Origin: an uncultured Gammaproteobacteria bacterium
GTDB lineage: Bacteria > Pseudomonadota > Gammaproteobacteria > PS1 > Pseudothioglobaceae
NCBI GenBank assembly: GCA_902556205.1
Contig: CACDVH010000008.1
Coordinates: 1-64,000 of the forward strand
Reading direction: 5' to 3'
Length of the DNA: 64,000 nucleotides
Program-made: the position numbers and the translations under genes
Shown here: in pieces, positions 1 to 64,000 of the stretch
Position numbering within the stretch: position 1 is the first letter of the stretch
Layout of the letters: each line of letters opens with the position of its first letter
The notes under the pieces: generated by a model
Databases searched by the model: none
Told to the model about the DNA's origin: nothing
What the model saw: only the letters and a program-made list of their open reading frames with translations

Positions 1-309
1 TTTTAATACATTTCTACCGCAGTGCGCTAAAGGTTTTCCATTGAATTCAATATCAGGAATCACAATACCAGTATCCGCCTCCCATGAAGGACGAATATCC
101 TCTTTATTGTATTTCGCAACGACATCAGGCAAGCCTTCTAATAAGCCGCTTCCTGGGGCTGGCAACAGTTGTTTATCATAGGTTAGTCCATAAAGACTAA
201 TACAGAACTTTGCTTCACCACCAGCTGCAGTGTTGATTGGCTGATATTTTCCTCGTGCAAGACCGAGATGATCTGAGAAGAGTACTCTAATTCTTTTATA
301 ATCTTTCAT
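1..309 (-). CDS. Glutamine synthetase-like ligase, N-terminal part (cut by window edge)
   Basis: Too short for the ORF track but clearly coding: the reverse strand reads 103 codons from ATG at 309 to the window edge without a stop. Residues 5-22 (KRIRVLFSDHLGLARGKY) match the start of the glutamine synthetase beta-grasp region in the GS-like family that ligates glutamate to amines or amine-bearing substrates. A purine-rich ribosome site (AGAGGA) precedes the ATG. It lies 34 bases downstream of the P450 gene on the same strand, so it is probably in the same operon as the P450 and FAH genes. Most likely role (inference): gamma-glutamylation of an amine substrate rather than ammonia assimilation. 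The catalytic region is outside the window, so substrate class cannot be judged. Confidence 0.8.
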   Translation of the reverse strand, partial: MKDYKRIRVLFSDHLGLARGKYQPINTAAGGEAKFCISLYGLTYDKQLLPAPGSGLLEGLPDVVAKYNKEDIRPSWEADTGIVIPDIEFNGKPLAHCGRNVLK

Positions 310-343
310 TTTAACTTTATCCTCTTTAGTTAGTTTCTCATTA

Positions 344-1630
344 TTATGCCGATGTTAATCTTACGGGTAAATTTTTTATTCCACGAATAAAATTTGAACG
401 TAAGTATTTTTCTGGTCCGATCTGTTCAATTTTAGAAACTCGTTTAAGTAATTCTTGCATAGCTATCTTAACTTCTAATCTTGCTAGCCACATTCCTAAA
501 CAGGAATGAGGGCCTCCCTGACCAAAAGCAATATGTTGATTATTTTCCCTCTGTAAGTCGAAGCTAAATGGATTACTAAATTTACGCTCATCATAGTTTC
601 CAGATGTAAACCATATTGAGACTTTGTCACCTTCTCTAATTTTTTTATTGTGCAGAATATAGTCTTCAGTAGCTGTTCGCCTAAAGTGAATGGTTGGTGA
701 TGCCCATCTGATGAATTCTTCGGTAGCACTCAACCAAATTGGGTCATCATCAGGGGCAGATTTTAGGCAATCAAATATATATGGATTGTTTGCTAGTGCA
801 TGCATAGAAGATGCCATTGAGTATCTTGTCGTGTCATTACCTGCAGCAACCATAAGTGCAAAGAAGTTTTTAAATTCAAGATCTGAGAGAGTGTCACCTT
901 GCTTATCTGGCTCAAGCAGCATTGACATTACATCACCCATATTAATATTTTCACGAAGTTTTTTTTGTTTTTCTCCATAATCGTAGATTTCCTTTCCTGC
1001 AGGAGAGCGAAAAGGTAAGAATCTGTATTCGTCAGTATCTACTTTGTCAACAACAAAGTCCGTGAAATCTGGATCACTATTAGCAATCATTGCATCACCC
1101 TTTGAGACTAACCATTCGGCATCTTCATCAGGTGTCCCTATAACTCGTCCTAACATTCTCATTGGTAATTTTTTCGCAATTTCTTTGGTAGCATCGACTT
1201 CGCTCAAATCAACTGCATCATTAAGGATATCATTACAAATTTCACGAATCAATGGCTCGTAGGTTGAAACTAGTTTGTGTGAAAAACCTCGATTGAACAT
1301 CATACGTTGTCGACTATGTTCTGGTGGATCAGTCTCTTGAAATGTTTTTCGAGCTTCAAACTCTTCTTTTGATTGTTCTTCTAGTCGAATCCCTTGAGCT
1401 GAACTAAAGATTTTTGGTAAGCCATTAACTTCTCTAATATCATTGTAGCGAGTGACCGCCCAAAATCCCTTGCCTCCATCATTTTCATCAATCCAGGCAC
1501 AAGGGTCTTTGTCACGCATTCTTTTAAATGCCATATGGGGGAATCCTTTTTCATAAGTATCATGACTAGTAATGTCTGCGTCAATGTCATCATTATTTGT
1601 TGGATAAACAGTTTTTAGTATTTTTGCCAT
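344..1630 (-). CDS. Cytochrome P450 monooxygenase
   Basis: A 428-residue soluble bacterial P450, normal length for the class. Three hallmark motifs are present: the I-helix oxygen-binding motif AGNDTTRY (about residue 262), the K-helix ExxR as EEFIRW (about 302), and the haem-ligand loop FGQGGPHSCLG (about 369-379) with the cysteine thiolate. Such enzymes hydroxylate or demethylate hydrophobic substrates using electrons from a ferredoxin and reductase; neither partner gene is adjacent. The start lies three bases after the FAH gene stop, so the two are almost certainly cotranscribed. General sequence style resembles steroid or branched-lipid P450s, but I cannot assign a CYP family or substrate. 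Confidence 0.95.
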   Translation of the reverse strand: MAKILKTVYPTNNDDIDADITSHDTYEKGFPHMAFKRMRDKDPCAWIDENDGGKGFWAVTRYNDIREVNGLPKIFSSAQGIRLEEQSKEEFEARKTFQETDPPEHSRQRMMFNRGFSHKLVSTYEPLIREICNDILNDAVDLSEVDATKEIAKKLPMRMLGRVIGTPDEDAEWLVSKGDAMIANSDPDFTDFVVDKVDTDEYRFLPFRSPAGKEIYDYGEKQKKLRENINMGDVMSMLLEPDKQGDTLSDLEFKNFFALMVAAGNDTTRYSMASSMHALANNPYIFDCLKSAPDDDPIWLSATEEFIRWASPTIHFRRTATEDYILHNKKIREGDKVSIWFTSGNYDERKFSNPFSFDLQRENNQHIAFGQGGPHSCLGMWLARLEVKIAMQELLKRVSKIEQIGPEKYLRSNFIRGIKNLPVRLTSA

Positions 1631-1633
1631 AGT

Positions 1634-2524
1634 TTATTTTTTTTTGAGCGATGATTTGTAGAATTTTGCGCCCTGACCGCCTGCAGCTCTATGACCTCGA
1701 AACTCCCAGTCGCCACCCATTGCTGTAGATATAACTTCTTCTGAACTTGATGGTTGGGCACCAACATCATCACGGATTGGTGTAGACCCATGAACAATTT
1801 TATTAGATAGTTTGCCTAAGCCTTCAACCTCGACTTCAACAATATCACCAGGGTTCACTGGTCGGCTATTTGCAGGGGTGCCAGAGAGTAATAAGTCTCC
1901 AGGCTCTAGAGTAATGTTGCGTGCAATATCTGCAACAAGATAATTCATATCCCATTCCATTTCATTGGTGTTTGCATCTTGCATCACCTTTCCATTCACA
2001 ATAGTACGAATACCTTTGTTATGAAAATCCCATCCTGTAACAAGACCAGGTCCTACTGGACAAAGGGTATCTGAGCCTTTTACTCGAAGCATTGAGCCAG
2101 CATCGGTATCCCGAAAATCATGAAGTCCATAATCATTTGCAACAGTATATCCAGCAATATAATCTTTGGCTTCCTCTGGGCTTATATTGCGACAGTTCCG
2201 GCCAATAACAATTGCAATTTCACCTTCATAGTTAAGCCATTTACATCTCTCAGGCCTAACAATATCTCCATTATGGCTATTCAGGGCGGTAACAGGTTTA
2301 TGAAAATATGTTGGAGCAGGTGGTAATTTTGTAATATATTCCTTGACGCGACTTTCGTAATTTAAATGGACACAAATTATCTTAGAAGGTTGAGTAGGAG
2401 GAAGATGTTGAGCTTCATTTATGTCAATGCTTCTTCCATCTTTTGTTACGAGCTCGTTGCCCTCAACAGTGGTCTGAACTGGGTAGCCATTCAACAATAT
2501 TCTTCGATATTCTTTGGTTGCCAT
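1634..2524 (-). CDS. Fumarylacetoacetate hydrolase (FAH) family protein
   Basis: A 296-residue protein with the FAH fold. The metal-binding pattern is visible as an EGE motif in LNYEGEIAIVIGR (about residues 97-103) and a following aspartate in YTVANDYGLHDF (about 125-136). The family cleaves C-C bonds or decarboxylates and isomerises ring-cleavage products. The C-terminal tail after about residue 245 (SSSEEVISTAMGG onwards) is longer than in minimal family members. It is the first gene of the leftward FAH-P450-GS-like run, behind an AAGGA ribosome site and directly downstream of an operator-like dyad. Likely a step in degradation of an aromatic or branched acid (inference); the substrate is unknown. 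Confidence 0.92.
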   Translation of the reverse strand: MATKEYRRILLNGYPVQTTVEGNELVTKDGRSIDINEAQHLPPTQPSKIICVHLNYESRVKEYITKLPPAPTYFHKPVTALNSHNGDIVRPERCKWLNYEGEIAIVIGRNCRNISPEEAKDYIAGYTVANDYGLHDFRDTDAGSMLRVKGSDTLCPVGPGLVTGWDFHNKGIRTIVNGKVMQDANTNEMEWDMNYLVADIARNITLEPGDLLLSGTPANSRPVNPGDIVEVEVEGLGKLSNKIVHGSTPIRDDVGAQPSSSEEVISTAMGGDWEFRGHRAAGGQGAKFYKSSLKKK

Positions 2525-2541
2525 TAGTATTTTTCCTTATT

Positions 2542-2561
2542 TCATTTGGGTACGAATGAAT
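2542..2561. promoter_or_regulatory. Operator-like dyad, copy 1 (probable MarR site)
   Basis: The 20-mer TCATTTGGGTACGAATGAAT contains inverted arms TTCATT and AATGAA (the first T at 2541) around an 8-base spacer. An identical 20-mer recurs 67 bases away. This copy lies just before the FAH gene start, next to AT-rich promoter-like sequence on the minus strand. The MarR-type regulator two genes away is the obvious candidate to bind it (inference). Confidence 0.7.
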
Positions 2562-2608
2562 ATATTATATTATGAAATTAAACTTAGTGAAGATTTATTT
2601 AATTAAAA

Positions 2609-2628
2609 TCATTTGGGTACGAATGAAT
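2609..2628. promoter_or_regulatory. Operator-like dyad, copy 2, overlapping a rightward promoter
   Basis: Exact second copy of the 20-mer TCATTTGGGTACGAATGAAT. It overlaps a candidate rightward promoter: TTGGGT at 2613-2618, 16-base spacer, TATAAT at 2635-2640. A repressor bound here would block transcription of the ADC-like and MarR genes. Two identical sites, one per divergent promoter, are typical of autoregulating MarR loci. Confidence 0.72.
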
Positions 2629-2671
2629 TTATTATATAATATAATTTAATCATTTAAAATAAATTTTAATT

Positions 2672-3472
2672 ATGTCCCTAAAAGGTTTTATTTTTCCTAG
2701 AACATCAACTGGTATTTCTTCATTGCTACCTAATGTCCCTTGGCATTACTCAGGCACTCTCTTGACGCTAGAGTATAGAACAAATCCTGATCGTGTGGCT
2801 GAGCTTTTACCCGATGGATTTGAATTGGCCGATGAAGATCCTGGAGCTGTTGCAGTAATTTGGGCTGACTGGCAGAGTTGTAGTGATAACTTTAATGAGT
2901 TATTAGACCCTATGAGAGCTCAATATAAAGAAGTGTTTTTTGTCGTAAGATGTAAATTTCAGGGCAAAACATATTCACGTTGTGTGTATATCTGGGTTGA
3001 TAAAGATTACGCTGTTATGCGTGGCCAATTTCAGGGCTATCCCAAAAAAATTGGATCAATTCATTTAACTAGACCTACCACAGTCGGTAAGGCAGGTCCT
3101 CGACTTGAACAAGGTGGTACTTTTGGGGCTACTCTTGCAGCATATGATCATCGACTTATTCAAGCTAAATTCACAATTGAGAGTGAGTCTGATGATGCTG
3201 GCTTTGTCAACGCATTGCCAATGGTTCATAATCGATGGATGCCCTCGATAGAGTGCGATGGCAAAGATAGTCTTGATGAAGTTGTGACAATGTCAGGTTA
3301 TGATGCAGAGATTGGACTCACCTTTAAAGGCTCTTTCGAAATTGATTTTTTTAATTCACCAGTTGAAGAGTTTCAATTACTTTCACCAGAAGAATTAATT
3401 AAGGGATACTATCGTCAAGTAGGGGTCTCTTGGAAAGGTGGTACAACCTTAAAAAGATCAAATTTGACATAG
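2672..3472 (+). CDS. Acetoacetate decarboxylase (ADC) family protein
   Basis: A 266-residue member of the ADC superfamily. The Schiff-base lysine pair is visible as GYPKKIGS at about residues 121-128, corresponding to the catalytic KK of acetoacetate decarboxylase, and the N-terminal VPWHYSGT and YRTNPDRVAELLP segments also fit the family. Many ADC-like proteins act as hydratase/aldolase or decarboxylase enzymes in secondary catabolism rather than making acetone. It is transcribed away from the FAH-P450-GS-like operon from the shared operator region and lies five bases before the MarR gene. It probably acts on an intermediate of the same pathway (inference). Confidence 0.88.
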   Translation: MSLKGFIFPRTSTGISSLLPNVPWHYSGTLLTLEYRTNPDRVAELLPDGFELADEDPGAVAVIWADWQSCSDNFNELLDPMRAQYKEVFFVVRCKFQGKTYSRCVYIWVDKDYAVMRGQFQGYPKKIGSIHLTRPTTVGKAGPRLEQGGTFGATLAAYDHRLIQAKFTIESESDDAGFVNALPMVHNRWMPSIECDGKDSLDEVVTMSGYDAEIGLTFKGSFEIDFFNSPVEEFQLLSPEELIKGYYRQVGVSWKGGTTLKRSNLT

Positions 3473-3477
3473 TAATA

Positions 3478-4014
3478 ATGAAAAAAAGTACTAATAACAA
3501 GAGCCATCCAAAGCTTTCAAAAGCTGAAGAAAAAGCCAAGCAACATCTTATCTCTGTTGGCCTCTATGGTCGTTCAGTCTCGATTGTCTCTAATGCTTTT
3601 AGATTTACATCTATCTTCAGAAACTTTTCAGAAAATCAAGTACTGAAAGAATTTAATTTATCATTTTCTGGATTTGTTGTGATGTGGGTTTTGTGGGTTT
3701 GGGGAGACCTTGAGACTGCGACGTTAGCAAAGAATGCTGGTATTGCAAAAAGTACATTGACTGGTATTTTGACCACCCTTGAGAAGCATGGTTACTGCAG
3801 AAAGGAGCCCCACTCAGATGACGGTAGACGTGTTGTTGTCCATATTACTCAAGCAGGTGAAAATCTTATGGAAGAAGTCTTTCCTAAATTTCACGAGATT
3901 GAAAATTTAGCAGTATCTGAATTAACTGGTGACGATTTTGAAACTACCAAAGATAGTTTGAGAGCAATGCTTGGTACGATGGAGAAACTTACTAAGAAAT
4001 CAAAGAGTCAATAG
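3478..4014 (+). CDS. MarR-family transcriptional regulator
   Basis: The ORF track starts at 3430 inside the upstream gene. The ATG at 3478, five bases after the ADC-like stop, is the likely start, giving 178 residues. A winged helix-turn-helix is visible in residues about 80-135: ATLAKNAGIAKSTLTGILTTLEKHGY followed by the wing with the typical DDGRRVVVHIT. MarR proteins are dimeric repressors released by small phenolic or other ligands. Its position beside two identical dyads in the divergent promoter region suggests it represses both the ADC-marR and FAH-P450-GS-like transcripts and senses the pathway substrate (inference). Confidence 0.92.
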   Translation: MKKSTNNKSHPKLSKAEEKAKQHLISVGLYGRSVSIVSNAFRFTSIFRNFSENQVLKEFNLSFSGFVVMWVLWVWGDLETATLAKNAGIAKSTLTGILTTLEKHGYCRKEPHSDDGRRVVVHITQAGENLMEEVFPKFHEIENLAVSELTGDDFETTKDSLRAMLGTMEKLTKKSKSQ

Positions 4015-4037
4015 ACTTATATAGCGTTAATCAATAA

Positions 4038-4955
4038 TTATTTGATGTAATCAATTGCTTTATCAATATTTGGGTTGGTTAGAACTAGAGCTTCTTTCTC
4101 ATTTCTGAGCCAAGTACATTGTCTCTTGCAAAGCTGCCTTGTAGCTACAATAGACTTTTCCATCATTTCTTTTTTGTTATAGATGCCTTCAAAGTAATTC
4201 CAAACTTGCCTATATCCAACACACCTCATTGAAGCAAGATCAAGATTAAGTTTTTTATTATTTTTGAGAGCTTCTACTTCATCTAAAAATCCATTTGTAA
4301 TCATATCAATAAAGCGCTCCTCTATTCTTTCATGCAGCTCTGACCTCTTTGGCATAAGGATAATTTTCTTAATTTTATGATTAAGTTTCTTGTGATTTTT
4401 TTGGCCCTGCAAGCTGCTTAACATTTCACCTGAAAGGTCGCAAACTTCAAGCGCTCTTGTTATTCTTTGAGAGTCATTGGGATGAATTCGGTCAGCAGAT
4501 TTTGGATCAATTTCTTTAAGTCGTTTATGCAGTTTTTTACTACCTTGTTTTTTTAGGAGTTCATTGAAATGTTTTCTAGATTTATCTGTTGAAGCTGGGA
4601 GATTAGATATCCCATGCTCCAGTGCATTAAAATAGAAAGAGGTTCCTCCAACCAATATAGGAAGCTTGCCTTCTTTGAAAGCTAATTCAATTTGTGTTTT
4701 TGCTAGGTCAATGAAGTCATTGACAGAGAAGCTATCTTCTGGCTCACAAATATCTATGAGTTCATGTGGAAATTTTTTGAGTGTTTCTTTATTCGGTTTG
4801 GCAGTTCCAATGTCCATACCTCTATAGATAAGAGCTGAGTCTACACTAATTAACTTTGAATCAATGATTTTGCTTATTTCAATCGCTAACTCTGTCTTCC
4901 CAGAGGCAGTAGGCCCCATCAAAAATAAAACAAATTTTTTTGACCCAATAGTCAT
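4038..4955 (-). CDS. miaA: tRNA dimethylallyltransferase
   Basis: A 305-residue protein of normal MiaA length. It adds a dimethylallyl group to N6 of adenosine 37 in tRNAs reading UNN codons. The P-loop GPTASGKTE is at residues 14-22, followed by the family signature SVDSALIYRGMDIGTAKP; the C-terminal MRCVGYRQVW and RQLCKRQCTWLRN segments are also characteristic. It is convergent with marR and divergent from the flavin reductase gene. The modification is continued by MiaB, whose gene is at 20294-21616 in this window. Confidence 0.98.
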   Translation of the reverse strand: MTIGSKKFVLFLMGPTASGKTELAIEISKIIDSKLISVDSALIYRGMDIGTAKPNKETLKKFPHELIDICEPEDSFSVNDFIDLAKTQIELAFKEGKLPILVGGTSFYFNALEHGISNLPASTDKSRKHFNELLKKQGSKKLHKRLKEIDPKSADRIHPNDSQRITRALEVCDLSGEMLSSLQGQKNHKKLNHKIKKIILMPKRSELHERIEERFIDMITNGFLDEVEALKNNKKLNLDLASMRCVGYRQVWNYFEGIYNKKEMMEKSIVATRQLCKRQCTWLRNEKEALVLTNPNIDKAIDYIK

Positions 4956-5024
4956 ATCAATACTAAGCTTATATTTGTATGACCTACATTATAATGTCAG
5001 CTTTATTTGTTTATCTCTAAAACG

Positions 5025-6041
5025 ATGTATACGGTTTTGAATCAGGTTAGTGGCAAATCTTTTCAATGTGGAAGTGATGAGACAGTTTTAGATGGTGCAT
5101 TAACCAACGGCTTTAACTTTCCCTACGGCTGCCAAAATGGATTTTGTGGTCAATGTAAAGCTGTTATTCTGAACGGTGAAATCGATTATGATGGGCCTAC
5201 TCCTGAGGCAATTACTGATGAAGATCAGGATGCTAACATTGCTCTATTGTGTCAATGCAAAGCTAAAACTGACTTATACATTGCAGTAGACGAGTTAGAC
5301 TCTCTTGCCAATATTCAGATTCGAAGTATGCCCTGTCGTGTTGAAGAGGTCAATCATTTAAACCATGACGTAGTTCAATTGATTTTGAAGATTCCTGGAT
5401 CACAATCTCTTCAATATTTGGCTGGCCAATACCTTGACATTGAGCACCCTGACTTTGAGCCTAGAGCTTTTTCAATTGCTAATGCTCCAGTCAATTCAAA
5501 TTTATTAGAGCTGCATGTTCGTTTGGTTGAAGGAGGACAGTTCACAAACTTTGTATTCAATACTTTGACTGAGAAAACAATTTTAAGGATTGAGGGACCC
5601 AAAGGAAGTTTCTTTCTTAGAGAAGATAGTGATTGTCCAATTATTTTTATTGCTGGCGGTACTGGATTTGGCCCAATAAAAGCAATCATTGAGCATTTAA
5701 TATTGATGAATTCAACCAGAACTATTCATTTGTATTGGGGTGTTCGCACTGAGCAAGATTTTTATTTAAATCTGCCGTCAGAGTGGAGTGAAAAACATGC
5801 TAATATTAACTATATTCCGGTATTGTCAGAGCCGGGTAGTTCTTGGACGGGTAAATCTGGATTTGTGCATGAGGCTGTCATGAATGATTTTGAGAATTTG
5901 GTTGATTTTGAGGTCTATGCTTGTGGACCTCCGGTTATGGTTAAAGCCGCTGCAAAGAGCTGTATTGAGAACAAACTCAACAAAGAAAATTTCTTTTCTG
6001 ACTCTTTTGAGTATGCAAATGTGAGTGTATCCGATGACTAG
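5025..6041 (+). CDS. 2Fe-2S ferredoxin / flavin / NAD(P)H reductase (AscD/Fre-like)
   Basis: Start chosen at the ATG at 5025 rather than the TTG at 5007 of the ORF track, giving 338 residues. The N-terminal plant-type ferredoxin domain has cysteines C36-x4-C41-x2-C44 (GCQNGFCGQC) and a fourth in LLCQCK. Then come an FAD-binding RAFSIANAP motif and an NAD(P)-binding GGTGFGP, ending with the CGPPVMV motif. This is the architecture of the CDP-6-deoxyhexulose reductase/phenol-hydroxylase reductase group. The gene overlaps bolA, so the pair is probably translated together. It is an electron donor for an unidentified partner; with no sugar genes nearby, deoxysugar synthesis is unlikely. It could serve the P450, but that is speculation. 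Confidence 0.87.
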   Translation: MYTVLNQVSGKSFQCGSDETVLDGALTNGFNFPYGCQNGFCGQCKAVILNGEIDYDGPTPEAITDEDQDANIALLCQCKAKTDLYIAVDELDSLANIQIRSMPCRVEEVNHLNHDVVQLILKIPGSQSLQYLAGQYLDIEHPDFEPRAFSIANAPVNSNLLELHVRLVEGGQFTNFVFNTLTEKTILRIEGPKGSFFLREDSDCPIIFIAGGTGFGPIKAIIEHLILMNSTRTIHLYWGVRTEQDFYLNLPSEWSEKHANINYIPVLSEPGSSWTGKSGFVHEAVMNDFENLVDFEVYACGPPVMVKAAAKSCIENKLNKENFFSDSFEYANVSVSDD

Positions 6042-6336
6042 TATGCAAAATTACCTTGAAGATCAATTGCAGCTGGCACTTGAGCCAGATTACTTTGAAG
6101 TAGTTAATGAATCAAGCCAGCACTCGGGGCCTGCAACTGAGTCTCACTTCAAGATCATTGTTGTAAGCTCCAATTTTGACGAAATGAAGCTGATCGATAG
6201 ACATCGTTTTATTAACAAGCTTTTTTCTGATGAACTAAAACATATCCATGCTTTAGCAATGCACACCTATACGCCAAAAGAATGGGAGAAGCGAAAGGCA
6301 GCGCCTGATTCTCCTGAATGTTCCAGTAAATCTTAG
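6034..6336 (+). CDS. bolA: BolA-family protein
   Basis: About 100 residues, typical of BolA. The class II KH-like fold is recognisable from VVNESSQHSGPATESHFKI, where the conserved histidine is an Fe-S/glutaredoxin contact, and from the C-terminal RHRFINKLFSDEL and IHALAMHTYTPKEW. BolA proteins work with monothiol glutaredoxins in iron-sulfur handling and affect envelope shape. The ORF track begins at a GTG at 6025; the ATG at 6034 (overlapping the reductase stop) or 6043 is more likely. Its place between an Fe-S reductase and a murein hydrolase fits both known themes. Confidence 0.93.
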   Translation: MTSMQNYLEDQLQLALEPDYFEVVNESSQHSGPATESHFKIIVVSSNFDEMKLIDRHRFINKLFSDELKHIHALAMHTYTPKEWEKRKAAPDSPECSSKS

Positions 6337-6338
6337 TA

Positions 6339-7880
6339 GTGTTTGTGAGACCCTTACTTTTGATCGTTGTTATGGTTTTGTCTGGTTGCCAGAGCTTAGT
6401 GGGTAGCAATAAATTAGCTATTTTTGAGACTGATACGTTAAACAGTAGTTATTTTTCTGAAGACAAGGACTTATGGATGGTTATTGCCAATCAGCAAGAA
6501 ATTAGAGTTGATGATAATTCTAGAGTTCAGAGTCATATTAATTGGATCACTCAGCGACCAGAGTACTTAGCAAGCATTTCTAAACGGGCCCAGCCATTCC
6601 TGTATCTTGTGGTTTCTGAGGTTGAGAATGAACGGTTGCCGATTGAAATAGCATTGCTGCCAATCGTCGAGTCCGATTACTATCCTTTCTCATATTCTCA
6701 TGGAACAGCAACTGGAATTTGGCAATTTATACCTTCAACAGGAAGAATGTATGGCCTTGAGGAAGATTGGTGGCATGAAGATCGAAGAGACGTGCTGGCT
6801 TCAACAAAGGCAGCAGTTCATTATTTAAAAGATTTAAATCAAATGTTTGAAGGGGATTGGCTTCTCTCTATTGCAGCCTATAATGCTGGACCAGGAAGAG
6901 TTCAAAGGGCTATAGATAAAAATATAAAGCAGGGCAAGAAAACTGACTATTGGAGTTTAGACTTGCCAAAAGAGACCGAAAAATATGTTCCAAAACTTTT
7001 AGCAATAGCTAAAGTCTTAAAAGATCCTGCGCGCTATAATCAAAAACTTTTAAGCATTGAAAACAAGCCATACCTGGAGCCGATCAAGCTTGAGTCTCAG
7101 TTTGACTTAGCCTTGATTGCTCAGTGGACCAACTTAAGTATTGATGAAATTTACTCTTTTAACCCTGGACTAAAGAGATGGGCAACACCTGAGGCTCTGC
7201 CTTATACAATGTTATTGCCAATTGATGTAGTAGGTGACTTCAAGGAGGTTTTATCCAACCAGAAAAATAGACCTAAGGTAAGTTGGACTCGTTATAAAGT
7301 GAAAGAGGGCGACAGTTTAGGTGTTATTGCACAAAACTTTAATACTACAATTCATCAAATTCAGAGTGTAAATGAAATTAAAGGCAACTTAATCAGAGCC
7401 AACAGTTACCTTATTGTGCCTTTGGCTAGAGAGAGCGAAGACTATTATTCGTTATCTGATGATCAAAGAGAAAAGAGTAGATTAAATGCATCCAAAAATT
7501 CAGAAAAATTAATCTATAAAGTTGTCTCTGGTGACAGTCTATGGAAGATTTCGCAAGATTTTAGTGTTACTGTTAATGAGCTTGTTAGGTGGAACAAAAT
7601 AGTGCCAACTGCTCCTCTCTCGATTGGTAAAGAGTTAGTTATTTTGATTGATGATAAAGAGAAGACAGAGTTAGCTAAAATAACACATACTGGAATAGAT
7701 ATAAACAGAAATATAGTCTATACCGTTAAAAGTGGTGATAACCTTTCTTTAATAGCCCAGAGGTACAAAGTTAAAGTTTCACAGATCAGAGATTGGAATG
7801 ACTTAAACGAGAAAGATATTTTGCAACCCGGAGATAAGCTAACCATTTCAATTAATGTCGTAAATTCAAATTTATCATGA
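6339..7880 (+). CDS. mltD: Membrane-bound lytic murein transglycosylase D with three LysM domains
   Basis: A 513-residue lipoprotein. The lipobox LSGC puts the acylated cysteine at residue 17 when counted from the GTG at 6339 (a second GTG at 6345 is an alternative start). The SLT goose-type lysozyme domain follows, with the catalytic glutamate in LPIVESDYYP (about residue 111) and the signatures GIWQFIPSTG and AAYNAGPGRV. Three LysM peptidoglycan-binding modules start near residues 316, 391 and 459 (YKVKEGDSL, YKVVSGDSL, YTVKSGDNL). It cleaves murein with formation of 1,6-anhydro-MurNAc ends, anchored in the outer membrane. The stop overlaps the next start by four bases. Confidence 0.96.
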   Translation: MFVRPLLLIVVMVLSGCQSLVGSNKLAIFETDTLNSSYFSEDKDLWMVIANQQEIRVDDNSRVQSHINWITQRPEYLASISKRAQPFLYLVVSEVENERLPIEIALLPIVESDYYPFSYSHGTATGIWQFIPSTGRMYGLEEDWWHEDRRDVLASTKAAVHYLKDLNQMFEGDWLLSIAAYNAGPGRVQRAIDKNIKQGKKTDYWSLDLPKETEKYVPKLLAIAKVLKDPARYNQKLLSIENKPYLEPIKLESQFDLALIAQWTNLSIDEIYSFNPGLKRWATPEALPYTMLLPIDVVGDFKEVLSNQKNRPKVSWTRYKVKEGDSLGVIAQNFNTTIHQIQSVNEIKGNLIRANSYLIVPLARESEDYYSLSDDQREKSRLNASKNSEKLIYKVVSGDSLWKISQDFSVTVNELVRWNKIVPTAPLSIGKELVILIDDKEKTELAKITHTGIDINRNIVYTVKSGDNLSLIAQRYKVKVSQIRDWNDLNEKDILQPGDKLTISINVVNSNLS

Positions 7881-8551
7881 ATAATATTCCTATAAGACAA
7901 ACAATTCTTGCAACTCTAGCTTTCTCTTTCTCTAATTGGCAAAAATTACTAGAAGTGAGTATATTTCCTCTACTTGCGGCTATCCCTTTCATAACAATAT
8001 TGCCCGAATTAATGGTGATTCTTCAAGCACAATTATTCGGTATAGGTGAAGTTCAAGAGTATCCGAGGTTCTATGAGTTGTATTTGTTAATGTTTGACTA
8101 TGCATACATGGCGCTTATTATCAATATCTATCGTTTGGTTGTTTCGGGCGAAAGTTCAGTTGCAAGACTTGGAGTCGTTTTTCCAAGTCTAAGGTTGGGC
8201 CGTTTTTTTCTATTATTCTTATTTTTGTCAATAGCAACACAGTTTCCAATTTTCATTTCACCTTTTTTAGTCCCTATTGTTTATTTCCTACTCATTCCCA
8301 TGTCACTTAACCTGGTCGGTTTAGCAAATGATGCGTCCTTCAAGAAAAATAAACTCACTCTAGGCATTCAGTTTGGCGTTCTCATTATTAAATTAGGAGT
8401 TCCAGCTATATTGCTTGGCTTGACAATTCTTTTGGGAGTAGGTGAAGTTTTCTTTTGGTTTGTTATGGGTTTGATTGTTTACTGGATGGCAATTAGCTTT
8501 GCACTATGCTATAGGGTTATTCTGGCGAATAACTCAGCGCAAAACCATTAG
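7877..8551 (+). CDS. Unknown multi-pass membrane protein
   Basis: A 224-residue protein of unrecognised family. Hydrophobic segments suggest five or six membrane helices, for example near residues 28-48, 68-85, 108-128, 130-148, 168-188 and 190-215. There are few charged residues outside short loops and no catalytic motif. Its ATG overlaps the mltD stop (ATGA), so it is probably translationally coupled to the transglycosylase; a role linked to the envelope is possible but unproven. Its 3' end overlaps the 3' end of ftsQ on the other strand by 35 bases. Confidence 0.8.
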   Translation: MNNIPIRQTILATLAFSFSNWQKLLEVSIFPLLAAIPFITILPELMVILQAQLFGIGEVQEYPRFYELYLLMFDYAYMALIINIYRLVVSGESSVARLGVVFPSLRLGRFFLLFLFLSIATQFPIFISPFLVPIVYFLLIPMSLNLVGLANDASFKKNKLTLGIQFGVLIIKLGVPAILLGLTILLGVGEVFFWFVMGLIVYWMAISFALCYRVILANNSAQNH

Positions 8552-9245
8552 GGTATCTCATATCAAAAATTCCTCTTGTCCTAATTTTTTTATATTTTTT
8601 TAGTTGCTCATAAGACTGAACAAATATCTTTAATCGTTTATTTTGTTTTTGGTGTCCTAAGATAACTTTTATATTGTTTTCAAGCGTTAATTCATCAATT
8701 GATGTTCTTTTAAAGGTAGAGATTTTAACTGGCTCTAAAATTGCTTGATATTGCCTGAAGTCAAAGAAAGCTTTAGTGGCAATGGACTCAGAAAAAAGCC
8801 CTAGAGGTGCAACTGAGCTGATGGTTTGGTTGGGTTTAAATAGAACACCTTTTGATGAGATATAGCCCTCTGATCCCCAGCGCATGGCAATATCATGCTC
8901 TTGGATGGACACTTTGATATGATTCCAAAAAATCCTTTCAGCATCAGCATTTGAAATCCGTTGACTCTTTGTTAGCTTTTCTTTTATTTGAGTCAGATTT
9001 ATCAGATATTTATTATTCATTAGTGGTTTAATTAAATCTTCATATCGCTGGGCATCCGTAACTAATTCTCCATTAATCTCCCAGGAAATTCTTGGATCTA
9101 AAAGTTTTGAGCGATCAATTAAATAAATAACAAAAATTAAAGCAAGGGTTAACAATAAATAAGCTAGTTTTTTAGCTAGATTTTTAACAACACTTGCTAT
9201 GGGTGTTTTTTGTTTTTTTGCTTGATTTGTTTTTTCCTTAGCCAT
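8517..9245 (-). CDS. ftsQ: Cell division protein FtsQ
   Basis: A 242-residue bitopic protein: a lysine-rich cytoplasmic tail, one membrane helix at about residues 28-46 (LAYLLLTLALIFVIYLI), then a POTRA-like periplasmic region. The weak sequence conservation is normal for FtsQ; identification rests on this topology, the RISNADAERIFWNHIKVSI segment matching the POTRA end, and position directly after murC-murB-ddlB. It links FtsB/FtsL to the divisome. It overlaps ddlB by eight bases. Unlike the usual arrangement, ftsA and ftsZ do not follow; a convergent membrane-protein gene does. Confidence 0.9.
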   Translation of the reverse strand: MAKEKTNQAKKQKTPIASVVKNLAKKLAYLLLTLALIFVIYLIDRSKLLDPRISWEINGELVTDAQRYEDLIKPLMNNKYLINLTQIKEKLTKSQRISNADAERIFWNHIKVSIQEHDIAMRWGSEGYISSKGVLFKPNQTISSVAPLGLFSESIATKAFFDFRQYQAILEPVKISTFKRTSIDELTLENNIKVILGHQKQNKRLKIFVQSYEQLKKYKKIRTRGIFDMRYPNGFALSYSPE

Positions 9246-10116
9246 TTAGAATTTTGATAACTAAATCATTAAAGCTCATGTTAGATGCCTTTGCTGCCAT
9301 TGGGACTAGTGAGTGAGAAGTCATTCCAGGAACTGTATTGATTTCCAAAAGAAAAGGGTTTCTGTCTTTATCTAGAATGAAGTCAACACGTCCCCAGCCA
9401 GAAGCGCCTGTTAAATTGAATGCTTCCAGTGCTATATTTTGAAGGTTAAGCTCTTGCTGACTAGTTAAATCTGAAGGGCAAAGGTATTGAGTTTTACTAC
9501 TAAAGTATTTTGAATGATAATCATAAATATCATGATCGGAGGTTATCTTGATGCTTGGAAGAGCATTATTATTTAATATTGAAACAGTATATTCATCACC
9601 ATCAATCCACTGCTCAACTAATGCTTGATTGCCGTATTTAAAAGCTTCCTCGAGAGCGGAATCAAGTTCTGATTCGTTTTTTACTTGAGTGATTCCAATA
9701 CTAGAACCTTCTAGGGTTGGCTTGACTGCCCACGGTAATGGAAAAGAAATAGATTCCAGAGTATCTCCTTTTGTTACAACGATTGACTCAGAGATGGGCA
9801 GACTATGTTTTTTCCACAAATCTTTTGTTATAGCTTTATCCATACATAAAGCTGATGATTTTGCATTTGAGCCTGTAAATGGAATATTTTTTTTATTGAG
9901 CTCAGATTGTATAAATCCATCTTCACCTCCTCTGCCATGAAGCACAATAAATGCCTTATTAAACTTCATCTTCCAGAGCTCATCAAGATTTTTATCATTC
10001 AAATCAAATGAAAAGCAGTCAATTTTGCTGTCAATAAGAGCCTGGTAAACAGCATTCCCACTCAGAAGAGATATTTCTCTTTCGGCAGAGTAACCCCCCA
10101 TTAAAACAGCAATCAT
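9238..10116 (-). CDS. ddlB: D-alanine--D-alanine ligase
   Basis: A 292-residue ATP-grasp enzyme forming D-Ala-D-Ala for peptidoglycan precursors. The start MIAVLMGGYSAEREISLLSG carries the substrate-binding glutamate of the SAEREISL motif; HGRGGEDG, the central ATP-grasp GSSIGI loop and the C-terminal LLEINTVPGMTSHS with metal-binding residues are all present. Length is slightly shorter than the usual 300-310. It overlaps murB by four bases and ftsQ by eight, so the genes form a coupled operon. Confidence 0.98.
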   Translation of the reverse strand: MIAVLMGGYSAEREISLLSGNAVYQALIDSKIDCFSFDLNDKNLDELWKMKFNKAFIVLHGRGGEDGFIQSELNKKNIPFTGSNAKSSALCMDKAITKDLWKKHSLPISESIVVTKGDTLESISFPLPWAVKPTLEGSSIGITQVKNESELDSALEEAFKYGNQALVEQWIDGDEYTVSILNNNALPSIKITSDHDIYDYHSKYFSSKTQYLCPSDLTSQQELNLQNIALEAFNLTGASGWGRVDFILDKDRNPFLLEINTVPGMTSHSLVPMAAKASNMSFNDLVIKILNG

Positions 10117-10946
10117 ATAATTATTATTTCGGTTTCGAGTTCTATGTTGAATTTTTGCTTAATTGTATCTTGAATATGAGCTATCAATTTTTCAATATCC
10201 ATCGCAGTAGCATTATTCTGATTGATAATATAGTTGGCATGCTTTTCAGAAACGCAAGCTCCTCCAATACAATAACCTTTTAGTCCACTCGACTCAATCA
10301 GTTGTGCGGCAAAGTGATTCTTTGGATTCTTAAACACACTGCCACAACTTGGCAGTCCAATAGGTTGAGTAGAGTTTCTCTTTTTGAGAAGTTCACCTAC
10401 ATTATCATTTTGTTTTTCAAGGTTAAAATTAAAAACAGCACTGACAAAAAATTCATTACTGTTCTTGTGAACAGTAGATCGATATGAGATTTCAAAATCA
10501 CCAGGGAATCTATCTTGAATTTCACCTGAAAAATTCATTGTTTTGACAGACACGACATATTTCCAAATTTCAGAACCAAATGCACCGGCATTCATTGCAA
10601 GTGCTCCACCAACTGATCCAGGTATTGCGCTGAGGAATTCAGCACCATACTGAAAATTAGCTAAAGCAAACCTTGATAGCTTAGCTAGAGAAGTTCCAGC
10701 GCCGGATTCAATAGAGTTATCAGAAATAGTCAGTTCTTTTAAATTTTTCGTATGAACTGTAACGCCTTTAAAGCCCTTATCGCGAACCAAAAGATTACTT
10801 CCTAAGCCAACCATAAGGATTGGTTTTGTATTACTTTTTAAAAAGGTTGAAAGCTCTTGTATGTCAACGGGTTGAAAAAATTGACTTGTCTCTCCTCCAG
10901 ATCTCAGAGAACAGTGTTTTGACATTGGCTCATTATATTTCAGCAT
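10113..10946 (-). CDS. murB: UDP-N-acetylenolpyruvoylglucosamine reductase
   Basis: A 277-residue flavoenzyme that reduces UDP-GlcNAc-enolpyruvate to UDP-MurNAc. FAD-binding segments LVGLGSNLLVRDKGF and SAIPGSVGGALAMNAGAFG are visible, with the catalytic serine in CGSVFKNP and a C-terminal glutamate in ELETEI. The size and form are those of the shorter type II MurB rather than the longer E. coli type. It lies 9 bases after murC and overlaps ddlB by four bases. Confidence 0.97.
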   Translation of the reverse strand: MLKYNEPMSKHCSLRSGGETSQFFQPVDIQELSTFLKSNTKPILMVGLGSNLLVRDKGFKGVTVHTKNLKELTISDNSIESGAGTSLAKLSRFALANFQYGAEFLSAIPGSVGGALAMNAGAFGSEIWKYVVSVKTMNFSGEIQDRFPGDFEISYRSTVHKNSNEFFVSAVFNFNLEKQNDNVGELLKKRNSTQPIGLPSCGSVFKNPKNHFAAQLIESSGLKGYCIGGACVSEKHANYIINQNNATAMDIEKLIAHIQDTIKQKFNIELETEIIII

Positions 10947-10955
10947 TCGACCCCC

Positions 10956-12365
10956 TCAACAAAAATGCTCTTTAAGTTGATGTGGAATTTTGTTTACATC
11001 ACCCGCACCAAGGGTAAGAATCACGTCATTTTCTAAACTAATATTCGGAATTATTTCAATGATTTCAGCAATATCTTTAGCAACAATAGGGTCTATCGAA
11101 CTCCTTCTTCTTATTGAATCAGCAAGTGTTGATGAACTTATTGTATTAATTGGCGCTTCATTGGCTGAATATATATTGAGCAGTATCAGTGCATCAACCT
11201 TAGATAGACTGCTTACAAATTCATTAAAAAGATCCCTTGTTCGAGAGTATCGATGAGGCTGGAAAATAACAACAAGTCTTTTCTCTGGAAAAGTATTTCT
11301 TAGCGTGCTAAAAACTTCTGAAATTTCATTTGGATGATGTCCATAATCATCAAATAAAGGAATATTTTGATTATTAATGGTAAGTTCCTGATGATAATCT
11401 AGTCTTCGAGATACTCCACTGAAATGAGACAGGGCTTTTTGTATATCTTTAATACTAATATCAAGCTCTAATGAAACACTAATTGCTGCCAGTGCATTTA
11501 AAATATTATGTTTGCCAATTAAATTGAGAGAAACTGGAAAGCTTTTTTGATATTTTTTACAACTTACATCGAACATCATTTTCATTTTGTCTTGCGCAAT
11601 ATTTGAGGCCTTTACATCTGCTTCGTTGTCAAAGCCATAACTAAGGACCGGTCTATGAATCTTTTTTAGAATATCTTGGACTCCCTTATCATCAGTACAG
11701 GCAACGCAAATCCCATAGAATGGAAGATTTGATGTAAAGTTAATAAAAGTTTCTGTCAATTTGGCGTAGTTATGATTGTAGGTTTCCATATGATCTTCAT
11801 CTATATTGGTGATTACGCTTAACATAGGTTGAAGATGAAGAAATGAGGCATCACTCTCATCAGCCTCGGCAATTAGATAGTCACTCTTGCCTAATTTTGC
11901 ATTCATCCCAGTTGCATTGATAATTCCACCAATGATATAGGTGGGATCAAGTTTTGCCTCACTCATAATATGAACGATAAGGCTAGTGGTAGTTGTTTTG
12001 CCATGGGTGCCAGAGACCGCAATCCCAAATCGAAACCGCATCAATTCTCCTAACATTTCTGCTCTTGGTACTATTAATAATTTCTGATGCCGTGCTTCCT
12101 GAAGTTCTGGATTATTTTTGTTAATTGCTGAGGAGACTACGACAGCCTGTTTACCAATTACATTTTCAGCTTTTTGTGAATAGTGGATGGTACAGCCAAG
12201 TTTTTCAAGTTTTTCTGTCGTAGTGCTAGATTGAATGTCAGACCCTGATATCTCATAACCTAAATTAACAAGCACTTCAGCGATGCCGCTCATACCTGAG
12301 CCACCAATACCTATGAAGTGGATTTTTTTAATCTTTGATCGAGTTGGGTTATCTATTAGAGTCAT
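10956..12365 (-). CDS. murC: UDP-N-acetylmuramate--L-alanine ligase
   Basis: A 469-residue Mur ligase. The N-terminal Rossmann-like domain starts HFIGIGGSGMSGIAEVL; the ATP P-loop is VSGTHGKTTTT; the central domain has EADESDASFL and NIDEDHMETY; the C-terminal domain has DDYGHHPNEI and FQPHRYSRT. It adds L-alanine to UDP-MurNAc in the cytoplasm. It overlaps ispF by four bases, so the isoprenoid and cell-wall genes are joined in one transcription unit. Confidence 0.98.
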   Translation of the reverse strand: MTLIDNPTRSKIKKIHFIGIGGSGMSGIAEVLVNLGYEISGSDIQSSTTTEKLEKLGCTIHYSQKAENVIGKQAVVVSSAINKNNPELQEARHQKLLIVPRAEMLGELMRFRFGIAVSGTHGKTTTTSLIVHIMSEAKLDPTYIIGGIINATGMNAKLGKSDYLIAEADESDASFLHLQPMLSVITNIDEDHMETYNHNYAKLTETFINFTSNLPFYGICVACTDDKGVQDILKKIHRPVLSYGFDNEADVKASNIAQDKMKMMFDVSCKKYQKSFPVSLNLIGKHNILNALAAISVSLELDISIKDIQKALSHFSGVSRRLDYHQELTINNQNIPLFDDYGHHPNEISEVFSTLRNTFPEKRLVVIFQPHRYSRTRDLFNEFVSSLSKVDALILLNIYSANEAPINTISSSTLADSIRRRSSIDPIVAKDIAEIIEIIPNISLENDVILTLGAGDVNKIPHQLKEHFC

Positions 12366-12838
12366 GATTTTATTACTGTGATTATGGTGATTACTTGAAT
12401 GCCTTCCCCCCTTCCAAATGCAGTTAAATCTTCACCGGTAGTTGCGGTAATTCCAATATCAGAGATATTAATTTTACAAATTTGGGCAATATTCTCTTTC
12501 ATGGCGTCAATTTGAGGGGATATTTTTGGTACTTGACACTCAATGGCAATTGCGATGTGATTTATTTTCCATTCTCCCAAATCATTAAGAGCAAGATTCA
12601 AATATTCACTACTATCTTTATGACCTTTTTGTGCAAGCTGGTCTGCAACAGTGCCAAGAATATTGATTCCAGTCACACTTGAAATTGAATTAGTTATTGA
12701 GTGAAAAACTACATCAGCATCACTATTTCCCTCTAATCCAAATGGATGCGTAAATTCAATACCAGCAAGCAATAATGGCTTTCCATTCTCTTTTTCAAAT
12801 CGGTGAGAGTCTTGGCCAATACCGGTTTTAATATTCAT
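12362..12838 (-). CDS. ispF: 2-C-methyl-D-erythritol 2,4-cyclodiphosphate synthase
   Basis: A 158-residue enzyme of the methylerythritol-phosphate pathway, normal in length. The zinc-binding DSH motif is in GIGQDSHRFE (residues 6-15), and the signature GNSDADVVFHSITNS carries the second metal histidine. The C-terminal TTGEDLTAFGRGEGIQV is also conserved. It overlaps ispD upstream and murC downstream by four bases each, implying tight translational coupling. Confidence 0.98.
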   Translation of the reverse strand: MNIKTGIGQDSHRFEKENGKPLLLAGIEFTHPFGLEGNSDADVVFHSITNSISSVTGINILGTVADQLAQKGHKDSSEYLNLALNDLGEWKINHIAIAIECQVPKISPQIDAMKENIAQICKINISDIGITATTGEDLTAFGRGEGIQVITIITVIKS

Positions 12839-13533
12839 AATTGTTTTAAAAAATAATTAGCTAAATCTATATCTTTTTGAGTCGTAATTTTAATGTTACT
12901 CGATGATCCATCAACAATTCTAATTGAATATCCGAGGCGTTCAACTGCCTCAGATTCATCAGTAATATGAAGATTGCGTTCAACCGCTTTTTCAAGCGCC
13001 TCCTTCAAAATATCATATCTAAACATTTGAGGAGTCTGTGCTAAGTGAAGTTTTTGTCTATCAATTGTTAAAATAAGTCCATTATTGTTTTTTTGTTTAA
13101 CTGTATCAAATACTCTAGTTGAAAGTATGCCACCCACTTGATCATCTGCAACCTCATCAATAAGCTTAATAACATCTTCTTTTTTAATGCAGGGTCTTAC
13201 AGCATCATGAATCAATACCCAGTCACTTGGTTTTGCAGTTTGATCTAGGGCACTTAATGCATTAAAAACAGAATTAAATCTTTCTTTGCCGCCGCTTGCA
13301 ATTGAAATCAGCCTGGAGTCCTTTGCAAACTGGGAAGATTTAAAGTGAGTGTCTTTTTTGTCTAAAACAACAACAAATCCTGAGATTATTTCATTGGATA
13401 ACATAACTTCAAGGGATTGATCAAGAATGGTTAAGTCATTCCCAAGCTTTATATATTGTTTTGGGATCCTGGAATTCATCCGTTGGCCAATTCCACTTGC
13501 TGGAACGACTAGAAAATATTTATCCTTTTTCAT
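12835..13533 (-). CDS. ispD: 2-C-methyl-D-erythritol 4-phosphate cytidylyltransferase
   Basis: A 232-residue nucleotidyltransferase that makes CDP-methylerythritol. The CTP-binding N-terminal signature VPASGIGQRMNSRIPKQY has the GxGxR and lysine residues; DWVLIHDAVRPC is the PROSITE-type IspD signature, and HLAQTPQMFRYD and ITDESEAVERLG follow. It is preceded by ftsB and followed by ispF, the conserved ftsB-ispD-ispF order of Gammaproteobacteria. Confidence 0.98.
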   Translation of the reverse strand: MKKDKYFLVVPASGIGQRMNSRIPKQYIKLGNDLTILDQSLEVMLSNEIISGFVVVLDKKDTHFKSSQFAKDSRLISIASGGKERFNSVFNALSALDQTAKPSDWVLIHDAVRPCIKKEDVIKLIDEVADDQVGGILSTRVFDTVKQKNNNGLILTIDRQKLHLAQTPQMFRYDILKEALEKAVERNLHITDESEAVERLGYSIRIVDGSSSNIKITTQKDIDLANYFLKQL

Positions 13534-13576
13534 ATTTAAGAGGGTGCGCCCAGGTTATTTTGATCAATTCACTCAA

Positions 13577-13936
13577 TTATAATGTAGCCTTGTCATTTTC
13601 TGTTAATGCTTCTGTCTCAACTATCCTATTCACTTTAAAAAAATATTCTCCCTCTTTAATTAATCCATACTTAAATCTTGCTTTAGATTCGATTAAATTT
13701 AAATCTTCTTCCGTGAAGCCTTGAATCTTACTTTCAAGAATTATATTTTCATTAGCTAAATTGACATTATTTTCCTTAATCATATCGATTGATCTTTCTC
13801 TTTCGAGAACAACATAAGGAAAATTATTTTCAAAAATATTTTGCTTAACTAATGCAATCAATACAATAATCAAAGCTATAGTGATTTTGTTCCTGTAGAT
13901 AAAACTAGCTAATCCTGTTTGTTTTATAGTCTTCAA
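13577..13936 (-). CDS. ftsB: Cell division protein FtsB
   Basis: A 119-residue bitopic protein with one membrane helix (about residues 16-30, ITIALIIVLIALV), then a coiled coil (ERERSIDMIKENNVNLANENIILESKI) and the FtsB/DivIC-type box ESKARFKYGLIKEGEYFFKV. The sequence is divergent, but topology, the C-terminal box and location immediately before ispD support the call. It forms a complex with FtsL and FtsQ; ftsQ is in the same leftward run about 4.3 kb downstream. Confidence 0.9.
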   Translation of the reverse strand: MKTIKQTGLASFIYRNKITIALIIVLIALVKQNIFENNFPYVVLERERSIDMIKENNVNLANENIILESKIQGFTEEDLNLIESKARFKYGLIKEGEYFFKVNRIVETEALTENDKATL

Positions 13937-13969
13937 AATTAAATTAGTATGAAATGATTACGCGTCATA

Positions 13970-14374
13970 TTATTTGTAGATAGAGCTCAGGTATGTTTTA
14001 GAATAGTAGTCATGAATTGGCAATCTATTTTTATTAAGAAATTGAAAGATTATTCCAAGTCCGACAAGAGATATTAGAGCCAAAGAAAAGCGAATGAAGG
14101 ATTGTTTGAAAGTTATATTGTCTCCATTTTTTTGAATAATTTCAAATTTCCAGGCTCGCATTCCAAGGGTTTGCTTGCCTTTAACCCAAGATATTGAAAA
14201 ATAAAGAAAAATTGCGGGAAGTGTTACCAAAAAAAAGAAAAAACTATTTGTAATTGGTTCTTTATTATTGACAAGAATCACTACACCTGCAACAAAGAAA
14301 ACAAACGAAAATACTAGGAAAAAATCATAGCTTATAGAGCCAATTCTCCTTAACAGTGTTACATCAGATTTCAT
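13970..14374 (-). CDS. RDD-family membrane protein
   Basis: A 134-residue protein with three or four hydrophobic helices. It starts VTLLRRIGSISYDFFLVFSFVFF, with the arginine and aspartate that name the family, and has the second conserved motif GKQTLGMRAWKFEI. RDD proteins are small inner-membrane proteins; some affect ion exchange, most are uncharacterised. It lies between xseA and ftsB on the same strand, with small gaps on both sides. The specific function is unknown. Confidence 0.85.
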   Translation of the reverse strand: MKSDVTLLRRIGSISYDFFLVFSFVFFVAGVVILVNNKEPITNSFFFFLVTLPAIFLYFSISWVKGKQTLGMRAWKFEIIQKNGDNITFKQSFIRFSLALISLVGLGIIFQFLNKNRLPIHDYYSKTYLSSIYK

Positions 14375-14399
14375 ATTTGAATTATTTAAAATATATCTT

Positions 14400-15665
14400 T
14401 TAATTATCCTCTTTCTTAATCACTTTTGAAGTAACTTTGCCATCATGAAATTTACTAAAAATTAAGTCATCGGCCTTTATTTTTTTAATTGATGTAATGA
14501 TTTTTCCTTCTTCATTTTGAGTAATTGTATAGCCTCTAGATAGAGTATTAAGAGGGGATAACAGGTTAAGTGAATTTCCATAATTAGTTAAGTCATTCTG
14601 ATTCATTTTAATAAAGTTTTTTGATAGAGCTTTTAATTGAGAAAACAAATGCTTTAGCTGTTCTTTGTGGTCATCAACAACTGATTTGTTGAGTTTTAAT
14701 AATCTTAATTCGTATTCATCAAGTTTTTGAGCGTTAAGAAGAAGTTGTTGGCTTGGATCAATAATTTTAAGTTTGAGAAGTGTTAGTGCAGTTTTCCTTG
14801 ATTCAATAGATTGTTTTATTGAGTCATAAAGATATTGTTTGAGTTTTGAGGCATTGTATAGAATTGTATTAATATCAGGAGTTGCTGATACAGCTGCAGC
14901 AGAAGGAGTGGGCGCTCTAAGGTCTGATACGAAGTCTGCTATGGTTGTATCAGTTTCATGCCCTATGGAGCTAATGATAGGTGTTGAGCATCTATGTATC
15001 TCTCTTGCAAGGTCTTCTTCATTAAATGCCCATAGGTCCTCTAGTGAGCCTCCCCCTCTCGCAATGATGATGACGTCACAATTCTTAGATTGATCTGCTG
15101 CTTTAAGGGCTTTAATAATTTTTTTGTGCGCATTTTCGCCTTGCACTATAGTGTCATAAAGCATTATCTTTGCGAATGGGTAACGTAATTTTAATACTTT
15201 GATAATATCTCTAATTACTGCACCTGTTGCCGATGAAACAACTCCAATTGTATTGGGGAATGAAGGGATTTCTTTTTTATTTTCTGAATCAAAAAGACCT
15301 TCAATTCTTAACTTGTTTTTTAACTGATCAAATGCCAGCTGAAGATTTCCAATCCCAGCAGGCTCCATCTGCTGAATTATGAGTTGAAAATCACCCCTTT
15401 GAGGGTAGAGCGTAGTTGCCCCTCTAATGATGACAGACATGCCATTCTCAGGAGAAAATTGTATTTTTCTTTGATTCAGTCTAAAAAAAGCACACCTTAC
15501 TTGACCATTTTTATCCTTGAGAGTGAAATACCAGTGCCCAGAAGATGGCTTTGATAGGTTAGAGATTTCTCCTTGAACAAAGCACTGGGGTATGTTTTTC
15601 TCAATTGCGTTTTTACAAAGCTTTATATAGTCAGAGACTGAATAGATTTCCTCAATATTAAACAT
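14400..15665 (-). CDS. xseA: Exodeoxyribonuclease VII large subunit
   Basis: A 421-residue protein. The N-terminal OB-fold (FVQGEISNLSKPSSGHWYFTLKD) binds single-stranded DNA. The catalytic domain has the family signatures VVSSATGAVIRDI, IIARGGGSLEDLWAFNEEDLAR and SSIGHETDTTIADFVSDLRAPTPS. A coiled-coil region follows, ending with the LSRGYTI motif. With the XseB small subunit (not in this window) it degrades single-stranded DNA from both ends. It overlaps the Smr gene by eight bases. Confidence 0.97.
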   Translation of the reverse strand: MFNIEEIYSVSDYIKLCKNAIEKNIPQCFVQGEISNLSKPSSGHWYFTLKDKNGQVRCAFFRLNQRKIQFSPENGMSVIIRGATTLYPQRGDFQLIIQQMEPAGIGNLQLAFDQLKNKLRIEGLFDSENKKEIPSFPNTIGVVSSATGAVIRDIIKVLKLRYPFAKIMLYDTIVQGENAHKKIIKALKAADQSKNCDVIIIARGGGSLEDLWAFNEEDLAREIHRCSTPIISSIGHETDTTIADFVSDLRAPTPSAAAVSATPDINTILYNASKLKQYLYDSIKQSIESRKTALTLLKLKIIDPSQQLLLNAQKLDEYELRLLKLNKSVVDDHKEQLKHLFSQLKALSKNFIKMNQNDLTNYGNSLNLLSPLNTLSRGYTITQNEEGKIITSIKKIKADDLIFSKFHDGKVTSKVIKKEDN

Positions 15666-16152
15666 TTGCTTTTAAGTGAACAAATACTGCGCCAGTTCCA
15701 CCCATGTTTTGGGGGCAAGAACAAAAAGCTAGAACATTTGGATGTTGTTTTAAGTAATGAACTACTTGAGATTTCATAATTGAGAGACCACTATCAGAAT
15801 GATATCCCTTTCCATGAATAATTTGAATAAAACGTTTATCCGAATGAAAGTGAATAAAGTCTGATAAAGATCGACATGCTTCTTCTATTTTGTATCCATG
15901 AAGATCAATAGATGGAGTAAAGCCTAAATTGCCTTGTTTCATCTTTTTAAGGGTCTTTGGAGATAGGCCGTCCACATTATGAATAACTTCTTGAGATCCA
16001 GAAATATTTGGCTCATAAAGAAAACTATAATGTTCAAAAGGTTTATCTGAGTTGACTTTTTTAGGGTTATTCCCTTTGGTGCTGTCCTTATCAAGTGGCT
16101 TCTGATGGTCAACAGTTGACCTAAATAATGACTTATCGCTTTCATTAATCAT
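15658..16152 (-). CDS. Smr-domain endonuclease-like protein
   Basis: A 164-residue protein with a polar N-terminal half and a C-terminal Smr domain. The domain shows the DLHG motif (SIDLHGYKIEEA) and the GKG motif (IQIIHGKGYHSDSG) and ends in GGTGAVFVHLK. Smr domains related to the C-terminus of MutS2 have DNA-nicking or RNA-cleaving activity; stand-alone SmrA/SmrB proteins are common in Gammaproteobacteria, and SmrB acts in ribosome rescue. Which subgroup this belongs to is unclear. It is coupled to xseA by an eight-base overlap. Confidence 0.9.
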   Translation of the reverse strand: MINESDKSLFRSTVDHQKPLDKDSTKGNNPKKVNSDKPFEHYSFLYEPNISGSQEVIHNVDGLSPKTLKKMKQGNLGFTPSIDLHGYKIEEACRSLSDFIHFHSDKRFIQIIHGKGYHSDSGLSIMKSQVVHYLKQHPNVLAFCSCPQNMGGTGAVFVHLKANV

Positions 16153-16175
16153 AGCGTTTAAAACCCTTTAAACAT

Positions 16176-16203
16176 AAAAAAACCCTCAGAGAGGGTTTTA
16201 TTA
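16176..16203 (-). terminator. Intrinsic terminator after rpsT
   Basis: The dyad AAAACCCTC-AGA-GAGGGTTTT is followed on the minus strand by a run of seven Ts (GGGTTTTTTTATG). It lies about 50 bases after the rpsT stop and before the Smr gene, so it should end the rpsT transcript. A weaker T run on the plus strand means it could act in both directions, but no rightward gene reads into it. Confidence 0.88.
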
Positions 16204-16250
16204 TAGCAATGATTTAATAATCGAAAAGTGAACCTATAATTGAATCCTAT

Positions 16251-16511
16251 TTATAGGGCTTTAATTTGAGCACTAATGCGAGATTTTTTTCTAGCAGCAA
16301 GATTTTTATGAATTAAACCCTTACTGACCGCTTGATCCATATTTTTCTGCATATCAGCAAAACCACTCGTAGCCTCTTTTTTATCTCCAGCATCAATTGC
16401 ATAAGTCACCTTTTTGATAAAAGTACGAACTTTAGCTCTGATCTGAGAGTTGTGTTTATTACGCTTAACTGCTTGTCTTGCGCGTTTTTTTGAACCTGCT
16501 GAATTAGCCAT
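16251..16511 (-). CDS. rpsT: 30S ribosomal protein S20
   Basis: An 86-residue basic protein, standard for S20: starts MANSAGSKKRARQAVKRNKHN and has the conserved LIHKNLAARKKSR near the C-terminus. It binds 16S rRNA early in 30S assembly. It is monocistronic here, with a strong sigma-70-type promoter upstream and an intrinsic terminator downstream, the usual organisation for rpsT. Confidence 0.99.
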   Translation of the reverse strand: MANSAGSKKRARQAVKRNKHNSQIRAKVRTFIKKVTYAIDAGDKKEATSGFADMQKNMDQAVSKGLIHKNLAARKKSRISAQIKAL

Positions 16512-16545
16512 ATAATTAAATTATGCTTAAATTAAGAAAACACGA

Positions 16546-16574
16546 ATTATAGAGTCTCACCTACAATTATGCAA
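16546..16574 (-). promoter_or_regulatory. rpsT promoter
   Basis: On the minus strand TTGCAT (16574-16569) and TATAAT (16551-16546) are separated by 17 bases. The -10 is a perfect consensus and the spacing is ideal. Transcription would start about 27 bases upstream of the rpsT ATG. Confidence 0.8.
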
Positions 16575-16592
16575 GCATTTAATCTGAATAGA

Positions 16593-17198
16593 TTAATTTG
16601 CAAGCGAATTTAGATGTTGCAGTGTTTTCTTTTTTCCAAATAACAAGTGCCAGGTCTTCCCGCCCTGAGTTTTCCATAGTGAAACTGCTCTAATACCTGC
16701 CAAAAGTAGTGCCCTGATGTGATTGGCGGTATGCTGATTAGACAAATAAATCTGCTCTCCACGAACCATAATCGTAGGGTTAAGGCTTCCCAGTGTATTT
16801 TTATATAGCTCAGCTAGTCGAGCTATGGAGTTGCTATGATATACATCAAAAAACTCCTGCTTGTTAATGAGATTAATTTCCTCTGAAATATGATCCAACA
16901 GTTTGGGTTTTTTCATTAATTTTTTTTCTAAATTAATCAAAGCTGTTGCATAGACCATCACATTGTGCATTTCTATTGTCTTTTTTTCAAGAATAAGTTT
17001 TAAAGAGTCAAAACCAATTTTTAAATCCTCAGGGGATGTAAAAATTTCATCGATAGAGTCACTTGAGCTAATAATACTATTCAAAGTTGCTTTGTTGGTA
17101 TGGCTATCGCACTTGCCAGAAATAGCAAGCTGGTGAACTAAAGCAGACGATTGAAAAATGCTTGCAAGAGCTATAGTTTGTTTCGCTGACTTATTCAT
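16593..17198 (-). CDS. hflD: High-frequency lysogenisation protein HflD homologue
   Basis: A 201-residue all-helical protein. Recognised by the start QTIALASIFQSSALVHQLA, the central RLAELYKNTLGSLNPTIMVRGEQIYL and the C-terminal HIRALLLAGIRAVSLWKTQGG, plus its position directly after mnmA, which is conserved in Gammaproteobacteria. E. coli HflD is a peripheral inner-membrane protein known for binding phage lambda CII; its cellular role is not settled. It overlaps mnmA by eight bases. Confidence 0.95.
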   Translation of the reverse strand: MNKSAKQTIALASIFQSSALVHQLAISGKCDSHTNKATLNSIISSSDSIDEIFTSPEDLKIGFDSLKLILEKKTIEMHNVMVYATALINLEKKLMKKPKLLDHISEEINLINKQEFFDVYHSNSIARLAELYKNTLGSLNPTIMVRGEQIYLSNQHTANHIRALLLAGIRAVSLWKTQGGKTWHLLFGKKKTLQHLNSLAN

Positions 17199-18279
17199 TA
17201 TATCTAGATTTAATTACACTCCCACCAAGACATTTATTACCATGATAAAAAACTATGGACTGTCCTGGAGTTATCGCTCTTTGTAACTCTTTAAAGCAAA
17301 CCTTAATCGTTTGGCTTTCACCAACGGTTACAGTACAGTCTTGAGAGGCTTGTCGGTAACGTATTTTAGCACTACATTGAAAGGGCATTTCAGGTTCATC
17401 ATCAATCCAGTGTATATCATCAGCCACTAATGAGTTATGATAAAGCAGATGATGGTCTCCTTGAACCGCAACGATTTGATTAGATTCTGTCAGTTTGTCT
17501 GCTACAAACCAAGGCTCTTGCGAATCGCCGTGTCCTCCGCCTATTTCAAGGCCTTTTCTCTGTCCAATAGTGTAGAAAGGGAGTCCATTATGATGTTTGA
17601 TAAATGAACCATCCTGATCAATGATATCGCCTTTTTCTTTTGGTAGAAATGTCGTCAGGAATTCTGAAAAGGGCCTTTCACCTATAAAACATATACCCGT
17701 TGAGTCTTTTTTCTCTGCAGTAGCAAAGTTGTTATTTCTTGCAATATCTCGAACCTCTTGTTTATCAATTTCTCCAAGAGGAAACAGACTTTGTGACAGC
17801 TGTTCTTGATTAAGCAAATGAAGAAAGTAGCTTTGATCTTTGTTGCCATCGATACCAGCCTTAAGAAAGTATTTTCCATTTTCCTGGCTGATTCTTGCAT
17901 AGTGACCAGTTGCGATCTTAGTTGCACCAAGATCTTTGGCGTAGTCAAGGAATGCTTTAAATTTAATTCTTTGATTACATAGAACGTCAGGATTAGGAGT
18001 GCGTCCTTTCTTATGTTCATCCAGAAAATGTTCAAAAACATCTTCCCAGTATTCGTGAGAAAAATTAACAGTATGAAGTTTAATTCCAAGCTCATCCGCA
18101 ACTTGCTGTGCATCAGCTAAATCCTCAGAAGCGCTGCAATATTCATCTTCGTCATCTTCATCCCAGTTTTTCATGAATAAAGCTTCAACTTTATAGCCTT
18201 GTCTAAGAAGCAGATAGGCAGCAACTGAGGAGTCAACTCCCCCAGAGAGGCCAACTATTACTTTAGATTTACTGCTCAT
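17191..18279 (-). CDS. mnmA: tRNA-specific 2-thiouridylase
   Basis: A 362-residue enzyme that thiolates U34 in tRNAs for Glu, Gln and Lys. The PP-loop GLSGGVDSSVAAYLL binds ATP (residues 10-24). The first catalytic cysteine is in NPDVLCNQRIKF and the second in STGICFIGERPF; PYYTIGQRKGL-type sequence (FYTIGQRKGLEIG) precedes the C-terminal beta domain. It is in a coupled phoH-mnmA-hflD run with overlaps of four and eight bases. Confidence 0.98.
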   Translation of the reverse strand: MSSKSKVIVGLSGGVDSSVAAYLLLRQGYKVEALFMKNWDEDDEDEYCSASEDLADAQQVADELGIKLHTVNFSHEYWEDVFEHFLDEHKKGRTPNPDVLCNQRIKFKAFLDYAKDLGATKIATGHYARISQENGKYFLKAGIDGNKDQSYFLHLLNQEQLSQSLFPLGEIDKQEVRDIARNNNFATAEKKDSTGICFIGERPFSEFLTTFLPKEKGDIIDQDGSFIKHHNGLPFYTIGQRKGLEIGGGHGDSQEPWFVADKLTESNQIVAVQGDHHLLYHNSLVADDIHWIDDEPEMPFQCSAKIRYRQASQDCTVTVGESQTIKVCFKELQRAITPGQSIVFYHGNKCLGGSVIKSRYNE

Positions 18280-19193
18280 TTAGCTTTATCGTAAGCACTA
18301 ACAATTTTTTTAACGAGTTGATGTCTTACAACATCAGCCGCATCAAAGTTACAAAAGGCAATATGATCAATATTTTTAAGTATCTTTGCAGCATCAGTTA
18401 GCCCCGATTGACTTGGATTAGGTAAGTCAATTTGAGTAATGTCACCGGTTATTACCATTTTTGAACCAAAACCCATTCTTGTTAAAAACATCTTCATTTG
18501 TGGAATGGTTGTATTTTGAGCTTCATCAAGAATGATGTATGATTCATTAAGTGTTCTACCTCGCATAAATGCTAATGGGGCCACCTCTATCACATGTTTT
18601 TCTATTAATTTATTAACCCTTTCAAAACCAATAAATTCATAAAGAGCATCATAGATAGGTCGAAGATAAGGATCAACTTTTTCACTCAAATCTCCCGGAA
18701 GAAAGCCTAACTTTTCACCTGCTTCTACAGCTGGCCTAACCAATACTATTCTTTTCACATTTGAATTTTCAAGCGCCTCAACCGCTCTTGCAACGGCTAA
18801 GTAAGTTTTGCCTGTACCAGCTGGACCAACGGCGAAAACTGCATCATTTTCTAAAATGGCGTTGACATATTTTTGCTGGTTGCCACTTCTAATATGGATA
18901 TGTTTTTTACTGGTTTTAATTGTGATGGAGGGCGCTTCACCATTTGGACTATTGAGTGATTTAATGCATAAGTCTATATCACTAAATTCAATAGTTTTCT
19001 TGTCTGAAATTAACAAGAGGTCCTGGAGAACAGAGACAGCTTCAGCTGCATTATTTCCCTTAATATTGAAATCAGCACCTTTGTTACTAATGGTTACATC
19101 TAGATTATTTGCAATATTTTCAAGGTTTTTGTCAAGACTACCACAAATGTTTGCAAGTTGTTCTGATCGTTTAATATCTAAAGAAAATTTCAT
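18276..19193 (-). CDS. PhoH-like ATPase (PhoL/YbeZ)
   Basis: A 305-residue protein with the P-loop FAVGPAGTGKTYLAVARA, the conserved LVRPAVEAGEKLGFLPGDL, the Walker B-like ESYIILDEAQNTT, and TRMGFGSKMVITGD. PhoH-like proteins are RNA-associated ATPases, usually encoded next to the rRNA-maturation nuclease gene ybeY; ybeY is not next to it here, where mnmA follows. The N-terminal 90 residues resemble the KH-like domain of this subgroup. Probable role: RNA processing or ribosome maturation. Confidence 0.95.
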   Translation of the reverse strand: MKFSLDIKRSEQLANICGSLDKNLENIANNLDVTISNKGADFNIKGNNAAEAVSVLQDLLLISDKKTIEFSDIDLCIKSLNSPNGEAPSITIKTSKKHIHIRSGNQQKYVNAILENDAVFAVGPAGTGKTYLAVARAVEALENSNVKRIVLVRPAVEAGEKLGFLPGDLSEKVDPYLRPIYDALYEFIGFERVNKLIEKHVIEVAPLAFMRGRTLNESYIILDEAQNTTIPQMKMFLTRMGFGSKMVITGDITQIDLPNPSQSGLTDAAKILKNIDHIAFCNFDAADVVRHQLVKKIVSAYDKAK

Positions 19194-19274
19194 GAATTAT
19201 ATTTTACTGAATTAGTTTGAAAACAAATGTCAAGTTGCAAGATTTTGCATGTTAATTAATTTATCATTTAACTC

Positions 19275-20297
19275 ATGAAAAGTTTAAAAATATTCTGTAA
19301 TTTTTTGGTGCTGATTACAATTTGTTTTCCCTCAATATCCTTCGCATTGGAAACAGATTGCGTTGTGCTTGTGTATCATCGTTTCTCAGATGGAGAACCT
19401 AAATCTACGAGTACTTCGCCGCAGATTTTCAAAGAGCACTTAGCCTACTTAAAAGAAAACGAATATACAGTTCTGCCACTAAAAACGGTTATCAATAAAC
19501 TTCAATCAAAAGAAAAGTTGCCTCTTAACTGCGTCAGTTTGACTGCAGATGATGGGTTCTTGTCGATTTATAAGGAGGCTTTTCCCTTATTAACTGAGTA
19601 CCAATTCCCAATGTCTGTTTTTGTTTCAACTCATGCTATTGACAAAAATTATGAATCAATGATGACTTGGAGTCAGTTGCGAGACATGACTCCTCTGGTA
19701 GATGTATTTAATCACACCGTGAATCATCCTCATTTGGTTAATCTTCTGCCAGAAAATCTTGAGAATGAAATCCATATTGCACAAGATAGAATTTCAAAAG
19801 AATTAGGAGTGAAGGATAAATATTTAGCTTACCCCTATGGTGAATATGATGATGAGACTTATTCATTTCTTGAATCAAATGGATACATTGGATTTGGCCA
19901 ACAATCGGGTGTTGCAAGTCAGGAGAGTGATTTTTTAAATATTCCTAGATATTCTATGTCTGGCCCATACGCAAAAATGGAAAGCTTTATTCTTAAAGTT
20001 AAAACTGTGGATATGCCATTAAAGAATATTAAGCCAAAATCTATGATTATTTCAGGTGATTTCAAGCCAAGATTAGATCTAGTTTTTTCAAGACCACTAA
20101 CTCAATATGAGAGAGATAATTTTGCATGCTATGTTTCTGGACAAAATAAAGCTAAATTAGAATGGAGTGGGCTGCAATCTTTAGTTATTTCAGTGGAAGA
20201 GCCTCTTGGGGTTGGAAGGAGTCGATATAACTGTACTATGCCGTTTAAGGAAAACGGAAGATACTATTGGTTCTCAAAGTTGTGGTTGAGACTTTAA
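19275..20297 (+). CDS. Secreted polysaccharide deacetylase (NodB-type)
   Basis: A 340-residue exported protein with a signal peptide (residues 1-24, hydrophobic core [15 protein letters not shown]). The NodB catalytic domain has the catalytic base and metal aspartates in LTADDGF and the metal histidines in [19 protein letters not shown] follows. The last roughly 85 residues form a separate, mostly beta region of unknown role. These enzymes remove N- or O-acetyl groups from polysaccharides. It stands alone between divergent phoH and convergent miaB, whose 3' ends overlap by four bases, so no partner or substrate is indicated. Confidence 0.88.
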
Positions 20298-21616
20298 ATG
20301 AGTTCGGCTTTTAAAGAGTTTGCAATACCATCTACTATTCGAACGGACACTATTTGCCCAATGAGCTCTTCATCACCCTCAAAGTGAGCAGTCCTCATAT
20401 TCTCAGTTCTTCCAGATAGAGTGTTTCCTTTTTTTGAGAAGCCCTCTACTAAAACCTTTTGAGTGCTACCTATCATAGATTTTGATATCTCTTCCGTATT
20501 ACTATTCAGCCTCTCTTGGATAATTGTAAGTCTCTTCTTTTTTGTCTCAGCACTGACGTCATCAGCAAAACTTGAGGCAATTGTGCCAGGCCTTTTAGAG
20601 TAGATAAAACTGAATGATTTATCAAACCCAATTTCATCAATCAAGTTAACGGTGTCATTAAAGTCATTTTCTGTTTCACCAGGAAAGCCAATGATGAAGT
20701 CTGAAGAAATAGAGATGTCTGGTCGAACTTGCTTCAACTTACGTATTTTAGATTTATACTCTATAGCAGTATGACCTCGTTTCATTAAGCTTAAGATTTT
20801 ATCTGAGCCAGCTTGAACTGGCAGATGGAGATGAGACACGAGCTCAGGAACCTCTGCATAAGTTTCAATCAATCTATCGCTAAACTCGACTGGGTGTGAG
20901 GTGGTAAACCTTATTCTATCAATACCCTCAATTTGAGCAATTATCGAAATTAAAAGCGCTAAATCTGCCACCTCGCCATCATCCATTAAGCCCCTATAAG
21001 AGTTAACATTTTGGCCAAGAAGATTGACCTCTTTCACTCCCTGTTCAGCTAATATTTCAACTTCACGAAATACATCAACAAATGGTCTTGAAATCTCTTC
21101 ACCTCTTGTATATGGCACTACACAAAAAGTGCAATATTTACTGCATCCCTCCATAATGGAGACAAAAGCAGATGCGCCATCACTATACGGCTCTGGCAAG
21201 TGATCAAATTTTTCAATTTCTGGAAATGATATATCAACCGTTATCTCATGATCGTTTAACGCCTCATTCAGCATATTTGGAAGACGATGAAGGGTTTGAG
21301 GTCCAAAGATCATATCAACATATGGCGCTCTCTTGAGGATGAGATCACCTTCCTGAGAGGCGACACATCCACCAACACCAATCACTAGGTTAGGATTTTT
21401 TTCTTTTAGTTTTCTCCAGCGACCCAGTTGATGAAATAACTTATCCTCAGCCTTCTCTCTAATTGAACAAGTATTAATTAACAATACATCAGCTTCATTA
21501 ATATCTTCGGTTAGATCTAGACCATGAGATGCCTTAAGGACATCACTCATCTTATTTGAATCATACTCATTCATTTGACACCCAAAGGTGCGGATGTGAA
21601 GCTTAGAGATACTCAT
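20294..21616 (-). CDS. miaB: tRNA-2-methylthio-N6-dimethylallyladenosine synthase
   Basis: A 440-residue radical-SAM methylthiotransferase. The N-terminal UPF0004 domain starts [18 protein letters not shown]; the radical-SAM cluster motif CxxxCxxC appears as [15 protein letters not shown]; a C-terminal TRAM domain holds the [13 protein letters not shown] segment. It methylthiolates i6A37 made by MiaA and consumes SAM, whose synthesis genes are in this window. The start lies directly against the stop of the MscS gene on the same strand. Confidence 0.98.
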
Positions 21617-22651
21617 TTAGGATTTTTGAATATGTAAAGTCTGGGTTGGGTATGCAATCTCAGCACCATGATCTGCTATGATTTGGGCTATATCGAGAAG
21701 TAATTTGCCTTTGAACTTCTTAAACTCTCCTGCATCTGTAAGTGAACTAAATGCCCAAATAACAAAATCTAGTGATGAGGCATTAAACAAGTCAAAATTA
21801 ACCCTACAAGGCTGGTCAGTGTCTATATGCTCACTCTTAGCTAGGAGTTCTTCGACTTTTTCTAAAATGCTTTCCATTTGCGCAATGTCGTCATAGCGTA
21901 TACCAATCACTTCATGGATTTGCCTATTTGTCATTCTTGATGGAGTTTCTATTGGGATGGTTGCAAAGATAGAATTTGGAACATAAACCGGATTCTTATT
22001 AAAAGTTCTAAGTCGAGTCATCCTCCAGCCAATTTTTTCTACAACGCCTTCAATACTTTTATCAGTTGTTCTAATCCAGTCTCCAGTCGAAAATGGTTTA
22101 TCCATTTGAATCATAAGGCCGCCGAATACATTAGCAAGCATGTCCTTTGCAGCAAAACCAACGACGATACCACCCACACCTCCGAGGGTTAAGATAGACG
22201 AAACAGCGTAACCATAAAATTGAGCTACTCCAAGAATGATAGCAAACACAAAGAGAATTTTTACGAGACGTGTAAAAAGCCTTATTGAGTCTTTGTCAAC
22301 ACTTCCCTCGCCTTCTAACAAGAAACTCTCAACACTTGAAATTAACCTCAAGATTCCCCAAGTTAAAATAAATACTGGAGCAATTGCAATATAGCCAACA
22401 ATATCATTTAAGGATTGAATTTCAGATGTCAACTCTTTCAGAGAAAAATAGAGCCATCCATACCAAATTAAAAGTTTAAGAGGCGCAGATATGGCTCTAA
22501 TTAAATAATCATCTATTTGAGTTTTAGTGCTTCCAGAGTGCTTAGTAATCTGCTTTAAAATTTTACCCAGAACGTAATGAGTAATAATTGTGATGACCAG
22601 AAGTACAGCAATCGTTTGAAGAGGGCTTATGTTGTGGATAAAATCATTCAT
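21617..22651 (-). CDS. MscS-family mechanosensitive channel
   Basis: A 344-residue membrane protein. Four or so N-terminal helices precede the pore-lining glycine/alanine-rich TM3 (GGVGGIVVGFAAKDMLANVFGG), followed by the beta domain (MDKPFSTGDWIRTTDKSIEGVVEKIGWRMTRLRTF) and an alpha/beta C-terminal region. These channels release solutes upon osmotic downshock. It shares one base with the NlpD-like gene (stop/start contact) and is adjacent to miaB; this slot follows yqaA-nlpD where many relatives carry rpoS. Confidence 0.93.
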   Translation of the reverse strand: MNDFIHNISPLQTIAVLLVITIITHYVLGKILKQITKHSGSTKTQIDDYLIRAISAPLKLLIWYGWLYFSLKELTSEIQSLNDIVGYIAIAPVFILTWGILRLISSVESFLLEGEGSVDKDSIRLFTRLVKILFVFAIILGVAQFYGYAVSSILTLGGVGGIVVGFAAKDMLANVFGGLMIQMDKPFSTGDWIRTTDKSIEGVVEKIGWRMTRLRTFNKNPVYVPNSIFATIPIETPSRMTNRQIHEVIGIRYDDIAQMESILEKVEELLAKSEHIDTDQPCRVNFDLFNASSLDFVIWAFSSLTDAGEFKKFKGKLLLDIAQIIADHGAEIAYPTQTLHIQKS

Positions 22652-23148
22652 TAGAGGTATTTTAATGGATTAATGGGTTCCTCATATTTTTTCATTTCGA
22701 AATAAAAAGGTTTGTCACCAGTTAGTGCAATTAACTGACCCTTTTCAATGGAGTCACCTTCGCTGACCAGTAACTCTTGATTTTGATTGTAAATACTATA
22801 GAAACCATAGGCATGTTTAATGATAATCATTTTTCCATAGCTAGCCATTCTGTCCCCGCTATAAACGACTTCACCTTTTCTTACAGATCTAACTTCTTGG
22901 CCTGGTGCATTATCAAAAGTTAATCCGTAATGACCCTCATTTTCAGAATAATTTTTTTGAATTGGAGAGTCTACAGGGAGTGCCCAATTCTTTTTGACAT
23001 TTGTTTTTTTGGATTGAGTTTTGCTGACTTGGCTGGAAGATTCAACCATATTGAAAGACTTTTCTTCAACAATTACCTGTCCAGGCTGGTTAGTTAGACA
23101 GCCTGAAAGGCCAATAAAAACAACCAGTGTTATTAATTTAGTGTCCAT
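22651..23148 (-). CDS. nlpD: NlpD-like LytM-domain lipoprotein with degenerate active site
   Basis: Start chosen at the second ATG (23148), which places a signal peptide and the lipobox LSGC at the right distance; 165 residues. The C-terminal LytM/M23 domain aligns with NlpD (GEVVYSGDRMASYGKMIIIKHAYGFYSIYN), but zinc ligands are missing: the usual YAH is YNQ and the usual HFE is YFE. It is therefore probably an amidase activator, as E. coli NlpD is for AmiC, not a peptidase. There is no LysM domain, making it much shorter than E. coli NlpD. It follows yqaA with a short overlap. Confidence 0.88.
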   Translation of the reverse strand: MDTKLITLVVFIGLSGCLTNQPGQVIVEEKSFNMVESSSQVSKTQSKKTNVKKNWALPVDSPIQKNYSENEGHYGLTFDNAPGQEVRSVRKGEVVYSGDRMASYGKMIIIKHAYGFYSIYNQNQELLVSEGDSIEKGQLIALTGDKPFYFEMKKYEEPINPLKYL

Positions 23149-23716
23149 ACCATAAAAATAAAGCAATCGCTATAATTAGAAGATATCCAAGCCAATCAAT
23201 GTATTTATTTAACCATGCGTCAGCCATTTTTCCAAACTTTCTGACAATAAAAGATATTAAAAAATATCTAGAGCCCCTAGCAATTAATGAAAAAACAATA
23301 AATGGGAACAAAGACATTGACATCATTCCGGCAGAAATTGTAAAAAGTTTGTATGGAATCGGGCTAAAGCCAGCAATTAAGATGATATAGATGCCGTAAG
23401 TTTGAAAGTAGATTTGTGCAGTTTCAAATTTTGCTTCATAGCCTAAGTTAATCAGTAATGGCATTATAAAGTTTTCTGCTTGAACTCCAATGTAGTAACC
23501 TAGAATTGCTCCAAGAACTGATGCGACAGTACAAATTGCAGCAAAATAGAAGGCTTTTGATCTGTTTCTTAAGGACATTGATGCCAATAACAAGTCCTGA
23601 AGAGGAAGAGGAATAATGACTGATTCAAAAAAACTTATGACTGAAAGCCAAAGAATGGCAAATCGGCTTGAAGACCAATCTAAAATCTTGTTATAAATTG
23701 AGTGAAAAGGCCTCAT
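23138..23716 (-). CDS. yqaA: YqaA/DedA-family inner membrane protein
   Basis: A 192-residue membrane protein of the SNARE-associated/DedA (VTT) superfamily. It shows the early FESVIIPLPLQDLLLASM segment, the glycine-rich ASVLGAILGYYIGVQAE and the AGFSPIPYKLFTISAG motif with the conserved arginine-free proline turn. DedA-type proteins are linked to lipid scrambling and membrane homeostasis. The yqaA-nlpD adjacency is conserved in several Gammaproteobacteria. Confidence 0.92.
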   Translation of the reverse strand: MRPFHSIYNKILDWSSSRFAILWLSVISFFESVIIPLPLQDLLLASMSLRNRSKAFYFAAICTVASVLGAILGYYIGVQAENFIMPLLINLGYEAKFETAQIYFQTYGIYIILIAGFSPIPYKLFTISAGMMSMSLFPFIVFSLIARGSRYFLISFIVRKFGKMADAWLNKYIDWLGYLLIIAIALFLWYGH

Positions 23717-23731
23717 TGCGAGCTTATTGGG

Positions 23732-24628
23732 CTATTTTTTCAACATGGGGAAGCCTAGTCGCTCCCTAGACTCATAGTAGGCTTGTGCTACTTTTTGACT
23801 CATTGACCTAACCCTACGAATAAATCTCGCTCTATCAGTTACACTGATTGCTTTCCTAGCATCAAGGAGATTAAAAATATGTGAAGCTTTCATAGTTTGT
23901 TCGTAAGCAGGAAAGGGGAGGTTTTCTTCAATAAGTTTTGAGTTCATTGACTCAGCTTCATCAAATTGCCTGAACAGAACAGCTGTATCTGCAATTTCAA
24001 AGTTATATTTGGATTGCTCAACTTCATTTTGGTGATACACATCCCCATAAGTTAGGCCATCGGTCCAAACAAGATCATAAACGCTATCAGCCCCTTGAAG
24101 GTACATTGCCAGTCTTTCAAGGCCGTAGGTCAGCTCACCGGAGACTGGTTTACATGTTAGCCCGCCAACTTGCTGGAAATAAGTGAATTGACTAACTTCC
24201 ATTCCATTTAACCAGACTTCCCATCCAAGACCCCAGGCTCCCAAAGTGGGTGATTCCCAGTTATCTTCAACAAATCTCACATCATGCATTTTTAAATCAA
24301 TGCCAATAGCAGCTAATGAGTCAAGATAAAGATCTTGAATATTGCTTGGTGAAGGTTTCAATAAAACTTGAAATTGATAATAGTGCTGAAGACGGTTAGG
24401 ATTTTCGCCATAACGACCGTCTCCTGGTCTTCTGGAGGGCTGAACATAGGCTGCTTTCCAAGGCTCTGGTCCAATTGACCTAATAAACGTGGCCGGATGA
24501 AAGGTGCCAGCACCGACCTCCATATCGAATGGCTGAATAATAGCACACCCTTTCTCTGCCCAGAAACTTTGTAATTTAAGGATTAAGTTTTGAAATGATT
24601 TGGTTGTATCGAGCTCTAAATTAGACAT
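23732..24628 (-). CDS. glyQ: Glycyl-tRNA synthetase alpha subunit
   Basis: A 298-residue class II synthetase catalytic subunit. The start [40 protein letters not shown] and the [28 protein letters not shown] motif are diagnostic of bacterial GlyQ. The partner beta subunit glyS is at 37507-39540 on the other strand, not adjacent as in most bacteria. It lies between the ahcY terminator and yqaA. Confidence 0.99.
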
Positions 24629-24710
24629 TTAATTCGAACTAAAAAATAATAAAAATTTTACCCCACCAACTTGCTCTGGGGCTGACATTTAAAATATACC
24701 GGGAAAGAGA

Positions 24711-24744
24711 TAAAAAAAATGCGGGAAAAGTTCCCGCATTTTAG
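24711..24744 (-). terminator. Intrinsic terminator after ahcY
   Basis: A nine-base perfect stem ATGCGGGAA / TTCCCGCAT with a three-base loop, followed on the minus strand by a run of eight Ts. It lies directly after the ahcY stop (24761) and before glyQ, so it closes the ahcY transcript. Confidence 0.95.
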
Positions 24745-24760
24745 AAACACTTTAAGAAAC

Positions 24761-26188
24761 CTAGTATTTATAAGCCTCTGGCTTGAATGGACCCTCTTTT
24801 GGAGTATTAATATATTTAGCTTGCTCGTCAGTCATTACAGTTAAAACACCGCCGAAACCTCCAACCATACCTGCTGCTACCTCTTCATCGAGTTTCTTAG
24901 GAAGAAGTTCGACAGTGACATTGGCTGCCTTTTGATCTTTTGGCAAGTCTGCAAATTTCTTTTCAAAAAGGTGCATCTGAGCGAGCACTTGATTAGCAAA
25001 AGACCCATCCATGATTCTAGATGGATGTCCAGTTGCATTGCCTAAGTTTACTAATCTTCCTTCTGAGAGAAGAATTAAGTAATCATTATTATCATTTGAG
25101 CGATATATGCGATGGACTTGAGGTTTTACCTCGTCCCATTTCCAATTATCACGCATATATAGTGTGTCAATCTCATTATCAAAGTGACCAATATTGCATA
25201 CCACAGAGCCTGCTTTGAGGCATTGAAGCATAGCTGCATCACAAACATTGGTGTTGCCAGTTGTTGTGACAATTAAATCAGTAGTAGCTAGCAGCTCTTT
25301 ATTAATGCAATCCAGAGTACCCGTATTGATACCATTAATATAAGGTGAAACTACTTCAAAGCCATCCATACAGGCTTGAAAAGCACAAATTGGGTCTACT
25401 TCAGAAATCTTCACAATCATGCCTTCTTGGCGAAGTGACATTGCTGAACCTTTACCAACATCTCCGTAACCAATAAGCAGTGCTTTCTTTCCAGACATCA
25501 GCATATCAGTTCCACGTTTAATGGCATCATTTAGAGAGTGACGACACCCATATTTATTATCATTCTTTGCTTTAGTGACAGCATCATTAACATTGATTGC
25601 AGGAACTTTAAGCTCCCCACTTTCAATCATTTCTAACAGACGGTGAACGCCAGTTGTTGTCTCTTCACTTATTCCATGAATCTTATCAAGCATTTCAGGA
25701 TACTTGTCATGAACCATGCCAGTTAAATCACCGCCATCATCAAGAATCATATTGGCATCCCACGGCTTACCATCGTGAAGAATAGTTTGTTCAATACACC
25801 ACAAAAACTCCTCTTCAGTTTCACCTTTCCAGGCAAAAACAGGGATATTTCTAGCGGCCATAGCAGAAGCTGCATGATCCTGAGTTGAAAAAATATTGCA
25901 CGATGACCAGCGTATCTCTGCGCCGAGATCAATCAATGTTTCCATAAGGACAGCCGTTTGAATTGTCATATGAATACAGCCCATAATCTTTGCACCTTTT
26001 AGTGGCTGCTCTTTGCTGTACTTTTCTCTGAGTGCCATTAGGGCTGGCATTTCAGATTCGGCTAGCTCAATTTCCTTGCGCCCAAAGTTAGCAAGGTTTA
26101 TATCAGCCACCTTAAAATCATTGCTTAAGCTGTCTAAGTCAAGATCTGAAACTTTAAAATCTGCACTATTAACTGTTGAATTGCTCAT
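24761..26188 (-). CDS. ahcY: S-adenosylhomocysteinase
   Basis: A 475-residue enzyme hydrolysing S-adenosylhomocysteine to adenosine and homocysteine, relieving product inhibition of methyltransferases. Substrate motifs [14 protein letters not shown]-type ([14 protein letters not shown]) and [13 protein letters not shown] are present; the NAD-binding loop is [14 protein letters not shown]; the C-terminus ends in the conserved PFKPEAYKY with lysine and tyrosine contacting NAD. The roughly 40-residue insert of proteobacterial forms is included. A SAH riboswitch and its own promoter lie directly upstream, with ribosome site AAGGAAA. Confidence 0.99.
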
Positions 26189-26215
26189 TTAATTTCCTTG
26201 TTAGTTGAAAAAAAA

Positions 26216-26276
26216 TGAGCGTCGTTTTGATTACCAAGCCTGATTGAGAATTTTTCTCATTGCAACGCTCCTTGGC
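26216..26276 (-). promoter_or_regulatory. SAH riboswitch in the ahcY leader
   Basis: On the minus strand the RNA has the conserved core AGGAGCGUUGCAA, then CAGGCUUGG, then ACGACGCUCA. P1 is formed by GCCAAG with CUUGG, and GAGCGU pairs with ACGCUC to close the pseudoknot. These are the key parts of the ahcY-type SAH riboswitch, which turns expression on when S-adenosylhomocysteine accumulates. It starts within a few bases of the start predicted from the upstream TATAAT and ends about 27 bases before the ahcY ATG. Confidence 0.95.
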
Positions 26277-26285
26277 AGGATATTG

Positions 26286-26291
26286 ATTATA
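26286..26291 (-). promoter_or_regulatory. ahcY promoter -10 element
   Basis: Perfect TATAAT on the minus strand (26291-26286) after a T-rich tract; the -35 is weak (TTTCTT, 16-base spacing). The predicted start near 26279 coincides with the first bases of the SAH riboswitch. ahcY therefore has its own promoter downstream of metK. Confidence 0.65.
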
Positions 26292-26313
26292 CCAAAAACA
26301 AAAATAAAAGAAA

Positions 26314-27447
26314 CTATTTTAGAAGTTCAGCTCTATTTGTCTTTTCCCAGCTTATTGACTCCTCAGTCCGCCCAAAGTGACCATAGCTAGCTGTTTGCTG
26401 ATAAATAGGTCGCTTCAGATCCAACATTGCAATTAGACCTTTTGGACGAAGATCAAAATGTTCTCTGATTAAAGTTACAATTTCATGGTTAGGTATCTCG
26501 CCTGTGCCAAAAGTGTCAACACTGATACTAGTAGGTTCTGCAACACCAATCGCATAAGAAACTTGAATTTCACAACGCTTAGCAATGCCAGCAGCAACAA
26601 TATTTTTTGCAACATATCGAGTTGCATATGCAGCACTTCGATCCACTTTTGAAGGGTCTTTTCCTGAGAATGCCCCGCCACCGTGTCTTGCCATACCTCC
26701 ATATGTGTCTACAATAATTTTTCTACCAGTAAGTCCAGCATCACCTACAGGACCACCAATTTCAAAATTACCAGTTGGATTGATATGATATTGAGTGTCT
26801 TTTGTAAGCCACTTTTCTGGAAGAATGGGTTTAATAATATTTTCTAAAACACTTTCTCGAAGATCTTTCAATGAAATATCACCATCATGCTGAGTTGATA
26901 AAACAACAGCATCAATTCCAACAATTTGATTTCCTTCGTAAATGCAGGAGACTTGAGATTTTGCATCTGGACGTAGCCATGGTATTGAGCCATTTAACAT
27001 CAAATCAGCTTGTTGTCTTACCAGTTGATGAGATAGCATTATTGGAGCTGGCATAAGCTCTTCAGTTGAATTTTCAGCATAGCCAAACATAAGGCCCTGA
27101 TCTCCAGCACCTTGTTCATGATTTTCACTTTCTGTGACTCCCATTGAAATATCTTGTGATTGTCTTCCAAGGAGGTTGGTTATTGAGCAGGTTGCACCGT
27201 TAAAACCATACTCTTCTTTGTCATATCCAATTCCAAGAATAGTTTTCCTGACAATAGCTTCATAATCAATTTGAGCCGCGGTAGTTATTTCTCCTGCTAG
27301 GACAACTTGATTATCTTTAACTAGGGTCTCAACTGCAACCCTCGAATTTGGGTCTTGTTCAAGCGCTGCATCAAGAATGGCATCAGAAATTTGGTCACAA
27401 ACTTTATCGGGGTGTCCTGCAGAGACAGATTCAGAGGTAAAAATCAT
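26314..27447 (-). CDS. metK: S-adenosylmethionine synthetase
   Basis: A 377-residue enzyme making SAM from methionine and ATP. The N-terminal [15 protein letters not shown] carries the ATP-binding GHPDK motif; [12 protein letters not shown] is the second signature and [19 protein letters not shown] the third. It is the first gene of a metK-ahcY pair covering two steps of the activated methyl cycle. A SAM-II-like riboswitch and an attenuator-like hairpin fill the 149-base gap upstream. Ribosome site AAAGGA precedes the ATG. Confidence 0.99.
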
Positions 27448-27460
27448 AAAAATCCTTTTT

Positions 27461-27512
27461 AAATAAAATTAAAGCTAAAGGAAAATTTTTAATAAATGAT
27501 CAGCTTTAGCTT
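27461..27512 (-). terminator. Attenuator-like hairpin in the metK leader
   Basis: Perfect nine-base arms AAGCTAAAG (27512-27504) and CTTTAGCTT (27480-27472) on the minus strand, followed by the T-rich TAATTTTATTT. It lies just after the riboswitch core and before the metK ribosome site. It is a candidate expression platform for transcription attenuation. The long loop and interrupted T run make it weaker than the other terminators here. Confidence 0.5.
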
Positions 27513-27561
27513 GTTTTAGCCTTAAATTCGGCAACGCTAGCAATCGGAACAAATCAGCGTT
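27505..27561 (-). promoter_or_regulatory. SAM-II-type riboswitch in the metK leader
   Basis: The minus-strand RNA begins AACGCUGAUUUGUUCCGAUU, then GCUAGCGUU, a short A/U linker and GGCUAAAACAA. P1 is AACGCU with AGCGUU; the loop holds the conserved GCUGAUUU and CCGAUUGC; the 3' GCUAAAA is the conserved ligand-contact segment; loop UUGUU can pair with 3' AACAA as the pseudoknot. Order and spacing match the SAM-II family (the related SAM-V class shares this core). Expected action: repression of metK when SAM is high. Confidence 0.85.
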
Positions 27562-27566
27562 AATTT

Positions 27567-27572
27567 ATTATA
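27567..27572 (-). promoter_or_regulatory. metK promoter -10 element
   Basis: TATAAT on the minus strand (27572-27567), with a TTTACT -35-like element 16 bases upstream inside the 3' end of ccmB. The predicted transcription start near 27560 is exactly at the first base of riboswitch stem P1, which supports both calls. Confidence 0.7.
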
Positions 27573-27596
27573 TCCTTATGGAGTTTAAAGTAAAGT

Positions 27597-28262
27597 CTAT
27601 TCGAGGCTAATTTTTAAAGATAATGCACTAAGAAACGGAGTAATGATAAGACTAGCGACTAGAAAAAAACCTAAAAAATATAATTGACCATCAATTGCTA
27701 GATTTGATTGGGCATTTGAGATTGCACTGGTTGCAAAAATCAAAATGGGGATATAAAGAGGTAGTATCAATAGCGACAAAAGCATTCCAGAATTTTTAAT
27801 TCCAACTACCAGAGAGGCGCCTATTGACCCAATAAGGCTCAGACATGGGGTTGCTATAATCAAAGTCAGTATCAAAATAATGATGCTCTCAGAGTTTAGA
27901 AAAAGCGCCATACCAAGAAAAGGAGACAGGATAATAATTGGAAGTCCTGAAAGGATCCAATGTGCTGTCGTTTTCGCCAATAGAATGAGTGAAAGTGAGT
28001 GGTGAGAAATAATCATTTGTTCAAGAACGCCATTATCAAAGTCATAATGAAATAATGTGTTTAGGGATAGAAGAACCGATAGCATGGTGATCACCCAAAT
28101 AATGCCTGGAGCCATTCTAGATAAAGTTTCTGCTTCTGGGCTTATTGCTATTGGGAATAAAGAAATAGAAATAACAAAAAACATCAAAGGATTAAGAAAG
28201 CTAGAAGGGTTTCTAATTGCCATTTTTAAGTCTCTGGATATGGTGTTAAGGAAGATACTCAC
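27597..28262 (-). CDS. ccmB: Haem exporter permease CcmB
   Basis: A 221-residue protein with six hydrophobic helices, standard for CcmB: starts ISRDLKMAIRNPSSFLNPLMFFVIS and contains FHYDFDNGVLEQMIISHHSL and the glycine-rich SLIGSIGASLVVGIK. With CcmA and CcmC it forms the ABC complex that releases holo-CcmE in system I cytochrome c maturation. It overlaps ccmA by four bases; ccmC and later genes do not follow, and metK comes next. Confidence 0.95.
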   Translation of the reverse strand: MSIFLNTISRDLKMAIRNPSSFLNPLMFFVISISLFPIAISPEAETLSRMAPGIIWVITMLSVLLSLNTLFHYDFDNGVLEQMIISHHSLSLILLAKTTAHWILSGLPIIILSPFLGMALFLNSESIIILILTLIIATPCLSLIGSIGASLVVGIKNSGMLLSLLILPLYIPILIFATSAISNAQSNLAIDGQLYFLGFFLVASLIITPFLSALSLKISLE

Positions 28263-28861
28263 AGCGTAATCTCCTTAAGATTTTTAATATTGCATTCCTG
28301 ATGAGTCGTCAAAATACATAGGCCACCGTTGATGCAATGCTCCTCAATTTTACTTTCAATTATCGTTATTGCCTTTGAGTCAAGTGCCGAAAAGGGCTCA
28401 TCGAGAAGCCAAACTTTTGACTGAGTAATAAAGAGTAGTGATAAGGCAATTCTTTTTTTCTGACCAGCAGAAAGGGTTCCAACAAGGTCATTCTCATACT
28501 TCTCAAGACCTACTTGTTTGAGCGCCTTAGAATAGTCATTTTTTAAGCTATTTGTTCCAAGGAGCGAGCTATATTTTAAGTTCTCAAGGCAGCTTAATTC
28601 TGGACTTAACGAGGCTAAATGACCCAAGTAAAGTAGATCAAGTTTATATTGCTCACTCTTTAAATTAAAAGAATCATAGTCTATTTCTCCTGACTCGAAA
28701 GAGCTGAGTCCAGCAATAATTCTTAGTAGTGAGGTTTTTCCAGAGCCATTTGCTCCAGAAACTTTTAATACCTCGCCAGAATTTACCTCAAATGACAGAT
28801 TCTCAAATAGAAGGGTGTAGCCTTTTTGACAGCTTAATTTGTTGACTATAAGTTTCGACAT
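28259..28861 (-). CDS. ccmA: Haem exporter ATP-binding protein CcmA
   Basis: A 200-residue ABC ATPase. Walker A is SGANGSGKTSLLRI, the signature motif is LSAGQKKRIALSLL, Walker B is VWLLDEPFSALD, and the switch histidine is in TTHQECN. The start YTLLFENLSFEVNSGEVLKVSGANG resembles CcmA. It powers CcmB/CcmC-dependent handling of haem-loaded CcmE. Its presence implies c-type cytochromes assembled by system I, with the remaining ccm genes elsewhere. Confidence 0.95.
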   Translation of the reverse strand: MSKLIVNKLSCQKGYTLLFENLSFEVNSGEVLKVSGANGSGKTSLLRIIAGLSSFESGEIDYDSFNLKSEQYKLDLLYLGHLASLSPELSCLENLKYSSLLGTNSLKNDYSKALKQVGLEKYENDLVGTLSAGQKKRIALSLLFITQSKVWLLDEPFSALDSKAITIIESKIEEHCINGGLCILTTHQECNIKNLKEITL

Positions 28862-28931
28862 CTGCCTATTTTAGTTGATACCCTAAATCTACAAAGAATA
28901 ATCTAGTGAGCTGAGCCTATGAAAAGAGGAT

Positions 28932-29375
28932 TTAGTCAGAAGACAATAAGCCCTCAAGACCAGTTTTGTCAATTTCATCTAGGATGTTCCCATCAAATAT
29001 TAATCTTAAACGATATTGAATCTTGGTTTCACCTTCGATAGATGAGTGATTTATATAATCCCACTGATATTGATGAAACGGATCAATGATGCTTGGCGAG
29101 CCAATTAGGTTCATTACCATATCCTTAGTCATGCCGACTTGAAGCAGATTAACATCACTCATTTCAAGGACAGAGCCTTGAAGAATTGTAGGTTTATAGA
29201 CGTCAATTGATGGTAATTTAGGTTTTGCCCAGCTCGGCAAAGAGAGTTTAGGCATCTTTGGTAACTCAGGCATCGAAAACTCTGGCATTTTTGGGAGTTC
29301 AGGAACCTTTGGAAGACTATTTGAACAACCAGCAAGGGCCATTGTAGCTATCAAAATAAAAGTTAATCTATTCAT
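28932..29375 (-). CDS. bamE: Outer membrane assembly lipoprotein BamE with proline-rich linker
   Basis: A 147-residue lipoprotein: signal peptide with lipobox LAGC (cysteine at residue 17). The SmpA/OmlA domain covers about residues 58-140 (LLQVGMTKDMVMNLIGSP, DPFHQYQWDYIN). BamE is an accessory subunit of the BAM complex for outer-membrane protein insertion. Between the lipid anchor and the domain lies an unusual proline-rich stretch of repeated PELPKMP-type units, about 35 residues, absent from E. coli BamE. The divergent bamE-fur pair is conserved in many Gammaproteobacteria. Confidence 0.93.
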   Translation of the reverse strand: MNRLTFILIATMALAGCSNSLPKVPELPKMPEFSMPELPKMPKLSLPSWAKPKLPSIDVYKPTILQGSVLEMSDVNLLQVGMTKDMVMNLIGSPSIIDPFHQYQWDYINHSSIEGETKIQYRLRLIFDGNILDEIDKTGLEGLLSSD

Positions 29376-29427
29376 CTATAGTTAAACATATAAAATATAA
29401 ATAGGATTTTACCTTAAGGATTTTTTA

Positions 29428-29835
29428 ATGGATGCAGAAGATTTAAAAAGTGCTGGTCTGAAAGTCACCCTGCCAAGACTTAAAATTTTAGAGGTGCTCG
29501 AGAGCTCTCCAAGCCACCATCTTAGTGCTGAAGATATTTATAGGGTTCTCATTGAGCAAAATGAAGAGGTTGGAGTTGCAACAATTTATCGAGTACTGTC
29601 TCAGTTTGAGGAATCAGGCATTGTTCAAAAGTTAAACTTTGAAAATAATCAAGCAGTTTATGAGTTATGCGGTGCTGATCATCATGATCACTTGGTTTGT
29701 GTTAAATGCAATAAGATTATTGAGTTCCAAGATGATGTGATTGAAAAGCATCAGATTCAAATTGCAAACAAGCATGGATTTGAGTTAACGGATCATTCTT
29801 TGTATCTTTATGGATTGTGCAACGACTGTCATTAA
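29428..29835 (+). CDS. fur: Ferric uptake regulator
   Basis: A 135-residue repressor very close to E. coli Fur: starts LKSAGLKVTLPRLKILEVLESS, with the recognition helix region VGVATIYRVLSQFEESGIV, the metal-binding HHDHLVC and zinc cysteine pairs CVKC and CNDC. Fe(II)-Fur represses iron-acquisition genes at Fur boxes. It is divergent from bamE, which favours Fur over Zur despite the znuB gene 24 bases downstream. A strong candidate target is the Fur box at 42499. Confidence 0.98.
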   Translation: MDAEDLKSAGLKVTLPRLKILEVLESSPSHHLSAEDIYRVLIEQNEEVGVATIYRVLSQFEESGIVQKLNFENNQAVYELCGADHHDHLVCVKCNKIIEFQDDVIEKHQIQIANKHGFELTDHSLYLYGLCNDCH

Positions 29836-29858
29836 TCTTACTTTTAATCCTATAGTTT

Positions 29859-30644
29859 ATGGATGATTTTATATATCGAGCAATCATTGCTTCGGTCGGC
29901 GTTTCATTAATTGCGGGTTCGCTTGGATGTTTTGTAATCTGGAAGCGACTGTCATATTTCTCTGACTCAATTTCGCATAGTGCTCTTTTAGGAGTTGCGC
30001 TTGGCCTTGCCACTGGACTTGGCATTAATTTAGGTCTAGTCATCGTTGGCGGTTTGTTTGCAGCGCTAATTGTGGTGCTTCAACAAAAAGATTTTTGGTC
30101 AAGTGATGCTGTGCTTGGCATTTTCTCGCACATATCGCTCTCATTAGGCATAGTGGTTCTTGGAATTATTGGAAATCAGAACACAGATTACTTTGCTTAC
30201 CTGTTTGGCGATATTCTCTCGATTACTACAAAAGATCTTTATTGGATTTTCTCGGTCGTAGTCATCGTTATCTTAATTCTAGTATTTAACTGGAAAAAGT
30301 TATTACTACTGACTCTTAACGAAGAGCTTGCTAAAGCAGAAGGCATTAATAAATTATATTACGATCTTCTTTTTATGTTTCTAATTGCCTTGGCAGTTTC
30401 GGTATCAGTTCAAATTGTAGGAGTACTCCTTATAACCTCTCTTCTGATTATTCCTCCAGCTATTGCGCGAGTCATTTCAAATTCTCCAGTTGTGATGATA
30501 TTTAGCTCTATGGTGGTGTCTATATCATCTGTACTCGCAGGACTTTACTTCTCAATTGATTTTGATCTGGCAACCGGGCCAACAATTGTAATTACTTTGG
30601 GGGCTTTATTTTTTATTGCGCAATTTTTGCCAAAAAAAGTTTAA
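29859..30644 (+). CDS. znuB: Zinc ABC transporter permease ZnuB-like
   Basis: A 261-residue ABC-3 family permease with seven or eight membrane helices. Characteristic segments are [22 protein letters not shown], the coupling-helix region [12 protein letters not shown] and [18 protein letters not shown]. The family imports Zn or Mn with a periplasmic binding protein (ZnuA) and an ATPase (ZnuC); neither gene is adjacent. It lies 24 bases after fur on the same strand. The stop overlaps the convergent prfA stop by four bases. Zinc is the probable substrate; manganese or iron cannot be excluded. Confidence 0.9.
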
Positions 30645-31729
30645 AGGCTTGCGTTGAGCTCTGTCAACTGATTGGTTTGCTGCTCAATAATGAGAGGGTC
30701 AATGATTGATTCTAATTCACCTTCCATGACCTCATTGAGTTTGTAAAGAGTCAGGTTGATTCGGTGATCAGTTACTCTTCCTTGAGGGTAATTGTAGGTT
30801 CGGATTCTTTGAGATCTGTCACCGCTCCCTACCAATTCTTTTCTTTGGGAGGCTTGCTCCTTTTGTTGCTCCTGCTGCTGAGCATCTAATATTCTTGAAG
30901 CGAGAACTGATAGAGCTTGTGCTTTATTTTTATGCTGTGATCTTCCATCCTGGCATTCAACAACTGTTCCAGTTGGAATGTGGGTTACTCTCACCGCTGA
31001 ATCTGTTTTATTAACATGCTGACCACCTGCTCCTGAAGCCCTAAACGTATCAACTCTGACATCGTTCATATTAATATTAACTTCTTCAATATCAGAAACT
31101 TCTGGCATGACTGCAACTGTACATGCAGAGGTATGGACTCTTCCTTGAGACTCCGTTTCAGGAACTCTTTGGACGCGATGAGCGCCAGATTCGAACTTTA
31201 GTTTTGAGTAAACATTTGTCCCACTTATTCTAGCAATTATTTCTTTAAAGCCGCCATGCTCGCCCATACTTGAACTTAAAATTTCTAGCTGCCATTTAGA
31301 TTTTTCAACATATCGGGTATACATCCTGTAAAGATCACCTGAGAAAATACTTGCTTCATCGCCACCAGTTCCAGCTCTAATTTCGATGATTATATTTCTG
31401 GAGTCGTTTGGATCTTTTGGAAGCAAAGCTTTTTTTAGGTCTAGCTCTAACTGCTGCAATACCTCTTGGCCAGATGAAATCTCTTCCTGCGCCATTTCTT
31501 TGATCTCTTCATCTGGCTCATTTAATAAATTTTCCGCAGCTTCAATGTTCTCTGCAGTTGATAAGTACTCCTTGTATTTATCATTGACAGGTGATAACTG
31601 AGAATGTTCAATTGAAAGCTCCCTAAACTTATTTTGATCAGAAGCAATGGCTTGATCTGATAGAAGGGCATTGATTTCTTCAAGGCGCATTGATAACTGC
31701 TCTAACTTAGAAAGAATAGATTGATTCAT
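30641..31729 (-). CDS. prfA: Peptide chain release factor 1
   Basis: A 362-residue class I release factor of standard length. The catalytic GGQ is in [22 protein letters not shown]; the stop-codon recognition PxT-type region is near [35 protein letters not shown] is the C-terminal signature. It terminates translation at UAA and UAG. It is immediately downstream of hemA with a one-base overlap, the conserved hemA-prfA order. Confidence 0.98.
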
Positions 31730-32994
31730 TAACTTTCTATCTTTGAATGTTTAGGATCTTTATCGGATAAAACCTCAGAATTGAAACGAGACTTGGAGGG
31801 TTTCTTTATTTTTTCTAAAGATTGATGCAACAGCTTGTTAGTGAGTTTGTCAGCAAGCTCCTCAACAACTAGGTCTGGATTAGACCCAGATTTAAGTTTT
31901 CTAATTGCGATTTGAAGAAGCTCATCTTTTAGTAAATTGGCCTGCCTTCTATAATTTTTAATAACCTCTTCGTTGGGAATATTATTGATCCACTCCATGA
32001 ATTCAATACTACTCAGTTTGATTATTTTTTCAGCATCAACTTTTTCTTTAAGTCTCTCTTCCAGATTACTATTTGCAATCTGCTGCAAATCATCAACTGT
32101 ATAGAGAAAAACATCTTCAAGTTGATTCACTTCAGGCTCTATATCTCTTGGAATTGCTAAATCTATAAGAAGCATTGGCTTATGTTTTCTTTGAAGAAGA
32201 ACTGTTTCTATTAATCCCTTTCCTATTATTGGAATTGGCGCAGCAGTTGATGAAATAACGATATCAGCACGATGAAGATTTTCTGATAAGCTTTTCAAAG
32301 CAATTGCTTCAGCATTGTGTTTAATTGCAATAGGCTGAGCATTCTCAAGCGTTCTGTTGGCAAAAATAATATCCTTAACACCTCTTTTGCTAAGATGTTG
32401 AGCACTTAATTCAACCATTTCACCTGCACCAATGAGCATGACCGTTTGATTCTCTAGGTTGGTAAAAATTTTTTCACTTAGCTTGACAGCACAATAGGCT
32501 ACAGAGATTGGAGAAGAACCAATATTGGTATCTGTTCTTACTTTCTTAGCCGTTTTAAAGACATGTTGAAAAAGTTTTTCAAGAATTTTATCCAGCGCAC
32601 CTTGAGTTTTTGAAACTTGATAAGCATCTTTGAGCTGACCTAATATTTGTGGCTCACCAAGAACCAATGATTCAAGACCACAAGCCACTTTAGATATATG
32701 ATCTAAAGCGTCATTAGACTCAAAAAAAGAAACATATTCGACGAGAGATAAATGGTCAATAGCATGAGTAGAGGCCAAAAACTTCAATAGAACATCGCTA
32801 ATATTTTTGGAATTATGAGAAACATAAATCTCTGATCTATTACAAGTTGAAAATATCACGCATGCTCTGATATCTTCAATTGATAATAAATTCGAAATGG
32901 CAGATGGTAATTCACTTGAAGCGAATGCCACTTTCTCCCTGATTTCTACTGGAGCCAATTGGTGACTAATACTGAGTACCGCAATATTTGACAT
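31729..32994 (-). CDS. hemA: Glutamyl-tRNA reductase
   Basis: A 421-residue enzyme reducing glutamyl-tRNA to glutamate-1-semialdehyde, the first committed step of C5-pathway tetrapyrrole synthesis. The catalytic cysteine is C51 in [30 protein letters not shown] and the NADP-binding [16 protein letters not shown] follow, and there is a C-terminal dimerisation helix. It is divergent from ruvB; a perfect 16-base palindrome lies 17 bases upstream of its start. Confidence 0.98.
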
Positions 32995-33010
32995 TGAACA
33001 GGTCTTAAAA

Positions 33011-33026
33011 AATTAATCGATTAATT
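33011..33026. promoter_or_regulatory. Perfect 16-base palindrome upstream of hemA
   Basis: AATTAATCGATTAATT is a perfect palindrome 17 bases from the hemA start in the divergent hemA/ruvB region (33001-33154). It could be an operator for hemA. AT-rich palindromes also arise by chance, so this is tentative. Confidence 0.35.
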
Positions 33027-33154
33027 ATACCTTCCATTTCAATTTCATTCCAATTTATACATCTTCACTTAACTTGTAGTTATTCATAAACAATCAACCT
33101 TGTTATCGATTGGTCTAAAATACTTATCATAATCTAACAAACTAAATACTTTGC

Positions 33155-34183
33155 ATGATAGAAGAGGATAGATTGATTGGTGGTGAGAATCAGTCAAATG
33201 AAGATCTCAAGGCTGCCTCAGTTAGGCCTAATTCTTTCTCAGATTACATTGGACAAGAAGACGTCAAATCACAAATGACTCTATTCATTAAGGCTGCTAG
33301 ATCTCGTGAAGATGTGCTTGATCATTGTCTCATTTATGGACCTCCGGGATTAGGTAAAACGACCCTTGCGAATGTTATTGCTAATCAGATGAATGCTGGA
33401 ATTAAACAGACCTCTGGACCTGTTTTGGAGCGTTCTGGAGACTTAGCTGCCATTCTAACTAAGCTCGAGCCTTATGACATTCTCTTTATCGATGAAATCC
33501 ACAGACTTAATCCAGTAGTGGAGGAGATTTTGTATCCTGCACTTGAAGATTTTAAGTTAGACATACTGGTTGGTGAAGGAGTTGCAGCACATTCGGTTCA
33601 ACTTGAATTACCACCATTCACTTTGATTGGAGCTACCACAAGAGCTGGAATGCTTACATCTCCGCTAAGAGATAGATTTGGAATTGTCCATAGACTAACT
33701 TTTTATAACCTTAAAGAGCTTCAGGAAATTATCGAAAGATCAGCATCTATCTTAAATATTAAGATTGAAAAGCAAGGGTCTGAAGAGATTGCAAAACGTT
33801 CAAGAGGGACTCCAAGAATTGCAAATCGTCTTTTGAGACGCGTTCGTGATTTTGCGGATGTCAAGACGAAAGGAATAATAAACGTTGAGATTGCACAAGA
33901 GGCCCTTGAGGCGTTAAAGGTCGACGAAGCTGGACTTGAGCAACTTGATAGAGATTATTTGGGCTTAATTATTCAAAAGTTTTCTGCCGGTCCTGTGGGT
34001 TTAGATACTCTAGCTACAGCCCTAGGTGAAGAAAGAACCACTCTAGAAGATATGATCGAGCCCTATCTTCTTCAGCAAGGTTTTATTATGAGGACTCCAA
34101 GAGGGCGAATTGCAACGGACCTTGCTTTTTCGCATTTAGGAGAGGTAAGACAATCAAAGGACCAAGATTTATTCAGTAAATGA
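33155..34183 (+). CDS. ruvB: Holliday junction branch migration helicase RuvB
   Basis: A 342-residue AAA+ motor. Walker A is [12 protein letters not shown], Walker [10 protein letters not shown], sensor 1 [18 protein letters not shown], and the C-terminal winged helix includes [18 protein letters not shown]. It drives branch migration with RuvA. Here it heads a rightward run with ybgC-tolQRA, with four bases of overlap to ybgC, instead of following ruvA; ruvA and ruvC are elsewhere in the window. Confidence 0.99.
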
Positions 34184-34584
34184 GTAAGCATAGATATAGA
34201 GTTTATTATGAGGATACTGATGCTGGTGGTGTTGTTTTTTATGCCAATTATCTAAAATTTATAGAAAGAGGAAGGACTGAGTATCTTAGAGATCTTGGGT
34301 TTGATCAAGGCTCTCTAGCCAAAGAAAAAAATATAGTTTTTGTAGTTAAATCTTTGAGCGCAGATTACTTATCGCCTGCTTATTTAGATGACATGATTGA
34401 AGTTCAAACAATCATCAAGTCAAATAAAAATGCGAGTCTAGTTTTTACTCAGAAAATTCTGAGTTTAGAGAAAAATACGGTATTATTTAATGCGGAAGTC
34501 AAGGTTGTTTCAGTGTTAAAAAATAATTTAAAACCTTGCGCCATTCCGCAAGAAATCATGGAGAAACTTAATGGAAGAAAATAG
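34180..34584 (+). CDS. ybgC: Tol-Pal-associated acyl-CoA thioesterase YbgC
   Basis: A 134-residue hot-dog thioesterase. The active-site signature [26 protein letters not shown] near residues 9-34 contains the catalytic aspartate. It hydrolyses acyl-CoA and is associated with phospholipid metabolism at the inner membrane. It is the usual first gene of the tol-pal cluster and overlaps ruvB by four bases and tolQ by 14. Confidence 0.96.
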
Positions 34585-35242
34585 TTTATCAATCGTCGGT
34601 TTAATCTTTAATGCAGGACTGGTTGTTCAGCTGGTAATGATTATTTTGGTTTTAATGTCGATCTACTCTTGGACAGTTATTATGTCTAAGAAAAAGATTC
34701 TGATTGATGCAGCTAGTGACATCGACAACTTCCATGAAGAGTTTGAAAGAAATGATAAGTTAGCTACCCTTTATAAAAATCTACCTCCGCTCGCCTCAGA
34801 TTGGAGTGCAATGGAGGATATTTTTGGTTCAGGCTATAAAGAATTCACCCATACTAAGTCAACCTCTAACCAGTCTCTCATTATGAACTCGGAAAGAGCA
34901 TATAGAGCGATGAATACCTCTGCAAGTAATGAAATCGATAGATTAGACTCAAGTCTATCTATTCTTGCTATGATTGCCTCATCAAGCCCTTACATTGGAC
35001 TTTTTGGCACTGTCTGGGGAATCATGCACTCATTTATTGGCCTTGCATCCGTTAAGCAGGCTACGATTGCTGTTGTTGCCCCTGGTATTGCAGAGGCATT
35101 AATTGCTACAGCTTTTGGTTTGTTTGCGGCTATACCAGCTACAATTGCCTACAATAGGCTTGTCTCACAAGTCGAAGACATTGGAAATAGATACACCGCT
35201 TTTGTTGAAGAAATATTTGTAATTCTTCAGAGACAAAAATGA
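34571..35242 (+). CDS. tolQ: Tol-Pal system proton channel subunit TolQ
   Basis: A 223-residue protein with three membrane helices: residues about 14-34, 134-154 and 168-190. The MotA/TolQ/ExbB signature is SSPYIGLFGTVWGIMHSFIGL, and PGIAEALIATAFGLFAAIPATIAYN forms TM3. With TolR it converts proton motive force to TolA movement at the division septum. It overlaps ybgC and tolR. Confidence 0.97.
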   Translation: MEENSLSIVGLIFNAGLVVQLVMIILVLMSIYSWTVIMSKKKILIDAASDIDNFHEEFERNDKLATLYKNLPPLASDWSAMEDIFGSGYKEFTHTKSTSNQSLIMNSERAYRAMNTSASNEIDRLDSSLSILAMIASSSPYIGLFGTVWGIMHSFIGLASVKQATIAVVAPGIAEALIATAFGLFAAIPATIAYNRLVSQVEDIGNRYTAFVEEIFVILQRQK

Positions 35243-35691
35243 TAGAACTACCAAAGCGTTCTAGGCCAGATATACATGCAGATATCAATATTGTTCCATA
35301 TATTGATGTAATGCTTGTTCTTCTGGTTATCTTTATGATGACCACGCCAATTATTGAGCAGGGCGTCGAAGTAGACCTTCCTAGTGCTCCTGCTAACGTC
35401 GTAGATTACCAAGATCAGCAACCTTCTATAATTTCGGTTGATGTTGATGGTAATTACTTCATTAATCCTATGACAAGTCCAGGTGTAGACGAAATAGAAG
35501 ATTTAGAGTCAGTTTCGTTAAACGTGGCTATTAATCAAATTCTTGCGCGTAAAGAAATTTTCCCAGATATGCAAGTATTTGTTAGAGGTGATAAAAAAGT
35601 TGAGTATGAAAAAGTTATTGAAATCATTGCAATACTTAAGCAATATAGCAAGATAGATAAGGTTGGCTTTATGACTGAAAACCCAAATTAA
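35239..35691 (+). CDS. tolR: Tol-Pal system protein TolR
   Basis: A 150-residue ExbD/TolR-family protein: short cytoplasmic start, one membrane helix with the proton-pathway aspartate in INIVPYIDVMLVLLVIFMM, and a periplasmic domain ending in VGFMTEN. It overlaps tolQ by four bases and is followed 13 bases later by tolA. Confidence 0.96.
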   Translation: MIELPKRSRPDIHADINIVPYIDVMLVLLVIFMMTTPIIEQGVEVDLPSAPANVVDYQDQQPSIISVDVDGNYFINPMTSPGVDEIEDLESVSLNVAINQILARKEIFPDMQVFVRGDKKVEYEKVIEIIAILKQYSKIDKVGFMTENPN

Positions 35692-35704
35692 CTAATTTAT
35701 ATTT

Positions 35705-37441
35705 ATGAATTTTGTTAAAAAGATTGCTGATTTTTTTAGAGGGCTTTTTTCTAAAAAAATTGATTCTACTTCTGATAATAATGAGCAGAAAAAGTCTAGC
35801 GATAAGCAGGTTGCTGGTGACTCTAAGTTTTTAATTTTATTGAAAAAAACTTTAGCATTTCTTTATAAATATTTAAAAAAGCTGACCATCTTTATTTTGG
35901 GACTCATCAATACGATGATGAGACCGATGGTAAAAATTTCAAAGAAACATCCAATTGCATTTTGGGTGGCAGTCATATTGCATGCAGCTCTCCTGTTCGG
36001 ACTTCTTTACGCCAACGTTGAGAGATGGGATGCTCCACAACAATCTTCTGCAGTCTCTCAGGCTGCTCCAGTTCAGGCAGTCATGATTGATATGGAGATT
36101 ATTGAAGCTGAGCAGGATCGATTAAAGGATGTAGAAAAGCAAAAGCAACAAAAACTTAAGAATGAAGAGAAGCGTTCTGAGACAGCGAAGAAAGACCAAA
36201 AGGTTGCTGAGCAAGAAGCTCTGAAAGCTAAAGCACAGAAAGTTTTTGCTGAGGTTAAGAGAAAAGCTGAGGAAGCAAAAACAAAGGAAGCAGAAAAATT
36301 AGCCTCCAAGGCAGAAGAAAAAATTGCTGAAGCTGAAAGTAAAGCTAAAATTGAAGAGTTGAAGGCAAAAGAAGCTGAAGCAAAACGTATCCTGGAAGAG
36401 GCCAAAACTAAAGAGGCTGAAATTCAGGTTTTAGCGGCAGAAAAACAAAAGGCAGAGGCAGAGGCTCTTAGGAAAGCTGAAGAAGTTAAAACTAAGCTCG
36501 CTGAATTAAAACGCAAGGCAGAGGAAGCCAAAACTAAAGAAGCTGAAACACTTGCAAAAGAAGCTGAAGAAAAAAGAATAGAAGAGGAGTTAAAGGCTAA
36601 AGATACAGTTAAAGAGGCTGAATTGTTAGCTGAAGAGAAAGCTAAAGAGGCTGAATTAATGGTTAAAGAAGCTGAAATATTAGCTAAAGAGGCTGAACAG
36701 AAGCGTATAGAAGAAGAACTGAAGGCCAAAGATGCAGTAAAAGAGGCTGAAAAACTAGCAGAAGAAAAAGCTAGAGAAGCTGAAATACTTGCCCAAGAGG
36801 TTGCAAAACAAGTCAAGAAAGCTGAAGAAAAGAGAAAGTCTGAAGAAGCCAAAGCCAAAGAAGCCGAAGAGAAGCGAAAACTAGAAGAACAAAAACGTAA
36901 GCTAGAAGAAGAAAAGGTAAAAGAAGCTGAAGAGAAGCGAAAGCTTGAGGAAGAGAAGGCTAAGTTAGCCGAGAAAGAAAAAGATGAGGCTAAGAGGCTT
37001 GCTGAAGAGGAGCGAATCAGACTCGATGAGTTAGAGGCTGAGAGAACAGCTCAGCAGTTAGCTTTTGAAAATGAGCAATACAATCGCTTATTGACTGAAG
37101 AAGTCCAGGCTGAGCAGGATCAAGAAAGATTATTTAAGATAGAGGATCAATTAAATACTTTGAAGTCTGCCTATGTTATGAATATTGCTGCAAGAGTTAA
37201 ATCATTTTGGCGTTATCAAGGTGCAGAGGATGATTGGACTGCTGAAGTATATGTAGTTCAAGACAGAGATGGAACAGTTGTTGCTGTAGATGTTCGAAAT
37301 GCAAATGTTGATAATAGTAATAAAGCTAAAGTATTTAAAGACTCTATAAGAAGGGCAGTTTATAAAGCATCACCACTCCCATCTGCCCCAGATGAAGTGG
37401 TCTTTGATAAAGAGCTTATTTTTATATTCAGTGTGAATTAA
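35705..37441 (+). CDS. tolA: TolA, unusually long with N-terminal extension and expanded coiled coil
   Basis: A 578-residue protein, against about 420 in E. coli. Residues 1-80 are an extra N-terminal part with a basic amphipathic segment (LKKTLAFLYKYLKKLTIFILG). The expected membrane helix is at about 81-104 (HPIAFWVAVILHAALLFG). Residues about 130-470 are a Lys/Glu/Ala-rich coiled coil built on EAKxKEAE repeats. The C-terminal domain (about 485-578, IAARVKSFWRYQG, TVVAVDVRNAN) is the part that contacts TolB/Pal and colicins. It spans the periplasm to energise outer-membrane constriction. tolB and pal do not follow. Confidence 0.95.
   Translation: MNFVKKIADFFRGLFSKKIDSTSDNNEQKKSSDKQVAGDSKFLILLKKTLAFLYKYLKKLTIFILGLINTMMRPMVKISKKHPIAFWVAVILHAALLFGLLYANVERWDAPQQSSAVSQAAPVQAVMIDMEIIEAEQDRLKDVEKQKQQKLKNEEKRSETAKKDQKVAEQEALKAKAQKVFAEVKRKAEEAKTKEAEKLASKAEEKIAEAESKAKIEELKAKEAEAKRILEEAKTKEAEIQVLAAEKQKAEAEALRKAEEVKTKLAELKRKAEEAKTKEAETLAKEAEEKRIEEELKAKDTVKEAELLAEEKAKEAELMVKEAEILAKEAEQKRIEEELKAKDAVKEAEKLAEEKAREAEILAQEVAKQVKKAEEKRKSEEAKAKEAEEKRKLEEQKRKLEEEKVKEAEEKRKLEEEKAKLAEKEKDEAKRLAEEERIRLDELEAERTAQQLAFENEQYNRLLTEEVQAEQDQERLFKIEDQLNTLKSAYVMNIAARVKSFWRYQGAEDDWTAEVYVVQDRDGTVVAVDVRNANVDNSNKAKVFKDSIRRAVYKASPLPSAPDEVVFDKELIFIFSVN
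36560..36784 (+). repeat. Imperfect 96-bp repeat pair inside the tolA coiled coil
   Basis: Two 96-bp units, 36560-36655 and 36689-36784, encode near-identical 32-residue segments (EAEEKRIEEELKAKDTVKEA and EAEQKRIEEELKAKDAVKEA at their starts), offset by 129 bases. They point to recent internal duplication within the coil, surrounded by older EAK/KEAE repeats. Confidence 0.8.
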
Positions 37442-37506
37442 TCTAAGTAATTTTGTTGCCAAATCAAACTTAATAACATTCAATACAATAAGTTAAAATA
37501 TTTGGG

Positions 37507-39540
37507 ATGAAAACGCACGACTTTTTATTAGAACTTGGCACGGAGGAATTACCCCCAAAGTTATTATTAAAGCTGTCCAACACCCTCAAAGATAACTTTG
37601 ACCAGGAACTCAATAAATTAAATCTAAGCTTTAATAATATAAAAGCATTTGCCACACCCAGGCGCTTAGCTATTTCTATCTCTGAGCTTCAAAGTAAGCA
37701 GCAAGATCATGTAATTGATAAGAAAGGACCATCAACTCAATCACCTGAAATGGCAATCAATGGATTTGCTAAGTCTTGCGGTGTGACCGTTGACGAACTT
37801 GAGAAAAAAGAGCTTGGAGGAAAAGAGTATTTTTTCTACTCAAAAGAAGAACCTGGCCAACATGTAAAGGATCTTTTGCCTGCAATCATCGAAAAGTCGA
37901 TAATGGATATACCAATTACCCGTCCAATGAAATGGGGCGATTTAGATCACTCTTTTGTTCGACCTGTTCATTGGTTAGTTGTAATGTTAGATCAGGATAT
38001 TGTTAAAACTAACTTTATGGGGCTTGAAAGTGGAAGAGAATCTAGAGGTCTAAGATTTTCAGATTCTAGCTTGTCATTCTCACATGCTAATGAATACGAA
38101 AATATGATGAACGAAAAGGCTCAGATTCTGGTTGATTTTATTAAGCGTAAAGAACTCATAAGAAAACAAATATTATCAGTTGCCAAAACAAATAATGCTG
38201 AAGTGGTTATTGATGAATCTCTTCTCGATGAAGTTTGTGCATTAGTTGAATATCCCAAGGCATTCTCTGGGAGTTTTGACAAAAAATTCTTAGATGTTCC
38301 TCAAGAGGCAATTATTTCTGCGATGAAATCTCATCAAAAATATTTCCACTTAGTTGATAGTAAGGATAAATTATTACCACTTTTTATTTCTGTTGCTAAT
38401 ATTGAGTCGTCGAACATCCAGGCAGTTGTTGAGGGTAATGAAAGAGTTATACATCCTAGGCTCGCCGATTCAGAGTTTTTCTGGAATCAGGATAAAGCTA
38501 TAAAACTTGAAGACAGGTTATCTGATTTAGATAGCGTCGTGTTTATGAAGTCTTTGGGCTCTATGGGCCAGAAGGCTAAGCGCATTGAGAAACTTAGTTC
38601 ATATATCTCAGATTTGGTAGGATTTGATCAAGAAATGTCAGCCAGAGCAGGCTTACTATCAAAGACTGATCTTTTAAGTGAAATGGTTGGAGAGTTTGCT
38701 GATTTGCAAGGAATTATGGGTGGTTATTATGCTCTTAATGATGGAGAATCGAAGGAAGTCTCATTTGCAATAAGGGAGCATTATCAGCCAAGATTTGCGG
38801 GTGATGATCTGCCTTCGACTGATGAAGGAATCGCAGTTTCTTTGGCAGATAAGATGGATACTTTAACTGGAATTTATGGAATTGGTCAAGGACCTACTGG
38901 CTCTAAAGACCCATACGCGCTTAGAAGATCAGCGCTTGGCATGCTTAGAATTTTATTAGAGGCAAAAATTGAGCTAAACTTAAAGTCACTTATTGATTTT
39001 TCTTTAAGCTTACATCTCAAAGAAGTTGATCGAAAGAGTACCGGTGATATTTATAATTTCATGATGGAAAGACTCAAGGCCTATTATAGAGATGCGAATA
39101 TTGACGGTAATATTTATGAAGCTGTTTTGGCTGTTTCGCCAAACTCTCCTTTGGACTTCCATCACAGGATTGAGGCTTTAAATGAATTTACTAAGAGCGC
39201 TAATTCAAAAAGTTTAATTGAAGCAAATAAAAGAATTGCCAACATCTTAAAAGATTCAAATGAGCAGCTGGAAAAATTGAATCCAGATATACTAGTTGAA
39301 GACTCTGAAAAGAGTCTTTTTAAGGCTACTGAGTCTTTATCAAACGAATTGTCAGGCAGCAAAAATTATAAAGAGATTATGAAATCTTTATTAAACCTAA
39401 AAGAGACAATTGACTCATTTTTTGATAATGTTATGGTCAATGCTGAAGATGAGAAAGTTAAAAGCTCAAGGCTTGCACTCATAAGAAGAGTGAGGCATCT
39501 TTTCCTTTCTGTTGCGGATATTTCCCACCTCTCATCATAG
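37507..39540 (+). CDS. glyS: Glycyl-tRNA synthetase beta subunit
   Basis: A 677-residue protein, normal length. Starts FLLELGTEELPPKLLLKLS, the GlyS signature; HD-domain-like and DALR-type anticodon-binding regions follow (VSLADKMDTLTGIYGIGQGPTGSKDPYALRRSALGMLRI). It recognises the tRNA and partners with GlyQ, encoded at 23732-24628 on the other strand. It follows tolA by 65 bases and precedes dtd by three. Confidence 0.99.
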   Translation: MKTHDFLLELGTEELPPKLLLKLSNTLKDNFDQELNKLNLSFNNIKAFATPRRLAISISELQSKQQDHVIDKKGPSTQSPEMAINGFAKSCGVTVDELEKKELGGKEYFFYSKEEPGQHVKDLLPAIIEKSIMDIPITRPMKWGDLDHSFVRPVHWLVVMLDQDIVKTNFMGLESGRESRGLRFSDSSLSFSHANEYENMMNEKAQILVDFIKRKELIRKQILSVAKTNNAEVVIDESLLDEVCALVEYPKAFSGSFDKKFLDVPQEAIISAMKSHQKYFHLVDSKDKLLPLFISVANIESSNIQAVVEGNERVIHPRLADSEFFWNQDKAIKLEDRLSDLDSVVFMKSLGSMGQKAKRIEKLSSYISDLVGFDQEMSARAGLLSKTDLLSEMVGEFADLQGIMGGYYALNDGESKEVSFAIREHYQPRFAGDDLPSTDEGIAVSLADKMDTLTGIYGIGQGPTGSKDPYALRRSALGMLRILLEAKIELNLKSLIDFSLSLHLKEVDRKSTGDIYNFMMERLKAYYRDANIDGNIYEAVLAVSPNSPLDFHHRIEALNEFTKSANSKSLIEANKRIANILKDSNEQLEKLNPDILVEDSEKSLFKATESLSNELSGSKNYKEIMKSLLNLKETIDSFFDNVMVNAEDEKVKSSRLALIRRVRHLFLSVADISHLSS

Positions 39541-39543
39541 TTA

Positions 39544-39987
39544 ATGAAAGCGTTAATCCAGAGAGTTAGCTCTTCGCAGGTCAATGTTTCTGGAAAGAAA
39601 GTCGGGTCAATTGAAAAAGGCTTACTAGTTTTTTTGGGTTTAGAAAAACAAGATACAAGGCCTATGGCAGAGAAAATGATTAATAAAATTATCTCTTACA
39701 GAGTGTTTCCTGACCAAAATCAAAAAATGAATTTAAGTCTTCAGGATATCAATGGAGAAATCTTAGTTATCTCCCAGTTTACCTTGGCAGCAGATACAAA
39801 AAATGGCACTAGAGCTGGCTTTTCAACAGCTATGCCCCCTGCTGATGCAGAGAGTCTTTATGACTACTTTGTTCAGATAACAAAGAGTTCAAGCCTTAAG
39901 GTTGAGACAGGAATTTTTGGCGCTGACATGAAAGTCTCACTGATCAATGATGGCCCTGTAACCTTTCTACTGGAGGTAGTTCAATGA
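39544..39987 (+). CDS. dtd: D-aminoacyl-tRNA deacylase
   Basis: A 147-residue enzyme of standard length removing D-amino acids (and glycine from tRNA-Ala) from tRNA. Diagnostic motifs are SQFTLAADTKNGTRAGF, holding the SQFTL motif, and NDGPVTFLLE, holding the cross-subunit GPVTF motif with the Gly-cisPro pair. The position directly after glyS fits a role in proofreading. It overlaps the next gene by four bases. Confidence 0.98.
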   Translation: MKALIQRVSSSQVNVSGKKVGSIEKGLLVFLGLEKQDTRPMAEKMINKIISYRVFPDQNQKMNLSLQDINGEILVISQFTLAADTKNGTRAGFSTAMPPADAESLYDYFVQITKSSSLKVETGIFGADMKVSLINDGPVTFLLEVVQ

Positions 39988-40325
39988 CAGATTCTTTAAA
40001 GATTTATGGAATTAAAAACTGTGATACTGTTAAGAAGGCTTTAAAGTTTCTCTCTAGTCAGTCATTGCCTCATGAATTTATAGACTTCAGGGAAAACCTA
40101 ATATCTGAAGATCTCTATAAAACAATGGAGCAAGGCGTTGGTCTTGAGTTGCTTATTAATAAACGCTCCACCACCTATAGGTCATTAACTGACAATGAAA
40201 AACAAAACATTGGCTATGAGCTTGTATCTAAATATCCAACTCTTATTAAAAGACCAGTTTTAATTCAGAATGGAGATGTGATGGTTGGGTTTAGCGAGAA
40301 AAAATATCTTGAACTTCTGTTATAA
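39984..40325 (+). CDS. ArsC/Spx-family protein YffB
   Basis: A 113-residue thioredoxin-fold protein. The start IYGIKNCDTVKKALKFL has the single family cysteine (about residue 12) and the KKA motif. Also present are LLINKRSTTYRSL and the cis-proline segment LIKRPVLIQNGDVMVGFSE. YffB proteins are thiol reductase-like and distinct from true arsenate reductases; no ars genes are nearby. It overlaps dtd and is convergent with the thioredoxin gene. Confidence 0.9.
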   Translation: MTDSLKIYGIKNCDTVKKALKFLSSQSLPHEFIDFRENLISEDLYKTMEQGVGLELLINKRSTTYRSLTDNEKQNIGYELVSKYPTLIKRPVLIQNGDVMVGFSEKKYLELLL

Positions 40326-40327
40326 AG

Positions 40328-40687
40328 TCACTTTTGACTTTCAAGCTCTTTTCTAACTTCATTCATATCAATTGACTTGGCCTTATCAAGCAAATCTTCT
40401 AAATCCTTGGCAGTCATCGAACCAGGTTGAGAGAATATTCCAATCTGCTCTCTAAATATCATTAGGGTTGGGATTGATCTAATTCCAAAGTGAGCACCAA
40501 GTGATTGCTCTTCTTCAGTATTTACTTTCGCAAAAGTAACCCCATCAATTTTTTCTGAGGCCTCCTTAAACGTTGGAGCAAATTGGAGACATGGTCCACA
40601 CCATGGGGCCCAAAAGTCGATGATGACTATATCATTACTGCTGATTGTTTCGTCAAAGTTAGATTGTTTGAGCTCGATAACAGACAT
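40328..40687 (-). CDS. Thioredoxin
   Basis: A 119-residue thioredoxin with the redox motif WCGPC in IDFWAPWCGPCLQFAP, the cis-proline loop RSIPTLMIFRE, and the expected central beta strands. It has about ten extra residues at the C-terminus relative to E. coli TrxA. It could be the main thioredoxin or a secondary one (TrxC-like proteins have an extra zinc domain, absent here). It is divergent from ruvC. Confidence 0.95.
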   Translation of the reverse strand: MSVIELKQSNFDETISSNDIVIIDFWAPWCGPCLQFAPTFKEASEKIDGVTFAKVNTEEEQSLGAHFGIRSIPTLMIFREQIGIFSQPGSMTAKDLEDLLDKAKSIDMNEVRKELESQK

Positions 40688-40775
40688 AGTTCCCCTTCTA
40701 ATTAAAAGTCAAATCGCATTATATCTTTTTTACTAAAATACTGGCTTGTTTTTGCTTAGCTGATAGAATAGCTTT

Positions 40776-41246
40776 ATGAAAATACTTGGCATAGATCCTG
40801 GCTCTAGAATAACTGGTTTTGGCATAATCGAGGCCAACAAACTCAAGTTTTCATATATCAATAGTGGATGCATAAGAACACAAGGCGATTTAAATGAACG
40901 AATAATTATTATTTATGAGGGAATCAAGGAAATTATCGAAAAGAATGAGGTTGATATCGTAGTGGTTGAGAGAGTCTTTATGAGGCCTGATAGGCCAAAT
41001 CCTGATGCAGCAATAAAGCTTGGTCATGCTAGAGGTGCAATTATTTCTGCCGCTGGTGGAAAAGGTGTTCCAATTATTGATTACACAGCTAATCAAATCA
41101 AAAAAGCTGTTGTAGGAAGAGGGCATGCCACTAAAGAACAAGTTTCGTTTATGGTGCAGCAACTTTTAAAGCTGAATAAAGCGCCTCAAGCAGATGCTGG
41201 TGATGCTTTAGCTGGAGCTATTTGCCATGGTTATCATGCTCTTTAA
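40776..41246 (+). CDS. ruvC: Holliday junction resolvase RuvC
   Basis: A 156-residue endonuclease with the four acidic residues of the RNase H fold: LGIDPGSRITGFG (D7), VVVERVFM (glutamate), and the C-terminal QADAGDALAGAICHG with two aspartates. It resolves Holliday junctions with RuvAB. It is a single gene here, flanked by thioredoxin and a convergent cation efflux gene, well away from ruvA and ruvB. Confidence 0.99.
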   Translation: MKILGIDPGSRITGFGIIEANKLKFSYINSGCIRTQGDLNERIIIIYEGIKEIIEKNEVDIVVVERVFMRPDRPNPDAAIKLGHARGAIISAAGGKGVPIIDYTANQIKKAVVGRGHATKEQVSFMVQQLLKLNKAPQADAGDALAGAICHGYHAL

Positions 41247-41247
41247 T

Positions 41248-42384
41248 CTAACTATAATAAACTTTGACTTGGCCAAATCCCGGCAGCTTTTCAAGAGCAT
41301 TACTTAATTCTGATTGAATCTGTTCGATTGAGTTGTTTTTAAGGTGATCCATTGATAGGTAAAAATCAACCAAGATCTCACCATCTAAATAATGCAGCTG
41401 CGTTTTTTCGATTTCTAAGTTAACATTCTCAAGCTTTAAGGATTGACTAATAATTTTTAGTGCCTGAGCGCGCTCTGGTAAATCTTTATATGGAGCATCC
41501 TCTTTTTCTTCATCATTTTCAGGGTCAATATGGACAGTGACATCGTCAAGATCCTCAATGCATTCTTTGGCAACACGTTCAACACTTACACTAATAATAT
41601 GCCCCTCACTGACAGACAAGAACGGATTAACTTGAACATGAACATCGGCAGTTTTTTTATGTCCAACCTTTCTTGTTCTGAGGGTATGAACACTTTTAAC
41701 CCCCTTTATTTCAGATAAAGCTAAATGAAGTGCTTTAATATCCTCTTGATCAATAGAAGTATCAACTAATTCTTTTGTTGCTTCAAATCCGAGCTGCCAT
41801 CCTATATAAATAATTAAAACTCCAACAATCATTGCGGCAACACTGTCAAGGAAAAAATATCCATTAGCAGCACCAAATATTCCAATTACTACAACAATAG
41901 AAGATAAGGCATCCGTTCGGTGGTGCCAGGCATTTGCTCTTAGCAAATCAGATTTAATATTTTTCGCAACCTTTAGTGTATACCAATAGAGGCACTCTTT
42001 ACTTAATATAGAAAGAGCAGCGGCTGCAATTAACCAGTTTTCAAATCTAAGTTCATTCGGATTAGAGAAGCGCTCAAAGCCATCAAAGATGATTATAGTT
42101 CCAACAATGGCTAGAAAAATACTGATACCAAGTGTTGCTACAGTCTCAAATCTTTCATGACCATAAGGGTGATCAGCATCAGGAGCGTCACCAGAGATCT
42201 TGGCAGCATACCAAGTCACCCAGTCAGTAAGCAAATCAGAAAAAGAATGAACTCCATCAGCTACTAACGCACTTGATTGTCCAATGAAGCCCAATACAAT
42301 TTTTATAGTCGAGAGAATGAAGTCAATTAGAGCTCCAACAACGGTTACTTTTTGACTCTCCTTGCTGCGTGTTCCTAAATCCAT
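41248..42384 (-). CDS. Cation diffusion facilitator transporter (FieF/MamM-like)
   Basis: A 378-residue CDF protein. Six membrane helices occupy about residues 15-215; the metal site shows DGVHSFSDLLTDW in TM2 and HHRTDALSS in TM5. The cytoplasmic ferredoxin-like domain follows (VKSVHTLRTRKVGHKKTADVHVQV), then an unusually long tail of about 90 residues (from PENDEEKEDAPY) with a second mixed alpha/beta segment. CDF proteins export Zn, Fe, Co or Cd using the proton gradient. Its promoter region faces a Fur box 115 bases away, hinting at iron or manganese (inference). Confidence 0.92.
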   Translation of the reverse strand: MDLGTRSKESQKVTVVGALIDFILSTIKIVLGFIGQSSALVADGVHSFSDLLTDWVTWYAAKISGDAPDADHPYGHERFETVATLGISIFLAIVGTIIIFDGFERFSNPNELRFENWLIAAAALSILSKECLYWYTLKVAKNIKSDLLRANAWHHRTDALSSIVVVIGIFGAANGYFFLDSVAAMIVGVLIIYIGWQLGFEATKELVDTSIDQEDIKALHLALSEIKGVKSVHTLRTRKVGHKKTADVHVQVNPFLSVSEGHIISVSVERVAKECIEDLDDVTVHIDPENDEEKEDAPYKDLPERAQALKIISQSLKLENVNLEIEKTQLHYLDGEILVDFYLSMDHLKNNSIEQIQSELSNALEKLPGFGQVKVYYS

Positions 42385-42484
42385 TCAGTATTAATTAATG
42401 TAAATTTAATAGTTATATTTTAGGTTATGTTATTACGATTATTGGACTCCATAAAAGATATTACTATTTTTTTTAAAAAAAAGC

Positions 42485-42517
42485 TTGCAATTGCAAATGA
42501 GAATGAGTATCATTATC
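42485..42517 (+). promoter_or_regulatory. Fur box over a sigma-70-type promoter
   Basis: GAGAATGAGTATCATTATC (42499-42517) matches 16 of 19 positions of the classical Fur box GATAATGATAATCATTATC. It overlaps -10-like TATCAT at 42508-42513, 17 bases after -35-like TTGCAA at 42485-42490; a second TTGCAA/TATCAT pair with the same spacing is shifted by six bases. Iron-loaded Fur would block rightward transcription starting near 42520. fur itself is at 29428-29835. Confidence 0.85.
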
Positions 42518-42555
42518 ATTAAATTGAATAAAAGAAAAATTTTAAAAGGTTTGAA

Positions 42556-42675
42556 ATGATTTTTAATAAAACTGACTTCCTCAATCTTCATTTTATTTTT
42601 AATCATTTCAACTGCTTCAGAATAGCCCTCCGAACTAGTATGAAGCGAAATATCAAAGGAGATTTTATTAAGTGA
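42556..42675 (+). CDS. Possible 39-residue ORF within the Fur-linked transcript
   Basis: ATG at 42556 follows AAAAGG at a good distance and reads 39 codons to TGA at 42673. The product (MIFNKTDFLNLHFIFNHFNC at its start) has no recognisable family. It could be a small protein encoded in the candidate small RNA, or a chance ORF in AT-rich DNA. I favour chance because the 3' half coincides with hairpin 1. Confidence 0.2.
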   Translation: MIFNKTDFLNLHFIFNHFNCFRIALRTSMKRNIKGDFIK

Positions 42676-42737
42676 TATTTTAATTACATGAATGAGTTAT
42701 TTACTTCCTTTAATAACTCCCTAAATGTAGTTAATTG

Positions 42738-42772
42738 GCCCTATGTCTTCCTCCTTCCATAGGGCTTTTTTT
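42738..42772 (+). terminator. Strong intrinsic terminator of the Fur-linked transcript
   Basis: Perfect eight-base stem GCCCTATG / CATAGGGC with a 12-base loop TCTTCCTCCTTC, followed by seven Ts. It lies between the Fur-box promoter and the peroxiredoxin gene, so a transcript from that promoter should end here at about 250 bases. Confidence 0.93.
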
Positions 42773-42781
42773 AAATTGATA

Positions 42782-42976
42782 ATGAAATATTGGTATAGCT
42801 ACAAAATATATTTATTAAAGAAAGCCAATCGTTTGAGTTTTATCTCGATGAGACAACATGGCATTCCAAAAAAAATTATTGGTCAAATTATTTTGGACCA
42901 AGTTAAAAAAGATTTTAATCATGAGATTAATTCCTACTATAAAAGTTCTAGAATTCTTAACAGGAGAACATTTTGA
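42782..42976 (+). CDS. Small basic protein of unknown function before peroxiredoxin
   Basis: The ORF track starts at 42743 inside the terminator; the first ATG beyond it is 42782, giving 64 residues. The protein is basic, rich in Lys, Ile, Tyr and Ser, without cysteines or membrane helix (middle part MRQHGIPKKIIGQIILDQVK). No family recognised. Its TGA stop shares bases with the TTG start of the peroxiredoxin gene (TTGA), suggesting translational coupling. No good ribosome site precedes its ATG, so it may be a chance ORF. Confidence 0.35.
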   Translation: MKYWYSYKIYLLKKANRLSFISMRQHGIPKKIIGQIILDQVKKDFNHEINSYYKSSRILNRRTF

Positions 42977-43572
42977 GTGTATTGGTTACTAAAGAGGCGC
43001 CTGATTTTATTTCATCTGCTATTCTTGCAGATGGAAGTATTGTTGAAGATTTTCAACTTTCAAAATTTAAAGGTAAGAAAATAGTTCTCTTTTTCTATCC
43101 ACTAGACTTTACCTTTGTTTGCCCATCAGAAATATTAGCTCATCATAAAAGAGTTAAGACTTTTGATGAAAGAGATACTGTAATTATTGGAGTTTCAATC
43201 GACTCAAAACATACTCATAATGCTTGGCGTAATACTCAAGTCAATGATGGAGGAATTGGTTCAATTGATTTTCCATTAGTCTCAGATATGAATCATTCAA
43301 TTATGAGCTCATATGGCATTACTCACCCTGAAGGAACCGCACTAAGAGCATCATTCTTAATTGATGAAAATTTTGTAATTCGTCATCAAGTAGTCAATGA
43401 TCATCCGCTAGGAAGGAATGTTGATGAGATGATAAGAATGGTTGATGCATTAGATTTTCATACTGAAAATGGTGAAGTGTGCCCAGCTGGATGGAATAAG
43501 GGCGAAGATGGAATGCAAGAAAATGCTGAGAGTGTTGCAGAGTATTTATCAAAAAATGCAAATAATCTTTAG
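42973..43572 (+). CDS. 2-Cys peroxiredoxin (AhpC/Prx family)
   Basis: A 199-residue peroxidase. The start is TTG at 42973 behind the strong ribosome site AGGAGA. The peroxidatic cysteine is in FTFVCPSEILAHHKR (about residue 47), the resolving cysteine in NGEVCPAGWNKGEDGM (about 168). It reduces hydrogen peroxide and organic peroxides, probably using thioredoxin (a thioredoxin gene is about 2.3 kb upstream). It lies 200 bases after the Fur-linked terminator and so may have its own promoter; no clear OxyR site was seen. Confidence 0.96.
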   Translation: MSVLVTKEAPDFISSAILADGSIVEDFQLSKFKGKKIVLFFYPLDFTFVCPSEILAHHKRVKTFDERDTVIIGVSIDSKHTHNAWRNTQVNDGGIGSIDFPLVSDMNHSIMSSYGITHPEGTALRASFLIDENFVIRHQVVNDHPLGRNVDEMIRMVDALDFHTENGEVCPAGWNKGEDGMQENAESVAEYLSKNANNL

Positions 43573-43582
43573 ATTAGCTTGA

Positions 43583-45640
43583 TTATTCAATCACAATCTT
43601 AAAACCTGGAAGAGACTTTAGAAGAAGTTTTCCATAAAACTTTGATATTAACCTATTGTCAAAAATTGTTATTGTTCCTTTATCAGTTTCAGTTCTAATA
43701 AGCCTTCCGCATGCTTGGATGAGCCTCAAAGAGGCATCAGGCAGAGAAATCTCCATAAACGCATTTCTATTCATTGATTCAAGATAAGATTGCATGGTCA
43801 TTTCAATGGGAGAGGTTGGGACGCTAAATCGAAGTTTAGAGATAAAGACATGATTTAGATAGTCCCCTTTAAGATCAACTCCTTCAGCAAAACTATCAAG
43901 TCCGAATATAACACTTCCTTTTCCATTATTTCGATTCTCAATGTGCCTCTCTAAAATATTTTTTTTACTATATTCGCCCTGAATTAAAAGTTCACAGTCA
44001 ACTGATTTTTCTATTAAGTCGGCAACCTCTTGCATTTGATTATTTGATGCAAATAAAACTAATGATGCTGACTTATGATCTATTCTTTTTATGAGTTCCT
44101 GGGCAACTTCTTGAGTATGTTCAAAAGTGTTTGTGGGGCTTGACTTTATGTTACCTACTATAAACTCAACTGACTTATGATCGAACGGAGAAGGTAGTCT
44201 GAGATATTGATTTTCGATTGAGTTTAATCCAATTTGCTGATTAAGCCTGCTAAAACTCCCAAGAGCTGTCAGAGTTGCAGAAGTCAAAACCACACCCGCT
44301 GCTTTGGACCAAATCATATTGTGTAATGAAGCAGAAACATCAATTTTTGCAGAATTTAACTGGTAATTAAACTTTTTATTCGCAAGTCTAGACTGATTAA
44401 TCCAGTTGCTTAGAGGAGGTTTTTCCGGGTCTTGGGTCTGATTGAAAGTCGATAGAAGCGATAAAATTGAGGAAAGATTTTGATTATTCTGCCCAACTAT
44501 ATTGTTAATATTATCTGATATCGTCTGGTCAACTTTTGTCACTTTGACAAATTCTTCCCATTGCTCCTTGTATTGACAAAAGTCATTGTAAGCAGAGTTA
44601 AATAAGGTAAATAAATTTTTGGTTAAGTTAGTTATTTCTTTGGGTATGCCATTAATTGAAAAAAGGAAAGTATCGTCCTTAAATTCAAGGTCAGAAATTA
44701 GGTCAATCAAATCTTTAATTGATTCGTCAACTTTTTCAATATAGCTTTTTGAGGCTTTTGATTTTGTAATTTTAATGATCTGTTCAATTGAGCCTTGACT
44801 TTGACGAATTGAGGCTCTCATGAACTCAGTGCTCCCACCAATTGAAAAATGAGAGAGTGCTTTTTGAGATAGGTGGTGAGCCTCATCAAATATAAAAATG
44901 CAGTCTTCAACATCAGGAAGAACATTGTTGCCATTGATAATGTCAGCAAGAACCAAATCATGATTAGCGATTATTACGTCAGAATTTGACGCTTTTTTTC
45001 TAGCTTTGAAAAAAGAGCAATCATTATAAAATTCACAATTTTTTGAATTGCAAGTGAATCTGTTGCATGCAATTTTTTGCCAAAGACTATTTTCTGGAGG
45101 GTTCTCAAGATCATCAATTTCTCCAGTCCAACTTTTAGAGGAATAGTTTTCAGCCATTTCAGAAAGGCTATTAAGATCATTTTTAGTTGGCTTTTCGTCC
45201 CAAAGCAGAGCATCTTCGAAGAGTTCCGTAGAATTTGTATTGTCTTCTGTTAGGTTAATTAAATTTCTAATACAGACATATCGAGATCTTCCCTTTGCTA
45301 AAGCAAATTCAAAATCTACAGATGAATATTTTGTGGCTTCCACGATATCTTTGTTAAGAATCTGCTCTTGAAGCGCAACGTTTGCTGAAGCAATAATAAG
45401 CTTCTTTTTTAGTGCTTTTGCAATTGGAAGGCAGCTGACAAGATAAGCCAAGGTTTTTCCAGTTCCTGTTGGAGCTTCAACACATATAATTCGATTCGAA
45501 TCAGGATACTCTCCAGTCAATGTTTTGGAAATTTCTGCGATCATCTTATTTTGAGATGACCGATTACTGTAGTTACTTAACTGATTTTTTGCACCATCAA
45601 AAGAGGAGCGAATCTGCTGTTTAAGTTTAGGAGTCAGCAT
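43583..45640 (-). CDS. dinG: ATP-dependent DNA helicase DinG
   Basis: A 685-residue superfamily 2 iron-sulfur helicase. Motif I is EAPTGTGKTLAYLVS; ASANVALQEQIL follows as in E. coli DinG; the Fe-S cysteines are in SRYVCIRNL and the cluster FTCNSKNCEFYNDCSFF; motif II is DEAHH; motif VI is IQACGRLIRTETDKG. It unwinds D-loops, R-loops and forked DNA 5' to 3' in repair. It is five bases... closely followed upstream by ispB (eight-base gap) on the same strand. Confidence 0.95.
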   Translation of the reverse strand: MLTPKLKQQIRSSFDGAKNQLSNYSNRSSQNKMIAEISKTLTGEYPDSNRIICVEAPTGTGKTLAYLVSCLPIAKALKKKLIIASANVALQEQILNKDIVEATKYSSVDFEFALAKGRSRYVCIRNLINLTEDNTNSTELFEDALLWDEKPTKNDLNSLSEMAENYSSKSWTGEIDDLENPPENSLWQKIACNRFTCNSKNCEFYNDCSFFKARKKASNSDVIIANHDLVLADIINGNNVLPDVEDCIFIFDEAHHLSQKALSHFSIGGSTEFMRASIRQSQGSIEQIIKITKSKASKSYIEKVDESIKDLIDLISDLEFKDDTFLFSINGIPKEITNLTKNLFTLFNSAYNDFCQYKEQWEEFVKVTKVDQTISDNINNIVGQNNQNLSSILSLLSTFNQTQDPEKPPLSNWINQSRLANKKFNYQLNSAKIDVSASLHNMIWSKAAGVVLTSATLTALGSFSRLNQQIGLNSIENQYLRLPSPFDHKSVEFIVGNIKSSPTNTFEHTQEVAQELIKRIDHKSASLVLFASNNQMQEVADLIEKSVDCELLIQGEYSKKNILERHIENRNNGKGSVIFGLDSFAEGVDLKGDYLNHVFISKLRFSVPTSPIEMTMQSYLESMNRNAFMEISLPDASLRLIQACGRLIRTETDKGTITIFDNRLISKFYGKLLLKSLPGFKIVIE

Positions 45641-45648
45641 TAAAGAAC

Positions 45649-46620
45649 TTAGGAGTTTCTCTCAAGCGAGAGTTCACACAAAAGCTTCAGTGCAGTTTTA
45701 TATTTCGAGTCTGGAAGGTAATCAATGGACTCTAGAGCCCTATTTGATTCTATCTTTGCAATATCACGACTATATTGGAACGCATCCACATTTAAAAGTA
45801 TTTCAACAATCTGATCGATATGTGAAGCATCTGCATTTTTAATTGCATCTTTAAGAATTTTATTTTCAGCCTTTTTAGTTTTTTCTAATGCATAGATCAT
45901 TGGAAGAGTAACCTTCCCCTCTGATAAATCATCCCCAATCTCCTTTCCAATAATATTTGAGTCTGATTCATAATCCAAGGTGTCATCAATTATTTGAAAA
46001 GCATTGCCAAGGTGCATTCCAAAGCTACCCATTGCATTGATTACTTTTTGATCAGCGCTTGATAAAATTCCAGCAATCTGGCAGGCTGCCTCAAAAAGAC
46101 AGGCGGTTTTTCTTTCAATCACTTTAAAGTATTCAGCTTGAGTGACATTGGCATTTTTTATATTCAGTAATTGAAGCACTTCACCCTCTGAAATTTGATT
46201 TGTGGCTTTTGATAATATCCTCATAATTTCCATAGAGTTTGGCTCTACCATGATTTCAAAAGCTCTCGAATATAAAAAATCACCAACCAATACACTAGGA
46301 GCATTGCCCCACAACTCATTGGCAGTCTCTTGGCCACGTCTCGTTGCTGATTGATCGACAACATCATCATGCAGAAGAGTTGCCGTGTGGATGAGTTCAA
46401 TAACAACAGCCATTGAGTAATGGTAATCTCCATCATATTCCGTAGCTTTAGCACAAATAAGAAGTAGAAGAGGCCTTATACGTTTTCCACCTGAATTAAT
46501 AATGTATTGGCTCATTTGACTAATTAGATCAACATTTGAGTCCAGACGATCGACTAAAATCTTATTCATTAAGTCAAGTTCGCTCTTCATAAGAGCTTGT
46601 ATTTCAGTGAAATTTTGCAT
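45649..46620 (-). CDS. ispB: Polyprenyl (octaprenyl) diphosphate synthase
   Basis: A 323-residue trans-prenyltransferase. The first aspartate-rich motif is LLHDDVVDQSATRRG and the second AFQIIDDTLDYESD; GGKRIRPLLLLICA is the isoprenoid-binding start. It builds the long side chain of ubiquinone; the exact chain length cannot be read from sequence alone. It connects with the ispD/ispF supply of isoprenoid precursors. It lies between rlmE and dinG on the same strand with gaps of six and eight bases. Confidence 0.96.
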   Translation of the reverse strand: MQNFTEIQALMKSELDLMNKILVDRLDSNVDLISQMSQYIINSGGKRIRPLLLLICAKATEYDGDYHYSMAVVIELIHTATLLHDDVVDQSATRRGQETANELWGNAPSVLVGDFLYSRAFEIMVEPNSMEIMRILSKATNQISEGEVLQLLNIKNANVTQAEYFKVIERKTACLFEAACQIAGILSSADQKVINAMGSFGMHLGNAFQIIDDTLDYESDSNIIGKEIGDDLSEGKVTLPMIYALEKTKKAENKILKDAIKNADASHIDQIVEILLNVDAFQYSRDIAKIESNRALESIDYLPDSKYKTALKLLCELSLERNS

Positions 46621-46626
46621 ATGGAA

Positions 46627-47244
46627 TTATTTTAACTGACTTGCCAATAAATAAACTTCTTTAGACCTTGGACGAGAAGCCTTTGGTTTGATTACAGAGA
46701 CTTTCTTAAATGATTCTCTTGCTTTTTTTACATAAGCGTCAAATCCTTCGCCTTGAAAAACTTTGACAATGAAGCTACCATTCAAATCTAAAGTTTTAAT
46801 AGCCATCTCAATAGCTAGATCAGCAAGATGCATTGATTTTGGCTGGTCAACTGATAGTTGTCCGCTCATATTCGGAGCCATGTCTGACAAAACTACATCT
46901 ACCTTAGATTGACCTGTCAATTCTAATAAGTCATCGTATACTGAATGCTCCGTAAAGTCGCCTTGAAGAAAAAGCACGTCATTGATTTCCTCTATCGGCA
47001 AAATATCACTTGCGATAACCCTCCCTTTTACGCCAACACATTTTGCGGCAACCTGTGACCATCCCCCAGGGGCGGCGCCCAGATCCAAAACTATATCACC
47101 TTTATGGATAATTTTATTTTTCTCGATAATCTCAAGTAATTTGTATACTGCTCTGGACCGATAGCCTTCTTTTTGTGCTTTTTTCACAAATTCATCACTC
47201 AGATGTTCATGCATCCAGCGTCTAGAGCTTCCTTTTTTTGCCAC
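46627..47244 (-). CDS. rlmE: 23S rRNA (uridine-2'-O)-methyltransferase RlmE
   Basis: Start placed at the GTG at 47244 ([17 protein letters not shown]), which fits E. coli RlmE; the track ORF adds ten residues from an ATG at 47274. About 205 residues. The SAM-binding motif is [14 protein letters not shown], and the K-D-K-E catalytic set is visible in [30 protein letters not shown] and SKEVYLLA. It methylates U2552 of 23S rRNA late in 50S assembly. The usual downstream ftsH is absent; ispB follows. Confidence 0.97.
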
Positions 47245-47386
47245 GATATAATTTATGTGAAATGAATAGTTCATTTTATAAGAGAAGTTCTTGGAACATT
47301 ATTGAATTGATTTTTGATTTATGTCAGGGCTCATTAAATTTATCCGGGATAATGTGCCATCGATTTTTTAATAAGAAGTAGTGATT

Positions 47387-49198
47387 ATGGCAGTCAAACT
47401 AAGAAACATAGCAATTATTGCACATGTAGACCATGGCAAGACGACGCTAGTAGATAAATTACTTTCTCAGTCACAAACCTTTGATGATCGTTTCCAGGCA
47501 ACTGATAGGATGATGGATTCGAATGACCTTGAAAAGGAAAGAGGAATCACAATCAGCTCAAAAAATACTGCCATCAACTGGGGCGACTATCGAATAAACA
47601 TTGTTGATACACCTGGACATGCTGATTTTGGCGGAGAGGTAGAAAGAGTGCTTTCTATGGTTGATAGTGTTCTTCTATTGGTTGATGCTGTAGATGGGCC
47701 CATGCCGCAAACGCGCTTTGTTACAAAGAAAGCTTTTGAGCAAGGGCTTAATCCAATTGTCGTGATAAATAAAATTGATAGACCGAGCGCAAGACCTGAC
47801 TGGGTTATTGATCAGGTTTTTGAGCTTTTTGACCAATTAGGCGCTACTGAAGAGCAATTAGATTTTCCTGTGATTTATGCTTCTGCACTTGGCGGCTATG
47901 CTTCTGAGGATGATTCAGTTAGAGATGGAAATATGACTCCAATGTTTGAAGTAATTATCGACAAAGCTCCTGCTCCTAAGGTTGATATTGATGGACCCTT
48001 TCAGATGCAAGTTACTTCCCTAGACTACTCATCATTTGTAGGTGCAATTGGAATAGGAAGAATTGAAAGAGGTTGCGCCAAAAAGAATATGCAAACTGTT
48101 TTAGTTACTCCCAATGGCTCTAAACGTAATGTAAAAATTGTTCAGCTTTTAGGCTTTAGTGGGCTTGAGAGGCATGAAGTGAATTTATCGACCGCAGGAG
48201 ATATTGTTGGTGTAGTTGGCATCGAAAATATATCAATCTCTGATACGCTTTGTGATCCATCAAAGATTGAGCCTTTGCCTCCATTAAGTGTTGATGAGCC
48301 AACTGTCAGTATGGCTTTCAGAGTAAATGATTCCCCTTTTGCAGGACTTGATGGAAAATATATTACTTCTAGAAATATTAGAGAGAGGCTTGATAAAGAG
48401 CTAATTTACAACGTTGCTTTGAGAGTTGAAAATACCGATGATTCTTCTGAGTTTTTAGTCTCAGGTCGAGGTGAATTACACCTATCCATATTAATAGAAA
48501 CTATGAGAAGAGAGGGCTTTGAACTCTCAGTTGGAAGGCCACAAGTGATTCTTAAAGAACTTGATGGTAAGGTTTGTGAGCCTTTTGAAGAGCTTACAGT
48601 TGACGTTGAGTCAGTTCATCAAGGCTCAGTGATGGAAAAATTGGGAGAACGGAAGGCCGAGCTTACAAATATGACGCCAGATGGAAAAGGGCGAGTAAAG
48701 CTTGACTTTATGATTCCTGCCAGGGGTTTGATTGGTTTTAGAACTGAGTTTTTAACCGCTACAACTGGAACAGGCTTAATGTACTCATCATTTGACTCTT
48801 ACAGGCCTCAAAAGGAAGGAAAGATTGGTCAAAGAACTAATGGCTCACTTATTTCAATGAACCAGGGTAAGTCGGTTGCTTATGCCATTTTTAATTTACA
48901 AAAAAGCGGAAAGTTTTTTGTGGGTCATGGAGAAGACGTCTATGAGGGTATGGTTGTTGGCATAAATTCAAGAGATAAAGACCTTGTTATTAATGTTTTG
49001 AAGGGGAAACAGCTAACAAATGTGAGGGCATCAGGAACAGATGAAGCTGTGGCTTTGATTCCAAAAATTAGTCTTGATCTTGAGCAAGCTCTCGAGTTTA
49101 TTGATGATGATGAGCTTGTAGAAGTAACCCCAAGTCATATTAGAATTAGAAAAAGATTATTAACAGAGAATCAGAGAAAAAGAGCAAGAAACTCTTAG
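47387..49198 (+). CDS. typA: Ribosome-associated GTPase TypA/BipA
   Basis: ATG at 47387 is preferred over the upstream GTG, giving 603 residues. Starts [24 protein letters not shown] (G1), with G2/switch [11 protein letters not shown]3 [10 protein letters not shown], and G4 [10 protein letters not shown]. It also has EF-G-like domains III and V and the TypA-specific C-terminal domain. It binds ribosomes at the GTPase centre and helps 50S assembly in cold or stress. It is a single gene, divergent from rlmE. Confidence 0.98.
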
Positions 49199-49240
49199 AT
49201 TTTTTGATAATTTTGATTGGGTTATTTCATTTAATCTACA

Positions 49241-49269
49241 TTGTTTCTTCATTTTAAAGCCTATATAAT
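49241..49269 (+). promoter_or_regulatory. Promoter of the RND transporter gene
   Basis: TTGTTT (49241-49246), 17-base spacer, and consensus TATAAT (49264-49269), 28 bases before the ATG at 49298. The pump gene therefore has its own sigma-70-type promoter after typA. Confidence 0.75.
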
Positions 49270-49297
49270 CACATTCTTCTTAAAACAATAGCTTAAT

Positions 49298-52200
49298 ATG
49301 GATTCCTTTTTAGATTTTTTGGTTAGACAGAAGAAATTTGCACTTGTCTTTTCTCTTGCCTTTATTGCTATTGGTGTTTTATCTGTCGTTGGAATGCAGC
49401 GAGACCAATTTCCAACCGTAGACTTTGAGGTGCTTAGCGTAACTACGGCTTATCCTGGCGCTTCACCTGAGGATGTAGAAAAATCCGTTACAAATGTAAT
49501 CGAGGAAGAGCTGCTGAGTGTTAGCGGCATCAAAGAGATTACATCTTCTTCTCGTGAGGGTATTTCTAGCATTATTGTTACCCTGGAAGCCGATCTTAAA
49601 GATGTCACGACTACAAAAAATGATGTTCGTAACGCGGTAAATCGAGTCAAAGCCTTTCCTGAGGAGGTTACTGATCTGCCTCTGGTGGTTGATTTCAATG
49701 TTACTGAATTCCCAGTAGTAACCATTAATATTGATAGTACATCAGGTAACTTCAATCAGGCAAGGCAAATTACAGATGAACTTGAGGTGGCTATTTCAAG
49801 AATCAAAGGCGTAGCATCAGTTGACAACCCAAGCTATCTTGATAGTGAAATCCAAATAAAGGTCAACCCAGACAAGCTAAATAAATACGAGATGTCAATC
49901 AATGAAGTGATTTCAGCAATCTCAAGTAGAAATGCTCGCTTTACTGTTGGAGATAATAATCAAGAAAGTCTTGAAAAAAATATCGTGATTCTCTCAGAGT
50001 TTGAGAGCATTGAGGACATCAAGAATGTTGTCATTAAGTCAAGTTTTGATGGCCCAGCCATTAGACTGGATGATATCGCAGAGGTCTTTAGAGGGCAAGA
50101 AGAAGAAACCTCAATTACCCGTGTTAATGGAACAAAGGGATTTGTACTTCAGGTAAAAAAACAGCCACAGGCAGATATCATTAGAACTGTCAAAAGAGTC
50201 AGAGAGCGTGTTGCTGAACTGCAGAAAAATATCCCAGATGATATTAATATTTTCTATACTGATGACTCTTCAGAAGCCGTTGCAAACCGGCTTGATATCA
50301 TTATAAAAAATGGCTACATTGGTTTGGCATTAGTCCTGGTCGTTCTTGGAGTGTTCCTGTCATTAAAAACTGCTTTTTGGGTAGCAGTGAGTATTCCAGT
50401 GACCTTATTGGGAACTGTTTTTGGCCTTGGGCTCACAGGTAATACTATTAACCTTATTTCTCTCTCAGGGTTTATTCTTGTTCTTGGAATTGTTGTGGAT
50501 GATAGCATTGTTATTGCTGAAAGTATCCACCACTATAAATCAAAAGAAGGGAATCTCTACAAAAATGTTGTGATGGGTTTAAAGAGAGTTATCATGCCGG
50601 TAGTGACTACAATCATTTCTACGATGCTTGTGATGTCGTCATTTTTCTTGATGTCTGGGGTACTAGGTAAATTCATCTATGTATTGCCTGTCGTGGTTCT
50701 ATTCGCCCTAGCAATCTCTTTTCTAGAAATAACCTTTGCTCTTCCGGCTCACTTAGCAAGTAAGAAAGTTGAGAAACAAAAGACGTGGTTTGTCCCGTTT
50801 GAAAATGTATACAACAGAGGTATGGTGCGTATCTTAAAGTGGCGCTATCTTATCGTTCCTATATTTATCGGTATTCTGGTTTATTCCGCAATGTTTGCTA
50901 TGAAGAATATCCCATTTAATCTGTTTCCATCCAGAGGCGCTACCGTTATGTTTGCTAATATTGAGGCTCCGAATGGAAGCTCAGCGTCTTACACAGAAAA
51001 AATTGTCATTGATGTGGAAAATTTGATTGTTAAAGAAATTGGTGCTGACTTGAAGTCTTACACCAGCAAGATTGATGCATTTTTTACAAATAAAGCTGAT
51101 ATAGAGATTGCTCTTACACCTACGAGTGACAGAGAGCGTGCTGCTGAAGATATGCAAGAAAAGCTCAAAGAATTGGTACAAAGTGTTGAAGGTGCTGAAG
51201 AAATAAGAATATCCTTGCTCAGACCTGGACCACCTCAAGGCGCAGATATTGAGGTTACCTTAGTATCAGCTAACGATGCTCAGCGCGTATTAGCCGCTGA
51301 TAGGCTCGAGGAAATTCTAAATTCAATTAATGGCGTTGACAACATTAATAGGAACGATGAGATTGGTAAACCAAGAATTGAAACGGTTCTTGATTTTGAT
51401 GAAATGGCTCGCCTTGGAGTCGATTATCAATCTGTCTATAGGCATCTTAGAACTGCTTTTTCAGGATCATATGTAACTGATGCCACAATTGCAGGTAAAG
51501 AAGAAGCAGTCAGAATCTACATTGGTGAGAATGATTACACTGAAAACTTTATTCAAAATACTGCAGTGAAAAATCGTCAAGGCAACTTAATACCAATGAG
51601 TCAGTTCTCAACCTTACGAGAAATTGAAGGTGAGCCAGATTACAATCACTTGGACGGTGATCGCTCTATTAAAGTTACAGCAAGTATTGCTGACGGGCGT
51701 CCTCGAGGGCGACCCACTAAAGAGGAAAATTCTAAAACTGCTGACGGCGACTCATTGAGTTTCACTCCAAATGAATCAGACTCAAGTGCAGCTCAGCCAG
51801 CAAGAAGGGGTCCACCTCCATCAAAGACAATCATTTTAGCTAAGGCATTAAAAGAACTAAACGCATCTGTTGATTATCCGCAAGTATCTATCGTCACGGC
51901 TGGAGGGGCGCAAGAATCGATTGAATCACTTCAAGACTTCCTAAGGGCTTTTGTAGTAGCAATTATTGGGATTTTCTTGCTTCTTGCTATACTCTTTAAT
52001 TCTTATTCACAGCCTATGCTGGTCTTAGCAGCCGTTCCATTTTCACTGATTGGAGTTATTTGGGCTTTCTATTTCCATGGTGAGCCGCTCAGCTTTTTTG
52101 CATTGACTGGATCATTGGCATTAATGGGCGTTATTGTGAATGACTCTTTAGTTATGGTTAGTCACCTAAATTACATAAGGGATAAGAGTGCTCAATTAGA

Positions 52201-52480
52201 AGATAAGACGGTATGGATTGCCAGAGGTTCAAGAGATCGTTTGAGGGCTGTGGTATTAACTACGCTGACAACAATGGCTGGTGTATTGCCGCTAGCTTAC
52301 GGTATTGGAGGTACTGATGTGTTCCTACAGCCAATGGTGCTTGCGCTTGGCTATGGACTTATATTTGGAACATTTCTGACTTTGATTCTTTTGCCTTGTA
52401 TGTACCTTATGAACTATGACTTTATTAATATGCTTGGTAGGATTGGTGCAAGATTTTCAAGGAAAAAAGCCCCGGCTTAG
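49298..52480 (+). CDS. RND-family efflux permease with a low-complexity insert
   Basis: A 1060-residue inner-membrane transporter of the AcrB/HAE1 type with 12 membrane helices in two halves and two large periplasmic loops. Proton-relay residues are visible as VVDDSIVIAES in TM4 and VIVNDSLVMVSH in TM10; the start FLVRQKKFALVFS and TTAYPGASPEDVEKSV are also characteristic. Residues about 797-845 form a hydrophilic low-complexity insert (Arg/Pro/Ser/Asp-rich) just before TM7. No membrane-fusion or outer-membrane factor gene is adjacent, so partners and substrate are unknown. Confidence 0.93.
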   Translation: MDSFLDFLVRQKKFALVFSLAFIAIGVLSVVGMQRDQFPTVDFEVLSVTTAYPGASPEDVEKSVTNVIEEELLSVSGIKEITSSSREGISSIIVTLEADLKDVTTTKNDVRNAVNRVKAFPEEVTDLPLVVDFNVTEFPVVTINIDSTSGNFNQARQITDELEVAISRIKGVASVDNPSYLDSEIQIKVNPDKLNKYEMSINEVISAISSRNARFTVGDNNQESLEKNIVILSEFESIEDIKNVVIKSSFDGPAIRLDDIAEVFRGQEEETSITRVNGTKGFVLQVKKQPQADIIRTVKRVRERVAELQKNIPDDINIFYTDDSSEAVANRLDIIIKNGYIGLALVLVVLGVFLSLKTAFWVAVSIPVTLLGTVFGLGLTGNTINLISLSGFILVLGIVVDDSIVIAESIHHYKSKEGNLYKNVVMGLKRVIMPVVTTIISTMLVMSSFFLMSGVLGKFIYVLPVVVLFALAISFLEITFALPAHLASKKVEKQKTWFVPFENVYNRGMVRILKWRYLIVPIFIGILVYSAMFAMKNIPFNLFPSRGATVMFANIEAPNGSSASYTEKIVIDVENLIVKEIGADLKSYTSKIDAFFTNKADIEIALTPTSDRERAAEDMQEKLKELVQSVEGAEEIRISLLRPGPPQGADIEVTLVSANDAQRVLAADRLEEILNSINGVDNINRNDEIGKPRIETVLDFDEMARLGVDYQSVYRHLRTAFSGSYVTDATIAGKEEAVRIYIGENDYTENFIQNTAVKNRQGNLIPMSQFSTLREIEGEPDYNHLDGDRSIKVTASIADGRPRGRPTKEENSKTADGDSLSFTPNESDSSAAQPARRGPPPSKTIILAKALKELNASVDYPQVSIVTAGGAQESIESLQDFLRAFVVAIIGIFLLLAILFNSYSQPMLVLAAVPFSLIGVIWAFYFHGEPLSFFALTGSLALMGVIVNDSLVMVSHLNYIRDKSAQLEDKTVWIARGSRDRLRAVVLTTLTTMAGVLPLAYGIGGTDVFLQPMVLALGYGLIFGTFLTLILLPCMYLMNYDFINMLGRIGARFSRKKAPA

Positions 52481-53074
52481 TTACTTGTTTTGAAGTGCTA
52501 GTCGAATTAGTTGCTCGGTACTAAGTTCTTGGTCTTCAATTTTTGAAACCATCCTATTAGCTTCTTTGGCTTTGAAGCCAAGAGATTGAAGCGCTTCAAT
52601 GGCCTGCTTAGAATTTGGATTTGAGTTCTGCTTTATTTCAATTGAATTGGCTAAGCTGCCCACTAGTTCAAGTTTGCTAAGACGATCTTGCAGCTCTACT
52701 ATGAGTTTGAGAGCGGTTTTTTTGCCAATTCCAGGGGTTTTTGCAAGTAAGTCGGCATCCTCTGTGGAAATGCACTCAACAAGAGAGTGAACACTTAAGT
52801 TTGAAAGTATCGCGAGAGCTACCTTAGGGCCTACGCCATTAACTCTGATTAATTCTCTAAAAACGTTCTTTTCATCTTTTGTAATGAAGCCAAATAAAGT
52901 GTGCGCGTCCTCTTTAATGCTAAGATGGGTGAATAATAGAACATCATCAGACAAGTTATCTAATTCATAGATGGTTGACATTGGGCAGAGTACTTCGTAC
53001 CCAATTCCTTGAACTTCAAGCAGAACTTCAGGCGGGCTCCTGCTAATAATTTTGCCTTTAAGATGACCAATCAT
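52481..53074 (-). CDS. ruvA: Holliday junction DNA-binding protein RuvA
   Basis: A 197-residue protein: OB-fold start [28 protein letters not shown], two helix-hairpin-helix motifs ([13 protein letters not shown] and [16 protein letters not shown]), and a C-terminal RuvB-contact domain ([17 protein letters not shown]). It recognises four-way junctions and loads RuvB. It is the last gene of a leuC-leuD-ruvA run with four-base overlaps, an unusual partner set; ruvB and ruvC are elsewhere. Confidence 0.99.
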
Positions 53075-53685
53075 AGCCAGGTAAACTTAGAAAAGTGCTC
53101 TTTTTCAAATGAACGAATCTTACTTTCATGTTGCAATGTTAAACCAATATCATCCAAACCATTTATGAGTCTTCTCTTTCTTTCAGGATCAACTTCAAAA
53201 TTATAGGATTGATCATTTGTTTCAACCATCTGTTTATCTAAATCTATAGATATTTCTCCGTTATAGTTAAATAAATTATCTACAATTTCACTACTCAGGG
53301 TAATTGGAAGTAGGCCGTTCTTAAAACAATTGTTGTAGAATATATCAGCAAAACTTGGAGCAATGATTGCCCTAAAGCCATAATCATCAAGCGCCCATGG
53401 CGCATGTTCCCTTGAAGAGCCACATCCAAAATTTCTTCGCGTGAGAAGAATCTGAGCTTCTGAATATTTTGGGTCATTTAAAACAAATTCAGGATTTATT
53501 GGGCGCTTTGAATTATCCATACCTGGTTCACCATGGTCTAGATAGCGCCATTCATCAAATAAGTTTGGTCCAAAGCCACTTCTTTTGATTGACTTTAAGA
53601 ATTGCTTTGGAATGATAGCATCTGTATCTATATTGGCGCGGTCAAGTGGCATTGCAATAGAGCTGAGAGAGGTAAATTTTTTCAT
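53071..53685 (-). CDS. leuD: 3-isopropylmalate dehydratase small subunit
   Basis: A 204-residue swivel-domain subunit of isopropylmalate isomerase. Motifs: [17 protein letters not shown], the substrate loop [15 protein letters not shown] and [17 protein letters not shown]. It pairs with LeuC for the isomerisation step of leucine synthesis. It overlaps leuC and ruvA by four bases each. Confidence 0.98.
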
Positions 53686-55085
53686 GACTCTACTCCCGAA
53701 AAACGACCTGCTATTGCTGTTGCAGCAGCAATGGTTGGGCTTACAAGATGAGTAAACGAGCCTTGACCTTGGCGACCCTCAAAATTTCGATTAGAGGTAC
53801 TCGCACACCTTTCCCCTACCTCAAGCTTATCTGCGTTCATTGCAAGGCACATCGAGCAACCAGGCTCTCTCCACTCAAAACCAGCAGCTTTAAAAATCTG
53901 ATCAAGGCCCTCTTCTTCAGCTTGCTTTTTTACAAGCCCAGAGCCAGGAACAACAAGCGCTAATTTAACATTTTTAGCAATTTTCTTACCTTTTGCAACT
54001 AAAGCTGCGGCTCTCAAATCTTCAATTCTTGAGTTTGTACAGGATCCAATAAAAACCTTATCAATTTCAACTGAACTCATTAAAGTATTAGGCTCTAAAT
54101 GAATATACTTGAGTGCATTGCGAATACTTTCAGCCTTGACTTCATCTTTTTCAAGTTTTGGATCAGGTGTAGAGCCATGAATATCAACAACCATTTCTGG
54201 TGAAGTTCCCCAAGTGACCTGAGGCTTAATTAGATTTGCATCAATTAAGATCGAATCATCAAAATGAGATTCTGGGTCGCTATGAAGCGTATGCCAATAT
54301 TCAAGTGCTGAGTCCCAAGTGTCTCCTGTTGGAGAAAAAGGTCTACCTTTGACGTATTCAATTGTTTTATTATCAACTGCAACAAGTCCTACTTTGGCTC
54401 CAGCCTCGATTGACATATTGCAAAGCGTCATCCTTCCCTCAATACTCATCTCTTGGATTGTATTTCCGCAAAACTCAATTGCGTATCCTGTTCCACCAGC
54501 AGTTCCAATTTTCCCAATAATATAGAGTGCAAGATCTTTTGCGCTGACATTACTAGCCAACTCTCCACTAATTTTAATTTTCATATTTTTGGCTTTATTT
54601 TGCCAAAGGCATCCTGTTGCCAGCACATGCTCTACTTCGGAGGTTCCTATTCCAAATGCTAGCGCTCCAAGGGCGCCATGAGTTGTTGTATGGGAGTCAC
54701 CGCAAACTATACTCATTCCAGGTAAAGTCGCACCTTGCTCTGGTCCAATGACATGAACAATACCTTGGCGCACATCATTCATTTGGATTTCATTGATACC
54801 AAATGTCTCGCAGTTCTTATCTAAAGTTTCAACTTGAAGTCTAGAAACAGGATCAGAAATACTGCTAACACCACTTGACCTGTCAGTAGTTGGCACATTG
54901 TGATCTGGTACGGCTAGATTAGATTTATTGCGCCAAATTTTTCTATCTGCTAAAGAAAGGCCTTCAAAAGCTTGCGGAGATGTGACCTCATGAATCAATT
55001 GACGGTCAATATAAATGAGCGTCGAGCCATCTTGCTCTAAAACCTTGTGTGCACTCATTAGTTTGTCATATAGTGTTTGAGGCAT
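53682..55085 (-). CDS. leuC: 3-isopropylmalate dehydratase large subunit
   Basis: A 467-residue aconitase-family enzyme with a 4Fe-4S cluster. Cysteine ligands are in [12 protein letters not shown] and [40 protein letters not shown] is diagnostic. It isomerises 2- to 3-isopropylmalate. It is divergent from the AsnB-like gene. leuB and leuA are not adjacent, and I saw no leucine-codon leader peptide in the 133-base upstream region. Confidence 0.98.
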
Positions 55086-55218
55086 TTTGAATAGTAATAC
55101 TTGATAAAATGACTATTTTACATTTTTTAAAATAACTCACATTACAGAAATAGTTATCAAATATCTATATTTTGATTAATGCATTTATTTTAAATTTAAA
55201 CTTTAGGACTTAAATTTT

Positions 55219-56991
55219 ATGTGCGGTATCTGTGGTCAGTTACGCTTTGATGGAAGAGAGGTCACATCAGAGTCACTAGATAATATGATGTTAAAGCTAG
55301 CTAAACGAGGTCCTGACTCAAGCGGTCAATGGACTGCTGAGCGTATTGGGTTTGGGCACCAACGACTGAGCATTATTGATTTATCTAGCTATGGCTCTCA
55401 GCCGATGGTCGATAATAAGCTTGAACTAACTTTAGTTTTTAACGGAACAATATATAACTATAAATCACTTCGTTCTCAACTATTAAAGAAAGGCTATCAT
55501 TTTTTCTCGAATTCAGATACTGAAGTTATTATTAAAGCTTACCATTTCTGGGGTGAAAACTGCTTAGAGCATTTAGATGGTATGTTTGCGTTTGCTATTT
55601 GGGACCACTCAACTAAAAAGTTATTTGTTGCAAGGGATAGAATGGGAATTAAACCACTCTACTTTAACTCTACTTCTAAAGCGTTTACTTTCGCATCAAA
55701 TTCACAGGCACTTCTCACCCAAGAAATTGATAGGAGCATTAATCCTGTTGCTCTGCAACAGCAATTAGCTCTGCATGGAGTTGTTCCAGCACCAAACACA
55801 ATTATTAATGGCATTCATAAGCTAAAGCCTGGTAGCTATATGATTCTGAACTTTGATGGTCAAATCAAAGAAAAAACATACTGGATACCAACTGCTAAAA
55901 GATCAGATCGTGAGGTTACTAATGAAGAATATATCGAGAGGACTCATGCGCTGCTGACTGCTGCAGTTACAAAAAGAATGAATGCTTCTGATGTTCCCAT
56001 TGGGGTTCTGCTTTCTGGCGGCCTTGATTCGTCTTTAATTGTCGCACTCCTCAAGGAGGCCGGTCATGAGAGGATCAGAACCTTCTCGATTGGTTTTGAA
56101 GATATTGATGATGAGGTTGGCAGTGAGTTTGAGTTTTCCGATCAAATTGTCTCTAGATTTGAAACGGATCATAAAAAGTACAAAGTGAGCAACCAAGAGG
56201 TCCTGCCAAGACTATCTGAGGCTGTATTAAATATGGCTGAACCAATGGTTGGTCAAGATGCAGTTGCATTTTATTTACTCTCAGAGCAGGTCTCAAAGCA
56301 CACCAAAGTTGTTCTTTCTGGGCAAGGTGCTGATGAAGCTTTTGCAGGCTACTTTTGGTATCCAAGAATGGCCGATGAGCATGGGGATGAGGTAGATCGT
56401 TTTTCAAAACACTATGTTGATAGGCCTCATAAAGAGTATTTACAAACTGTAGCATCTAAATACCACGGAGATAATCATACGCATAATTGGCTCAACAAAG
56501 AATTTACCAAGCCTGGCGCTGACTCTTTTATTGATAAGGTGTTTAGGACCGATATGACTCGACTGATTGTTGATGATCCAGTGAAGCGAGTTGATAATAT
56601 GACTATGGCATGGGGCCTTGAGGCTAGAGTGCCATTCATGGATACTGAGCTAGTTGAATGGGCATTAAGCATTCCACCATCATTAAAAATGAGAGAGGAG
56701 GGCAAGTATCCACTGAAGAAAATATCAAGAGGACTTCTACCTGACTCAGTCATTGATCGAAAAAAAGGGTATTTTCCAATGCCTGCACTCAAGTATATTC
56801 AAGGAGAATTTTTAGAATTTATGTCTGATATACTTTTGTCAAGTGCTTGCAAAGGCAGAGGTGTCTTTGATGAGCACTATGTTAATAAAGTGATTGATTC
56901 GCCGAGAGAATATATGACCGCTCTAAATGGATCAAGATTGTGGCACTTAGCTCTACTCGAATACTGGTTTCAGATTAACGTAGATAATTAA
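55219..56991 (+). CDS. Glutamine-dependent amidotransferase of the AsnB / NAGGN type
   Basis: A 590-residue class II glutamine amidotransferase. The nucleophile is Cys2 (MCGICGQLRFDG), with KRGPDSSGQW and QRLSIIDLS in the glutaminase domain. The synthetase domain PP-loop is LLSGGLDSSLIVALL, followed by LSGQGADEAFAGYFWYP. Length, start and the GADE-FAGY-WYP segment resemble the amidotransferase of N-acetylglutaminylglutamine amide (NAGGN) osmolyte synthesis more than classical AsnB. The acetyltransferase/ATP-grasp partner of that pathway is not adjacent, so asparagine synthesis remains possible. Confidence 0.85.
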   Translation: MCGICGQLRFDGREVTSESLDNMMLKLAKRGPDSSGQWTAERIGFGHQRLSIIDLSSYGSQPMVDNKLELTLVFNGTIYNYKSLRSQLLKKGYHFFSNSDTEVIIKAYHFWGENCLEHLDGMFAFAIWDHSTKKLFVARDRMGIKPLYFNSTSKAFTFASNSQALLTQEIDRSINPVALQQQLALHGVVPAPNTIINGIHKLKPGSYMILNFDGQIKEKTYWIPTAKRSDREVTNEEYIERTHALLTAAVTKRMNASDVPIGVLLSGGLDSSLIVALLKEAGHERIRTFSIGFEDIDDEVGSEFEFSDQIVSRFETDHKKYKVSNQEVLPRLSEAVLNMAEPMVGQDAVAFYLLSEQVSKHTKVVLSGQGADEAFAGYFWYPRMADEHGDEVDRFSKHYVDRPHKEYLQTVASKYHGDNHTHNWLNKEFTKPGADSFIDKVFRTDMTRLIVDDPVKRVDNMTMAWGLEARVPFMDTELVEWALSIPPSLKMREEGKYPLKKISRGLLPDSVIDRKKGYFPMPALKYIQGEFLEFMSDILLSSACKGRGVFDEHYVNKVIDSPREYMTALNGSRLWHLALLEYWFQINVDN

Positions 56992-56994
56992 CTT

Positions 56995-57432
56995 ATGGAT
57001 AAGATTGTAATTTATACGGATGGTGGTTGCCGAGGAAATCCTGGAGTCGGTGGATGGGGCGTTTGGCTTCGATACAAAGATCATGATAAAAAGCTAAAAG
57101 GCTCAGAGCATAACACGACGAATAATAAAATGGAGCTAACAGCAGCTATTAGAGCCTTGGAGGCTCTTAAATCATTTGATATTTCTGTAGACTTATATAC
57201 AGATTCGAAATATGTCATTCAAGGAATCAATGAATGGATTGAGGGCTGGAAATCAAAAGACTGGAAGACTGCAAATAAAAAGCCAGTGAAAAATGTTGAT
57301 CTCTGGAAACAACTTGATGTCCTCAATAAAAAATATAGTGTCAATTGGCACTGGGTTAAAGGCCATAGTGATGATCCAGGAAATGACATGGCAGATCTTT
57401 TAGCGAATCAAGCTATGGATGAAATTGTTTAA
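56995..57432 (+). CDS. rnhA: Ribonuclease HI
   Basis: A 145-residue enzyme with the four catalytic acids: D in [12 protein letters not shown] in [12 protein letters not shown] in LYTDSKYVI and D in [11 protein letters not shown]; the histidine is in [10 protein letters not shown]. It removes RNA from RNA-DNA hybrids. It lies three bases after the amidotransferase gene and is convergent with the DUF455 gene. The more common neighbour dnaQ is absent. Confidence 0.98.
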
Positions 57433-57433
57433 G

Positions 57434-58222
57434 TTAAATTCGCTCAGGGTTCTCTAAATATTTTAATTCATCTCGACTAAAATCCGAAAGCAGTCTTGCC
57501 TCTGTATTGAATGGGCCCCTCAAACTTGAGCCAATATGTTTTTTTATGAGCTCATCAAAGGTTTGAACCAAATCAATACCCCTTTTGTTGCATAAATACC
57601 TGTACCAATAATTACCAATCTTTACATGTCCAATCTCATCTTCAAAAATAATATCTAATATCTCAACCATTCTAGGGAACTTTGAGCCACTAAATTTTTT
57701 TCTAATGCTTGGGGTTACATCCAACCCCCTTGCTTCTAAGACTCTTGGAACAAGAGCCATTCTGGCTAAAACATCATAGTCAGTATCTACGGACATTTGC
57801 CATAAACCATTGTGCGCATCAAAGTCCCCATAATGATAGCCGAGCTCCTCTAGATACTTTTTAAGTAGCGAAAAATGGTAGGACTCTTCAGTTGCAACCT
57901 TAACCCAATCCAGATAGTATTGATGAGGCATTTCTTGAAATCTATAAATTGCATCAAGCGCTAAATTTATAGCATTAAATTCAATATGACAGATTGCATG
58001 AATATTTTTAATCATACCAAGGTCTGACTTGTCTCTTTTTGGAGCGCCACTGAAACTAACTAATTTTGGTTTTATTGGGTGCCCAGGAGATGGCATTTTT
58101 TTTACTTCACACAAAGGCCCTGTATCTTTTTTTTGGTATTTGATAAGCTGGTTAGTTAGATAGACCTTTTCATCTGCATCATTACAGATTAGAGCAGAAT
58201 ATGAATCTTTAAAGAGAGACAT
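57434..58222 (-). CDS. DUF455 ferritin-like protein
   Basis: ATG at 58222 is preferred over the track start (which adds 13 residues overlapping the preceding gene); 262 residues. Diiron-type ligand motifs of the ferritin-like fold are present: HAICHIEFNAINLALD, ATEESYHFSLL, RVLEARGLDVTP and IFEDEIGHVKIG. The family is widespread in Proteobacteria but poorly characterised; an oxygenase or iron-related role is suggested by the fold only. It follows the pseudouridine synthase gene with a 14-base overlap. Confidence 0.88.
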   Translation of the reverse strand: MSLFKDSYSALICNDADEKVYLTNQLIKYQKKDTGPLCEVKKMPSPGHPIKPKLVSFSGAPKRDKSDLGMIKNIHAICHIEFNAINLALDAIYRFQEMPHQYYLDWVKVATEESYHFSLLKKYLEELGYHYGDFDAHNGLWQMSVDTDYDVLARMALVPRVLEARGLDVTPSIRKKFSGSKFPRMVEILDIIFEDEIGHVKIGNYWYRYLCNKRGIDLVQTFDELIKKHIGSSLRGPFNTEARLLSDFSRDELKYLENPERI

Positions 58223-58739
58223 AGGACCCCAATTTAATATTACCCAGCTTCCATTGATCAATTTGTATTCTTATTAACCTCAAAGTTGGAAATCCAACGT
58301 TTGCTGTCATTCTGCGGACCTGTCTATTCCTTCCTTCAGTGATAGAGATTTCAACCCAGGAAGTTGGGATGAGTTTCCTTTTTCGAACTGGAGGAGTTCT
58401 ATCCCAAAGCCACTCTGGCTTTTGTATTTTTTTAATTGAGGCAGGTTTTGTTAATCCATCTTTTAGTTCAACTCCAGCTCTAAGATTATTAATTGCCTGT
58501 TGAGTTATTTCCCCCTCCACTTGCACAACATAGATTTTTGATTTATTATTTTTTGGATTCGTGATTATATTTTGAAGCTTTCCATCATCAGTCAATATGA
58601 CAAGGCCTTCAGAGTCTTTGTCCAATCTTCCAGCTGCGTAAATGCTCGGAATATTAATGTAATTTGCTAAAGTATCTCCCTCGCCACTAAACTGACAGAT
58701 AACACCAAAAGGCTTATTGAAGGCTATGATTTTAGCCAT
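58209..58739 (-). CDS. RluE/RsuA-family rRNA pseudouridine synthase
   Basis: Start at the ATG at 58739 (MAKIIAFNKPFGVICQFS), giving 176 residues. The catalytic aspartate is in AAGRLDKDSEGLVILTDDG, and the C-terminal SWVEISITEGRNRQVRRMTANVGFPTLRLIRI is the family signature. The absence of an S4 domain and the short length fit RluE (23S rRNA U2457) better than RsuA or RluB. It overlaps ratA and the DUF455 gene slightly. Confidence 0.9.
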   Translation of the reverse strand: MAKIIAFNKPFGVICQFSGEGDTLANYINIPSIYAAGRLDKDSEGLVILTDDGKLQNIITNPKNNKSKIYVVQVEGEITQQAINNLRAGVELKDGLTKPASIKKIQKPEWLWDRTPPVRKRKLIPTSWVEISITEGRNRQVRRMTANVGFPTLRLIRIQIDQWKLGNIKLGSYVSL

Positions 58740-59163
58740 AAATTTGTTTAGCTCTTTCAACGAATGCATCTAATTGTGAATTTGCAATGCTTTTAAATAG
58801 CGGAGACATTGTCATATCAGCGATTCTAGATTTGAAACTAAACTCAAGATCTAAATAAACCTTTGCTGCGCTATCCCCAAGAGCTTCAAAGCGCCACTCT
58901 CCAGAGAGCTCATCAAATGGCCCATCAAGAAGTTGCATCTTAATCGATTCAAAAGGCATTGAAGTATTATTCGTTGTAAAGCTTTGTTTAAATCCATTTT
59001 TATTTATCTGGACCGAGGCAGTAATTTGATTCCCAGTTTCATTTAAAATAGATGAAGAGTCACACCAGTTAAGAAAATTCGAGTAGTCATTAATGTTATT
59101 GACCAGCTCAAACATTTGCTGGGGTGAGTATGGAACTATTGCGCTTTTTGAAATACGATGCAT
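58732..59163 (-). CDS. ratA: RatA/COQ10-like START-domain protein
   Basis: ATG at 59163 gives 143 residues starting HRISKSAIVPYSPQQMFELVNNINDYSNFLNWC, the typical start of the polyketide-cyclase/START group that includes RatA and COQ10. The domain ends SPLFKSIANSQLDAFVERA. E. coli RatA was described as inhibiting 70S assembly; homologues also bind ubiquinone. It is divergent from smpB, whose expected start overlaps this one, the conserved arrangement. The usual ratB partner is absent. Confidence 0.92.
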   Translation of the reverse strand: MHRISKSAIVPYSPQQMFELVNNINDYSNFLNWCDSSSILNETGNQITASVQINKNGFKQSFTTNNTSMPFESIKMQLLDGPFDELSGEWRFEALGDSAAKVYLDLEFSFKSRIADMTMSPLFKSIANSQLDAFVERAKQIYG

Positions 59164-59639
59164 GGCAAAAAAATAAAAAAGATAATTCAAATACTATTGC
59201 CTTGAATAAAAAAGCAAGGCATGACTATTTTATCGAACAAAGTCTCGAGGCTGGTCTTAGTTTGCTTGGCTGGGAAGTTAAAAGCTTGAGGGAGAATAAA
59301 GTTCAGATAAAAGAGAGTTATGTGATTTATAAAAAAAATGAGCTCTTTCTATTTGGAGCGCACATATCGCCGTTAAGGTCTGCATCAAGTCATGTTGATT
59401 GTGATCCAATTAGGACCAGAAAACTCCTTCTTAATAAGCTGGAAATCAATAGACTTCGGGAAAAGATTACGCAAAAAGGAGCTACTGTTGTTCCTTTAAA
59501 ATTGTATTGGGCTAGAGGTAAGGTCAAGTTAGAAATTGGAGTTGCTAAGGGTAAAAAATCTCATGACAAGAGACAAGATATTAAGGAAAGGGATTGGAAA
59601 TTAGACAAAGCTAGAGCTCTCAAGGAAAGTAATCGATAA
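59124..59639 (+). CDS. smpB: SsrA-binding protein SmpB, with an uncertain start
   Basis: The body is standard SmpB: NTIALNKKARHDYFIEQSLEAGLSLLGWEVKSLRENKVQI, GAHISPL and the C-terminal KGKKSHDKRQDIKERDW tail that enters the ribosomal decoding centre. It escorts tmRNA in trans-translation. The start is odd. In frame, the only good option is GTG at 59124, giving a longer N-terminus. The expected start ATGGCAAAA at 59162 is out of frame because of a run of seven As; six As would give a perfect SmpB N-terminus (MAKNKKDNSNTIALN). This is either a sequencing indel, slippage, or real use of the GTG. Confidence 0.93.
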   Translation: MSMELLRFLKYDAWQKNKKDNSNTIALNKKARHDYFIEQSLEAGLSLLGWEVKSLRENKVQIKESYVIYKKNELFLFGAHISPLRSASSHVDCDPIRTRKLLLNKLEINRLREKITQKGATVVPLKLYWARGKVKLEIGVAKGKKSHDKRQDIKERDWKLDKARALKESNR

Positions 59640-59664
59640 AATATTTTATTTTTTTTAAATTATT

Positions 59665-59694
59665 TTTCAATTAGTATTATTTTGATAGTACAAT
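59665..59694 (+). promoter_or_regulatory. Candidate promoter of the HU gene
   Basis: TTTCAA (59665-59670) and TACAAT (59689-59694) with an 18-base spacer. Transcription would start near 59701, giving a leader of about 118 bases before the HU ATG. Confidence 0.45.
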
Positions 59695-59700
59695 AACCAC

Positions 59701-59818
59701 TAGGTACAGCGTTGGAGGCAGATGGTTTCTTTTGATTCTTTCCTCCTGATATAGGTGTAAAAGTTACCTCTTCCGCTCTATCTTTTTTTTTAACAAACTT
59801 TTATTGGAGAGAATTAAA
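59701..59818 (+). promoter_or_regulatory. Structured leader of the HU gene with possible leader peptide
   Basis: The leader has GGAGG (59714-59718) able to pair with CCTCC (59742-59746), then a small AGGTG/TACCT hairpin and a T8-9 run at about 59782-59790. GGAGG is followed three bases later by ATG (59722), opening a 10-codon ORF ([10 protein letters not shown]) ending at TAG 59754. It may be a regulated 5' leader; it matches no known family that I recognise. Confidence 0.35.
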
Positions 59819-60091
59819 ATGAATAAATCAGAATTAATTGATGCAATCGCTTCAGGTGCAAACTTATCTAAAGCAGATGCTGCTAGAGCATTAAACGCTA
59901 CTACAGGCGCAATCACTTCAGCAATGGCTAGTGGTGATGGCGTTCAGCTAACTGGATTCGGTAGCTTTGTAGTTAGAAGCCGTGCAGCTCGTACTGGCCG
60001 TAACCCACAAACTGGAGCAACTATTCAGATTAAAGCTTCTAATGTGGCAGCCTTTAAAGCTGGTAAAGCATTGAAAGATGCATGTAACTAA
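59819..60091 (+). CDS. Nucleoid-associated protein HU
   Basis: ATG at 59819, behind GGAGAG, gives 90 residues, exactly HU size (the track's TTG start is five residues earlier). Starts [25 protein letters not shown]; the DNA-bending arm has the family motif [24 protein letters not shown]. It binds and bends DNA non-specifically as a dimer. Whether it is the HupA or HupB type cannot be said. It has its own promoter and terminator and a long leader, fitting a highly expressed single gene. Confidence 0.97.
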
Positions 60092-60112
60092 TTAAGTTAT
60101 TTTGTTTCTTTG

Positions 60113-60141
60113 AAAAAGGCGCTTTTTGCGCCTTTTTTTTT
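60113..60141 (+). terminator. Intrinsic terminator after HU
   Basis: Stem AAAAAGGCGC / GCGCC plus Ts, with loop TTTTT, followed by nine Ts, 21 bases after the HU stop. A classic strong terminator. Confidence 0.96.
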
Positions 60142-60187
60142 GCTCAATTAAAAATGATTCATCAAAAATAATATTTACTATTAAAGT

Positions 60188-61204
60188 TTATTTTTCTAAA
60201 TCTCCATAAAAATTTTGATGACCAGAACTAGTTTCGGATAGATCACTGATTGCAGTCTCAACATCCTTAATCGCATTTTTAAGTTCACCAATAATTAGTT
60301 CTTTGTCATCAGTGAAAGGGAGCTCTTCAATAAGGCGATTTAATTTGCCTCGAGACAACCAAGCTTTGTGACGTGCCCATTCAGGAAACAGAACATGATG
60401 AGGATCAATAGTCTTAACATCAGAAAATCTTGATGGATCACTTGAGTCTAATTCCAATGGAACATAACCATTAACCATTGTTACTCTATCATAAGGCTCT
60501 TTCAGTTTAGCTCCTCTATGAACTACCATATTTCCTTGCATTACAATAATATAGCCGGGCCCAGGGAAGTGCGGACTAATAATCCTATCTTCTGGCATAA
60601 ATTGATTATTGTCTTTAATCTCTTGAGCTCCTTTCTTTGTGCCAAGAAAATACTGAAATTGACCCCCTACCTGTTTATTCGGATCTGAAACCATCATGAC
60701 ATAATCAAGTCCAATTGTATCTGTATGCCACTTATCTACGGCTTTATTTAGATCGTCTGGGGCAAAGTTAAAGTGCCCAAGATGAAGGGGTACAGAGTGT
60801 GGCGCGACTGGGATTCCATAAATCTCAGATAAGAATTCATTCACTTTCGGACACAAGCATAAGTCCCTTAAAAATCTAGATCGATATACACAACCACGAA
60901 GTAAATATTGAATCCTCTCTCCGCCACTTGATGTAAATTTTCTGAGTGATTGAGCAGATTGCATTAGAATCCTAACCCCTTCATCAGATAAAAGTTTTGC
61001 TGGTCCAGAAACACCAAAATTTGTAGGACACTTGTCTATCTCATCTTTGGTATATCCTAAGTCAGAAAGAGAGAGAGATTTTTTAGGGAGTTCAAGTTCT
61101 AGATGAATATTTGAATCATAAGTCGGCTCATCTTTAATATAGTAATAGCCATCAGGGAGGGTCTTTGGAAAGGTGATTGGAGAATTTAATAATTTATTTT
61201 GCAT
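60188..61204 (-). CDS. Phytanoyl-CoA dioxygenase (PhyH) family protein
   Basis: A 338-residue Fe(II)/2-oxoglutarate oxygenase. The facial triad is visible: HxD in DKWHTDTIGLDYVMM and the distal histidine in GNMVVHRGAKLKEPYDR, whose arginine would hold 2-oxoglutarate. The family hydroxylates diverse small molecules including phytanoyl-CoA and ectoine; no ectoine genes are nearby. The last 55 residues form a helical tail. It is divergent from the FAD oxidase gene across 170 bases of AT-rich sequence. The substrate is unknown. Confidence 0.87.
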   Translation of the reverse strand: MQNKLLNSPITFPKTLPDGYYYIKDEPTYDSNIHLELELPKKSLSLSDLGYTKDEIDKCPTNFGVSGPAKLLSDEGVRILMQSAQSLRKFTSSGGERIQYLLRGCVYRSRFLRDLCLCPKVNEFLSEIYGIPVAPHSVPLHLGHFNFAPDDLNKAVDKWHTDTIGLDYVMMVSDPNKQVGGQFQYFLGTKKGAQEIKDNNQFMPEDRIISPHFPGPGYIIVMQGNMVVHRGAKLKEPYDRVTMVNGYVPLELDSSDPSRFSDVKTIDPHHVLFPEWARHKAWLSRGKLNRLIEELPFTDDKELIIGELKNAIKDVETAISDLSETSSGHQNFYGDLEK

Positions 61205-61374
61205 AGCATTAGATATTTGAAATTCTAGTAAGATGATACTATCAAATAAAAAAAATTAAAATTAATAAATTTCAAATTAAAACTTGAATTTATATCGATT
61301 GGAAATCTTATTTTAATAGCTCCTTGCTTAAAAAAGCTTGATATACTTTTTTGAATGAATATATATTTCTTAAT

Positions 61375-62694
61375 ATGACTAAATACACTCCTTATTGGTG
61401 GGAAGGGCAACCAAACTACTCAGAGAGTAATAGAGCATCAAAGAATGCAGATGTAGTAATTGTTGGGGCAGGTTTTACTGGCTTAAGTGCGGCAATTACT
61501 CTAGCAAAATCTGGAGTTTCGGTTGTTGTTTTTGATTCAGAAGAGTTAGGTTATGGAGCAAGTACGAGGAATGGCGGGATGTTGGGCTCTGGCCATAAAG
61601 TATCGCCCCAACAAGCTGAAGAAAAATATGGTGAAGATATTGCTGGACAAATCCATAAAGAAGCAAATGCCTCACTCGCTTTTACTACGAACTTAATTAA
61701 AGAAAATAATATTGATTGTGATCTCCAGATTTGTGGTCGATTAAGGACCTCATGGGTACCTCAGGACCAACTGAGTATGTCTGAGAATCTAAAAAAATTA
61801 AAAACTATTGATGATTTTAATTCTAGAATGATTGATTCTTCCAAAATGTCTGAGTCAATTAATACTGAGTTATATTTTGGAGGACAGTACTATGAAGATC
61901 ATGGCTCAGTCCAGCCTAGAAAATTTCATTATGGTCTTCATCAACTTGCTATAAATGCTGGTGCAAAGATTTTTGGAAATATGCTAGTAAAGCAAATCAA
62001 TCCATTGTCGGGTGATAAAGAAACGGGCTTTGTTGTTTCTGTTGCTAATGAATTCATACGTTGTAAGGATGTTTTGATTGCGACCAATGGATACACTCGA
62101 TCATCCCTTTCAAAGTATTTATCTAGACGAATTTTGCCTGTTCCTAGTTTCATAATAACTACTGATGAAATTGGAGCTGAAAGAGTAAATTCATTAATAC
62201 CAGGAGGTCATTGCATAGTTGAAACAAGAAAGCGCTATTGTTATTACCGACCAACGCCCTGTGGAAAAAGAATAATGATTGGAACAAGAGCTGCTATGCA
62301 TTCCATGTCAGCAGAAAAAGCACTTCCGGTTCTTAAAAATACGTTATCTGAAATTTTTCCTGAACTGGATGGAGTTAATATAAGTCATTGTTGGACTGGT
62401 TTCACAGGCTTTAGTTTTAGTATGCTTCCTAACTTGGGGTGTCATGATGGAATATATTCTGCAATGGGCTATTGCGGTAATGGGGTAGCTATGGCGCCTT
62501 ACCTAGGACATATGGCTGCACTAAAGATTCTAGAGCCAAATAAAAAGATAACTGTATTCGAAGACACGTCATTACAGATTCGCCCATATTACTATGGTTC
62601 TCCCTGGTTTCTTCCAATTGCGAGCGCATACTTTAAGGCTTATGATAGATTAGATAACTATCGAAGAAAGAAATCATTAAAAAATAATGGGTAA
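61375..62694 (+). CDS. FAD-dependent amine oxidase (PuuB-like, DAO family)
   Basis: ATG at 61375 (MTKYTPYWWEGQ) is preferred over the track start eight codons upstream, giving 439 residues. The Rossmann FAD site is VVIVGAGFTGLSAAITLAKSG (residues about 27-47), with the second conserved region GYGASTRNGGMLG and the C-terminal GYCGNGVAMAPYLGHMAA. The pattern resembles gamma-glutamylputrescine oxidase and related secondary-amine oxidases. It forms a rightward pair with the aldo/keto reductase gene six bases later. It probably oxidises an amine to an aldehyde or imine (inference). Confidence 0.88.
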   Translation: MTKYTPYWWEGQPNYSESNRASKNADVVIVGAGFTGLSAAITLAKSGVSVVVFDSEELGYGASTRNGGMLGSGHKVSPQQAEEKYGEDIAGQIHKEANASLAFTTNLIKENNIDCDLQICGRLRTSWVPQDQLSMSENLKKLKTIDDFNSRMIDSSKMSESINTELYFGGQYYEDHGSVQPRKFHYGLHQLAINAGAKIFGNMLVKQINPLSGDKETGFVVSVANEFIRCKDVLIATNGYTRSSLSKYLSRRILPVPSFIITTDEIGAERVNSLIPGGHCIVETRKRYCYYRPTPCGKRIMIGTRAAMHSMSAEKALPVLKNTLSEIFPELDGVNISHCWTGFTGFSFSMLPNLGCHDGIYSAMGYCGNGVAMAPYLGHMAALKILEPNKKITVFEDTSLQIRPYYYGSPWFLPIASAYFKAYDRLDNYRRKKSLKNNG

Positions 62695-62700
62695 GCTTTA

Positions 62701-63540
62701 ATGATTAATATTTCAAGAGTTGGAATTGGTTGTCATAAGCTCCAAGGTGGCTTAGAAAAAAAACGCTCTTATCAGATTATTTCTAAGGCTTTAGATAAAA
62801 ATATTAATTACTTCGATACTGCTCCAAGATATGGAGATTCTGAAGTTTTACTTGGTGAGTTTTTAAAAGGTCAAAATGACATAATTATTTCTTCAAAAGT
62901 TGGTCTTAATGCACTTAATCATTCAAAATTACAAAAATTTCAAAGCTACCTTAAAAGAGAGTCTAAACTTTTATTGAAAAATAACTTTGATTTTGCAAAG
63001 CGTTATTTGGATAACAAATTACAATTGCGTTATCAGCAAAATATTAAAAATTTAGATTTAAGTGCCAATTTAAATAAGCCTTCGCTCGTCTTAAGTGAAG
63101 GTGAAATAAGAAGCTCCTTAACTTCCACATTAAATAACCTCAAGCGAAATCATCTCGATATATATTTTCTGCATGAGCCAGAACAGTATACAAATATCAA
63201 AGAGATTTTAGAAGTTTTTGCTAATTTGAAAAATGAAGGGCTTATCAGATTTTATGGGTTAGGTTTTCATCGTTCACTTACTAATCGAGATAACTTTGAT
63301 GAGTCATTAATAAACCTTAGCATGTTCAAAAAAGACTTAATTTCCAGAGATATAAATTATAGTTCCTACTCAGTTATTCATGGAGCAATGGGGTATTATA
63401 AGTATGCTTTGAGTCAAATTGAGAAAAATGAATATGATGACCCAATGGATTTTCTGAATAAATTAATTGAATTACATCCTAATAAAACCTTTTTAATGGC
63501 CCCAAGTAATATCCATCAAATTTCAGGCCTAAAACTATAG
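62701..63540 (+). CDS. Aldo/keto reductase family protein
   Basis: A 279-residue (beta/alpha)8 oxidoreductase. The catalytic tetrad is visible: D and Y in FDTAPRYGDSE, K in IISSKVGL, H in IYFLHEPEQY. The NADP-binding C-terminal strand region is shortened: it ends at FLMAPSNIHQISGLKL, close to the usual SNPEHIRE-type motif. The family reduces aldehydes and ketones with NADPH. Its position six bases after the amine oxidase suggests it handles the aldehyde product (inference). An unusual Leu/Lys/Asn-rich insert lies at about residues 85-130. Confidence 0.88.
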   Translation: MINISRVGIGCHKLQGGLEKKRSYQIISKALDKNINYFDTAPRYGDSEVLLGEFLKGQNDIIISSKVGLNALNHSKLQKFQSYLKRESKLLLKNNFDFAKRYLDNKLQLRYQQNIKNLDLSANLNKPSLVLSEGEIRSSLTSTLNNLKRNHLDIYFLHEPEQYTNIKEILEVFANLKNEGLIRFYGLGFHRSLTNRDNFDESLINLSMFKKDLISRDINYSSYSVIHGAMGYYKYALSQIEKNEYDDPMDFLNKLIELHPNKTFLMAPSNIHQISGLKL

Positions 63541-63571
63541 GAATTTAAAAAGAGTTCTTTATCTGTTTGGT

Positions 63572-63599
63572 TTGGCACAAAGCAACATCATGGTAAAAT
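63572..63599 (+). promoter_or_regulatory. ndk promoter
   Basis: TTGGCA (63572-63577), 16-base spacer, TAAAAT (63594-63599), 31 bases before the ndk ATG. Confidence 0.65.
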
Positions 63600-63630
63600 A
63601 GCCGCTTTTTTAAATAATCGGAGATTGCCC

Positions 63631-64000
63631 ATGGAGCAAACTTTATCAATAATTAAACCAGATGCAGTAGCTAAAAATGTTATTGGTCAAATTTACTCAA
63701 GATTTGAAAATGCTGGATTTAAAATTGTCGCGTCAAAAATGATACATTTAGATCAAGAAATGGCTGGAGGTTTTTATGCTGTTCATAAGGACAGACCTTT
63801 CTTCAATGACTTAATGACTTTTATGACTTCAGGCCCTGTAATGGTTCAAGTCTTAGAAGGTGAAAACGCTGTTGCTAAACATCGTGAGATCATGGGTGCA
63901 ACAAATCCAAAAGAGGCTGATTCAGGAACTATCAGAGCAGATTTTGCAGAGTCTTTAGATGAAAATGCTGTTCATGGCTCAGATTCTTTGGAAAATGCAG
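63631..64000 (+). CDS. ndk: Nucleoside diphosphate kinase (cut by window edge)
   Basis: Not in the ORF track because it runs off the window; ATG at 63631 behind CGGAGA reads 123 codons without a stop. Starts [21 protein letters not shown]; the phosphohistidine is in the C-terminal [12 protein letters not shown], and [18 protein letters not shown] is conserved. It balances nucleoside triphosphate pools. About 18 C-terminal residues are missing relative to the usual 141-143. Confidence 0.98.

Follow-up and report, generated by a model that had tools for sequence, protein, structure and literature searches.

The window, the 64,000-nucleotide (nt) stretch analysed here, comes from an uncultured gammaproteobacterium of the family Pseudothioglobaceae, and carries on its reverse strand metK and ahcY with a SAH riboswitch between the two genes (Table 1). 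The gene upstream of metK is ccmB, which ends at 27597 and is followed by a sigma-70-like promoter and then by the leader; metK thus has its own start. The position of the promoter (27594-27567) places the +1 at about 27561-27560, the first base of helix P1, in agreement with an earlier sequence-only reading of this DNA in which the leader begins at its predicted +1 with AACGCUGAUUUG. The arrangement TTTAC(A/T)..TATAAT is also seen in same-genus leaders. A SAH riboswitch likewise adjoins the metK loci of relatives (L066, L075, L081, L086, L124, L128 and L134) and lies near metK in other Gammaproteobacteria (L082 and L170).

Table 1. Features of the metK–ahcY locus, in window coordinates
Feature	Position	Strand	Remarks
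Promoter TTTACT-16-TATAAT, sigma-70-like	27567..27594	-	10/12 matches
metK leader	about 27561-27448	-	real, structured
Aptamer domain, SAM-II-like	27498..27563	-	model R1 match, 84.4 bits
P1 5′ strand ACGCU	27556..27560	-	
GAUUUG, third strand of the triplex in the SAM-II/SAM-V fold	27550..27555	-	invariant, 54/54
AUUGC, 5′ strand of pseudoknot P2	27540..27544	-	invariant, 54/54
P1 3′ strand AGCGU	27534..27538	-	
P3 hairpin, GCC-GAAUUUAA-GGC in the window	27519..27532	-	at least 5 bp in relatives
A-rich strand UAAAACAA	27511..27518	-	conserved
GCUAAAG, 3′ strand of pseudoknot P2	27504..27510	-	invariant, 54/54
P2a 3′ strand	27500..27503	-	pairs with 27548, 27547 and 27545
Anti-Shine-Dalgarno UCCUUU	27477..27482	-	overlaps the anti-aptamer strand
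Anti-aptamer strand CUUUAGCUU	27472..27480	-	9/9 complementary to AAGCUAAAG (27512-27504)
Shine-Dalgarno AAAGGA of metK	27453..27458	-	
metK, S-adenosylmethionine synthetase	26314..27447	-	ATG at 27447; TIGR01034, 579 bits
SAH riboswitch between metK and ahcY	26210..26279	-	RF01057, 50.5 bits, threshold 37
ahcY, adenosylhomocysteinase	24761..26188	-	TIGR00936, 511 bits

Anatomy of the metK leader

Twenty genomes of the same genus have the same leader before metK, and from these 20 and the window's own copy we built a model of the element (R1, 21 leaders). In an alignment of 54 leaders, P1 is paired in 99.2% of cells and one of its pairs is changed on both sides. The P3 hairpin varies freely in sequence with its pairs kept (GUCAC/GUGAC, ACUAC/GUAGU, GUUAC/GUAAC, GUUGC/GCAAC and GUCUG/CAGAC), all five of its five pairs change on both sides, and only the register given in Table 1 works. 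The outer pair of P2a covaries as well (C-G in 33, U-G in 12 and U-A in 4), and shifting its partner strand abolishes pairing; an alternative register for P2a (18-86/17-87) had fewer paired cells than the one adopted (17-86/16-87) and was discarded. The segments GAUUUG, GAUUGCU and AGCUAAAG are invariant across the 54 leaders, and because the P2 core does not vary within the family, its pairing is without covariation support. Thermodynamic folding of the leader is no better than that of shuffled sequences (z −0.8); the case therefore rests on conservation, not on energy.

The SAM site in the crystal structure of SAM-V is built by U8-U10, A18-G21, U47 and A48-A50 (PMC6061858), to which UUU, AUUG, U and AAA of the leader correspond by position: UUU at 27553-27551 matches U8-U10, U27508 matches U47, and A27507-27505 match A48-A50. 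In the aligned leaders no variation occurs at any nucleotide that corresponds to a SAM contact of the SAM-II/SAM-V core. By analogy with the same structure (PMC6061858), the A-rich strand UAAAACAA should occupy the minor groove of P1.

The two segments that the sequence-only reading had placed in SAM-II order, GCUAGCGUU at 27541-27533 and GGCUAAAACAA at 27521-27511, are both present at the locus. The second was misassigned, being the 3′ arm of P3 together with the A-rich strand and not the SAM-II 3′ element: the GGC of this first GCUAAA copy varies with P3 and is GAC in most same-genus relatives. The functional copy is the second, GCUAAAG at 27510-27504, which is also the one aligned by cmscan.

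Distribution and relation to SAM-II

The family comprises sulfur bacteria of the ocean and symbionts of clams or mussels. R1 finds the element in 74 of its 83 genomes, in 47 of the 49 good ones and in 10 of 11 genera, as a single copy save for one match taken as chance. The R1 match in G141 and a second one in G133 lie in coding regions, one inside a radical-SAM-like open reading frame (ORF) and the other antisense to an xseA-like ORF, and were set aside as chance. Nine family genomes give no R1 match: metK is missing from the assembly in five, sits at a contig end in one (G413) and is represented by only a distant copy in another (G004, 59% identity); in the other two, G397 and G425, the metK leader is assembled (L217 and L218) and contains no recognizable element. 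According to a pattern scan of named genomes, Candidatus Thioglobus, Pseudothioglobus, Ruthia, Vesicomyosocius, Thiodubiliella and the Bathymodiolus symbionts scanned have the element before metK. The comparison of related metK leaders that the sequence-only reading had proposed shows P1, the pseudoknot strands and P3 to be conserved.

This distribution, with 47 of 49 good genomes and 10 of 11 genera carrying the element, gives no support to the horizontal acquisition that the same reading had considered. The MetK proteins of the family form one clade with 100/100 support inside the gammaproteobacterial MetKs, and the MetKs whose genes have canonical SAM-II lie among the others, with weak support for the deeper branching. 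Neither the MetK tree nor the family-wide vertical pattern gives a sign of metK gene transfer. The element looks ancestral to the family.

Among 4,227 Rfam families, a SAM riboswitch gives the best match at the locus and, tellingly, falls exactly where the leader of a SAM synthetase gene begins. RF01726 (SAM-II) scores 18 bits there against a gathering score of 44, and RF00521 (SAM_alpha) and RF01826 (SAM_V) give no match at the locus even at E 10. On paper these values tell against the class assignment of the sequence-only reading; its SAM-II part is nevertheless supported by a second model, R2, for which we took 20 loci that SAM_alpha detects in the genomes of other Gammaproteobacteria. Only Rfam-found SAM-II hits entered R2, because circularity was to be avoided. 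With all filters off, the top R2 match of the window is its metK leader at 24.0 bits (E 1.3e-4), the next match reaching 10.4. In most relatives, too, R2 places the leader at the top, and some outer members score weakly. Conversely, R1 recovers canonical SAM-II elements, with 50.6 bits in Kangiella spongicola. GAUUUG and GCUAAA are common to the 20 Rfam-found SAM-IIs, which have CUUGC where the leaders have AUUGC. A separate set of canonical SAM-IIs was gathered by a pattern already containing GAUUUG and GAUUGC, and only R2 is free of this bias. Conservation, covariation and the independent SAM-II model together lend good support to a SAM-II-related riboswitch before metK, and a SAM-II variant with a SAM-V-like hairpin is the best reading of the leader's sequence.

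Other SAM-II-like matches in the window's own genome were all sub-threshold and were not retained. The SAM-II-like element of Kangiella spongicola (L136, 3024-3093) has its own hairpin in the same linker place and precedes an NhaC-like transporter gene, perhaps for a methionine transporter. SAM-II-like elements also stand before metN-like genes (methionine ABC transporter ATPase) in several Gammaproteobacteria (L064 at G173:C1:563378-563437, L070, L098, L129, L130, L140 and L160); L070, L098 and L160, the metN-like loci scanned, fall below the Rfam threshold.

Outside the family, G243 (38.8 bits) and a Solemya gill symbiont (39.9 bits), from two gammaproteobacterial lineages, have a canonical SAM-II element above the Rfam threshold before metK, and sub-threshold copies precede metK at L082, L115, L131 and L170; control of metK by SAM-II is therefore not private to the family. 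The class itself is not new to Gammaproteobacteria, where records date from 2005-2007: the description of SAM-II in Alphaproteobacteria lists a few members outside that group, including Coxiella (PMC1273637), and a 2007 paper reported it from Gammaproteobacteria and suggested horizontal transfer (PMC2258182). When about 200 proteobacterial genomes were surveyed in 2014, SAM_alpha turned up in Rhizobiales and Rhodobacterales alone, and metK was not named as a target (PMC4239095). The searchable literature, which leaves most subscription journals outside, holds no description of this element, of SAM-II before metK or of riboswitches in these symbionts, and neither the variant nor its position on metK across the family appears to have been described before.

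Candidate switching paths and alternative readings

In the window's subclade, the switch probably hides the ribosome site. When SAM is plentiful, bound SAM would hold GCUAAAG in pseudoknot P2, and the freed downstream strand UCCUUUAGCUU would pair with the Shine-Dalgarno AAAGGA, leaving metK untranslated; when SAM is scarce, AAGCUAAAG would pair with CUUUAGCUU and the ribosome site would stay open. The helix AAGCUAAAG/CUUUAGCUU has 9 bp and z −3.4 against shuffles, with z about −3 in the window's subclade. The Shine-Dalgarno is largely open in the fold predicted with the P2 strand free, and paired in that predicted without the P2 strand. Many members outside this subclade have an anti-aptamer helix no better than chance, and only 22% of leaders have one that outperforms shuffles at p ≤ 0.05; a general helix in all leaders was accordingly dropped, and we claim it only for the window's subclade and some others. 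Folds predicted for most leaders outside this subclade pair the Shine-Dalgarno as well, with a less clear link to the aptamer.

Of 55 leaders, 35 have a terminator hairpin between the aptamer and metK, where mononucleotide shuffles predict 0.6. These terminators are of the AACCC...GGGUUUUU type. In several of them CUAAAGCUGGU, which serves as the 3′ strand of P2/P2a, has its complement in the 5′ arm and loop of the hairpin, as with ACCUGCUUUAG in L016. Leaders of the window's subclade, the window's own included, lack a terminator. In most other family members the downstream intrinsic terminator, which in several overlaps the same anti-aptamer strand, suggests that the switch would act mainly on transcription. 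By either route metK would be turned off.

We therefore regard the leader, with a probability of roughly 0.83, as a one-SAM aptamer of the SAM-II/SAM-V pseudoknot superfamily, in which a SAM-II core carries P3 inserted between P1 and the A-rich strand and which works as an OFF switch. Its SAM-responsive OFF-switch function is very likely; what we infer is that the RNA binds SAM, in which direction it regulates and by what path it switches.

That the leader is instead a SAM-V riboswitch, with P1, P3 and the pseudoknot acting directly on the ribosome site, is unlikely, although its P3 occupies the same place as the SAM-V hairpin between P1 and the A-rich strand (PMC6061858), its SAM-site bases are the same, and true SAM-V elements exist in the same genus. 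The SAM_V model is silent at the locus and matches the window's own genome only on other contigs, R1 does not find the same-genus SAM-V loci L183-L186, and the SAM-II model R2 does match the leader. The pseudoknot also differs: below the SAM site, P2 of the leader is GC(U)/(A)GC as in SAM-II, its GCU/AGC giving at most three pairs with A-A at the next position, whereas SAM-V has a four-pair lower P2 (21-24 with 43-46). Moreover, the leader's Shine-Dalgarno (27458-27453) lies about 45 nt past GCUAAAG and not at the aptamer 3′ end. The SAM-V class that the sequence-only reading had allowed for was rejected, although the extra hairpin of the leader resembles the P3 of SAM-V.

Riboswitch variants with changed ligands exist, and the low Rfam scores would suit a SAM-II-derived aptamer that now binds, for example, SAH, methionine or a polyamine; one report describes a spermidine riboswitch built on a SAM aptamer (PMC10853860). 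We consider a changed ligand improbable, since the SAM site is unchanged and invariant at all its positions, those of the sulfonium-recognizing U:A.U triple included, the gene is metK, whose enzyme makes SAM, and for SAH there is a separate riboswitch just downstream. Terminators and ribosome-site hairpins alone could also regulate metK, as a plain attenuator or a protein-binding site whose likeness to SAM-II is convergent. This we hold to be the least probable reading: P1, GAUUUG, AUUGC, the A-rich strand and GCUAAA all stand in SAM-II order, which is very unlikely by convergence, canonical SAM-II precedes metK in other Gammaproteobacteria, and the R2 E-value given above is low.

Comparison with known riboswitch classes

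The SAM-II variant reading would give abundant ocean sulfur bacteria and deep-sea symbionts a putative SAM feedback loop on the SAM-making gene, one missed by Rfam-based annotation. Together with the downstream SAH riboswitch, SAM would turn metK off and SAH would turn ahcY on, two RNA sensors in one short stretch. Judged by its sequence, the element joins a SAM-II core and a SAM-V-like hairpin; it is fixed before metK in one family, and current Rfam thresholds miss it. More tentatively, and at somewhat less than even odds, the family's metK leaders may form a separate, unnamed riboswitch subclass, intermediate between two classes that are counted apart and fixed on metK family-wide, whose output switched from termination to ribosome-site hiding within the family. 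As a natural experiment, these leaders allow one to ask whether SAM-II and SAM-V belong to a single superfamily whose members differ by a hairpin.

SAM-V has been described from marine Alphaproteobacteria and Bacteroidetes. In four genomes of the window's genus it occurs above the Rfam threshold (L183-L186), before a family of ~170-residue proteins (MSYQNQSDSDHL...), the scanned members of which have no Pfam or NCBIfam match, and the window's own genome has a weaker copy of 28 bits before an uncharacterized 147-residue ORF (G000:C2:53772-53837, L190). Sub-threshold SAM_V matches in the same genus precede genes for betaine-homocysteine methyltransferase and O-succinylhomoserine sulfhydrylase (L192 and L193), so the lineage probably combines riboswitches of the SAM-II-like, SAM-V and SAH kinds.

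With canonical SAM-II (RF00521) the leader shares P1, the GAUUUG third strand, the (A/C)UUGC and GCUAAA strands, the A-rich linker, terminators, an association with methionine and SAM genes, and a promoter directly before P1, as noted for SAM-II by Corbino et al. (PMC1273637). It differs in having P3 where the canonical linker is short and unstructured, a trait that is usual but perhaps not defining; in the distance from P1 to GCUAAA, 24-29 nt in most leaders against 13 nt in nearly all canonical SAM-IIs; in the P1 sequence ACGCU/AGCGU; in scoring below the Rfam thresholds; and in its metK target in this family. The long-loop SAM-II (RF01726), described from Bacteroidetes and marine samples (PMC2864571), is the best Rfam match, reaching 26-28 bits in L092 and L124, still short of its gathering score, and the leader's extra length lies in the P1-P2 linker. 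SAM-V (RF01826) resembles the leader in the P3 hairpin after P1, the SAM-site bases and marine hosts, and differs in its lower P2 and in a ribosome site at the aptamer end. The SAM/SAH riboswitch (RF01727), restricted to Rhodobacterales (PMC2864571), likewise stands before metK and forms an H-type pseudoknot, but is not reported by cmscan at this locus.
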